From the IMG/VR virus record IMGVR_UViG_3300020401_000049, positions 1 to 33,974 of that record: a DNA stretch of 33,974 bases; one strand, 5' to 3'. The position numbers were made by a program, and so were the translations under genes. The notes beneath the pieces are model-generated. The model saw only the letters and a program-made list of their open reading frames with translations. It made no database searches and had not been told where the DNA came from. Positions 1-33,974 of this stretch are shown here, piece by piece. The stretch is from a virus. Each line of letters opens with the position of its first letter. The stretch's first letter is position 1.

Positions 1-26
1 ACCTCCAACACCCAGGAACCAGGCAT
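1..26 (-). CDS. 5' part of a 30-aa basic ORF that crosses the contig junction
   Basis: An ATG at 26 on the minus strand reads MPGSWVLE and runs off the left edge. Joined to base 33974, the frame stays open and reaches a stop at 33908 (26 + 67 = 93 nt = 30 codons plus stop). It starts six bases after the stop of the lipoprotein gene at 32. The product is rich in Lys, Glu and Arg, and I do not recognise it. The in-frame continuation is the main reason to think the molecule is circular. Confidence 0.4.
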
Positions 27-31
27 TGTTT

Positions 32-229
32 CTATTGTTCCAACTTCAATTGATCCGTCTTCATCGTATGAATAGGAGCAAAAGATTTGAACTTTAGATC
101 TGGTTTTTGTAAGGAGATGACCCACCGAATGACACTTAGCGGGTTTAAGTTTCCTTGCTTTGTCGATGTGCATCCACTCAGAATGAGAAACCCAGTCAAG
201 AGTAGAAACCTTAACCAACGGATAATCAT
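32..229 (-). CDS. Small lipoprotein
   Basis: The 65-aa product begins with a lipoprotein signal: a positive start (MIIRWLR), a hydrophobic stretch (FLLLTGFLIL) and the lipobox LSGC with Cys at residue 20. The mature part is only about 45 residues, which suggests an outer-membrane or periplasmic anchored peptide. It lies 20 bases downstream of the Cro-like gene on the same strand, so it is probably made early. Possible roles are an o-spanin-like lysis lipoprotein or an envelope protein for superinfection exclusion. The distance from the lysis cassette argues against the first. Function is unknown. Confidence 0.6.
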   Translation of the reverse strand: MIIRWLRFLLLTGFLILSGCTSTKQGNLNPLSVIRWVISLQKPDLKFKSFAPIHTMKTDQLKLEQ

Positions 230-249
230 CTATAGTACCACTTAATTTT

Positions 250-447
250 TTACGAGTAAAAACTCGCTGGCTTAACTTTCCCATTTGTTTTTACCTCAAT
301 TAATTTTATGTTTTGTGGCTTTGGCATTCTGTTTTTTAAACACCATCTGCAAACTGTACTTTCTGGAGATACTCCAGTTATGCCTAAAAATTCTGCTAGT
401 TTTTTATATGAATATCCTTTAGATTTTCTATATTGTTCGAGATCCAT
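250..447 (-). CDS. Cro-like helix-turn-helix regulator
   Basis: This is a 65-aa protein consisting of one DNA-binding domain. Residues 12-36 (YSYKKLAEFLGITGVSPEST then VCRW) fit a helix-turn-helix, followed by a short basic tail. It is divergent from the CI-like repressor at 652, and 204 bp of probable operator DNA separates them, as in lambdoid switches. It is the first gene of the long leftward block that includes the structural genes, so it plausibly commits the phage to lytic growth by blocking the repressor promoter. The Cro assignment rests on size, fold pattern and position; sequence identity to a named Cro was not testable. Confidence 0.7.
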   Translation of the reverse strand: MDLEQYRKSKGYSYKKLAEFLGITGVSPESTVCRWCLKNRMPKPQNIKLIEVKTNGKVKPASFYS

Positions 448-651
448 TTAAGCTGCTTAAACTAAGGCTTGCTTTTTCGTCAAGAGAACATTGCATCTTA
501 TAAAATGTTATCAACATATAGCGCAATATCCACGCATTTCACACAAGTTATAGTTGTTGTTAATAAAAAATTGAGAAGTTTTCGCAATATTTTTATTGTA
601 ATTTTGTCATTTTAACATTGCTTATTACAAAACAATCTTTATATTGACAGT
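448..651. promoter_or_regulatory. Divergent switch region between Cro-like and CI-like genes
   Basis: This 204-bp gene-free stretch is very AT-rich. On the minus strand a promoter for the Cro-like gene is plausible: TTGCGC at 526-521, an 18-bp spacer, TATAAG at 502-497. On the plus strand two candidates serve the repressor: TTGTCA (604-609) with TACAAA (626-631), and TTGCTT (618-623) with TATATT (640-645). An inverted repeat, TTGTAAT (596-602) and ATTACAA (624-630), straddles them and could be an operator. CGCAATAT occurs twice (522-529, 583-590). TTATCAACA (508-516) is one base from a DnaA box, and ATATCCACG (526-534) is two away. Confidence 0.5.
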
Positions 652-1359
652 ATGGCAATAGAAACTAAAACAATTAAACTCATAAAAAATTCACATTTAG
701 AAGAAAGAGATATGTTGCTAAATAAACTTTTAAAAGATGCCGATATGAGCCAAGCTCACTTAGCAAAAGAATTAAAAAAAGATGCCTCAACTATTAATAG
801 ATGGATTAAAGATAGTAGATCTATTGCTTGGGAAAATGCAGAAAAAATTGCTGCTGTTTTAGGCTGCCACCCAGTTGATATTTATAAACCTAAAAATCAA
901 ATTGTATTGAAATCTTATGTTCAATGGGATGGTTATGTTTTTGATTTTGAAAAAGATGAGCAGCTTACAATTTCAATTCCTTACGAGTATTATCATCCAA
1001 ATATAAGAGCTGTACAAATGCAAGCTCCAGGTAATCATGCAGACGGAGAGATTTGGTTATTTGATAAACCAACAACAAAAAAATTTTCTAAATTTGCAAT
1101 TGGAAAAATTTGCTACATCACAGCATCGCAACAATTTAAAAAAGAAAATGCAAAAAAAATGACCCACACAAACCAAACACCAAAACCATTAATTGCTTTA
1201 CTTAAAGCTAAAGGTAATGGCAGATTATCTATTGTTAATAGTTATACAGATGAACCTCTCAATCCATTGTGTGAGGATTTGGAACCAAAAGATCTTGAGA
1301 TAGCTACTCCATTAAAAGTAAGATACGATCCAGATTTACTAAATATCACGATAAAATAA
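652..1359 (+). CDS. CI-like phage repressor
   Basis: The 235-aa protein has an N-terminal helix-turn-helix (about residues 31-57: MSQAHLAKELKKDASTINRW) and a C-terminal region of about 150 residues. The C-terminal part has the look of a LexA/CI S24-type fold: hydrophobic strands, a Lys in LIALLKAKGNG, and SIVNSYTDEPLNP near the end. I do not see the usual catalytic Ser of a G-S-M/E-P motif; the equivalent place reads QAPGNHADGE. It may therefore not self-cleave. It heads the rightward block leading to recombination genes and integrase. No clear ribosome binding site precedes ATG 652. An internal ATG at 712 does have a weak one (AGAAAGAG), so the start is uncertain. Confidence 0.7.
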   Translation: MAIETKTIKLIKNSHLEERDMLLNKLLKDADMSQAHLAKELKKDASTINRWIKDSRSIAWENAEKIAAVLGCHPVDIYKPKNQIVLKSYVQWDGYVFDFEKDEQLTISIPYEYYHPNIRAVQMQAPGNHADGEIWLFDKPTTKKFSKFAIGKICYITASQQFKKENAKKMTHTNQTPKPLIALLKAKGNGRLSIVNSYTDEPLNPLCEDLEPKDLEIATPLKVRYDPDLLNITIK

Positions 1360-1363
1360 ACCT

Positions 1364-1406
1364 AAAGTTGCAAGTTGTGCATGAATTGTGCATAATTGTC
1401 AACTTT
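1364..1406. repeat. Operator-like direct and inverted repeats upstream of the nuclease gene
   Basis: TTGTGCAT occurs at 1375-1382 and 1386-1393, exactly 11 bp (one helical turn) apart. The pair is enclosed by an inverted repeat, AAAGTTG (1364-1370) and CAACTTT (1400-1406). The block sits just after the repressor stop and about 50 bp before the nuclease start. That is where an operator or a weak attenuating hairpin for the recombination operon would be expected. Confidence 0.4.
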
Positions 1407-1452
1407 TGTTTGCAATTTGTTCTACATTGTTTATCAATTGTTCAATTGATTT

Positions 1453-2427
1453 ATGATTACAAAAGAAGACGCAGCAGAAAAAGCATTATCTGATTGGATA
1501 GCTGGAATAAAAAAACTTCCAGAATGGGTTAAGATCTACAAACTAAACCATCATAGTCCATCTCAAATAAATACAGAAGAAGATCAATGGGGATATAAAT
1601 ATTTATATCTTACCCAGGAAGAAAGAAGAAAGTTGCCAGTTAATTCTAATATGAAATGTGGAAACTGGATTGGAGAGCTGGGTCAAAAACAATTTGGAAA
1701 ATTTATTTGGGAATATGAAAAAGGATCTGGGTTAATAAAAAAACCAATAGCAGAAGAAAAAAAAATTTTTGATAAAGCAATAGATTTATTTAATGCGTAC
1801 TTACCAACAGATGAAAAAGACAAAAGACAGCACGAAGAAAATAAACTAGGCTTTGCACTAACTTGGAAAAATTGCCAGGATGCAATTAAATCAGTAGGAT
1901 TAAATGGAGATATTGAATGTGAAAGATCTGTTAGTTTAGATCTTCCAGATTGTGAGCTGCCAGTAATAGGAAGAGTTGACTTTGAAGATCAATATAATTT
2001 TATAGAATTAAAAACAAAATATAAATCTAAGAACAGACCAAAAAAAGATGGCAGCTACTCTTTTTCAATGAGAAAGATTGCGGGTCCAGAAGATGATAAA
2101 CAAGAAAAATATTTAGGATGGTTCTCGCATATTTTGCAAGTTGCTTTTTATTATTTAGCTACAAGAAAGAAACCTCATTTAGTTGTAGTAAGTGAGGCTG
2201 GCTATCATATCTATACACCAGATAACTGCGATCAATTAAAACCAAAAAATTTAGAAAAATATTTAATTAAAATGAATGCGATATGTTCTAACAGAGAAAA
2301 AATTATGGCTCGACATGCTGGGAAAACTACCTGGACCCAGGATATAATTGCAAACTTTGATCATAATTTTTGGAATGGCATGGGAGATCATAAAGTAAAA
2401 GCAGCTAGATTGTGGGGTCAAGTATGA
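1453..2427 (+). CDS. RecB-like PD-(D/E)XK nuclease
   Basis: The 324-aa protein carries the core of a PD-(D/E)XK nuclease of the RecB/Cas4 type. D176 lies in GRVDF and E185-x-K187 in FIELKT, followed by the helix HILQVAFYYLA with Q229 and Y233, the QxxxY motif of RecB-family nucleases. An upstream GELGQKQFGKFI segment (about 74-85) may supply the first helix. Such enzymes process DNA ends in phage recombination, and the putative annealing protein 360 bases downstream supports a recombination pair. Eleven of its twelve proline codons are CCA, the codon read by the tRNA-Pro in this window. The stop overlaps the next start (ATGA). Confidence 0.75.
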   Translation: MITKEDAAEKALSDWIAGIKKLPEWVKIYKLNHHSPSQINTEEDQWGYKYLYLTQEERRKLPVNSNMKCGNWIGELGQKQFGKFIWEYEKGSGLIKKPIAEEKKIFDKAIDLFNAYLPTDEKDKRQHEENKLGFALTWKNCQDAIKSVGLNGDIECERSVSLDLPDCELPVIGRVDFEDQYNFIELKTKYKSKNRPKKDGSYSFSMRKIAGPEDDKQEKYLGWFSHILQVAFYYLATRKKPHLVVVSEAGYHIYTPDNCDQLKPKNLEKYLIKMNAICSNREKIMARHAGKTTWTQDIIANFDHNFWNGMGDHKVKAARLWGQV

Positions 2428-2558
2428 GAAAAAAGAAAAAAACAGATCGAGGAATTATTTGGCATATCTATCACACGATCCTTGCTTTGTTATTACTCGG
2501 AGTTTTAATTGTAGAGGGTATTGAATTATTTATGTGGAGGAATTTATGGATGTATTAA
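2424..2558 (+). CDS. 44-aa membrane micro-protein
   Basis: The ATG overlaps the nuclease stop (ATGA), so translation is probably coupled. A very basic start (MRKKKKTDRG) is followed by one hydrophobic helix at residues 18-34 (TILALLLLGVLIVEG). The end overlaps the next gene by 13 bases and contains that gene's ribosome binding site. Function is unknown. Support comes from the overlap and the clean single-helix design. Confidence 0.5.
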   Translation: MRKKKKTDRGIIWHIYHTILALLLLGVLIVEGIELFMWRNLWMY

Positions 2559-2791
2559 ATTATCAGCGCATTGTGCTGCAAGAAAAATTTGGAAAGAAAA
2601 AACAAGAAAAAAAAGGAGTAAGTTTTTTTAACAAAGTCGTTGTCGTAATCGTCTTGTTCTCCTTACTCTATATCTTTTTCTCCCTACTCTTTCCGAATAC
2701 AGATGCCCAGGTTTTAACAAAGGCTGCTCCTTTGATCAATGACCTGGGTATCATAAGCTCTAACTTAGGAGGAAACCTCTCTTATGGGTAA
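2546..2791 (+). CDS. Small single-pass membrane protein
   Basis: I take the ATG at 2546 because GGAGG lies at 2536-2540, five bases upstream; an in-frame GTG at 2534 lacks such a site. The 81-aa product has a Lys-rich segment (FGKKKQEKKG), a strong membrane helix (VVVVIVLFSLLYIFFSLLF, about 31-49) and a short outside tail. It overlaps the next gene by 8 bases. The role is unknown; a membrane protein placed between nuclease and annealing genes is unexpected. Confidence 0.65.
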   Translation: MDVLNYQRIVLQEKFGKKKQEKKGVSFFNKVVVVIVLFSLLYIFFSLLFPNTDAQVLTKAAPLINDLGIISSNLGGNLSYG

Positions 2792-3353
2792 GATCCTAAA
2801 TTTCCCCTCGCTGGATAAATATCTTGCTGGAATAAAATCTAGCGGGGGGATTATAAATAATAAAATTATTAAACATTATGAAGTAGAAAAGATGGCAGCT
2901 CAGTTTGATGTCTTTACTACTATTGAGCTTGTCAATTGTGATTTGCCTAAGAGCTGCGCTGTTGTAAAAGCAATAGCAAAACACCAAGGTTGTACTTATG
3001 AAAGTTTTGGAGAAGTATCTCCATTAAATAATGACTTTCAATATCCAATAGCAGTAGCAGAAAAAAGAGCTGTTGATCGAGCTATACTTAAAGCTCTTGG
3101 TATTCATGGTAAATACTATTCAGATGTTGAGATGCCACCAGAACCAAGAACAGAAAACCAAGGTATTGATATTAAAGATCATCCTCAAATAATTTTAGAT
3201 AGAATTGCAGCAGCTAGCCACCAAGCAAACTTAGATGAGATCCTAAGTGATAACAAAGAATTTTTGATTGAGCTGCGGAAAAAAAATTCTGAAAAAGCCG
3301 AGGAAATAAAAAAGGCTTTTGAGAATAAAAAGGTGCAATTAATAGGAGGATAA
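2784..3353 (+). CDS. Putative single-strand annealing protein (Erf/Rad52-like)
   Basis: In this 189-aa protein the segment AVAEKRAVDRAILKALGIHG (about 91-110) has the E-x-R-A-xx-R-A-xx-x-LG pattern of phage Erf/Sak/Rad52-type annealing proteins. It follows a predicted beta-rich part (CAVVKAIAKHQGCTYESFGE). The charged C-terminal tail (KKNSEKAEEIKKAFENKK) is probably helical. Position supports the call: nuclease upstream, a possible ssDNA-binding protein downstream. GGAGG precedes the ATG by 11 bases. A structure comparison would decide; the family call is tentative. Confidence 0.45.
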   Translation: MGKILNFPSLDKYLAGIKSSGGIINNKIIKHYEVEKMAAQFDVFTTIELVNCDLPKSCAVVKAIAKHQGCTYESFGEVSPLNNDFQYPIAVAEKRAVDRAILKALGIHGKYYSDVEMPPEPRTENQGIDIKDHPQIILDRIAAASHQANLDEILSDNKEFLIELRKKNSEKAEEIKKAFENKKVQLIGG

Positions 3354-3354
3354 T

Positions 3355-3678
3355 ATGGCACAATATGATAAGTCAAAAGCAAACCCAGATCTGATTGGAA
3401 ACTTTGTTTTAATTAGAAATAAAAATAAAACAGAGGCTAAACATCCAGATCTTGTACATCCAGACAGTAAGGATGAAAATGGTAATGTTAAGATGAATAA
3501 AGCTGGCAAACCATTTAAGCAAAACTTTACTGTTAATGGTACATGGTGCGAGGCTAGCGGATACATACAAGAAGATAAAAGTATTAAAATTAGAATACTT
3601 AAAACTTCTGATAAAAAATCAGCAGCTCCACCAAGACAAGCAGCACCAATAGTTGATGCCTGGGATAACCAATACTAG
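3355..3678 (+). CDS. Hypothetical, possible ssDNA-binding accessory protein
   Basis: This 107-aa protein sits right after the putative annealing gene, with a good ribosome binding site (GGAGG 8 bases from ATG). It has alternating strand-like segments (NFVLIRN, QNFTVNGTWCEASGY, SIKIRIL), a Pro/Ala linker (APPRQAAP) and a short C-terminal tail, DAWDNQY. A small beta domain plus a flexible linker and an acidic, aromatic tip resembles SSB layout. I cannot recognise an OB fold by eye, so the role is inferred from context. Confidence 0.5.
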   Translation: MAQYDKSKANPDLIGNFVLIRNKNKTEAKHPDLVHPDSKDENGNVKMNKAGKPFKQNFTVNGTWCEASGYIQEDKSIKIRILKTSDKKSAAPPRQAAPIVDAWDNQY

Positions 3679-3686
3679 GAAACAAT

Positions 3687-3902
3687 ATGAAATATGGCTT
3701 AACACCTAAACAAAATAAAGTTTATGAGTTTGTTAAGTCATATATGAAAAAGAAACCAGTAGCTCCAACATATCAAGAGATACTAGAGGCTACTGGTTTT
3801 AAATCTAAAAATAGTATTCACAGAATTTTAAAAGATTTAGAGGCAAAGAAATGGATAGCAAGATTACCAGGAAAAAGCAGATCAGTAAAAATAATACCAT
3901 GA
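3687..3902 (+). CDS. LexA-type winged-helix protein lacking the protease domain
   Basis: The 71-aa product matches the N-terminal DNA-binding domain of LexA from end to end: LTPKQNKVYEFV, then APTYQEILEATGFKSKNSIH (wing helix-turn-helix), then LKDLEAKKWIARLPGKSR. The S24 autoprotease half is absent, and the gene ends at the boundary where LexA would continue into its linker. Such a protein could bind SOS-type operators but could not be cleaved by RecA-driven self-proteolysis. Its stop overlaps the next start (ATGA). The domain assignment is strong; the regulatory role is inferred. Confidence 0.8.
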   Translation: MKYGLTPKQNKVYEFVKSYMKKKPVAPTYQEILEATGFKSKNSIHRILKDLEAKKWIARLPGKSRSVKIIP

Positions 3903-4144
3903 CACATCCAGATGATTTTAAGCCAGTAATATACGAGAGCTTACAAGAGCAAGTCGATGGAGATCACTATAAAAATATGAAGATCCAGCCAGCTGAATTT
4001 ATTAATGAAAATGAATTGCTTTTTGCAGAGGGAAACGCTATAAAATATATCTGCAGACATAAAAAAAAAGGCAAAATAAAAGACATCAATAAAGCCATAC
4101 ATTATTTACAAATGATAAAAGAAAGAGACTATCCAAATGGGTAA
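3899..4144 (+). CDS. DUF3310 family protein (T7 gp1.7-like)
   Basis: The ATG at 3899 overlaps the previous stop (ATGA); a longer frame from 3851 has no support. The 81-aa protein contains the DUF3310 signature: QVDGDHYKNMKIQPAEFI then EGNAIKYICRHKKKGKIKD then AIHYLQMIKERDY. T7 gp1.7, related to this family, has been described as a nucleotide kinase, so a role in nucleotide metabolism is possible. The last 8 bases overlap the next gene. Confidence 0.85.
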   Translation: MTHPDDFKPVIYESLQEQVDGDHYKNMKIQPAEFINENELLFAEGNAIKYICRHKKKGKIKDINKAIHYLQMIKERDYPNG

Positions 4145-4409
4145 GATGTTTGAAAAATTCTGGTCGGGATCTGTGAGCTTTACAGCTCACGAAAATTTTA
4201 ACGACTTGGATAGCGCAATAGGAGCTAACACTCCTACTGATGCTGCTAAAATAGTTATAGATGAGAATACTCTTAGCTATGACTTTAATCGCATAAAGGA
4301 GGTAAAGACCGATGGCGATTTATCAAGACCTGGAAATGCAAATCCAGGAAAAGGAAAAGGAGAGAAAGTCTCTGAACGCAAAGATCAGCAGACTAAAAAA
4401 GAAAAATGA
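4137..4409 (+). CDS. Hypothetical protein overlapping its neighbour
   Basis: This 90-aa frame begins inside the end of the DUF3310 gene (8-base overlap). The first 60 residues (FEKFWSGSVSFTAHENFNDL...) look like a normal acidic soluble protein. The last 30 (rich in Gly, Lys, Glu, Asn) lie entirely over the start of the next gene in another frame. The 98-base overlap is unusually long for this genome, so the C-terminus may be loosely constrained. Function is not recognised. Confidence 0.5.
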   Translation: MGKMFEKFWSGSVSFTAHENFNDLDSAIGANTPTDAAKIVIDENTLSYDFNRIKEVKTDGDLSRPGNANPGKGKGEKVSERKDQQTKKEK

Positions 4410-4512
4410 CGGGATATACCCGCCAGGTATTGCAGCTCTCTCTAAGGAGGCACATGGAAAATTAATTGATGTCATCCAGCTGCAAGACAAGCTAGTTAGA
4501 TTAGAAGTTTAA
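4312..4512 (+). CDS. Small coiled-coil protein
   Basis: AAGGAGGT at 4297-4304, eight bases before the ATG, is one of the best ribosome binding sites in the window and fixes this start. The 66-aa product has a long charged helix (LEMQIQEKEKERKSLNAKIS, about 7-32), a turn at GIYPPG and a second helix, a helical-hairpin layout. Function is unknown. Confidence 0.65.
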   Translation: MAIYQDLEMQIQEKEKERKSLNAKISRLKKKNDGIYPPGIAALSKEAHGKLIDVIQLQDKLVRLEV

Positions 4513-4597
4513 TTAGCTAATTTAGAACCATTCTAAAAAGCTGCGTCTAGCAGAGATGATCCCTTGCGCTTTATAAAACTTACCTAATTGGCAATAT

Positions 4598-4648
4598 ACT
4601 TGACACTCATAAATATAAACTTGACACTCTGTCAATGATCATTATATT
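4598..4648 (+). promoter_or_regulatory. Promoter with palindromic operator for the integrase module
   Basis: TTGACA at 4621-4626 and TATATT at 4643-4648 (16-bp spacer) form a good sigma70-type promoter just before the gene at 4657. A palindrome covers the -35: CTTGACACTCTGTCAATG (4620-4637; arms TTGAC and GTCAA). Eleven bases, ACTTGACACTC, are also repeated 21 bp upstream (4598-4608), two helical turns away. Nearly the same 18-mer lies over the promoter at 33869-33886. The 260-bp stretch between 4513 and 4772 holds this promoter and the small gene at 4657. Confidence 0.65.
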
Positions 4649-4656
4649 AATAATAT

Positions 4657-4794
4657 ATGCAAATCAAAAAAAAGAAATTTGCTACATACGCTGCCTTGGA
4701 GCGATATTTCATTAACAAAATACTTCCACAAAAAAAATACAGATCCAAGGTTATAGGTAAAACTATTTTGTATTGGAAGAGAAAGGCTGCATGA
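4657..4794 (+). CDS. 45-aa basic micro-protein
   Basis: The ATG lies nine bases after the -10 of the promoter at 4621-4648, so the message would be leaderless or nearly so. The product (MQIKKKKFATYAALERYFIN...) is strongly basic with an Arg/Lys-rich end (YWKRKAA). Its TGA overlaps the next ATG (ATGA). As the first gene of the integrase operon, with size and charge like excisionase-type proteins, it could be a recombination directionality factor. That is inference from position only. Confidence 0.55.
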   Translation: MQIKKKKFATYAALERYFINKILPQKKYRSKVIGKTILYWKRKAA

Positions 4795-4970
4795 CACAAC
4801 TTACAGAAAAAGAAGTAAGAGCTAAGTATAAAGAATTTCTGTCTACAATTCCTGGAGCTGCAGATGTTCTTAGTGATAATGATTATGATTTTTATAATTG
4901 GTGTTCACAATACTTAGATTACCAACACATAAAAAATCCAGCAATTGAAAAACTAAAAGGAGCTGCTTAA
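4791..4970 (+). CDS. Hypothetical 59-aa protein
   Basis: The ATG at 4791 overlaps the upstream stop and is preferred to an upstream TTG at 4773. The product (TEKEVRAKYKEFLSTIPGAA, then many Asp/Tyr residues in SDNDYDFYNWCSQYLDY) is small, acidic and probably helical. TAATG joins it to the next gene. No family is recognised. Confidence 0.6.
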   Translation: MTQLTEKEVRAKYKEFLSTIPGAADVLSDNDYDFYNWCSQYLDYQHIKNPAIEKLKGAA

Positions 4971-5212
4971 TGTATATCTGCACTTATAAATTACCTGGCA
5001 GAGAAAAAACTTTCCAGGGAGAAACTGTACCAGCTGCACATAAAATGTTTTTAAAAGATTATGCTGAGGCTGCGGGTCAAGTTAAAAAAGTTAAGATTGA
5101 AAAAACTACAGATCCATTATTTTTAATGGTAGTAAGTTATCCAACTTACAGAGATTTTTTTGCTAATCCTAAATTTACTTATGAAACTAAATTAATGGGA
5201 GGCGATATATGA
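4970..5212 (+). CDS. Hypothetical 80-aa protein upstream of integrase
   Basis: The start shares a base with the previous stop (TAATG), and AAGGAG precedes it by nine bases. The stop overlaps the integrase start (ATGA), so the three genes are translationally chained. The sequence has short strand-like pieces (YICTYKLPG, KKVKIEK, LFLMVVSY) and no recognised motif. A small partner of the integrase is possible from context alone. Confidence 0.6.
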   Translation: MYICTYKLPGREKTFQGETVPAAHKMFLKDYAEAAGQVKKVKIEKTTDPLFLMVVSYPTYRDFFANPKFTYETKLMGGDI

Positions 5213-6393
5213 AAGTTTGGATTGAGAAAAAAGCTAGAGCTGGAGGCAAGAAGTACATTGTCTTTGTTGAAGTAGATGGCAAGAAAAAAGTTAAAGCTAC
5301 TTATGAGCTGAACCAAAAGAGACAAGCTAATATCTATGCTGATAGTTTAAGAAATATGGAGAGCCATATAGCTATGCCAGCTGAGATCACTTTTGATGCT
5401 GCTATAGCTGCCTACAAAGAAGATGTCTTAAAGGATGAATTAAAGACTTATGAGAGCAGATTGCTAATTTGTGGGATAATAAACCACCATATCCAGCCGC
5501 ACATTAGCAAAAAGCTCTTATCCGACTATACCCTCTATGATTTTAACGATAGCTATATACCAGCTCTTATAAGCTCCTACAGCATGAGAGTTAAGAATTT
5601 ACCTGGTGGTAAGTCAGAAGTTGTAAGATCTAACAAAAAGCTAGGTAAGAAAGTTATCAAAGAGAGTGTGGCTCAGTTTAAATGTTTTGTTAAATATTGT
5701 TTAAGCAGAAAATGGATCTTAGATCCTACAATCTTAAACTTTAAATTTAATAAAAACTTTTTCCAGGATGAGAATACTAAAGCAAAATGGATGCCTAAGT
5801 ATCAAGACATTGTAAAGATTGTTAATAGTGAAGATAACCTATTTAACAGAGTTTTATTTCATACAGCAGCAGAAACTGGCATGAGATTAAATGAGCTGCT
5901 AGGTTTAACTTACTCAGACCTGGATCTAAAATCTAATCCAGCTCTTATCTATGCTAATCATAGCTTAGATAAATGGAATAACTTTAGAGAAAACTTCTTA
6001 AAAACTGCTAGCTCAAAAAGAAAAGTAGAGATCTCTAAGAGCTTATCTTTGTTGCTACAAAATCTTATGAAACAACAGCTGCCTAAAAAACATGGTAGAT
6101 ATAGAATGGTATTTGGTATTACTAAGGCAGCAGCTGCTAAAAGAATTAAAAGAGCTGCTAAAAGAAATGGCATTACATGGGAAAACGGAATGTCGCCTTT
6201 TAGAAAATTTAGTTTTAGTTTTTTAAAAGATCAACAAGCTCTAACTGATAAGCAGATTATGCAAAGATTTGGCTGGTCTAATATGAATACTCCTAACAAA
6301 TGGTATTACAAAGATCTTGATATTAATAAACAAGAAAGAGCTACAGCCATTAATAATATGCTTAATATAGAGCATCATTTCAAAGCTAATTAA
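5209..6393 (+). CDS. int: Tyrosine site-specific integrase
   Basis: The 394-aa protein has the size and layout of phage integrases: an N-terminal arm-binding part (KKARAGGKKYIVFVEVDGKK), a core-binding helical region (about 60-190) and a C-terminal catalytic domain. Catalytic residues seen are R226 in ETGMRLNELLGL, Lys at 270 or 272 in the SSKRK turn, R332 in MSPFR, W356 in RFGWSN (the His/Trp position) and the nucleophile Tyr at 366 or 367 in KWYYKD. The first His of the usual HxxR box is Ser329 here. It catalyses recombination of attP with a host site. The tRNA-Pro 384 bases downstream is the obvious candidate target. Confidence 0.92.
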   Translation: MKVWIEKKARAGGKKYIVFVEVDGKKKVKATYELNQKRQANIYADSLRNMESHIAMPAEITFDAAIAAYKEDVLKDELKTYESRLLICGIINHHIQPHISKKLLSDYTLYDFNDSYIPALISSYSMRVKNLPGGKSEVVRSNKKLGKKVIKESVAQFKCFVKYCLSRKWILDPTILNFKFNKNFFQDENTKAKWMPKYQDIVKIVNSEDNLFNRVLFHTAAETGMRLNELLGLTYSDLDLKSNPALIYANHSLDKWNNFRENFLKTASSKRKVEISKSLSLLLQNLMKQQLPKKHGRYRMVFGITKAAAAKRIKRAAKRNGITWENGMSPFRKFSFSFLKDQQALTDKQIMQRFGWSNMNTPNKWYYKDLDINKQERATAINNMLNIEHHFKAN

Positions 6394-6575
6394 TGGAAGA
6401 ACCCATGAGCTATCTCCTATTCAAATTGAATTTGGAGATGGCTTATGTATCTACTTTTGAAAGAGATAAATGGGTCCAAGAACAATACGATAAATATTTA
6501 AAAAATTTTTATATCACGCAAAAAAAAAGGGAGGGTTTAATTAACCCTCCGAAAAACCCTCCGATACTTAAATAA
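6393..6575 (+). CDS. Hypothetical 60-aa protein after integrase
   Basis: The ATG shares a base with the integrase stop (TAATG). The product (MEEPMSYLLFKLNLEMAYVS...) is helical with a basic end. Two points weaken it: an imperfect inverted repeat (AGCTATCTCC and GGAGATGGCT, around 6407-6442) lies inside the frame, and its last 15 codons coincide with a leftward terminator. Real but unrecognised, or a chance frame in the 3' control region. Confidence 0.4.
   Translation: MEEPMSYLLFKLNLEMAYVSTFERDKWVQEQYDKYLKNFYITQKKREGLINPPKNPPILK
6520..6550 (-). terminator. Rho-independent terminator of the leftward late block
   Basis: The perfect inverted repeat GGAGGGTT (6530-6537) and AACCCTCC (6543-6550) has a 5-base loop. 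Read leftward, it is followed by a C and a run of eight or nine T (complement of the A run 6520-6528), a textbook terminator. Read rightward there is no T run. It would stop transcripts coming from the lysis genes before they enter the integrase from behind. Confidence 0.75.
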
Positions 6576-6776
6576 GCTAGCAATCCCAATAGTTGTCGAT
6601 AGTATTCGAACCTATCTTCCAAATCTCCAAGTTGTTAAGTAAATACACCACTTCATCTTTAAGTTGAAGAGAAAAGATTGACATAAATGCCTATAAAAAA
6701 GCTACATTCTGTAAGGCATATATCAGATTGATATATCGTTTATCCTCTGATAATCCTCCCATGTTTTAATAAAAGT
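6576..6776. promoter_or_regulatory. Gene-free region between integrase module and tRNA-Pro, possible attP arm region
   Basis: These 201 bp hold no convincing gene. A perfect palindrome, ATATATCA-GAT-TGATATAT, lies at 6718-6736. TTGATA (6728-6733) and GATAAT (6749-6754), 15 bp apart, could be a promoter for the tRNA. A T-arm-like element, GATAG-tattcgaac-CTATC, lies near 6618-6636. Together with the adjacent integrase these are what one would expect around an attachment site, with arm-type binding sites and regulatory repeats. No experiment or second copy supports an exact core. Confidence 0.35.
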
Positions 6777-6853
6777 CTGGGTGTAGCGTAGCCTGGTAAC
6801 GCACTAGCTTTGGGAGCTAGGGATCGTTGGTTCAAATCCAACCACCCAGACCA
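6777..6853 (+). tRNA. tRNA-Pro (anticodon UGG), CCA encoded
   Basis: A complete cloverleaf of 77 nt: acceptor CTGGGTG with CACCCAG (C1-G72, typical of bacterial tRNA-Pro), D stem GCGT/ACGC, anticodon stem CTAGC/GCTAG with loop TTTGGGA (TGG at 6811-6813), variable GGATC, T stem GTTGG/CCAAC with loop TTCAAAT, discriminator A and encoded CCA. All stems pair perfectly. It may be a working phage tRNA, since CCA dominates proline codons here. It may also be the attP copy of a host tRNA gene used for integration, as integrases often target tRNA genes. Confidence 0.95.
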
Positions 6854-7039
6854 TTATTCAAATGTCTTATCCTCGGCTCTCTTAGCATCATCCAGGCGCA
6901 TACATTCATAGTGAGCTTTCTCTCCTCCGTAAAAGGCAACAAAGCTCTCAGTATTAATCATGTCTTTTTTACAGTATTTGCATGGTCCAATATCCATAAC
7001 TATTCTGGCTGGCTTTACCCATGTTTTTTTCTTAGGCAT
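6854..7039 (-). CDS. Small zinc-finger-like protein
   Basis: The 61-aa product has a probable metal site, CKYCKKDM then AHYECMRL (C-x2-C and H-x2-C). I take the ATG at 7039, which has AGAGG five bases upstream; a GTG at 7045 is the alternative. The stop codon abuts the last base of the tRNA-Pro CCA on the other strand, so no spacer exists between the genes. This is the last gene of the leftward block before the tRNA and terminator. Function is unknown; a DNA- or RNA-binding adaptor is possible. Confidence 0.65.
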   Translation of the reverse strand: MPKKKTWVKPARIVMDIGPCKYCKKDMINTESFVAFYGGEKAHYECMRLDDAKRAEDKTFE

Positions 7040-7167
7040 CCACACCTCTTACAAATATTATTAGATCCAGAGTTAATATTGCATAAGCAATATTGCTTTA
7101 CATAACCCCAGCTAAAAAGCCATTTAATTATTTTAATCGGATTTAGATATTGAAATAATTTTACCAT
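7015..7167 (-). CDS. Cys-rich micro-protein, 50 aa
   Basis: This frame lies between two listed genes and overlaps both by 25-35 bases. Its C-terminal half reads YCLCNINSGSNNICKRCGCL, a C-x-C plus C-x2-C-x-C cluster typical of a small metal-binding site and unlikely by chance. The N-terminal half is basic and hydrophobic (KIIKWLFSWGY). Start may be ATG 7167, or ATG 7182 giving 55 aa. No strong ribosome binding site is seen, so support rests on the Cys pattern and on filling an otherwise empty gap. Confidence 0.4.
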   Translation of the reverse strand: MVKLFQYLNPIKIIKWLFSWGYVKQYCLCNINSGSNNICKRCGCLRKKHG

Positions 7168-7330
7168 CTTTAACCACCGCATTTACTTTCATACAAGCAT
7201 ATTGAGCATTTGAATTTCTTGTTGCTATTCTTTTTTTAGACAGGCACTCAGATAAATTTGGCATTAATAAATGCTCCTTTAAAACTGGTGGATCCCCCAG
7301 GTACATTAGCAGCGCAAAAACTAATTCCAT
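7133..7330 (-). CDS. Small exported or membrane-anchored protein
   Basis: The 65-aa product starts with a hydrophobic stretch (MELVFALLMYLG), then NLSECLSKKRIA and QYACMKVNAVVKDGKI. The start overlaps the upstream stop (TAATG). The layout (hydrophobic start, one Cys after about 28 residues, a second before the final strand) resembles the gene at 9350-9141, so the two may be distant paralogues. It lies in the lysis region. Function is unknown. Confidence 0.6.
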   Translation of the reverse strand: MELVFALLMYLGDPPVLKEHLLMPNLSECLSKKRIATRNSNAQYACMKVNAVVKDGKIISISKSD

Positions 7331-7692
7331 TAATGACCCCCGTTTCTTAATTTTTCAATTTGTTTATTTATGGTTTCAACTTGTTCTTTTAAATGATCGA
7401 TATTAACTTTGTTATATCTGCTAGCCTCAATCTCTTTTTCAATACTTTCTATTTGAGATGCCAAATGTTCAATCAACATAAACATCTCCAGGTTCTTAGG
7501 TTCTTGTTCAGCTTTCTTTAATAAATCTGCCTGGAATAAAGTATCAGCTGTCTCTAGTGAGCTAATCCTCCCAGTTAAATTTGCGTATCCAAAGACGGCT
7601 CCACTAACGACAAGAATTATCCCAATTAAATTGGCGAGAGGGAGCTGCAGCTTACTATCAGAGCTAACCTTAATTGTGTCTTTATCTTTCAC
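7330..7692 (-). CDS. Membrane-anchored coiled-coil protein, possible i-spanin
   Basis: I prefer the GTG at 7692, which overlaps the upstream stop (GTGA) and has AGAGG six bases before it. A TTG at 7719 would give 129 aa. The product has one N-terminal membrane helix (LANLIGIILVVSGAVFGYA) followed by about 70 residues of charged heptad-like helix (LASQIESIEKEIEASRYNKV...). One inner-membrane helix plus a periplasmic coiled coil matches i-spanin design, and it follows holin and lysozyme. No o-spanin is embedded or adjacent, so the role is tentative. Confidence 0.5.
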   Translation of the reverse strand: MKDKDTIKVSSDSKLQLPLANLIGIILVVSGAVFGYANLTGRISSLETADTLFQADLLKKAEQEPKNLEMFMLIEHLASQIESIEKEIEASRYNKVNIDHLKEQVETINKQIEKLRNGGH

Positions 7693-7838
7693 ATTCCACC
7701 TCTGTTTCTTCTTTTCCAAGATCTTTTCTTGTGCTTATTCATACTTGAAAATTTAGGTTTCTTTCTTTTAGATATGCTAGTCTTCTTTGGGATCCTCTCA
7801 TGTGGCTGTTTGTTAATATCAAACTTAACTCGAGCCAT
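7689..7838 (-). CDS. 49-aa highly basic protein in the lysis cassette
   Basis: Its ATG shares a base with the holin-like stop (TAATG), and its end overlaps the next gene. The product is extremely basic (SISKRKKPKFSS, NKHKKRSWKRRNRGG) with no acidic run, suggesting nucleic-acid binding or interaction with a membrane surface. It is not a recognised family. The overlaps on both sides are strong evidence that it is translated. Confidence 0.55.
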   Translation of the reverse strand: MARVKFDINKQPHERIPKKTSISKRKKPKFSSMNKHKKRSWKRRNRGGM

Positions 7839-8206
7839 TACTTTTTCTTTCGATCAAGTACAGACTTTGTAATTCTGGTTCCGAAACTCGCAGAAAATAC
7901 GATGATTACCAAGTACCATACGCTATCTGGCAGCTCATTGATTATAGATACCCACTCTCTAAAGTTCTCTCTAGTAGATGGAAACCAACCCGTTGTAAGC
8001 ATACCAATTAGCCAGAGCATTAAGATCTCATCCTTGTATGATTGATCCTGGCTTTTAATTCTAGTTATATCTACATCTTTAGCTGCCTCTATTTCAGCAG
8101 CTCTAATTACTTTTGTCTTTTCAGCTTTGTGTTTAAAATGATCTGTTGCTTTATTAATAACCATTTTAGTTAATGGGTTATTAAATATTTTTAATAAGTG
8201 TATCAC
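7838..8206 (-). CDS. Holin-like membrane protein
   Basis: The 122-aa product has an N-terminal charged helical part (about 1-58) and two hydrophobic segments (EILMLWLIGMLTTGWF, about 61-76; WYLVIIVFSASFGTRI, about 97-112), then a Lys/Arg end (DRKKK). The pattern resembles the GTA-type three-helix holin family. It overlaps the lysozyme stop by four bases, the classic holin/endolysin neighbourhood. It would permeabilise the inner membrane so that the signal-less lysozyme can reach peptidoglycan. Confidence 0.7.
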   Translation of the reverse strand: MIHLLKIFNNPLTKMVINKATDHFKHKAEKTKVIRAAEIEAAKDVDITRIKSQDQSYKDEILMLWLIGMLTTGWFPSTRENFREWVSIINELPDSVWYLVIIVFSASFGTRITKSVLDRKKK

Positions 8207-8640
8207 GCTGCGCAGCTCCTCATTATGCCAGCTAGCTCCTCACATCTTTTAGTTGTTTGTTTATGCCAGGCACTATCTATCATCTCATCTGCAGCTTTGT
8301 TATAGTCTGCAGCTCTAATACCCTCCCACATTTTCTTGAATTTACTTACTCGAGGTTTTCCCAACTGGAAACACATCTCGCAAATCAATCCTCTAATCGT
8401 AGTAAATTTTTCGTTGGGATCTATATCTGCAAGCAGCTCATCAGCTGAGCTTAAAGCAATTTCAAAATCTTTATCAAACACAGCATCAAGCTCTTCTTTA
8501 GAATACTCAACACCCTCAACAAAGTTATCGGTATCCAAAACCAAATGACCATAACCAATTGTAGCAAAACCCAGGCTGTCGGAATAGATAGTATTCCTAA
8601 ACCCCTCATGTTCTTTAATTCTTTGTTTAATGTCTTCCAT
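8203..8640 (-). CDS. T4-type lysozyme (endolysin, GH24)
   Basis: The 145-aa enzyme shows the T4 lysozyme active-site signature near the N-terminus: E12 in KEHEGF, D21 in YSDSLG and T27 in TIGYGH, spaced as E11/D20/T26 of T4. The rest is helical as in the family, and the length is close to the usual 150-165. It hydrolyses the MurNAc-GlcNAc bond of peptidoglycan. There is no signal peptide, so export depends on the adjacent holin-like protein. Confidence 0.93.
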   Translation of the reverse strand: MEDIKQRIKEHEGFRNTIYSDSLGFATIGYGHLVLDTDNFVEGVEYSKEELDAVFDKDFEIALSSADELLADIDPNEKFTTIRGLICEMCFQLGKPRVSKFKKMWEGIRAADYNKAADEMIDSAWHKQTTKRCEELAGIMRSCAA

Positions 8641-8646
8641 AAAATC

Positions 8647-8943
8647 CTATATGTTCTTCGGGTCAAAATTAAGTATTTTAACACCTAGTCTCTTTTGTTC
8701 AGCGGTTCTCCCCCGTGCAATCTTCCAACCATTACTACGAAAGTTTTGTGTCTTGACATCATAAGTATTGATCTCCTTTGTCTTAGTGTTCAAAGTTAAA
8801 ATATCTATGGGACCAGTACCGCCTACTGGTACAAACACAATCAAGTCTGGATCTTTAGCAAACTCTGCAGCTGCTAATAGTTCGTTAGATAAACCAACAG
8901 ATCTTGTTTTTCTATTTCTGAAAGTAGTAGAAGATCGAGCCAA
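8647..8943 (-). CDS. Small PD-(D/E)XK-like endonuclease
   Basis: I choose the TTG at 8943, which has GGAGG five bases upstream, over an in-frame TTG at 8955. The 98-aa product reads SVGLSNELLAAAEFA then DLIVFVPVGGTGPIDILTL then NTYDVKTQN. This is the compact order of a PD-(D/E)XK nuclease: helix with E/N, strand with Asp in PID, and D-x-K in YDVKTQ. It is inserted between a membrane protein and lysozyme. Possible roles are DNA end processing or degradation of competitor DNA. Moderately sure of fold, not of role. Confidence 0.55.
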   Translation of the reverse strand: MARSSTTFRNRKTRSVGLSNELLAAAEFAKDPDLIVFVPVGGTGPIDILTLNTKTKEINTYDVKTQNFRSNGWKIARGRTAEQKRLGVKILNFDPKNI

Positions 8944-9151
8944 TAATTCCTCCAAGTAATATGATTATTGCTGCTGCTCCTTTACCTCTATTCATAAAGG
9001 TTTTAAGTTCTTTAATATCTTTTCTCATTTCATCTATTGCTTTAAATAAAGTCTTCATTCTTTCAGCACAGACTTTTTCATGGTAAGATATTCTTATACC
9101 ATTATGATCTTCTACATTTGAATTTGTTGATCTTTTTTTTTTAGATTTCAT
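8912..9151 (-). CDS. XhlA-like membrane protein
   Basis: The 79-aa product has a basic start, an amphipathic helix (CAERMKTLFKAIDEMRKDIK), and a C-terminal membrane helix (AAAIIILLGGIIGSIFYYF). This is the layout of phage XhlA-type holin-associated proteins. It precedes the nuclease-like and lysozyme genes and overlaps neighbours on both sides. It may take part in membrane disruption at lysis. The family call rests on layout. Confidence 0.55.
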   Translation of the reverse strand: MKSKKKRSTNSNVEDHNGIRISYHEKVCAERMKTLFKAIDEMRKDIKELKTFMNRGKGAAAIIILLGGIIGSIFYYFQK

Positions 9152-9350
9152 TTATTGGCTTACACTCGAACCTAATAAATATGTGATGCTTATTAGTTTC
9201 GATCCTCCCTATTTCAATTTGTTTATTAATAGCCTCTTTATAACCAGCCTGGAGACAATCATAATAATTGTCGTATGTTGTTTGCATAACAAATGGCTCA
9301 AGGCAGCCGTGGAATGCGCTGCACATTAACATAACCAAAGCTATTTTCAT
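9141..9350 (-). CDS. Small secreted protein
   Basis: The 69-aa product begins with a probable signal peptide (MKIALVMLMCSAFHGC), which might also be lipidated at Cys16, although the site is not a canonical lipobox. The remainder (NYYDCLQAGYKEAINKQIEI ... FIRFECKP) contains two Cys that could form a disulfide in the periplasm. It resembles the gene at 7330-7133 in layout. Function is unknown. Confidence 0.55.
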   Translation of the reverse strand: MKIALVMLMCSAFHGCLEPFVMQTTYDNYYDCLQAGYKEAINKQIEIGRIETNKHHIFIRFECKPINEI

Positions 9351-9354
9351 TGCT

Positions 9355-10911
9355 TTAGTTAAATCTTCCTTTGCCGCTATTATATAAATAACTTATTTGA
9401 GTATCTGATAAGTTTGCATTAAAAGCTCTCCAGCCACCAGTCCAACCCTCCCAAGCATAAGTATTATATCCATGACTTGTGGCATACTGTGGAGCATAAG
9501 TCATAAATCCAGCATTAGAGCTTGTAGTACTCGTGCTGTTAGATTGTCCAGTTGTATGAAATAAACTTCCACCATGACTTACTGTTAGTGTCATATTTTG
9601 ATTTGAGCTGTACAATGGAGATTGTGTCCATCTAAAAGCATAAAACCTCCAAAGTTTTATATCAAAGTCAGATGTTCCAGTCATAGCATTAGCATTTGTA
9701 GAAGTTCCACCATGATGCACCGAACCAAAATAAGCACTTGATGGAGTTTGAACCTGGTTAAAATCTAACCATTCTGATTGATGAGAATAAAAATCTACTA
9801 CTCTAGCATAAGGATTATTGTAAGACCCAGATAATGTGTCATCGCTAGAGCTATCACATCTTCCCCACATAGTTAAAGTCCAACCACCAGATCCAGGAAT
9901 TGTATTTACAATGTTTCCCCAATCTCCACCTCTTGAGCTATCGTTTAATTTAATTAATTTTGTTCCTGTCCAATCTGTTCCCGCAACAGTATCTATTGTA
10001 GATGCAGTTGTGACTTCTCGAAGATCATGATTATTATTAAGAGTACCTAACCAGTTTGAAGTAGCCTCATAATTCATAGCTGAAAATTCTGAAACACCGC
10101 TTAAAGGATTGTCTTTAATAATTATTGAAAATGATCTATCTACATTTTTAGAATTTGCTGTTGCTCTTAAATCAAAATTTGATGTGGTGTCTCCAGATAC
10201 AGTTGGAGCTGTTCCAGAAATAACACCAGTTGAGCTGTCTATTGTTAATCCACTTGGAAAAGAACCAGAAGATTTTGAATAAGCTATAGTATCTCCATCA
10301 ACATCCGCAGCTGCAACTGTTATGCTAACACTTTCTCCCTCGTAAATTTCTCCTCCGATTTGACCAGCAGATGTTGTCCAAGTAGGATTATTATCTACGC
10401 TTATTAATCCAACAGATGAAATTCCTGTCACTCCAGATGCTGAGGTAAATTTAATTTTATAAGGCTCTTGAGCATTTAAAAAACTTGATTTAGGAGCAAC
10501 TGCCGTCACTTGTGTTTGAGAATTATAAGTAGTTGTTGTAGCATTAAATTCAGTTGATGACCCAATAAAAGATATTGTTCCACCAGATGCAAAATTTGAT
10601 CCAGTAATTACTAAGGTTTGATCTCCACCCGCTGCGCTATCTACTTCTCCATCATCTACACTTGAAATTGTTGGTGTTGGCTCTAGTGTTGAAAATGAAC
10701 CAGTAGCATTTCTTCCCTCAAAATATCCAGTATCGGTATTGTATCTCCATTGACCAGTTATGCTGCCTCGTTGTGCATTTGTACCAGCTGCAACTTTCGT
10801 ACCCTCAGTACCAGTATCAGATATATTTTCAAAAGAAACATCCAGGTTTGAACCAGCAATTTTTCCATTTGATGTACTTAGCAAACTGCTAAGATCCCTA
10901 GCTTTAGTCAT
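9355..10911 (-). CDS. Multi-domain tail adhesin with Ig-like and lectin-like parts
   Basis: The 518-aa protein starts with a short virion-attachment-like segment (MTKARDLSSLLSTSNGKIAG). An IPT/TIG-like domain follows (about 80-170: TISSVDDGEVDSAAGGDQTL...), then a cadherin/He_PIG-type Ig-like repeat (about 173-268, with FPSGLTIDSSTGVISGTAP). The C-terminal portion, rich in Trp, Gly and Ser (GGWTLTMWGRCDSSSDDTLS ... GGWRAFNANLSDTQI), is like LamG/concanavalin sugar-binding domains. It probably binds host surface glycans. AGGAGG precedes the ATG. Confidence 0.7.
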   Translation of the reverse strand: MTKARDLSSLLSTSNGKIAGSNLDVSFENISDTGTEGTKVAAGTNAQRGSITGQWRYNTDTGYFEGRNATGSFSTLEPTPTISSVDDGEVDSAAGGDQTLVITGSNFASGGTISFIGSSTEFNATTTTYNSQTQVTAVAPKSSFLNAQEPYKIKFTSASGVTGISSVGLISVDNNPTWTTSAGQIGGEIYEGESVSITVAAADVDGDTIAYSKSSGSFPSGLTIDSSTGVISGTAPTVSGDTTSNFDLRATANSKNVDRSFSIIIKDNPLSGVSEFSAMNYEATSNWLGTLNNNHDLREVTTASTIDTVAGTDWTGTKLIKLNDSSRGGDWGNIVNTIPGSGGWTLTMWGRCDSSSDDTLSGSYNNPYARVVDFYSHQSEWLDFNQVQTPSSAYFGSVHHGGTSTNANAMTGTSDFDIKLWRFYAFRWTQSPLYSSNQNMTLTVSHGGSLFHTTGQSNSTSTTSSNAGFMTYAPQYATSHGYNTYAWEGWTGGWRAFNANLSDTQISYLYNSGKGRFN

Positions 10912-10947
10912 AAGACTAAACCTCCTATATTGTTATTTAAAATAAAA

Positions 10948-11172
10948 TTAATTTAAAACTAAAGTGTCTGCCTCAGCCTCAGTTAATGGCTCTCCAGCAA
11001 TTAGTTTTGCTTTGGCACTAGCTTTTAAATCTTTTCGCTCTTGTTCTTTTTGTTCAGCTTGTGTAGAGCTTTCATCTGCTTGTTGATTTTCAGCAGCTAA
11101 AGCATCAATTTCAGCTTGTGTCATTTCTTCTTCGACAATACCATTTGGTGTCATCTTTTTATGTTTTGCCAT
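10948..11172 (-). CDS. Small Glu/Gln/Lys-rich protein between tail fibre genes
   Basis: The 74-aa product is almost wholly helical and charged (MTQAEIDALAAENQQADESS... LIAGEPLTEAEADTLV). It sits between two fibre genes, as small tail-fibre assembly or linker proteins often do. I do not see a specific chaperone motif. It could be a minor fibre component or a chaperone. Confidence 0.55.
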   Translation of the reverse strand: MAKHKKMTPNGIVEEEMTQAEIDALAAENQQADESSTQAEQKEQERKDLKASAKAKLIAGEPLTEAEADTLVLN

Positions 11173-11182
11173 ACATTACTCC

Positions 11183-12178
11183 TTATTTCTTAAATCCATA
11201 CAAAGTCATTCGACCTGATGTAATATTTCCGCCACTTGGATATATTTTCCAACCAGTTATACTTGGAGATATAATTCTAAAATAACATTGATAAAAACCA
11301 CCATCAAATTGTGTCATACCATTAGAGCTGTCTCCCGCTGGATATTGCATCCACATAGCACCACCTACATAACTTGAAGTACCGCCAGATGGCAATTCAA
11401 CATATCCATTAAGGCTGTGTCCAGTTGGATTTGTTCTATATTGATAATAACCTTGACTTGTTCGATCATTACGACCACATTCAATTCTATCATCTCTTCC
11501 ACCCGTATAGTTGTCTAAACCCGAGTTTCTATGTGAGCCATAATAATGACCCGCTGTATCCCAAATTTGTCTATATGTATTTGAAACACCAGCATATGCT
11601 TGAGAAGATATTTCTCCAGACGCATTCAATGCTCTTTGTCTTATATAGCAAGTGTTGCTAAAAATTATATCTTGATAAACAATTTTATATCCACCATAAA
11701 TTGCATTATTAAAATATCCATCTACGGATAATGATGCACTTGCGCTTGCATCAACTGAGGCAAGCACTTCTAAATTACCAGATGAACCAACACCAGATGC
11801 TAGTTTAGTCCAGTAAGTAGTATTAACTGTACCAGTTGTTTGAGGTGCTTGGTTTGTTGAACCTTGCACAGCAACAAAAGTATGTGTTCCATCGGATGTG
11901 TATTGTACAACATCATTTTTATTGTAAGCAGTTGCACTATCCCAAGTCCCTTGATTTGTGCTTGAGATTGCTGAACCTCTAGCCATCAAATTCCAGTATG
12001 AAGTATTAACAGTTCCGTTTGTAGCTGGAGCTTGGTTTGTTGATGCTGCTACTGCAACATAAGATGATAGCTCTCCATTATCTAAATGTTGAACCACATC
12101 TTTTGTCGTATAGCTAGTACCACTATTCCAAGTACCTTTTTGCGTGAACGAAATTTTACCTATGTCTATTGTAGCCAT
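11183..12178 (-). CDS. Tail fibre/adhesin with duplicated carbohydrate-binding-like modules
   Basis: The 331-aa protein opens with two homologous modules of about 55 residues, GTWNSGTSYTTKDVVQH and GTWDSATAYNKNDVVQY. Each ends in TSYWNLMARG or TTYWTKLASG. They look like the small Trp/Tyr-rich carbohydrate-binding modules common in phage fibres. The C-terminal 200 residues are beta-rich and Tyr/Gly-rich with no familiar motif, likely the receptor-binding tip. A related module occurs in the 820-aa fibre (GNWSASTTYAVRDIVK). Confidence 0.75.
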   Translation of the reverse strand: MATIDIGKISFTQKGTWNSGTSYTTKDVVQHLDNGELSSYVAVAASTNQAPATNGTVNTSYWNLMARGSAISSTNQGTWDSATAYNKNDVVQYTSDGTHTFVAVQGSTNQAPQTTGTVNTTYWTKLASGVGSSGNLEVLASVDASASASLSVDGYFNNAIYGGYKIVYQDIIFSNTCYIRQRALNASGEISSQAYAGVSNTYRQIWDTAGHYYGSHRNSGLDNYTGGRDDRIECGRNDRTSQGYYQYRTNPTGHSLNGYVELPSGGTSSYVGGAMWMQYPAGDSSNGMTQFDGGFYQCYFRIISPSITGWKIYPSGGNITSGRMTLYGFKK

Positions 12179-12233
12179 TTTAATCCTATAAATTATTTGG
12201 TTAATTAATTATAGAAAACTTTATGTGAACAAA

Positions 12234-14696
12234 TTAAACTGTTGCTATAAGTCTTCCATTTGCATTTAAGCTAAATACAAAGCCGCTTGCGCTAAATAAT
12301 ACATCATCAAAAGCATCAAATTCAGCTCCGCTTATGTTATCTACTCCTTGATTTGTAGTTGTCACTCTAACTGAGTTGTTAGCTGGAGTAGGTGTATTAG
12401 CCGTTCCCCCCATATTACTATGTAATGTGCAGTAATAATAAAGTTGTGGAGCATTTGACGGAACAACATAAGTCAGAGTATTAGCTCCAGTATCTCTGGT
12501 CACTCCGTTGGTATATTCAGTACCTCCTCCGTGTGATCCGTTTGCAGTAGTTGATAATGCAAAAGGATGACCAGATGGATAACTGAAAACATAAGTGTTT
12601 CCCTCAAATAGTTCTAAAGTATCTTGTTGAATACCATTTACAAAATATTTATTAGATCCACTTACTGATTGAACAGTAATTGAAACATTTATTGTAGATG
12701 GATTGTAATACATTTCTAAACCATAAACTTCTGCTGAGCTAGCATTAGAATAAACTAAAGCATTCCCAGCTCCGTTGACAACTAACGCCTGTCCAGCTGA
12801 ACCAATTGATGATGGAGTATCTGTTAGATCGTTTATTGAAGTTGTGACAGTAGGCGTAGAATATTCTAAAGCCGTACCGCCAGAGTTCACGACTAAAGTT
12901 TGTCCCGCAGACCCTATTGCAGATGGAGTATCAACTAAATCATTTACTGAAATATTGGCTAATTGGAAAGTACCATAAGCCACTATCATAAGAATATCAT
13001 TAGCTGCCGCAGCTGTTGTTAATACAACGCTTGTCCCAGATGTTGCAGTAAAATCTGCATTTGCTAATTTTACCCCGTTCAAATAAATATCACAGAACCC
13101 GCTATCGTAAGCAAGTACGGATGAATTATTATCCGCTCCACTAAATACAGTTTGACCAGCTGTAGCTGTGTACTCGAACCTATTTGCGGTTCCGTTGACT
13201 GTGGAGCCTGCAGCCGCCCAGCCAGAGCTTTTATAAACTTTAAGCTCATTTGCTGTTGTATCAAAATATAGATCTCCCTGGTTTAATGATGTTGTAGGAG
13301 CTGAGGATGATATTCTATAAACATCCGCAAAATTTTGAACCGATATTAAATTATTATTTACATTAGTCACAGCTGCATGAGCTGCTGCTAAAGATGATAA
13401 TCCAGAAATTCCAGCTAAAGTGTTAATATTTGTTTCATTATTTTTGACAGCATTAATATTAGTCTCATTATTTTTAACAGCCGTCACATCTGCTGCAATT
13501 GTATTAACTCCAGAAATATCAGTACGGATACCATTAAGATTTGTAATCTCTGTACTTAAACCAGCTAAGTTTGTAATTTCAGTATTTAAACCAGCAACAG
13601 TTCCTAAATTATTTGTTGGAGATATTTGAGCTGCAACAGTATTTAAGTTAGCTTGATCTGTAGCTGTAAGTTGGATCTTTCTCCAAACTGTAGCTCCAAG
13701 ATCATAAACTTTCATTACATTAAGAGTAGTATCGAAATACAATGCTCCGTCTGTTAATGCGTTTCCATCATTATCAACAGATGGGTCTGAAGTTTTAGCT
13801 CCTAAAAATCTATCATCAAAATTATCTAACGCTGCCTCCGCTGCAGCTTGAGCTGTTTGAGCTGCTGTTCTTGCAGTTTCGGCTGCTGTCTGAGCTGTCT
13901 CGGATGCCGTCTTTGCAGTTTCCGCATCGTTCTTATGAGTTAATGCTGTTGCCGCTGATGCTGCAGCATTAGTCTCAGAAGTTGCTGCATTTGTTTCAGA
14001 AGTAGCCGCAGCTGCAGCTGATGAAGTAGCAGATGCTGCATCTACCAATAAATCCCATTTTGCGCTATCAGCATTTGTAGTTAAAGGCTGTGAACCAGAG
14101 GAAGTATGACCAGTATTAGCCATAAAAATATTATTGGTACTGGTATCCTTAACAATATCTCTAACAGCATATGTAGTTGATGCACTCCAATTTCCTCGAT
14201 TTGATCCAATCGTAGTAGTGACCGATAGCTCTCCAGAATTATCAAATCCTAAAATTTTTCCAGCTCTATCTGTAGCTCCAACAATAAACTCAGTTGAGTT
14301 CATCGTGTTAGTTCTTGATAATTTTAAAGATCTATCTACTTCTTCTTGTAGTTCTTGTTGTTGTAAAGTTAATTTATCAAGAGCTGCCTCATGTGTTTCA
14401 GCTGGAAATGGATCATTTGATATGTAATCTGTTTCTTGAGTTAAGTTTGTGTTTCTTAATAAGACTACAGTTATTCCAGTTGCGGGAGCTGTCACAAAAT
14501 TTACTTGTCCACCACTAGCTCCATTATCTACAATAGAATAATGAGTTGTTAAATTTTGTACTGTTTCAGTTCCATCTGAAGATCTTAGTATAACTTGCAA
14601 TTCTGCTGAGCTATGAATTGGAAAAGTAAAAGCAAAACTTGTTGTAGTGTTGTCTCCATTATAGGAATTTTTTACCGATAAACTCGATACTGTCAT
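12234..14696 (-). CDS. Tail fibre protein, T7 gp17-like N-terminus
   Basis: This 820-aa fibre has an N-terminal domain resembling the T7 gp17 tail-binding domain (about 1-150: SSLSVKNSYNGDNTTTSFAF ... HEAALDKLTLQQQELQEEVD). It continues with a module GNWSASTTYAVRDIVK and an Ala/Thr/Glu-rich coiled coil (about 215-300). Next come Asn/Leu/Ile repeats (NNETNINAVKNNETNIN) and two copies of NDL(V/T)DTPS(A/S)IGSAGQ. The beta-rich C-terminus includes YVFSYPSGHPFALS and YYYCTLHSNMGG, a cupredoxin-like pattern. It should be a trimeric host-recognition fibre. Confidence 0.85.
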   Translation of the reverse strand: MTVSSLSVKNSYNGDNTTTSFAFTFPIHSSAELQVILRSSDGTETVQNLTTHYSIVDNGASGGQVNFVTAPATGITVVLLRNTNLTQETDYISNDPFPAETHEAALDKLTLQQQELQEEVDRSLKLSRTNTMNSTEFIVGATDRAGKILGFDNSGELSVTTTIGSNRGNWSASTTYAVRDIVKDTSTNNIFMANTGHTSSGSQPLTTNADSAKWDLLVDAASATSSAAAAATSETNAATSETNAAASAATALTHKNDAETAKTASETAQTAAETARTAAQTAQAAAEAALDNFDDRFLGAKTSDPSVDNDGNALTDGALYFDTTLNVMKVYDLGATVWRKIQLTATDQANLNTVAAQISPTNNLGTVAGLNTEITNLAGLSTEITNLNGIRTDISGVNTIAADVTAVKNNETNINAVKNNETNINTLAGISGLSSLAAAHAAVTNVNNNLISVQNFADVYRISSSAPTTSLNQGDLYFDTTANELKVYKSSGWAAAGSTVNGTANRFEYTATAGQTVFSGADNNSSVLAYDSGFCDIYLNGVKLANADFTATSGTSVVLTTAAAANDILMIVAYGTFQLANISVNDLVDTPSAIGSAGQTLVVNSGGTALEYSTPTVTTSINDLTDTPSSIGSAGQALVVNGAGNALVYSNASSAEVYGLEMYYNPSTINVSITVQSVSGSNKYFVNGIQQDTLELFEGNTYVFSYPSGHPFALSTTANGSHGGGTEYTNGVTRDTGANTLTYVVPSNAPQLYYYCTLHSNMGGTANTPTPANNSVRVTTTNQGVDNISGAEFDAFDDVLFSASGFVFSLNANGRLIATV

Positions 14697-14793
14697 AATT
14701 TACTCTTTTGTTGTGTTAGGAAAAATTTTTGTAGGCGTTATAATCCCACTATATTTTTCGTATTAAATTAATTTGTCAATTCTGTCTATAGAA
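14697..14793 (-). promoter_or_regulatory. Possible promoter for the tail fibre genes
   Basis: The 97-bp gap contains, reading leftward, TTGACA near 14774-14769 and AT-rich boxes further on (TATAGT, TATAAC). Spacing to the nearest box is longer than ideal (20 bp). AATTCT and AGAATT form a small hairpin just after the upstream stop. It may give the fibre genes a separate promoter. Weak evidence. Confidence 0.25.
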
Positions 14794-17376
14794 TTATTCA
14801 GAAATTTGTGGTGTATCTGATGGCATATTTTCGCCTGGATACCACCAATAATCTCTGTTTTCTTTAGTTTGGTATCTTTTAATTACATTGTTGTTTTTTT
14901 TATGAAATTTAGGATCAATTAAGTTCTGCAGAGTATCTACTATAATCCTTTCCCATGCTGCTCTAAGATACCATATTGAGCTGCCTGGGGTATATTTTTT
15001 AATAAAATTAGAAAACTCTCTGCCTAAAGCTGGCTCTTTACCACCAGGCATATATCTAAATGTTTCATCTATTAGACCAAAAACATCTTTAGCAAAAGCT
15101 ACTGGTAATCCAAGTAAAGCATCTGTAATATCTGTTCCATAGTTTTCTCCCTCTGCCTCTTGATAAACTAGATCTCCAAAGATACCTAATCCACCACCAC
15201 CAATTAATCTCGCTAACCAGTATTGAAACATTTGTGTTTTATCTAAAGTGCTTAAATTTATTATATCTCTTCCTTTTAATACTTCTCTCATTTCATGTGA
15301 GTAAGCATTCATCAAAGTTGTACCAATTAAAAATGGTACTAAATAACCAGCTTTACCTTTTAAACCAGTTTCTCTTAAACCTCTCATTATATGAGTAAAA
15401 CCAATTGCAATTGCAAAATTTTTAAACATCAATCCAGATGCTAATATTTCTCCAGCAAATGTTCCTGGTTTATTTTTACCCATAACAGCAACTCTGCCTC
15501 TAATAGCAGCTGTAGGTATAGCATGATCTGTTTCTGTAAAAATCATTTCCATAATTCTGCCATGCAATCTATTAGCCTCTGATGGATCTAAGTCAGATCT
15601 TTTTAATAAATCTTCTGGCTTAAAAAACATAGCCTCGCCAGGTTTCATATTTGGATCATCAATAGCAGCATCATATAATTTAGTTTTTCTTATGACATCC
15701 CAATCTCCCTCTCTTATTCCATAAGTTTCTAAAGTTTGTGTAAGAGATCTTCCGTAAGATTGTAATTTTCCTTTTTGTGTTAAAGCATTTAATTCATCCC
15801 AAGATTTATTAAAATTATCTCCTAAGAAACCCATAAACTCCATACCAAATGCCCAACGACCAGCTTGTGTTAAATGTGATAAACCAGATGCTCTAAGTGT
15901 CATATCTGATAACATCTTTGCAAGTATTGGTGCATCGGTATCTATAAAATATCTATTAGCAGCTGATGCAATAGTTGACCAATGCTCAGCAACTAAGCCA
16001 GCTCTAATAGCTGCTTTAGACCAACTTTTGTCAGTTTTTAAACCATCCTTAATTAATTTTAATGCTTTTCTATTTGCTTTATATGCTGGTAATCCAAGAA
16101 ATTTAGATGTCATTCTTGAAAAGAAAAAGTCTGATTGTGCAAGTAATGTTGCAGATCCAATAACAGAAGATGTTAGGATATGTCTTAAACCAGCAAATCC
16201 CATAGCCCACCACTTATCTACTCCACTATTTAATCTGCCAGCATGAGATAAGTATAAATTTTCTAATCCCTCTATTTTAGATCTAACACTTTCTCTTTCT
16301 TTAATTGGTAAGTCTTTTGTATTAATTCTTATAAGATCAACTAAATATCTAAACCCAGCGTTAGGATTTGGTCCCAAGGCTCTCATCATAGCTGTATCTC
16401 TACTGATGCTTTCTAAATGCTGGTATATTGTAGATATAACATCTTCATCTCCAAACTTAGATTGATAAGCCATATAATCATCTGCGCTTTTAAAAACTAA
16501 AAATCTATGATCTAACCTGGCGTTAGCTGTCATACCAGATGCGTTGCTCATAGTTCTTGATGTAGATCTTGATCCAGCCACTAATTGACTTACTCCCTCA
16601 GTTCTTATTGCATCATAAGTTCTAGGTAATTCTAAAACTAATTCCTCTCTAGTAAATGATCTACCCGTTTTATTATTGATCATTCTTTCAAGATCTAATT
16701 TAGGTAAAATATATTCAATCCATTCTTCTTGTGTAGCTCGACCAACTTTAACTGCATTGTGTGGCTGTGGTAAATAATTACCTTTTATCTTAGCAACATT
16801 ACCACCAAATTGATTATGTCTAGTTCTTGCAAGCTCTATAGATTTATTAATTGCTGCAGCAAATTCTTTTGCTAAAGGATTTGCAGTAGATCCAGGTTCT
16901 AGTATTTCTTTAATAATTAATGGAGTAGTCATTTTTTGAAATTTATTTCTTCTGCCAAAATAACTTGTTCTATATTTTTCCATAAATTGAGCTAAGGGTG
17001 CGTGTACTAAACCAAGCTCAGTTCTTTTCATATTAGTAATTGATAAAATTTGATTGCCAGCATCTTGATCAAATATAGATCTTATACCCTCAATAATATC
17101 TTTATTACCTTTTACATCTCTATAATTTTCTGCAGTAAATTTATTCTGCGCTTGTACTCTAGCTTGATATAATGCGTTTCTTTTAGATCTTATTCTTTTC
17201 TCTAATTGTACATCCCAAGTCTCTTTAGCTGCAGCTCTTTCAGCCTCAAAGTCATTATAACCTTGAGCCTTAAATTTATCGTATTGTTTTTGAAATTCTA
17301 TTCTGTGAGCATCTGCTGCATCTGATGTCATCTCTCCATCTCTAAGCGCATTGCTAATACATTTTAAATAACTCAT
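14794..17376 (-). CDS. Large internal virion protein (T7 gp16-position)
   Basis: The 860-aa protein lies directly upstream of the tail fibre, where T7-like phages encode gp16. Helical charged N-terminus (SDAADAHRIEFQKQYDKFKA), then amphipathic or hydrophobic segments such as GFAGLRHILTSSVIGSATLL (about 395-414), ILASGLMFKNFAIAIGFTHI and VPFLIGTTLMNA. These could insert into the host envelope during ejection. I see no transglycosylase motif. It overlaps the ParB/RelSpo gene by four bases. Likely a component of the DNA-ejection channel. Confidence 0.75.
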   Translation of the reverse strand: MSYLKCISNALRDGEMTSDAADAHRIEFQKQYDKFKAQGYNDFEAERAAAKETWDVQLEKRIRSKRNALYQARVQAQNKFTAENYRDVKGNKDIIEGIRSIFDQDAGNQILSITNMKRTELGLVHAPLAQFMEKYRTSYFGRRNKFQKMTTPLIIKEILEPGSTANPLAKEFAAAINKSIELARTRHNQFGGNVAKIKGNYLPQPHNAVKVGRATQEEWIEYILPKLDLERMINNKTGRSFTREELVLELPRTYDAIRTEGVSQLVAGSRSTSRTMSNASGMTANARLDHRFLVFKSADDYMAYQSKFGDEDVISTIYQHLESISRDTAMMRALGPNPNAGFRYLVDLIRINTKDLPIKERESVRSKIEGLENLYLSHAGRLNSGVDKWWAMGFAGLRHILTSSVIGSATLLAQSDFFFSRMTSKFLGLPAYKANRKALKLIKDGLKTDKSWSKAAIRAGLVAEHWSTIASAANRYFIDTDAPILAKMLSDMTLRASGLSHLTQAGRWAFGMEFMGFLGDNFNKSWDELNALTQKGKLQSYGRSLTQTLETYGIREGDWDVIRKTKLYDAAIDDPNMKPGEAMFFKPEDLLKRSDLDPSEANRLHGRIMEMIFTETDHAIPTAAIRGRVAVMGKNKPGTFAGEILASGLMFKNFAIAIGFTHIMRGLRETGLKGKAGYLVPFLIGTTLMNAYSHEMREVLKGRDIINLSTLDKTQMFQYWLARLIGGGGLGIFGDLVYQEAEGENYGTDITDALLGLPVAFAKDVFGLIDETFRYMPGGKEPALGREFSNFIKKYTPGSSIWYLRAAWERIIVDTLQNLIDPKFHKKNNNVIKRYQTKENRDYWWYPGENMPSDTPQISE

Positions 17377-20300
17377 TTACAATCCTTTAATCTTTCTAAG
17401 GCTTGAGCTGCCTTAGCATCATCTTCCATAAACTCTCTCATAGGTTTGATAATATCTACTTCTTCTCCAGTAGCATCTATTCTAGTCCCTACATGAATAT
17501 TAGTATCAATTAATTCTTCTGAGCCTAAACCTTGTTTTTCTAAAGCTGTGAACCAGGCATCGTCTAGTTCCATTCTTATATTTTCTTTTGCTTTTTCAAA
17601 TGCAGCTAAACCTTTTGCAGTTTTAAATTGATCTGCTTTCATTTTGTATAGCTTATGAGATCTTGTCAAAATTTTGGCAGTAGATTTTAATCTAACTTGT
17701 AGTTCAACTGTCATGCCATCTTTAGTTAAAAGCTGCATGTGTATAGCTCTATAGCCAGATCCTCTTCCACCATCAGTTTTTAAAAAATCGTCAAACTCTA
17801 TTGCTTTTACAGAATTTTTAATATCTTGAGCTACAGCTCTAACCTGGTCAATAGTATCAAGATCTATTCTAGCTCTTAATAAATCAGATACTTCCTCAAT
17901 ATTACGAGTTTTTAGCTTTTCTGCCAAACTTGCGTCATCTTTTAGACTTATATCTATATTGGCTTTATGCTTTTCTTTAAATTTATTAAGAAAACTTAAA
18001 TATCCATCATAGTTCTTTTTGGCTAAAGCCTTTAATTCGTTGATGTCATTAACGCTATGATATATAATTCTTTTACTTATGGCACTTGTAGAACCAATAA
18101 CTTTATTATCAGATCCTCGTAAAGACGGAGGAGATGCTGTAGCGTCTGCAAAAACAGTAGATGGTGGAGTAGCTTTTGTTCGTTGGGATCCAGCTGCTAA
18201 ATCTTGGGAAATAGATAATTCCTTAACTGCTGGAGATGTGCTTACACTTCCATTACTGCCAACTTCATCTTTTATTTCTTTAGAAATACCCTCGCCTAAT
18301 ATTGCATCTGCAATTGATGGATCTTCTGAGGCTTGACCAACTTTAGGCTCACTAAATAATTTATTTGTTGTTAAGTCTTCTTCAAATTTCGGAGGTATCG
18401 TTGATGTCTCAATTTCAGTTTTGTTAGCTCCAAATGACTTGCTAACATCGCTCCCTCTAAAATCTCCTTTCGCAGCTGCGTCATCGATAGCTTGCTGGAA
18501 GAATTTTTCTGCGTCTGATCTTTTTCCATCTTTGAGGAGTTGAGCTGCTTTTGTGAGTTTGTCTGAGAGTTCTGCCCCAGCTCTAGTTGCGATCTGTTCA
18601 AATCTTTCTCCAACTTGCTCATATATTAATCTTTGCTCCTCATTGTTAAGTTTATTTAATTTATTTCCCGCTTTTTGTAAAGTTGTATCATTTTCAACAA
18701 TAGTCTTAAAAGCAGCACTTCTCTTGTTAATATTCTTTTTTGCCCAGTTTAATAACTGAGATCTCTCTACTAACAGAGTTTCTGCAAAAAAATCTGTACC
18801 AAATAATGTGTCTTGTTTAGTGACAGTTTTAGGAAGTGTATTTGTTAATCTTAATGTTTGCTCTAATTCTGCAACAGTTGAAAATTTTTTATCTTTTAAA
18901 ATTTTAATTATATTTGCGTGTAAAGATTTATCTTCAATAATCTCTCCAACTTTAGCACCCAGGTTTTCAAGTTGTCTATTATTAGATACCATCCCCCAAG
19001 CATCATCGCTTAATTCTGTTAAGCCAAATGTGTTTCTAACTAAATTAGTTCTAGGTGGTAAAAATTTTTTTATTTGTTCAGCATCAACACCATATCTGGA
19101 TCTTAGTATTTTAGCAGCATCACTAGCTGAACCAGTATTATTCATAAGATTAACCATTAAACCTTTAATCATGGCAGCCTCTGGTGTAATACCATCAGCC
19201 TCTCTTATTGTATAAGCTAGTAAATCTATTTTTTTTCCTTGAGCTGATAATCTTTTAGCCAATCCTAATCTTTGGTGTCCATCAACAATTGCTTTTTTTC
19301 CATTCCTATATTCAAAAACCATTATTGTTCCAGCTGCAACATTATCCCATTCTTTAACCTCAGCTAGTTTATTAGATACACCTCTTTTGTCTCCGTCAGT
19401 TTTATATTGAAAATTTACTGGATCAAATTCTATTTCTTCTGGTTTATAAATTTGATTATTAGCTGTTATCTCATTTATACTTTTAGATTTTATTGCTGCC
19501 TCAATAGGTTTTATTTCTTTTTTAATATCATTTAAAACTATTGTCTGAGCTGCATTATGATTTTCTGTATCTAGCTGCGATGTAGCTTTTGTTTCTTCAA
19601 AAGGATTTTCTGGCTGTTTAACTTTAGACAACTCTTCTGGATTTTCTATTTTAAGAGCTTTAGATATTTTATCTATTTCTGCATCGCTAGATTTATTTAA
19701 TGCTTTTCTTAATGTTCCAGTTGCATTAGGTACACCTTTAATCAAACCTTGTATTAATCCACCTAAAAGAAATGACCCAGCTCCAACAGTTAATGTATTT
19801 AAAACTCCAAGATTAACTGTCTTACCAAATAATTCTACTTCTGTTTTTAATCCTACTTCTTTTCTAAAACCTTGAGCTTTTATTTGAATAGGTATCTCAA
19901 CAGCTGTACCTATTAATCCCTCTACCCAGGCTACTCTCCAGGCAGCTGCTAGAGCTGTTGATGGCACTTTATACATAGCTCCAATTGGTAAAGTACCAAG
20001 AATTAAAGGATCTGTGACTAACGCAGAAAAAGAACCAGCAAAGTTTCCAAAGGTTCCCATACCAGTAGATCTGTCTGCTACATCAGCTTGTTTATCATGT
20101 ATCCCCTGGATCCTAACTCCCATGGTATTAAAAAACTGTTCTTGATTTTCATAACCCATGTTAGTCAATTCTTCTGCAATATCTGGATTTGCAGCTTTTA
20201 ACTCTTCTATTCTTTGCCAAAAAGTTTCTATGTTTTCTGTTTCTGATGGTGGCGGTTCATCTAATACTCTAGGATCTTCTGGTCCCAAAGGCACATCTTC

Positions 20301-20531
20301 ATTATTATAAATAGGATTGCTAAATTGTGAGTATCCTTTTTTATTAAGATGATCGACTAATAAACTATATTCTTTTTCTACAGAGTTTCTTTCACTATCA
20401 AATCTATCACTAGAAAACATAGCATCATAGCTAGCTCTAAAATTTTCTAAATATCCCGTTCTATTTCCACTTGCCCAGGATGTTTCTCCTAAAGAGTTTG
20501 TGGCTTTTTTCTCATCAAAGACAAAAGACAT
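17373..20531 (-). CDS. Internal virion protein with ParB-like and RelA/SpoT-like domains
   Basis: This 1052-aa protein lies among the ejection-protein genes. Hydrophobic segments occupy about 160-265. A ParB-like domain (about 385-500) has VDGHQRLGLAKRL (D417, R421), then GSASDAAKILRSRYG. A low-complexity linker (about 690-815) leads to a RelA/SpoT-type domain (about 820-975). In it D883 (VSDLLRARIDL), Y927 in GYRAIHMQL and E943 in MTVELQVRL match the metal-binding Asp and Glu and the guanine-stacking Tyr of (p)ppGpp synthetases. It resembles the polyvalent proteins that phages carry into the host. Both domain matches are by eye; activity is unproven. Confidence 0.75.
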   Translation of the reverse strand: MSFVFDEKKATNSLGETSWASGNRTGYLENFRASYDAMFSSDRFDSERNSVEKEYSLLVDHLNKKGYSQFSNPIYNNEDVPLGPEDPRVLDEPPPSETENIETFWQRIEELKAANPDIAEELTNMGYENQEQFFNTMGVRIQGIHDKQADVADRSTGMGTFGNFAGSFSALVTDPLILGTLPIGAMYKVPSTALAAAWRVAWVEGLIGTAVEIPIQIKAQGFRKEVGLKTEVELFGKTVNLGVLNTLTVGAGSFLLGGLIQGLIKGVPNATGTLRKALNKSSDAEIDKISKALKIENPEELSKVKQPENPFEETKATSQLDTENHNAAQTIVLNDIKKEIKPIEAAIKSKSINEITANNQIYKPEEIEFDPVNFQYKTDGDKRGVSNKLAEVKEWDNVAAGTIMVFEYRNGKKAIVDGHQRLGLAKRLSAQGKKIDLLAYTIREADGITPEAAMIKGLMVNLMNNTGSASDAAKILRSRYGVDAEQIKKFLPPRTNLVRNTFGLTELSDDAWGMVSNNRQLENLGAKVGEIIEDKSLHANIIKILKDKKFSTVAELEQTLRLTNTLPKTVTKQDTLFGTDFFAETLLVERSQLLNWAKKNINKRSAAFKTIVENDTTLQKAGNKLNKLNNEEQRLIYEQVGERFEQIATRAGAELSDKLTKAAQLLKDGKRSDAEKFFQQAIDDAAAKGDFRGSDVSKSFGANKTEIETSTIPPKFEEDLTTNKLFSEPKVGQASEDPSIADAILGEGISKEIKDEVGSNGSVSTSPAVKELSISQDLAAGSQRTKATPPSTVFADATASPPSLRGSDNKVIGSTSAISKRIIYHSVNDINELKALAKKNYDGYLSFLNKFKEKHKANIDISLKDDASLAEKLKTRNIEEVSDLLRARIDLDTIDQVRAVAQDIKNSVKAIEFDDFLKTDGGRGSGYRAIHMQLLTKDGMTVELQVRLKSTAKILTRSHKLYKMKADQFKTAKGLAAFEKAKENIRMELDDAWFTALEKQGLGSEELIDTNIHVGTRIDATGEEVDIIKPMREFMEDDAKAAQALERLKDCK

Positions 20532-22633
20532 TATCTACTTTCCCAGTTTGATCTAACTTTATTAAAATCTATTATAAAAAAATTATTACCCTCTTTTGCA
20601 AAATTACCATCGATTGCATATCTAGGTTCTGCATTAGCTTTAGATGGATGATCTTGCATAGCTACTTTAAATTTACCATAACCCACACTAACTAAATATG
20701 GATCTCCACCCTCAAAAATTTGTATATTTCTAATTTTACCATCAGCATCTTTACCTACTGCATCTCCAGGTAAGAATTTACCATCAACTGTAGTTCCGCT
20801 AGCTTTAGCTAACATAGCTGGATTTTCTTTTAACCAATCTACAAAATCATCAAACTCATCATTTTTTAACCACATAGGAACATGAACAGCGTTATTATTA
20901 TAATCTGCAACACCGCCATATTTACCATTAGCACCTAAAGACATATTCATTGCTTTGTCATAAAGTTTTTTATCAAATTGACCCGTCTTATATTTTGGAG
21001 AATTAAAATACATAGCAGCATAAATATTATCTGCAGTACCAACTATGTTATTAAATGTTTCTATATTTTCTGGAAATATATTTTTATATTTAGCAATCGT
21101 TAATCTTTTATCTGTATCGCTAACTTTAATATCTATGTTAGCTTGTTTATTTAATAAATAACCCTCAATAGCTAAATCTATTGCTTTATTAGGCATATTC
21201 TCAGATATAATACTTAATCCTCCTATATGAGCTAAGAATTGATCTTTTTCCTGGAGCTGCGCAAATACATCTGGAGCTGCATTACCAAAACCCTCTACTA
21301 AAATTTGAGACATAAATTTTATTTGTGTTGCGTTTTCCATTTTAGCTAACGCAGCTGTTATTTGTGTAGCCTCATTTTCTGATAAAAATTTACTTTCTAT
21401 TCCGTAAATAGCTCCAATACTTTCTGCTTGTGATTTTCTTTTAATCATAAGATCTTTAAAAGTTTCGAAGTTTTCTTGTGGATTTGATGCAAACTCATTA
21501 AAATCAATTGTTTCAATATTAAATGTACCTCTTTTAGATACAGCCATTATTGAATCTTTTTCTAAATCTGTTTTTAATTTTGCTAAATAATTTTCTGCAG
21601 TTTTTAATTGATCAAATAATGCAGTTGAAGTTCCATCTTTATTAGCAGCAATCTTAGCTCTAGTTTCTGTTAAAAAATCCTCAATTTGTAAAGGTGTCAT
21701 TAAATTTAAAGATTGTACTAAAGCAACTTTAGCTTTTATCTTTTGAGCTTTTATAATTATTTCTGGTTTATTTAATGCCTCTCCAGTTTTCATATAATCG
21801 TTAAGTGTAGTCATGTTAGGAAGAATGCCATTGTCAGCCATATTATCCATTTTAGTTAGCTCAGAATTAATTAATTTTGTAGATGTTGAGCTTGATGTTT
21901 TAAAATGTGTTTCTAGTTTTTCTATATCTTCTACACTTAATCTATTATCTTTTTTAGCAACTGATAAAGCACCCTCTCTTTGATCTATAGGTACATTTTT
22001 ATAACCATAAAAAGCTATATCTCTTTTAACTTTTTTTCTTACTTCATCAGATTTTTCGCCAAACAAATCTGTAAATGCTTTACTTTCTAATAAAACTTTC
22101 AATTCATCTTGTGCAGCATTTCTAGTGTTGACATCTTGTGTGTAAAGTATTTTTTTTGTTAATACATTTATATAATCTAATTTTTGAGATCTATTATTTT
22201 CAATTAAATTTGCAGTAGTCTTAGTTCTTATTTCGTTGACATCTTCTAATTCTTGTTTCTTTAACCAATTATTAAAATATTTTTTTGCAAATATTCCATT
22301 AAATTCTTTTGTTGTATCTTTAACTTTTTTAACTTCATTACTAAAATATTTAATACCCTCATCTGGATCATTCATATTTGATGCAATAAGTTTATGTGCA
22401 GATAAACCTTGCTCTGTTTCTGATCCGTTCATTACAGTTTTTTTCTTTTCAAACAAATCGTTTTCAGATTTTATTTGTTGGTGTTTTATGTAAAGATTTT
22501 CTCCAGATTTCAAAAAACCTTTCATAGCTTTACCAACAGAACCAGCCTCAGATAAACTAATTTGTCTTCTGTCGATTACATTTGAATTATCTGTAGTAGG
22601 TGTAAGTTGTGATTTGTATAATTTAATTGACAT
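20531..22633 (-). CDS. Internal virion protein (T7 gp15-position)
   Basis: The 700-aa protein is overwhelmingly helical and charged (KLYKSQLTPTTDNSNVIDRR ... IKYFSNEVKKVKDTTKEFNG), lacks membrane helices, and ends with a short beta-like region (YLVSVGYGKFKVAM). It is placed after the gp14-like gene, as T7 gp15 is. Such proteins are packed in the capsid and form part of the periplasmic ejection tunnel. TAATG joins it to the next gene. The family call rests on position, size and composition. Confidence 0.7.
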   Translation of the reverse strand: MSIKLYKSQLTPTTDNSNVIDRRQISLSEAGSVGKAMKGFLKSGENLYIKHQQIKSENDLFEKKKTVMNGSETEQGLSAHKLIASNMNDPDEGIKYFSNEVKKVKDTTKEFNGIFAKKYFNNWLKKQELEDVNEIRTKTTANLIENNRSQKLDYINVLTKKILYTQDVNTRNAAQDELKVLLESKAFTDLFGEKSDEVRKKVKRDIAFYGYKNVPIDQREGALSVAKKDNRLSVEDIEKLETHFKTSSSTSTKLINSELTKMDNMADNGILPNMTTLNDYMKTGEALNKPEIIIKAQKIKAKVALVQSLNLMTPLQIEDFLTETRAKIAANKDGTSTALFDQLKTAENYLAKLKTDLEKDSIMAVSKRGTFNIETIDFNEFASNPQENFETFKDLMIKRKSQAESIGAIYGIESKFLSENEATQITAALAKMENATQIKFMSQILVEGFGNAAPDVFAQLQEKDQFLAHIGGLSIISENMPNKAIDLAIEGYLLNKQANIDIKVSDTDKRLTIAKYKNIFPENIETFNNIVGTADNIYAAMYFNSPKYKTGQFDKKLYDKAMNMSLGANGKYGGVADYNNNAVHVPMWLKNDEFDDFVDWLKENPAMLAKASGTTVDGKFLPGDAVGKDADGKIRNIQIFEGGDPYLVSVGYGKFKVAMQDHPSKANAEPRYAIDGNFAKEGNNFFIIDFNKVRSNWESR

Positions 22634-22643
22634 ATTTTATCTC

Positions 22644-23090
22644 CTATGCTGCCATTACTTTTGTTCCAAGATCTAATAAACTTGAGCCAGCTGCATAGTA
22701 AGATGCTTTTTTAGCAACTTTACCTCTCCATCTAGCTAGATCTGCATCAGCTCTTTTTTGTATTGCCTCATTTAATGCTGTATCTCTTGCATTCTCAGCA
22801 TTGTAATCCATTATATCTCTGTCCGTTTGTAATTCTAATTCGTTAGCATAAAGAGTATCAATAACTGTACCAGATAAATCAGCACCACTAGCTAAATAAG
22901 CTACAGTAGTTTTACCCTGGATCTGTTCAATTGTTTTATCAAATTTAGGAAGTGAATAATCATTATGAACAGACATAATCTGTTCAGCTTTTTGCTCATC
23001 TATTTTTGCATTACGCTCTAAAATTTTAGCATTGTAATTAGCTGCTGCTTGTTGTGATTTACCCGCAAATATATCTCCAAAAAAACTCAT
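22644..23090 (-). CDS. Internal virion protein (T7 gp14-position)
   Basis: The 148-aa protein starts MSFFGDIFAGKSQQAAANYN, followed by long Ala/Glu/Lys helices and a mildly hydrophobic end (AGSSLLDLGTKVM). Small, Ala-rich, helical proteins of this kind directly precede gp15-like genes in T7-like phages and are thought to form the outer-membrane part of the ejection channel. It overlaps the acetyltransferase-like gene by four bases. Confidence 0.65.
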   Translation of the reverse strand: MSFFGDIFAGKSQQAAANYNAKILERNAKIDEQKAEQIMSVHNDYSLPKFDKTIEQIQGKTTVAYLASGADLSGTVIDTLYANELELQTDRDIMDYNAENARDTALNEAIQKRADADLARWRGKVAKKASYYAAGSSLLDLGTKVMAA

Positions 23091-23539
23091 TTTTCTATCC
23101 TCGCAAATCTAATAAAGTCTGCACCATCGGGACCATAACTTTTCATAACTCCCTCTGGATTTAGACCTAGCCATTTAGCAAATCGGATTGCCATATCACA
23201 ATCTGCTTTGACACTTGTTTGTAATCTTTTTATATTATTATTTTTTATAAGCATCTCAGTTCTTTTTTTTATATGCTTTGCGCAAAAAATTGGATACTTA
23301 TAAATATCTTTTGTAGCCAAGACCCACCCCTCGGCAACGCCATCCCAAAGTGTAAATACACCTCCAGCCGCTATGGGTTTGTTGTTGACTAAACCCGTGA
23401 ACGACATACCAACTTCTTTTAAGTAGTAAGCATATTTTTTATGTTCTGGTTTCAACTCTAATAATTTACTATTTAAACCAGTTTCTAAAATTTGTTCAGC
23501 GTGTTTATTTTCAAATGGTACAATAACAACTTTAGACAC
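23087..23539 (-). CDS. GNAT-like internal virion protein
   Basis: The 150-aa protein has the order of a GNAT acetyltransferase-like fold: MSKVVIVPFENKHAEQILE, a central YLKEVGMSFTGLVNNKPIAA strand pair, GGVFTLWDGVAEGW, and the end segment AIRFAKWLGLNPEGVMKSYG. Comparable proteins sit between tail tube B and gp14-like genes in T7-like marine phages, often called internal virion protein A. The acetyl-CoA loop (Q/R-x-x-G-x-G/A) is not evident, so it may be non-enzymatic. It overlaps both neighbours. Confidence 0.65.
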   Translation of the reverse strand: MSKVVIVPFENKHAEQILETGLNSKLLELKPEHKKYAYYLKEVGMSFTGLVNNKPIAAGGVFTLWDGVAEGWVLATKDIYKYPIFCAKHIKKRTEMLIKNNNIKRLQTSVKADCDMAIRFAKWLGLNPEGVMKSYGPDGADFIRFARIEK

Positions 23540-26036
23540 TCTCTGTCTCCAATCTAGGATATATGCCTAAGATAGTCATTGGAAGAGCCTGGGGTTGTTT
23601 TACATAAATTAATCCCTCAACTCCATGTCCAGCATCAAATTCTATTTGTTTGTCTCCAGTAAATAATGGCACGGGTAAATCCATACTTGCGCCACTATCT
23701 CTAAAATCTATGTTAGTTAAGTTATCTGGAGATGGTCCAACACTTGCTCCAACTGTGTCTTGAAATCTTACAGATAAATCAAAAACTCTTACTGTTTTAG
23801 TTTGTGTGGTTTCTGTATATCCCTCATCTAATCTCATTGTTTGTAAATCAGATGAATACAATAATCCTACTTGCGCCTCTTCAACTGCTACATCTAAACT
23901 TATAGCACCCGAGCTAACAGCTTTTGCATTTTGCACAGATCCCTCTCCAATAATATTTACCACTTCTCCCTCTAAATGAGATAGTCCAGATAATGTAGAA
24001 GTTTCTCCACCGCTATATGTTAATCCACTATCTAAATAATGAAATGCTGTAAGATCTTTATTAAATTCAAATGGAGTAAAATATTCAACATATCTTTTTG
24101 TAGCTCCATTTATATATCTATTAATAATTACATAAACTTGATCCTCATCGCTATCGCCATCTATCGTTGCAACACTTTCTACTTTTGCATGAGTTAAAAT
24201 TTTATCAGTTTGCTCTGAGCTATGTGCAGAAGTTAAATTTACTACAGTTTCTCTAGCCTCATCTGTGTATAATTGTATTTGATTATCATCTACTTTTTCT
24301 ACAAAATATTTTGTATTTTCAGATAAACCAGAAATAGCAGTACCAGAATTTTTATAAAAAATATGATCTCCGCTTTTAAATTGATGATTTAATATAAATA
24401 AAATATTGTTATTTACATTTACACCTTGATAAATAAATTGTGTTGTGTCAGATCCTGGAGCTGAAATTAAATTTATTTCTGTGCCAGCTGTAGCATTTGC
24501 CGATGATATTGCTAATTTAATATTATTAGCATCAACATTTATAACATAATAAACTTTAGAATTTGATAATCCACCAATCTTGTTAGATGCAGCATAATAA
24601 TAAATTTGATCTCCAGTAGCTAAACCATGACCCGTAATTGTAATTTGATTTGATGTTGTATTTACATTTGTTGAATTTGCTGTAAATGAAATTTTTTGTT
24701 GCTTAACAGTTTTACCAGTATCAGATTTTCCTCCAAAAATGTGTCTGTGCCAGGCAACTACATTCTCTAATCTATTGTAAGTTAATCCAGCTAATTGACC
24801 ATCGGATCTTACTGCCCAGACAATAGAGTATGGTTCTTGTTGGTAAGCCATATCAGTAAATCCACCAACTGAGATATGATCTGCAAGTATAGTTAAGTCT
24901 GGAGCTGTATAACCATCTGTATCAAAATTATAAGCTAGCTCTCTTATTTTTCTTTTTGCTCTTTGTAAAAATATTGTTGCATTTCCAATTGACAAAGCAT
25001 CTACGCCAGCGGATCCATAGTTTGATTGTTTTCTAATATTTATATTTGTTGGAGTAATTGCATCTTGAGATGCTCCAGATGATACCGCATACTCTCCACC
25101 AGTTGTCATTACAATTAAAGTTCTTGTTGCTTTCATAGCCTGGATAGCATTTACTTGATTTGATGCAATTGTATAGACCATAGCATCATCATCATTAGTA
25201 CCACCCGTCATGTTTTCGTAATCTCCAGATTTAGAAAAAAACATTGTTTGTGGTTGTGTTGATGTACCAGCAAAAACTAGACGCTGCTCAAAAAATGAAA
25301 CGCATCTTGGAAAACCAGTTGTCGTAGAAAAAGCTCCTAACTTCCAATTTTCAACTGCATTAGTATTATCAAAATTTTTATTAACTGTTGCACTAACAGA
25401 AGTACCAGAGTTAAATGCTGTTATCTTCGCATTGCCGTTAGAAAAATTAATTAATCTATCTACATCTGTTGATACAAAAATAGAGCTGCTTGCTGTTATA
25501 GTTATATTCCCAGAAGTTCCGCTTGGTGTGACAGTAGTCGATGTACTGTTTGGATCTAAGTATGGTCCATCAGTAAAATCAACATCTGTTAAACTCCATG
25601 ATGTATGACCAGTTCTTGATAATTTTTTTACTGGATGGCTTTCGTGAGTTAAGTACATGATGTCTGCACTCTGCGCAAATTTTAGATCAAATAATTGTGC
25701 TGTTGTATATGGAGATGATATTTCGTAAGCAGATCCACTAGATGTTATTTGACCATTATCTTTATAAAATCTTATGTACTGATTGCCAAATTCTAAAATA
25801 TAAGTTTGCTCTGTAGAAAATGTAAATGGTATTAATCTTGTTTTGTCTGAGCTTGTTTTAACTTCTGATACAAAATAAGTTCCTGGTCTTCTAGTTATTG
25901 GTCCATGAGGTAATACAACAAAATTTTCAAGACGGCTAGCCGCTGAAAAGTATTTCGCAAAGTCGGTTCTCCCTTGCATACTGTCGCTCATCTCCCCCGC
26001 TGTAAAGCTAGGGATTGATAATAACTGTTTTCCCAT
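23532..26036 (-). CDS. Tail tubular protein B (nozzle, T7 gp12-like)
   Basis: The 834-aa protein begins with the family hallmark LLSIPSFTAGEMSDSMQGRTD, then LENFVVLPHGPITRRPGTYF and FEQRLVFAGTSTQPQTMFFS, as in T7-like tail nozzles. Around residues 450-600 it contains two related beta repeats: ITGHGLATGDQIYYYAASNK ... YYVINVDANNIKLA, and LNHQFKSGDHIFYKNSGTAI ... YFVEKVDDNQIQLY. These look like inserted decoration domains. It ends within the next gene (8-base overlap). It forms the distal tail tube that DNA passes through. Confidence 0.88.
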   Translation of the reverse strand: MGKQLLSIPSFTAGEMSDSMQGRTDFAKYFSAASRLENFVVLPHGPITRRPGTYFVSEVKTSSDKTRLIPFTFSTEQTYILEFGNQYIRFYKDNGQITSSGSAYEISSPYTTAQLFDLKFAQSADIMYLTHESHPVKKLSRTGHTSWSLTDVDFTDGPYLDPNSTSTTVTPSGTSGNITITASSSIFVSTDVDRLINFSNGNAKITAFNSGTSVSATVNKNFDNTNAVENWKLGAFSTTTGFPRCVSFFEQRLVFAGTSTQPQTMFFSKSGDYENMTGGTNDDDAMVYTIASNQVNAIQAMKATRTLIVMTTGGEYAVSSGASQDAITPTNINIRKQSNYGSAGVDALSIGNATIFLQRAKRKIRELAYNFDTDGYTAPDLTILADHISVGGFTDMAYQQEPYSIVWAVRSDGQLAGLTYNRLENVVAWHRHIFGGKSDTGKTVKQQKISFTANSTNVNTTSNQITITGHGLATGDQIYYYAASNKIGGLSNSKVYYVINVDANNIKLAISSANATAGTEINLISAPGSDTTQFIYQGVNVNNNILFILNHQFKSGDHIFYKNSGTAISGLSENTKYFVEKVDDNQIQLYTDEARETVVNLTSAHSSEQTDKILTHAKVESVATIDGDSDEDQVYVIINRYINGATKRYVEYFTPFEFNKDLTAFHYLDSGLTYSGGETSTLSGLSHLEGEVVNIIGEGSVQNAKAVSSGAISLDVAVEEAQVGLLYSSDLQTMRLDEGYTETTQTKTVRVFDLSVRFQDTVGASVGPSPDNLTNIDFRDSGASMDLPVPLFTGDKQIEFDAGHGVEGLIYVKQPQALPMTILGIYPRLETESV

Positions 26037-26037
26037 A

Positions 26038-26619
26038 TTAATATCTACTTGTTAAAAAATCTTCTGTTAAGATTTGATCTACTTGTCCATTGTTAGGATC
26101 TACATTATATCCCTCGCTAGCGTCTGCGTGTTTAGCAAGTGATAGTTTGTATTCGTATTTTTCTTGCATTAGTTTTCCTACTTGGAGATTTGCTGTTATT
26201 GCATAAGCTATATCTGCAGCTAGAGCTGCTGATATTGTTTCTCTAAGTAAAATGTCCATTTCGTTTGGATCTGTAATTTGTGAACAATAAATAATTTTTA
26301 ATGCACTTTCGTTGCATAAAACTTTTCTTCCCTCTACTTTATGATCTGCATTATAAGCATCTATTGCTAATAATCTTAAACAATCACTAGGTAAGGTAAA
26401 TTGAAATTTAAACCCGTAAGCTGGAGTTGCAGTATCTTGAGCCAACTGTTGTCTTTTAATTAAAGAGTTCCAGGGATGGCATCTAAATACCGCATCTCTA
26501 ACAGTAGCATATCGCTCATTGCAAAGTCTTGCGTTTTTAGAATTATCAGTCAGCGATGTAATACTCGCAGCTCCGAGCTGATTAAGCGCAGAGTTGCAAA
26601 TTTGAACGACACTAGCCAT
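26038..26619 (-). CDS. Tail tubular protein A (adaptor, T7 gp11-like)
   Basis: The 193-aa protein has the conserved start of gp11-like gatekeepers, VVQICNSALNQLGAASITSL, followed by ARLCNERYATVRDAVFRCHP and KFQFTLPSDCLRLLAI. The mostly helical layout and size agree. It connects portal to nozzle. It lies directly upstream of tail tube B with one base between, as usual. Confidence 0.9.
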   Translation of the reverse strand: MASVVQICNSALNQLGAASITSLTDNSKNARLCNERYATVRDAVFRCHPWNSLIKRQQLAQDTATPAYGFKFQFTLPSDCLRLLAIDAYNADHKVEGRKVLCNESALKIIYCSQITDPNEMDILLRETISAALAADIAYAITANLQVGKLMQEKYEYKLSLAKHADASEGYNVDPNNGQVDQILTEDFLTSRY

Positions 26620-26622
26620 TTG

Positions 26623-26766
26623 TTATGCTCTCCTCTTTTTTTTTGGAAATCCAGCTTTCATATTAGCGTATGCTTTTTTTGTTATGGTACTCTTTGATTT
26701 TGGTCTTGAGATACCTTTTCTTTTTCTAGCATTTATGTTTGCGTATAAGCCTCTTTGCTTAGCCAT
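26623..26766 (-). CDS. 47-aa basic protein of the head-tail region
   Basis: This small open frame lies between capsid and tail tube A, with GAGG before the ATG. The product reads GLYANINARKRKGISRPKSK, then TITKKAYANMKAGFPKKKRR. The duplicated YAN(I/M)(N/K) element and dense Lys/Arg suggest a small virion- or DNA-associated protein. It is not a chance frame, since its neighbour has the same style and the gap is otherwise empty. Role unknown. Confidence 0.7.
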   Translation of the reverse strand: MAKQRGLYANINARKRKGISRPKSKSTITKKAYANMKAGFPKKKRRA

Positions 26767-26768
26767 AA

Positions 26769-26894
26769 TTATTTCCTCTTTTTACTTTTCATTATTTTTG
26801 CTTTTAGAGCTGCTGGTAATCTATTTTGCTTACCTTTTAGCTTGTTGCTTGGTCTGCCTCTCTTAGACCCGTATGTTCCTTTACCCATTGGCAT
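26769..26894 (-). CDS. 41-aa basic protein of the head-tail region
   Basis: The start MPMGKGTYGSKRGRPSNKLK is preceded by AGGAG seven bases upstream. The product is Lys/Arg/Gly-rich with an RGRP motif resembling AT-hook cores, so minor-groove DNA binding is a possibility. It ends two bases before the next small gene. Probably a minor capsid or DNA-condensing protein, but this is inferred only from composition and position. Confidence 0.65.
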   Translation of the reverse strand: MPMGKGTYGSKRGRPSNKLKGKQNRLPAALKAKIMKSKKRK

Positions 26895-26927
26895 AAGGTT
26901 TCTCCTATGTTGGTTTGTTTAACATCC

Positions 26928-26959
26928 TAGGCGGGTTCCACTCTCGCTTTCCCCGCCTA
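26928..26959 (-). other. GC-rich hairpin downstream of the capsid gene
   Basis: TAGGCGGG (26928-26935) and CCCGCCTA (26952-26959) pair perfectly over 8 bp around a 16-base loop, 18 bases after the capsid stop. It stands out in AT-rich surroundings. There is no T run on either strand, so it is not a standard terminator. It may be an RNase processing or stabilising structure that raises capsid mRNA over downstream genes. Confidence 0.5.
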
Positions 26960-26976
26960 AAATTTCTTAGTGATTA

Positions 26977-27849
26977 TTACTCGTCACAAGGTACTTGGAA
27001 CACATGAGTTTCTTGCATTCTAGTTGCCCCTATCGCCATGCTGTAATAAACTTGCGTAGCGTATGACTTGTCATCTCTCTCTGTGATTTTAGCTTTTACA
27101 TCTGAACCAATCGCTAATTTGATTGCATCTTCTGTAAAACCAAAACATAATCTATCGTCTGTATTAGTAGTGTCAGTATCAAGTCTAGTTGACATGATAA
27201 ATTCAAAACCTAAGAACGAGTTGATGTCTCCTTGAGCTAGAGCTTTAACTGTGTTGAAATCAGAAGATTTCACTTCAGTTGTAGCTAATAGATCTTGGAT
27301 CTGTTTTGGACCACAAACGAAATAACGCTTTAAGCCAGGATCTACATCGCCATTATCAAAGAAAAACTTAGTCTCTAATAATTTAGCTATTGTTAGTCCG
27401 TCTGTTTGTTGTGCAGTTGAGAATTTAGATGATGATGGTAATGCAACTGGTGTGCCTCCAGCAACTCCAGTATCTGCAGATCCACCCAACGCTGCAATTA
27501 TCTGATCGTCAATCGTTCTGTTCATAGCTGCAGCTGCTGCTTTAGCGTATGAAGAAGTTGGATCAACAAGCATTCTTACTTTGTCGAGATCATCTATTAA
27601 ATCAGCCCATTCAAAATCTGAAAGGCTAACTCGTCTTCTGCTGTGTGGTGTATTTACTCTCGGAGTGTCTCCGTGTCTAGTTGTTCTAGCTACAGCTGCA
27701 GTTGCTCCGATTTGATCGAAGAACGCATTTTTTCCTCTGATAGTTTCAACATCCACAGCACCTCTTAGCTTACTTCCCATTTGTTGAGAAAGCATGCTTA
27801 CATTTGAAGAATATTGTTCTACAAATGCGTCTGTTATTTGAGTTGACAT
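26977..27849 (-). CDS. Major capsid protein
   Basis: The 290-aa protein lies after the scaffold gene and has capsid features: QYSSNVSMLSQQMGSKLRGA at the start, TTRHGDTPRVNTPHSRRRVS (N-arm/E-loop-like), SDFEWADLIDDLDKVRMLVD and the C-terminal VYYSMAIGATRMQETHVFQV. The length is typical for capsid proteins of small marine podoviruses. It is preceded by a 142-base leader and followed by a GC-rich hairpin, both consistent with high expression as a separate message segment. Confidence 0.88.
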   Translation of the reverse strand: MSTQITDAFVEQYSSNVSMLSQQMGSKLRGAVDVETIRGKNAFFDQIGATAAVARTTRHGDTPRVNTPHSRRRVSLSDFEWADLIDDLDKVRMLVDPTSSYAKAAAAAMNRTIDDQIIAALGGSADTGVAGGTPVALPSSSKFSTAQQTDGLTIAKLLETKFFFDNGDVDPGLKRYFVCGPKQIQDLLATTEVKSSDFNTVKALAQGDINSFLGFEFIMSTRLDTDTTNTDDRLCFGFTEDAIKLAIGSDVKAKITERDDKSYATQVYYSMAIGATRMQETHVFQVPCDE

Positions 27850-27991
27850 AATTGTCTCCCTCTATTGTTAGTGTTGTTGTTTATGTTAAAACGGATGATT
27901 ATCCTTGCGGGTCGCTCCTCGGTTTTAGATCTCATGGATCTTAGTCTTTCCTAAAGTCAATTGGGGTCAAATGATTATCCCAATATCTTAG
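27850..27991 (-). promoter_or_regulatory. Capsid gene leader with repeats
   Basis: These 142 bp hold no gene. Reading leftward, GGATAATCAT appears twice (27980-27971 and 27904-27895). TTGACC and TTGACT boxes lie near 27971-27950, and AGATC-catga-GATCT forms a hairpin. GAGGGAG lies just before the capsid ATG. A capsid-specific promoter or a regulatory leader is plausible; I cannot fix a -10. Confidence 0.35.
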
Positions 27992-28816
27992 CTATACAGT
28001 TGATTTTTGTTCCCGTAAAGCCAAAACTTCTGCAACAGCGTCTTGATGACCTGGATGGTTTTTGTCCCAATAAGCTGATCCTGGAGCTGTTAAACTATTT
28101 ATTTCTTTGTCTAACTGCTTAGGTGTCATCATCATTGGTCCATCTGCTTGCACAATTTTATCTTCTCCCATCTTCTCAGCTAACATTGCAAATGCTTTTA
28201 TTACAACTGGATTGTCTCCAAGTTTGCTGCCGTCTTCCATTTGCATACTCATAAATCCATCTGGAAGAACAGATCTAACTACATTGTTAGCAGCCTCTAA
28301 TTTTTGATTGTATGCTTGACCCCATTCTTTTTTTAATTCGGATGTAGCCTTTTCTCTTGCTGCAACTGCAATACTATTTGCATCAGCAAGTTCTGCACCA
28401 ATCATATCATTATAAAATTTTACAACTCCATCAGCTTGTCCAGGCAATAAACCTAACTTATGCGCTTGTTGTGCAAAACCTTTTAATGCTGCCTCATCGA
28501 CAGTTTTATCTTCTGGTAAATTAAATTTATATTCATCAGCAGATTTTGGTCTTCCAAGTTTTTCATAAACTTTATTCCAATCATCTTCTGTTGCATATTT
28601 ATTAGGTACTGGAATTTTATCTGCACCTACTAATTTTTGCGCATGAACAAAACTTTTAGCTAAACTTTCTATATCAGAAATGTTTTCTAAAGATTTTTCG
28701 TTTCTTATCTCATCGGAAAGATTTGCTTTCCAATCAGTATTTTCTTTTGGAGTATTGTCTCCAGACAGCGTGGGAGCTTGTTCCGTTGCTGCTACCTCTT
28801 GATTTTCACTCGACAT
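27992..28816 (-). CDS. Capsid assembly scaffold
   Basis: The 274-aa protein is acidic and helical, as scaffolds are: a disordered start (MSSENQEVAATEQAPTLSGD), IESLAKSFVHAQKLVGADKI, VPNKYATEDDWNKVYEKLGR, PKSADEYKFNLPEDK, and a basic-acidic helical end (AVAEVLALREQKS). The motif with KSFVHAQKLVG and a downstream GRP is common to scaffolds of T7-like phages. It sits directly before the capsid gene. Confidence 0.85.
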   Translation of the reverse strand: MSSENQEVAATEQAPTLSGDNTPKENTDWKANLSDEIRNEKSLENISDIESLAKSFVHAQKLVGADKIPVPNKYATEDDWNKVYEKLGRPKSADEYKFNLPEDKTVDEAALKGFAQQAHKLGLLPGQADGVVKFYNDMIGAELADANSIAVAAREKATSELKKEWGQAYNQKLEAANNVVRSVLPDGFMSMQMEDGSKLGDNPVVIKAFAMLAEKMGEDKIVQADGPMMMTPKQLDKEINSLTAPGSAYWDKNHPGHQDAVAEVLALREQKSTV

Positions 28817-28818
28817 TG

Positions 28819-29031
28819 TTATTTCTCCTTTTTGTTGAGCATATTATTTATAAATAAGACAACTGCTCTTTGTCCCTCTCTAAATGCAGTATCGTGACTA
28901 TCTCCTTGTACAAAAGTTGTAGTCTCAAAACTGCATCTCTTTTTAAGATCTTCAAGCACTAATTGACCGCTCTCTGATCCAAAAGTCGTTTTGTAATTGA
29001 TAGATAATTGTTTTATATCTTTCTCATTCAC
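28819..29031 (-). CDS. Bbp19-like small protein
   Basis: The 70-aa protein reads YKTTFGSESGQLVLEDLKKR, TTFVQGDSHDTAFREGQRAV, VLFINNMLN. This matches the small family first known from Bordetella phage Bbp19, found beside portal and scaffold genes in many podoviruses. The function is not known; it may be a virion assembly factor. It overlaps the portal stop by eight bases. Confidence 0.75.
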   Translation of the reverse strand: MNEKDIKQLSINYKTTFGSESGQLVLEDLKKRCSFETTTFVQGDSHDTAFREGQRAVVLFINNMLNKKEK

Positions 29032-30628
29032 TTAATAACCCCGCTTTCAAAGCTGGAGCGATTTTACCAGCACTCTCAGCTACTTGTTGAGCTTGCTGTA
29101 ATTCAGCTTGCTCGATTTGTTGTTGCTGTTTATCTTGCTGGATTTTTTGTACTTCTGCTTTAGATCTCATAACTTTAGCTGGTAAGCCTAATACATCTTT
29201 AATATGATCTACTAAACCATCAACATCTAAATAATCAAATACTGGAGCTACATTTTGTAATGAGCCAAATATTTCTATACCTCTCATAACTGATGATAGC
29301 TCTTGTGTCTTTTGAGCTTTAGCTAATGGAGATACATATTCTATTTCTATATCTTGATCTGCAACTATTTCTGGTGGTTTTGCAAATTTATTATTTTTAA
29401 ATAATAAATTAAAAGATCTAGTAATTAATGGCTGTAATAATTCAGATTGTAGTCTGCCTAATACTGGACCAAGTAATCTCATCTTCTCCTCAGTACGCTG
29501 CATAACTTCTGTAGCTGTCATATTCACACCTTGGATCATCATCAATTGATCAACAAAAAAGTTTTCTCTAATTGCTTTTCTTCTTTGTTCTTCCATTTGT
29601 AATCCTATTGGATTGTTAGCTCCAATATTTAATGGCTCAATTCTTTCTCTGGTTCCTGATCTGTAAAAATTTAACCCTCCAGGTACAGTTCTTACTGGTA
29701 AAACAAAGCCGTCATCTGGGACCATTAATGGTGGGTCTATTTGTTTTTGTGCAGCTTTAATTGTAGTTTTGCACATTGTATTTAACATCTTAACATCTGG
29801 CAACGCATTCATTGCTGGAGATCTTCCATAAATTTCATTGCTGCTAGATTTTAAATATCTAGGAACAACATAAGGAAATTCTCTAAATCCACTCTCTCTT
29901 AAAATAATTCCAGTATCTTCGTGGACATGACAAGATATAAAATCCATATTAGTATTATTCTCATAACCCATCGGCATACTTGATGCGTGTACTGAATGAA
30001 TAATATTTGTTTCATCATGAGGAGCATCTTGGATTTTTTTAATTAAATTTTGTGGCAGCTGTGCATCTGGATACATAGCTGGTATATTTTTATTTTTAAT
30101 TTGAAATTTTCTAACCAGGCAATCCACCATGCCTTTCTCATCTTCTGTTATATATATTTCTGAAATATGTAATGTTCTAAATCTCAAATCATCTTTAACA
30201 TCATCTGTTATAAACATTGCTGATGTACCAAATGCTAGCAGCTCATGGTATAATTCAAAAATTTCTTGTTGAAAATTAGATCTTTGAAATACTTGCTGCA
30301 TAACTTTTGCGCAGCTCTCTAACCACTCAACAGCCTCATCATCCTGGTTCATTTCTTCTGATCTATATTTTAAAACAAACCACGGAGATATAGTATTTGT
30401 CAACATTCCATTTAAAGATGCAGATAATAACTCGAGAGCATGAGTTGCAGTTCCATCATAGATCTGGTCATGCCTTTTATCTCCTTTGGTTCTTCTTAAT
30501 GTAATATTAGATTTTCTAGGTAAGAAAAAATTTGCAATATCTTGCCAATGACTTTCCCATGTTGATCTTTGCGCTTTTAGCGTCTGATACTTATCTATAA
30601 TATCTTTGGCTTTTCTATCTATTGCCAT
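29024..30628 (-). CDS. Portal (head-tail connector) protein
   Basis: The 534-aa protein carries the T7 gp8-type pattern: LKAQRSTWESHWQDIANFFL, PRKSNITLRRTKGDKRHDQI, ALELLSASLNGMLTNTISPW, the central VPRYLKSSSNEIYGRSPAMN and KTTIKAAQKQIDPPLMVPDD, and a Gln-rich C-terminal helix (KIQQDKQQQQIEQAELQQAQ). The dodecameric portal would form the DNA gate and contact tail tube A. AGGAGG precedes the ATG. Confidence 0.93.
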   Translation of the reverse strand: MAIDRKAKDIIDKYQTLKAQRSTWESHWQDIANFFLPRKSNITLRRTKGDKRHDQIYDGTATHALELLSASLNGMLTNTISPWFVLKYRSEEMNQDDEAVEWLESCAKVMQQVFQRSNFQQEIFELYHELLAFGTSAMFITDDVKDDLRFRTLHISEIYITEDEKGMVDCLVRKFQIKNKNIPAMYPDAQLPQNLIKKIQDAPHDETNIIHSVHASSMPMGYENNTNMDFISCHVHEDTGIILRESGFREFPYVVPRYLKSSSNEIYGRSPAMNALPDVKMLNTMCKTTIKAAQKQIDPPLMVPDDGFVLPVRTVPGGLNFYRSGTRERIEPLNIGANNPIGLQMEEQRRKAIRENFFVDQLMMIQGVNMTATEVMQRTEEKMRLLGPVLGRLQSELLQPLITRSFNLLFKNNKFAKPPEIVADQDIEIEYVSPLAKAQKTQELSSVMRGIEIFGSLQNVAPVFDYLDVDGLVDHIKDVLGLPAKVMRSKAEVQKIQQDKQQQQIEQAELQQAQQVAESAGKIAPALKAGLLSE

Positions 30629-30853
30629 TTATCCTCCTAATAAAGTTCTTTTAGATGTTGTTAATTTATTATCTCCCAAACCTTTAGCTCCAGTTAATAT
30701 TGTACTAGATCTACCTTTGCCTCTTCCCATATCAGCTTTAGTTGCAGCGTATGCTTGAGAAACTTCTGGTTTTGTTGGCGCAGTCACAACGGGGGTGGCT
30801 GGCGGTGGTGCGGGTGGTTTTGGTGGTTTTATAACTCTAGCTACTCCTCCCAT
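30629..30853 (-). CDS. Pro-rich small protein, copy 2 of a tandem pair
   Basis: The 74-aa product has a Pro/Thr-rich disordered half (PPKPPAPPPATPVV) and ends with GRSSTILTGAKGL ... KRTLLGG. The same ending, GRSATILTGADGL ... KKTLLGG, is found in the neighbour at 31082, so the two are diverged duplicates. They lie between terminase and portal. A small virion component anchored by the conserved C-terminus is likely, but no activity is known to me. Confidence 0.65.
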   Translation of the reverse strand: MGGVARVIKPPKPPAPPPATPVVTAPTKPEVSQAYAATKADMGRGKGRSSTILTGAKGLGDNKLTTSKRTLLGG

Positions 30854-30854
30854 A

Positions 30855-31082
30855 CTATCCTCCTAATAAAGTTTTCTTTGTTATCTTACTTGCATCATCT
30901 TCTAAGCCATCAGCTCCAGTAAGTATTGTTGCTGATCTTCCAGTTCTTCCAGCTCTTATCTTAGCTCTTTTTTTTGCAGTCTCTGCAGCTCTATCAGCGT
31001 CATCAAACTTTGGTGGCTCTGGTAAAGGTTTCACTTCTGGAATAGGTGGCATTGCTGGTATCTTTGGTTTTAAAAATCCCAT
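30855..31082 (-). CDS. Pro-rich small protein, copy 1 of a tandem pair
   Basis: The 75-aa product has a Pro/Lys-rich start (MGFLKPKIPAMPPIPEVKPL), a charged helix (DADRAAETAKKRAKIRAGR), and the conserved end TGRSATILTGADGL ... TKKTLLGG shared with the gene downstream. One base separates each of the three genes terminase, copy 1 and copy 2, so all are likely co-translated. Confidence 0.65.
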   Translation of the reverse strand: MGFLKPKIPAMPPIPEVKPLPEPPKFDDADRAAETAKKRAKIRAGRTGRSATILTGADGLEDDASKITKKTLLGG

Positions 31083-31083
31083 G

Positions 31084-32361
31084 TTAATCTCCGTGTATTG
31101 AATATTCGTTTAGTGTTATAGTTTGATTTGGTTTTGTTTTTTCCGCTAAATCATTTACAGATATTGCCATATACCTCATCGCATCAACTGCGTGGCTAGA
31201 CCAATCTTTAACTGGTTTATTAGAAAACATTTTGATTTTTTCATTATACTTTCGATGGTATTGTCTCAGCGCATCTATCAATGGTTTTGTATTCTCGATG
31301 TCAAACCAACATCTAGGTAAAACCATCTTGGTACTATGGATACCATCTTCTAAAGGTAATTTAGGTAAAATTCTAAACCTAACTCCCAATTGATAAGCTA
31401 CATCTAATCTAGTCTTACCCGTTGAAAATTCTGTGACTTCAATATCGTGGGGAGCAAAATGCTCTCCATAAATATAATCTTTATCTTTTATTACTTGGAC
31501 ATAGTGAGGTAATCCCTCTCTTCTGTTTTCGTAATAATCAATTATTAAAAAAGAGTTTCCTAGTTTTTGAAAAAAAACAATTGCTGTACTATCATCAACT
31601 CCTAAATCCCATGCGGTATGAACCTCCAGGCTAGGATCATAAGTTATTCTAGTTAATTGTTTTTTCTCCTCTAAATTTTTTATTATATCTCCAAATATAG
31701 ATCCCTCGATATTTGCAATCCAATCACACTCAAATTCTTGCCTATACTTTGTATCTCCCATTTGAGCTTTGGCTGCATCTAACTCTTCCTGGTCTATAAT
31801 ATTAGTTTCACTTGCCTTAGCTGTATAAGTCATCCACTTATCATCGCTCAAAGCATACTGGTATAATTCATAAAATAAATTACCCATCCCCGCTGGAGTA
31901 CCAATAAAATAACAAAAACCTTTTCTGTCAGACAATGCGGGTCTTATTATTTCATTCCATAACTTCGGTTCTATTTGCGCTGTCTCATCTATGCAAACTC
32001 CGTCAAGAAATAATCCTCTTAAACTATCCCCCGCCTCACTAGATAATAAAGTTATTCTAGCTCCGTTAGGTAAATCGCATCTAAGCTCTGTTTCATTAAA
32101 AGTTGTGCCTGGTATTGGTCCAGCAAACATTTTTAAATAATCAAAAGCAATCGCTTTAGCTTGTTTGTATGTTGGCGCAATATACGCATACCTAGGGTTT
32201 TTCAACTTATTCTGTAATGCAGCTCTTATTAGGTGGTTTAGCATACAGACAGTTTTGCCAAATCTTCTATGGCAACTTAATACTGCAAATCTATACTTAT
32301 CTAAACTATTATGCAGCTCCGCTTGCAATGGTCTAGGTGTATAAGGTATTTCAACTTTCAT
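31084..32361 (-). CDS. terL: Terminase large subunit
   Basis: I start at the ATG at 32361, which overlaps the stop of a small upstream gene (TAATG); a TTG at 32406 lies in that gene's hydrophobic frame and is unlikely. The 425-aa protein has Walker A SCHRRFGKT (K36), Walker B VCIDETA (D125, E126), the coupling motif CYFIGTP, and a C-terminal RNase H-like nuclease with AWDLGVDDSTAIVFF and DWSSHAVDAMRYMA. It powers DNA packaging and cuts concatemers. Confidence 0.93.
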   Translation of the reverse strand: MKVEIPYTPRPLQAELHNSLDKYRFAVLSCHRRFGKTVCMLNHLIRAALQNKLKNPRYAYIAPTYKQAKAIAFDYLKMFAGPIPGTTFNETELRCDLPNGARITLLSSEAGDSLRGLFLDGVCIDETAQIEPKLWNEIIRPALSDRKGFCYFIGTPAGMGNLFYELYQYALSDDKWMTYTAKASETNIIDQEELDAAKAQMGDTKYRQEFECDWIANIEGSIFGDIIKNLEEKKQLTRITYDPSLEVHTAWDLGVDDSTAIVFFQKLGNSFLIIDYYENRREGLPHYVQVIKDKDYIYGEHFAPHDIEVTEFSTGKTRLDVAYQLGVRFRILPKLPLEDGIHSTKMVLPRCWFDIENTKPLIDALRQYHRKYNEKIKMFSNKPVKDWSSHAVDAMRYMAISVNDLAEKTKPNQTITLNEYSIHGD

Positions 32362-32456
32362 TATAAAATCGCTAATACAACAATAACTACTGCGATAATT
32401 GCACAAGTTGTTTTATGTTCTTTAACAATATGTGGAATGTGATCTTTTAGTCTCAT
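32361..32456 (-). CDS. 31-aa membrane micro-protein upstream of terminase
   Basis: GGAGG lies six bases before the ATG at 32456, and the TAA shares a base with the terminase ATG. The product has a polar start (MRLKDHIPHIVKEHKTT) and a single hydrophobic helix (CAIIAVVIVVLAIL). The ribosome binding site, stop/start overlap and clean membrane helix make translation likely. It may be a leader that couples terminase translation, or a working membrane peptide. Confidence 0.6.
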   Translation of the reverse strand: MRLKDHIPHIVKEHKTTCAIIAVVIVVLAIL

Positions 32457-32464
32457 TACTCCTC

Positions 32465-32662
32465 CTAATGTATTGTTGGTAAATCAAAAATGTCTCGAAT
32501 AGATTTATATTCGATACCACTTTTTTTCATTATTTTTTTTAAAAATTTATGAGCGTGCTGCTCATCCTCAAATCCGTTTAGGTGTATTACTAATCCGTTA
32601 GTATCTTCGTTGGTAAAAACCATAGCTGTTATTAAACTATCTGTATATTTATTGTGTGCCAT
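32465..32662 (-). CDS. Hypothetical 65-aa protein
   Basis: The product (SLITAMVFTNEDTNGLVIHL, NGFEDEQHAHKFLKKIMKKS, GIEYKSIRDIFDLP) reads as a compact alpha-beta fold, with a strand containing HLNGFEDEQHAHKF before a helix. Its stop overlaps the ribosome binding site of the micro-gene downstream, and its start shares a base with the stop of the DUF6321-like gene. Small genes in this position are sometimes small terminase subunits, but no helix-turn-helix is visible. Confidence 0.6.
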   Translation of the reverse strand: MAHNKYTDSLITAMVFTNEDTNGLVIHLNGFEDEQHAHKFLKKIMKKSGIEYKSIRDIFDLPTIH

Positions 32663-32934
32663 TATGCTGTCTTCTTATTATTTTTTACAAAATTTCTTGC
32701 TGCGGCTACCGAGCTAAATCCCCACTTCTTTAGAGCTAGAGCTTTTCTAGTAGGTTTACCTTTGTCATCTTTCATTGCGCCTTTCATCCCAGCGAACCTG
32801 GCAGCAAAGCTAACTCTTCGTGGGTTCTTACCAGCCTTAACTGGTGGTTTTAAATTAGATCCATCTTTATTTTTAAAATACTTTCTCCCCGCCTCAGTTA
32901 ATCCTCCAGTTTTGCTTTTATGTTCTTTTCTCAT
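32662..32934 (-). CDS. DUF6321-like basic phage protein
   Basis: The 90-aa product has the family pattern GGLTEAGRKYFKNKDGSNLK, then PPVKAGKNPRRVSFAARFAG, MKGAMKDDKGKPTRKALALK, KWGFSSVAAARNF, known to me from marine phages. It is very basic and may bind nucleic acid. No classic ribosome binding site precedes the ATG; instead an (AC)n tract lies just upstream (32936-32954). Function is unknown. Confidence 0.75.
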   Translation of the reverse strand: MRKEHKSKTGGLTEAGRKYFKNKDGSNLKPPVKAGKNPRRVSFAARFAGMKGAMKDDKGKPTRKALALKKWGFSSVAAARNFVKNNKKTA

Positions 32935-33219
32935 ATGTGTGTGTGTTTGTGTCTGAAATTCCCAAGTTATATATATTTTAAAAATGCGGCTGCAAATGCG
33001 GGTGTACCCCCTTTGTTCCGCATGATTTTATTCTTTTTGTATGCAGATCTGAGAGTTAATCCTCTTATAATCCTCTCGATGATTGAATTATCTTTTATTT
33101 ATTGATGTTGTCGCTAGGTATCATACCTACCACCCAGGTTCCGAACTCCATAATGCGTGCCTGAGAAACATGGCTGCCGCAACCAAGAACCAACTTAGCA
33201 GCGACAACCAAAAGTAATT
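32935..33219. other. Region without a confident gene
   Basis: These 285 bp hold an (AC)n tract before the DUF6321-like gene and a minus-strand open frame without a good start. The frame's end reads GLTLRSAYKKNKIMRNKGGT then PAFAAAFLKYI; an ATG gives only 18 aa (33030-32974). The GC-rich structured element at 33107-33208 is also here. The tail of the minus frame looks protein-like, so a short gene with an unusual start is possible. Confidence 0.3.
33107..33208. ncRNA. Candidate structured RNA or GC-rich micro-gene
   Basis: The 102-bp element is closed by a perfect 9-bp inverted repeat, GTTGTCGCT (33107-33115) and AGCGACAAC (33200-33208). It contains a 6-bp hairpin, TAGGTA-TCA-TACCTA (33115-33129). 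Its GC content is 52 percent by count, against roughly one third for the window. A minus-strand frame from TTG 33211 to 33095 (38 aa, MVVAAKLVLGCGSHVSQ... FGTWVVGMIPSD) covers the same bases, so it may instead be coding. Strand and nature are open. Confidence 0.3.
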
Positions 33220-33300
33220 TTAAGTTGTAGCTTTAATTCCGTAGTAAGCTATGAACATAGATCCCACGGCTGCAACAAATAATATTAAAGTTAAAAACAT
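33220..33300 (-). CDS. 26-aa membrane micro-protein
   Basis: The ATG lies two bases after the stop of the 181-aa gene, with AAAGG seven bases upstream. The product is essentially one membrane helix (MFLTLILFVAAVGSMFIAYY) plus GIKATT. Position and hydrophobic purity suggest a real small membrane peptide. Function is unknown. Confidence 0.45.
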   Translation of the reverse strand: MFLTLILFVAAVGSMFIAYYGIKATT

Positions 33301-33302
33301 AA

Positions 33303-33848
33303 TTAACCTTTCTCAACTAAGTTATTTTTAACAAGGCATGACCCGTAGAGCTTGTTAGTATAAGCAGCTAACTTGCCATTGATCTCATCTTGTTTCTTTT
33401 CGTGAGCAGCTCTTTCTTCATCTGTCCAGGCAGTAGAATTAACAAACTCTACTTTTAAATTTTTGTTGACCTGGTTAATCGCTTTACAAGCGCAGATCTG
33501 TTTAAGCTGATCTTTCAACATAAAGTCTTTGTTGATACTCTTCTCAAATTTGGCAACAGCGACAGCATCGCTATAACCTCTATTTAAACTGTCATAAGAT
33601 ACGAAAGACTTGCCGTCTTTTTTTTCTAAAGTCATAACCATAACAGCTGCGTAAGTAGATTTTTTAACTTTACACCATTCCATAGTTTTTGGATTAAGTG
33701 TTCTTTTACAAAATCTATCGCCTTTCTTTGGATGGGTTTCAATCCAATATCTTACTTGAGTTTTTAATTTAAAACCCCAAGGATAATTATCAACTTTGAA
33801 ACCGCTGCCAAAGTCTCTTGAGCTATATATATTTTCTTTTTTTGTCAT
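33303..33848 (-). CDS. Hypothetical 181-aa early leftward protein
   Basis: I use the ATG at 33848; an in-frame TTG at 33860 would add four residues. The product is basic and mixed alpha-beta: KVDNYPWGFKLKTQVRYWIE, THPKKGDRFCKRTLNPKTME, YAAVMVMTLEKKDGKSFVSY, then helical with DQLKQICACKAINQV. I do not recognise the family. It is the first gene after the operator-covered promoter at 33869-33886, so it is probably an early regulated protein. Given the lack of any phage polymerase, a replication or host-takeover role would be natural, but this is speculation. Confidence 0.65.
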   Translation of the reverse strand: MTKKENIYSSRDFGSGFKVDNYPWGFKLKTQVRYWIETHPKKGDRFCKRTLNPKTMEWCKVKKSTYAAVMVMTLEKKDGKSFVSYDSLNRGYSDAVAVAKFEKSINKDFMLKDQLKQICACKAINQVNKNLKVEFVNSTAWTDEERAAHEKKQDEINGKLAAYTNKLYGSCLVKNNLVEKG

Positions 33849-33857
33849 ACTCCTAAT

Positions 33858-33886
33858 CAATAAACTAGCATTGACGGAGTGTCAAG
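33858..33886 (-). promoter_or_regulatory. Leftward promoter with palindromic operator
   Basis: On the minus strand TTGACA (33885-33880) is followed after 15-17 bp by a TTTATTG-type -10 region (33864-33858). The -35 lies in CTTGACACTCCGTCAATG (33886-33869), which differs in one base from the 18-mer at 4620-4637. The arms TTGAC and GTCAA pair in both. This strongly suggests one repressor acts at both promoters. Confidence 0.6.
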
Positions 33887-33907
33887 ATAATATTGCAGCT
33901 TATGCAA

Positions 33908-33974
33908 TTATTTTTTTAGCTCCAGAATGCGACCCCTTTTTCTTTCTTTAGACTTTCTTTCTTTTTGGCTTTTG
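33908..33974 (-). CDS. 3' part of the 30-aa ORF that crosses the contig junction
   Basis: Reading leftward from the right edge, the frame K-S-Q-K-E-R-K-S-K-E-R-K-R-G-R-I-L-E-L-K-K stays open to a TAA at 33910-33908. Its 5' part lies at 26-1 when the ends are joined. The AATATTGC and GCAAT arms around the stop form a weak hairpin, with a similar element near 7075-7094. A small Lys/Arg-rich product of unknown role. Confidence 0.4.
   Translation of the reverse strand, partial: KSQKERKSKERKRGRILELKK

What the first reader, a model, noticed from the sequence alone, without database searches (positions are those of the whole stretch)
17373..20531. Ejected virion protein carrying ParB-like and RelA/SpoT-like domains
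The 1052-aa protein is encoded among T7-like internal virion proteins, so it is probably packaged and injected. Seen: a DGHQR-type ParB motif (D417, R421) and a C-terminal domain with D883, G926-Y927-R928-xx-H931 and E943, in the order and spacing of RelA/SpoT synthetases. Known: Asp and Glu bind the metal and the Tyr stacks on the acceptor nucleotide. Related toxic small alarmone synthetases make ppGpp, ppApp or pyrophosphorylate tRNA. Inference: the phage injects an alarmone-type enzyme that could halt host translation, alter host transcription or exclude rivals in the first minutes. The linker at 690-815 and the terminal position fit a deliverable effector. No hydrolase domain and no adjacent antitoxin gene is obvious.
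Basis: partly seen in the sequence, partly recalled or inferred. Interest (0 to 1): 0.85.

Follow-up and report, generated by a model that had tools for sequence, protein, structure and literature searches.

The report
Phage ejection protein with swappable toxin
A marine phage carries, inside a protein that it probably injects into its bacterial host, an intact-looking alarmone-synthetase enzyme; in sister phages the same slot holds other toxin-type enzymes or nothing, which suggests an exchangeable weapon delivered at infection.

Summary
Residues 864-964 of the 1052-aa protein match Pfam RelA_SpoT above its cut-off, and a model of residues 800-1052 matches small alarmone synthetases. K864, D883, Y927, R928, H931, E943 and Q945 are invariant in 20 phage versions and selection on the domain is purifying (dN/dS 0.01-0.30). 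Residues 357-566 fold like ParB/Noc/KorB. The window is an HTVC010P-type (pelagiphage-like) podovirus with an integrase. The gene lies in the ejection-protein block, in the place of epsilon15/phiV10 gp16/gp19. New here: the synthetase is not terminal but sits in a cargo slot between a Ser-rich linker and a conserved 46-aa tail. Among relatives the slot holds RelA/SpoT, divergent RelA-like, Zeta toxin or PBECR1 domains, or nothing; carriers 98-100% identical elsewhere can hold unrelated cargo. No immunity or hydrolase gene was found; the gene overlaps the next one by four bases. Best reading: an ejected pyrophosphokinase effector, ppGpp-type or tRNA-directed more likely than ppApp-type. Virion packaging, injection and activity are inferred. 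The idea is known (polyvalent proteins, MuF toxins); the swap slot on a podoviral ejection protein is a new variant.

The parts
17373..20531 (-). Gene for the 1052-aa putative ejection protein (carrier plus RelA/SpoT cargo)
   Evidence: start overlaps the upstream stop (TAATG) and stop overlaps the downstream start (ATGA)
19467..20531 (-). N-terminal ejection-protein region, residues 1-355, with moderately hydrophobic stretches at 168-186 and 241-267
   Evidence: hydropathy; weak profile match to HTVC024P gp46, annotated 'putative internal virion protein', E=3.9e-5, probability 71%
19137..19463 (-). ParB/sulfiredoxin-like N domain, residues 357-465, with invariant DGHQR at 417-421
   Evidence: model pLDDT 88; PadC Z 9.4 over 94 residues at 2.6 A; invariant residues in 42 carriers
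18834..19136 (-). Helix-turn-helix-like region following the ParB domain, residues 466-566
   Evidence: ParB 6t1f and Noc 7nfu align over model residues 1-211, Z about 9
18462..18833 (-). Helical region, residues 567-690, end of the conserved carrier
18054..18461 (-). Ser-rich linker, residues 691-826; the place where identity between sister carriers stops
17514..18053 (-). RelA/SpoT-type synthetase domain (cargo), residues 827-1006
17940..17942 (-). K864, ATP-site lysine (syn1)
   Evidence: invariant in 20 of 20 modules
17883..17885 (-). D883, predicted metal-binding aspartate (syn2)
   Evidence: invariant in 20 of 20 modules
17739..17756 (-). GYRAIH 926-931, acceptor-nucleotide motif (syn3)
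   Evidence: Y927, R928 and H931 invariant in 20 of 20 modules
17703..17705 (-). E943, predicted catalytic/metal-binding glutamate (syn4, ELQVR)
   Evidence: E943 and Q945 invariant in 20 of 20 modules
17376..17513 (-). Conserved C-terminal tail, residues 1007-1052, present in carriers with any cargo or none
   Evidence: tail profile: window 3.5e-17, SI2 6.3e-12, phiV10 gp19 2e-5, among 664 ORFs; alignment
20531..22633 (-). Upstream neighbour, 700 aa, phrog_992 'head protein' (same place as phiV10 gp18 / epsilon15 gp15)
22644..23539 (-). Two small internal-virion-protein genes (148 and 150 aa)
   Evidence: PHROGs 418 and 308, both annotated internal virion protein
14794..17376 (-). Downstream neighbour, 860 aa, phrog_684 virion structural protein; homologue of phiV10 gp20

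Best explanation
This is a podoviral ejection protein (same genomic place as epsilon15 gp16 / phiV10 gp19) that carries a RelA/SpoT-type pyrophosphokinase in an exchangeable cargo slot. Proposed steps: (1) the protein is packaged in the head with its neighbours (inferred from gene order, tail homology to phiV10 gp19, and literature on ejection proteins); (2) at infection it is ejected ahead of the DNA, the N-terminal region helps form the envelope conduit, and the ParB-like domain contacts entering DNA or nucleotide (inferred); (3) the synthetase folds in the cytoplasm and transfers pyrophosphate from ATP to a 3' hydroxyl (fold and catalytic residues shown, activity inferred); (4) a burst of (p)ppGpp, or pyrophosphorylated tRNA, slows host growth or rival elements in the first minutes (inferred). 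Product order by my judgement: guanosine alarmone, then tRNA CCA end, then (p)ppApp.
For: Pfam RelA_SpoT over the cut-off; small-alarmone-synthetase fold, Z 13.3; nine invariant residues covering the synthetase motifs in 20 modules; dN/dS 0.01-0.30 in the domain; place between phrog_992 and phrog_684 virion proteins and next to two PHROG internal virion proteins; C-terminal tail shared with phiV10 gp19, E=2e-5, the only confident hit outside the ParB carriers among 664 ORFs; cargo swaps in the same slot, with Zeta toxin E 1e-13 to 1e-19 and PBECR1 E 2e-9. Motifs keep the His of syn3 and the Arg of syn4, as in ppGpp enzymes, and differ from the GxN / YH motifs of the (p)ppApp toxins described in PMC12226406.
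Against: No proteomic or biochemical evidence. The model of the synthetase is of moderate confidence (pLDDT 61). The Arg of the usual RxK ATP motif is Ser in the window's clade (it is Arg in L058, L061-L063, L069 and L107). No phage record in the 50,697-record collection was found with this module on this carrier. Homology of the N-terminal region to known internal virion proteins is weak.
Confidence: 0.62

Rival explanations
1. The domain is a tRNA pyrophosphokinase (toxSAS/CapRel-like) that blocks the CCA end and stops translation, rather than an alarmone synthetase.
For: CapRel is among the best structural matches (Z 11.7); the domain is basic (pI 8.9 against 5.7 for the whole protein); Zeta and PBECR1 in the same slot are also toxin families.
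Against: Ordinary alarmone synthetases score slightly higher (Z 13); a complete translation stop would also harm the phage unless reversed; no antitoxin or reversing enzyme found in the window.
Confidence: 0.25
2. The enzyme is not an injected effector: it works inside the producing cell late in infection, for example raising ppGpp before lysis, and is only encoded in a structural gene.
For: The carrier lies in the late gene block; no virion proteomics exists.
Against: Fusion to a conserved carrier plus a conserved tail, in relatives with any cargo, makes little sense for an enzyme needed only in the producing cell; polyvalent and MuF precedents point to packaging.
Confidence: 0.15
3. The domain is a catalytically dead or structural remnant, or acts as a decoy that binds host alarmone.
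For: Ser replaces the Arg of the RxK motif in this clade; divergent RelA-like cargo elsewhere has GYFDRK in place of GYRxxH.
Against: K864, D883, Y927, R928, H931, E943 and Q945 are all invariant and selection is purifying.
Confidence: 0.08
4. The cargo mosaicism comes from chimeric metagenome assemblies.
For: Most loci are metagenomic contigs; L011 is a short contig.
Against: The same junctions recur in contigs of different metagenomes (L094 and L096 against L102; L119 and L101 against L099), cargo differs among carriers spread over the whole tree with at least 19 changes, and cultured-strain contigs show it too (Aureimonas L137/L159 with PBECR1, L157 without).
Confidence: 0.03

Closest known systems
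Polyvalent proteins of phages (Iyer et al. 2017, PMC5512222), in particular Helicobacter prophage proteins that combine DdrB-like ParB, PBECR and RelA/SpoT domains
   Same: Large multidomain protein among late virion genes; ParB-like plus RelA/SpoT in one chain; strong domain mosaicism; predicted injection; the authors already proposed an alarmone-like response
   Different: Here a podoviral ejection protein with one defined cargo slot between a linker and a conserved tail, one cargo at a time, no metallopeptidase found; I found no mention there of pelagiphage-like viruses; the ParB part has an HTH-like second domain
[quoted passage not shown] PMC12226406, PMC5576092)
   Same: Phage head-associated carrier with an exchangeable RelA-type enzyme domain
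   Different: No MuF domain; no iapK/aph1 immunity genes; syn motifs of the guanosine type, not RYT/GxN/YH; a conserved tail follows the cargo; podoviral ejection-protein gene
Ejection proteins of epsilon15/phiV10 (gp16/gp19) and T7 gp16 (review PMC8954989)
   Same: Same place in the gene order; C-terminal tail shared with phiV10 gp19; ejection proteins are known to swap enzyme domains such as lysozyme
   Different: phiV10 gp19 (600 aa) has no DGHQR or GYRxxH motif in its sequence; the enzyme domain named in that review acts on the cell wall, not on nucleotides
Small alarmone synthetases (RelQ/SAS1, RelP/SAS2) and toxSAS/CapRel
   Same: Fold and catalytic motifs
   Different: Embedded in a 1052-aa virion-type protein, not free-standing; no antitoxin

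Membership tests
RelA/SpoT synthetase domain (PF04607) | Match above the curated family cut-off | tested here: met
   32.1 bits against 27, E=1.5e-7, residues 864-964
RelA/SpoT synthetase domain (PF04607) | Catalytic Asp, GYxxxH and ExQ motifs present and conserved | tested here: met
   D883, Y927, R928, H931, E943, Q945 invariant in 20 modules
RelA/SpoT synthetase domain (PF04607) | RxK ATP-binding motif | tested here: inconclusive
   K864 invariant; the Arg is Ser in the window's clade, Arg in L058, L061-L063, L069, L107
RelA/SpoT synthetase domain (PF04607) | Synthetase fold | tested here: met
   SAS1 5dec and SAS2 6fgk Z 13.3, 167-168 residues; model pLDDT 61
RelA/SpoT synthetase domain (PF04607) | Pyrophosphokinase activity | not testable with these tools
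   needs purified protein
Toxin-antitoxin small alarmone synthetase (toxSAS) | Free-standing toxin gene with an adjacent antitoxin gene | tested here: not met
   1052-aa fusion; the next gene starts inside the stop codon (ATGA overlap) and encodes a virion protein, in the window and the nine loci of its clade checked, and overlaps similarly in other carriers
MuF polymorphic toxin (Apk2) | MuF N-terminal domain | tested here: not met
   no MuF match in the Pfam scan of the whole protein at E up to 1
MuF polymorphic toxin (Apk2) | Downstream immunity genes | tested here: not met
   downstream gene is phrog_684 virion protein; no hydrolase among ten other window ORFs scanned
MuF polymorphic toxin (Apk2) | ppApp-type syn motifs (GxN in syn3, YH in syn4) | tested here: not met
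   AIH/GIH in syn3 and VR/IR in syn4
Phage polyvalent protein | Large chain combining several conflict-type domains from the described set | tested here: met
   ParB-like plus RelA/SpoT here; Zeta or PBECR1 in relatives; viral structure hits include proteins named polyvalent
Phage polyvalent protein | Encoded among late virion genes | tested here: met
Phage polyvalent protein | Transferred into the host on infection | not testable with these tools
   needs proteomics or a translocation assay
Epsilon15/T7-type ejection protein | Place in the ejection-protein gene block | tested here: met
   between phrog_992 and phrog_684 homologues, as phiV10 gp19
Epsilon15/T7-type ejection protein | Sequence homology to a known ejection protein | tested here: inconclusive
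   tail profile hits phiV10 gp19 at E=2e-5; N-terminal region matches HTVC024P gp46 at E=3.9e-5, probability 71%, but not phiV10 gp19
ParB/Srx superfamily | ParB N-domain fold followed by HTH domain | tested here: met
   6t1f 182 residues at 4.3 A, Z 9.1; 7nfu 193 residues at 4.7 A, Z 8.8; PadC N domain 94 residues at 2.6 A, Z 9.4
ParB/Srx superfamily | CTPase or nuclease activity | not testable with these tools
   DGHQR invariant in 42 carriers; activity not known

The most novel reading that the evidence does not exclude
Short-tailed phages run a polymorphic effector system built on an ejection protein: a constant carrier (envelope conduit region, ParB/HTH clamp, linker) and a constant 46-aa tail hold one interchangeable enzyme (alarmone or tRNA pyrophosphokinase, Zeta kinase, PBECR nuclease), swapped by recombination in the arms, delivered with the genome and without a dedicated immunity gene.
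Probability: 0.5. Interest if true: 0.78.

Novelty: new variant of a known kind. Interest (0 to 1): 0.64.

Why it matters
It gives a concrete, testable case that podoviral ejection proteins, usually seen as DNA conduits, also deliver cytoplasmic enzymes. The conserved arms give a way to find further phage effectors by looking at what fills the slot. It also places alarmone-type enzymes in predicted virion proteins of a marine phage group related to pelagiphages, whose effect on SAR11-like hosts in the first minutes of infection is unknown.

Tried and rejected
T7 membership in the strict sense: the order and families are closer to epsilon15/phiV10 and HTVC010P-type phages. MuF toxin: no MuF domain, no immunity genes. 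Adjacent antitoxin or hydrolase: none found. Idea that the tail is conserved only because it overlaps the ribosome-binding site of the next gene: rejected as the sole cause, since about 45 residues are conserved at the protein level in very diverse carriers. First genome-contig scan with the full-length alignment found nothing; the second, with the ParB core, found relatives mainly in Alphaproteobacteria but no close host match. PADLOC scan of the cargo: nothing relevant. Integrase against phage records: no match. RelA module in plasmids: no match; L107 module in phage records: no match. N-terminal profile against phiV10 gp19: no match. L091 was first labelled 'no cargo' but lacks the tail and was removed from the tree. 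Paper searches for alarmone synthetases on ejection proteins or ppGpp in pelagiphages gave no report of this fusion by title and abstract; the papers found were not read in full.
Full report
Observation. The open reading frame at 17373-20531 lies on the minus strand and encodes 1052 residues. Pfam assigns RelA_SpoT to residues 864-964 with 32.1 bits against a cut-off of 27 (E=1.5e-7). A model of residues 800-1052 (pLDDT 61) matches small alarmone synthetases first in a search of all solved structures (E 2e-6); the second-look aligner gives Z 13.3 to SAS1 and SAS2, 12.0 to the T6SS effector Tas1 and 11.7 to CapRel; most rows cover model residues 28-207, that is residues 827-1006 of the protein.

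Conservation. Seventeen viral loci were found with the protein itself and more with profiles. In 20 canonical modules, the most distant found only by profile (L079, L106 and L107 at E about 1e-12 to 1e-16), nine positions are invariant: K864, D883, Y927, R928, H931, Q933, G939, E943 and Q945. These cover the ATP-binding lysine, the metal-binding Asp and Glu and the acceptor-stacking Tyr known for RelA/SpoT enzymes (general knowledge). dN/dS in the domain against nine close relatives is 0.01-0.30.

The carrier. Residues 357-678 were modelled with 42 sequences (pLDDT 88); residues 357-566 match ParB, Noc and KorB across both the nucleotide-binding N domain and the helix-turn-helix domain; viral matches include proteins named polyvalent. 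The neighbours are, on one side, two small internal virion proteins and a phrog_992 head protein, and on the other a phrog_684 virion protein homologous to phiV10 gp20. The gene thus stands where phiV10 has gp19 (epsilon15 gp16), in the group of podoviral ejection proteins (review PMC8954989). The major capsid protein is 60-65% identical to those of HTVC010P-type pelagiphages; HTVC024P has in this place a 418-aa protein annotated 'putative internal virion protein', and the carrier's N-terminal profile matches it weakly (E=3.9e-5, probability 71%). An integrase, a repressor-like gene and a tRNA-Pro gene suggest a temperate phage. The host was not determined.

The cargo slot. Orthologues with the same N-terminal region and ParB core come with different C-terminal modules. 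Four first-found carriers hold a Zeta toxin domain (Pfam E 1.9e-13 to 8.9e-19); others hold nothing but linker and tail (L031/L032/L037, L035, L043, L047). In a survey of 118 distinct carriers, profile searches found 19 canonical RelA and 33 Zeta modules; one group has PBECR1 (E 2e-9); most of the rest with long C-termini hold divergent RelA-like domains with GYFDRK in place of GYRxxH. On a tree of 66 carriers built from the ParB core, cargo type changes at least 19 times. Carriers that are 98-100% identical over residues 1-700 can hold unrelated cargo and then resume at 97% identity in the tail: L096 (RelA-like) against L102 (Zeta); L101 and L119 against L099 show similar breaks. Within the window's own clade, L011 has 92-100% identity to L005 over most of the carrier (one 50-residue block at 70%), 48-74% in the synthetase and 86-95% at the end. 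The synonymous distance of the window to L004/L005 also drops from about 0.3 in the carrier to 0.10-0.16 in linker and cargo, another sign of recombination inside the gene.

The tail. The last about 46 residues are conserved in carriers with any cargo or none. A profile of 59 tails, run against 664 ORFs of five phage sequences, finds the window protein, SI2 and phiV10 gp19 (E=2e-5) and nothing else of note. The synthetase is therefore inserted upstream of a constant C-terminal element, not simply appended. In the window and in the close relatives checked the stop codon overlaps the next start (ATGA), and other carriers overlap the next gene similarly, so there is no room for an immunity gene directly behind the cargo. 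No hydrolase was found among ten other window ORFs scanned.

Mechanism. Shown: fold, complete catalytic residues, purifying selection, gene context, modular exchange. Inferred: packaging, ejection, folding in the cytoplasm, activity and effect. On product: the (p)ppApp toxins of MuF proteins differ from ppGpp enzymes at syn2, syn3 and syn4 (PMC12226406); this domain keeps the His of syn3 and the Arg of syn4, so a guanosine alarmone or tRNA product seems more likely than ppApp. This is a weak argument, since in that paper motif changes alone did not convert specificity.

Known and new. Injection of RelA/SpoT domains in polyvalent proteins, including ParB plus RelA/SpoT in Helicobacter prophages, was proposed in 2017 (PMC5512222); Zeta-like kinases were noted there in MuF and conjugative-element proteins. 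MuF toxins with RelA-type domains are biochemically characterised (PMC12226406). I found no report of such cargo on podoviral ejection proteins with a defined swap slot and constant tail (the library is limited to open-licence papers). I therefore rate it a new variant of a known kind.

Limits. Nearly all relatives are metagenomic contigs; no phage record in the collection was found with the RelA module on this carrier. The synthetase model is of moderate confidence. Duplicate contigs occur among the loci, and counts refer to rows after removing identical C-termini; near-identical rows remain among the 20 modules.

Noticed in passing
window 5209-6853: Integrase gene (5209-6393) followed by a complete tRNA-Pro(TGG) gene at 6777-6853; possibly the attachment site of a temperate pelagiphage-like virus. 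The integrase has no match in the phage collection.
   Followed up: partly
L009 (1563-4937) and L041 (6429-9983): Both carriers, otherwise distant and with different cargo, have a similar insertion of about 60 residues inside the ParB-like domain just before DGHQR.
   Followed up: no
L119:8952-10235, L154:8799-10142: Carriers with a shared cargo type that Pfam does not name (GWRIIxFDLRMPNGQLVEWYLP); may be a very divergent nucleotidyltransferase.
   Followed up: partly
L094, L096, L097, L100, L101, L128, L134, L142-L145: Divergent RelA-like cargo, mostly with GYFDRK or similar in place of GYRxxH and with the ExQ motif mostly kept; matches PHROG 37685 in some. Possibly a separate synthetase-like family with another product.
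   Followed up: partly
window 17373-20531 against L004/L005 and L001/L003: N-terminal and C-terminal halves of the gene have different nearest relatives by synonymous distance, a sign of recombination within the gene.
   Followed up: partly
L034 (Ruegeria phage 45A6) 9805-21540 and L036 (Prochlorococcus phage P-SCSP1g) 10621-18309: Giant proteins of 3912 and 2563 aa bear the same ParB-like core, so the core also occurs in much larger proteins.
   Followed up: no
window 8203-8640 and 9355-10911: Phage lysozyme gene, and a 518-aa protein with an Ig-like (He_PIG) domain downstream of the tail-fibre genes.
   Followed up: no
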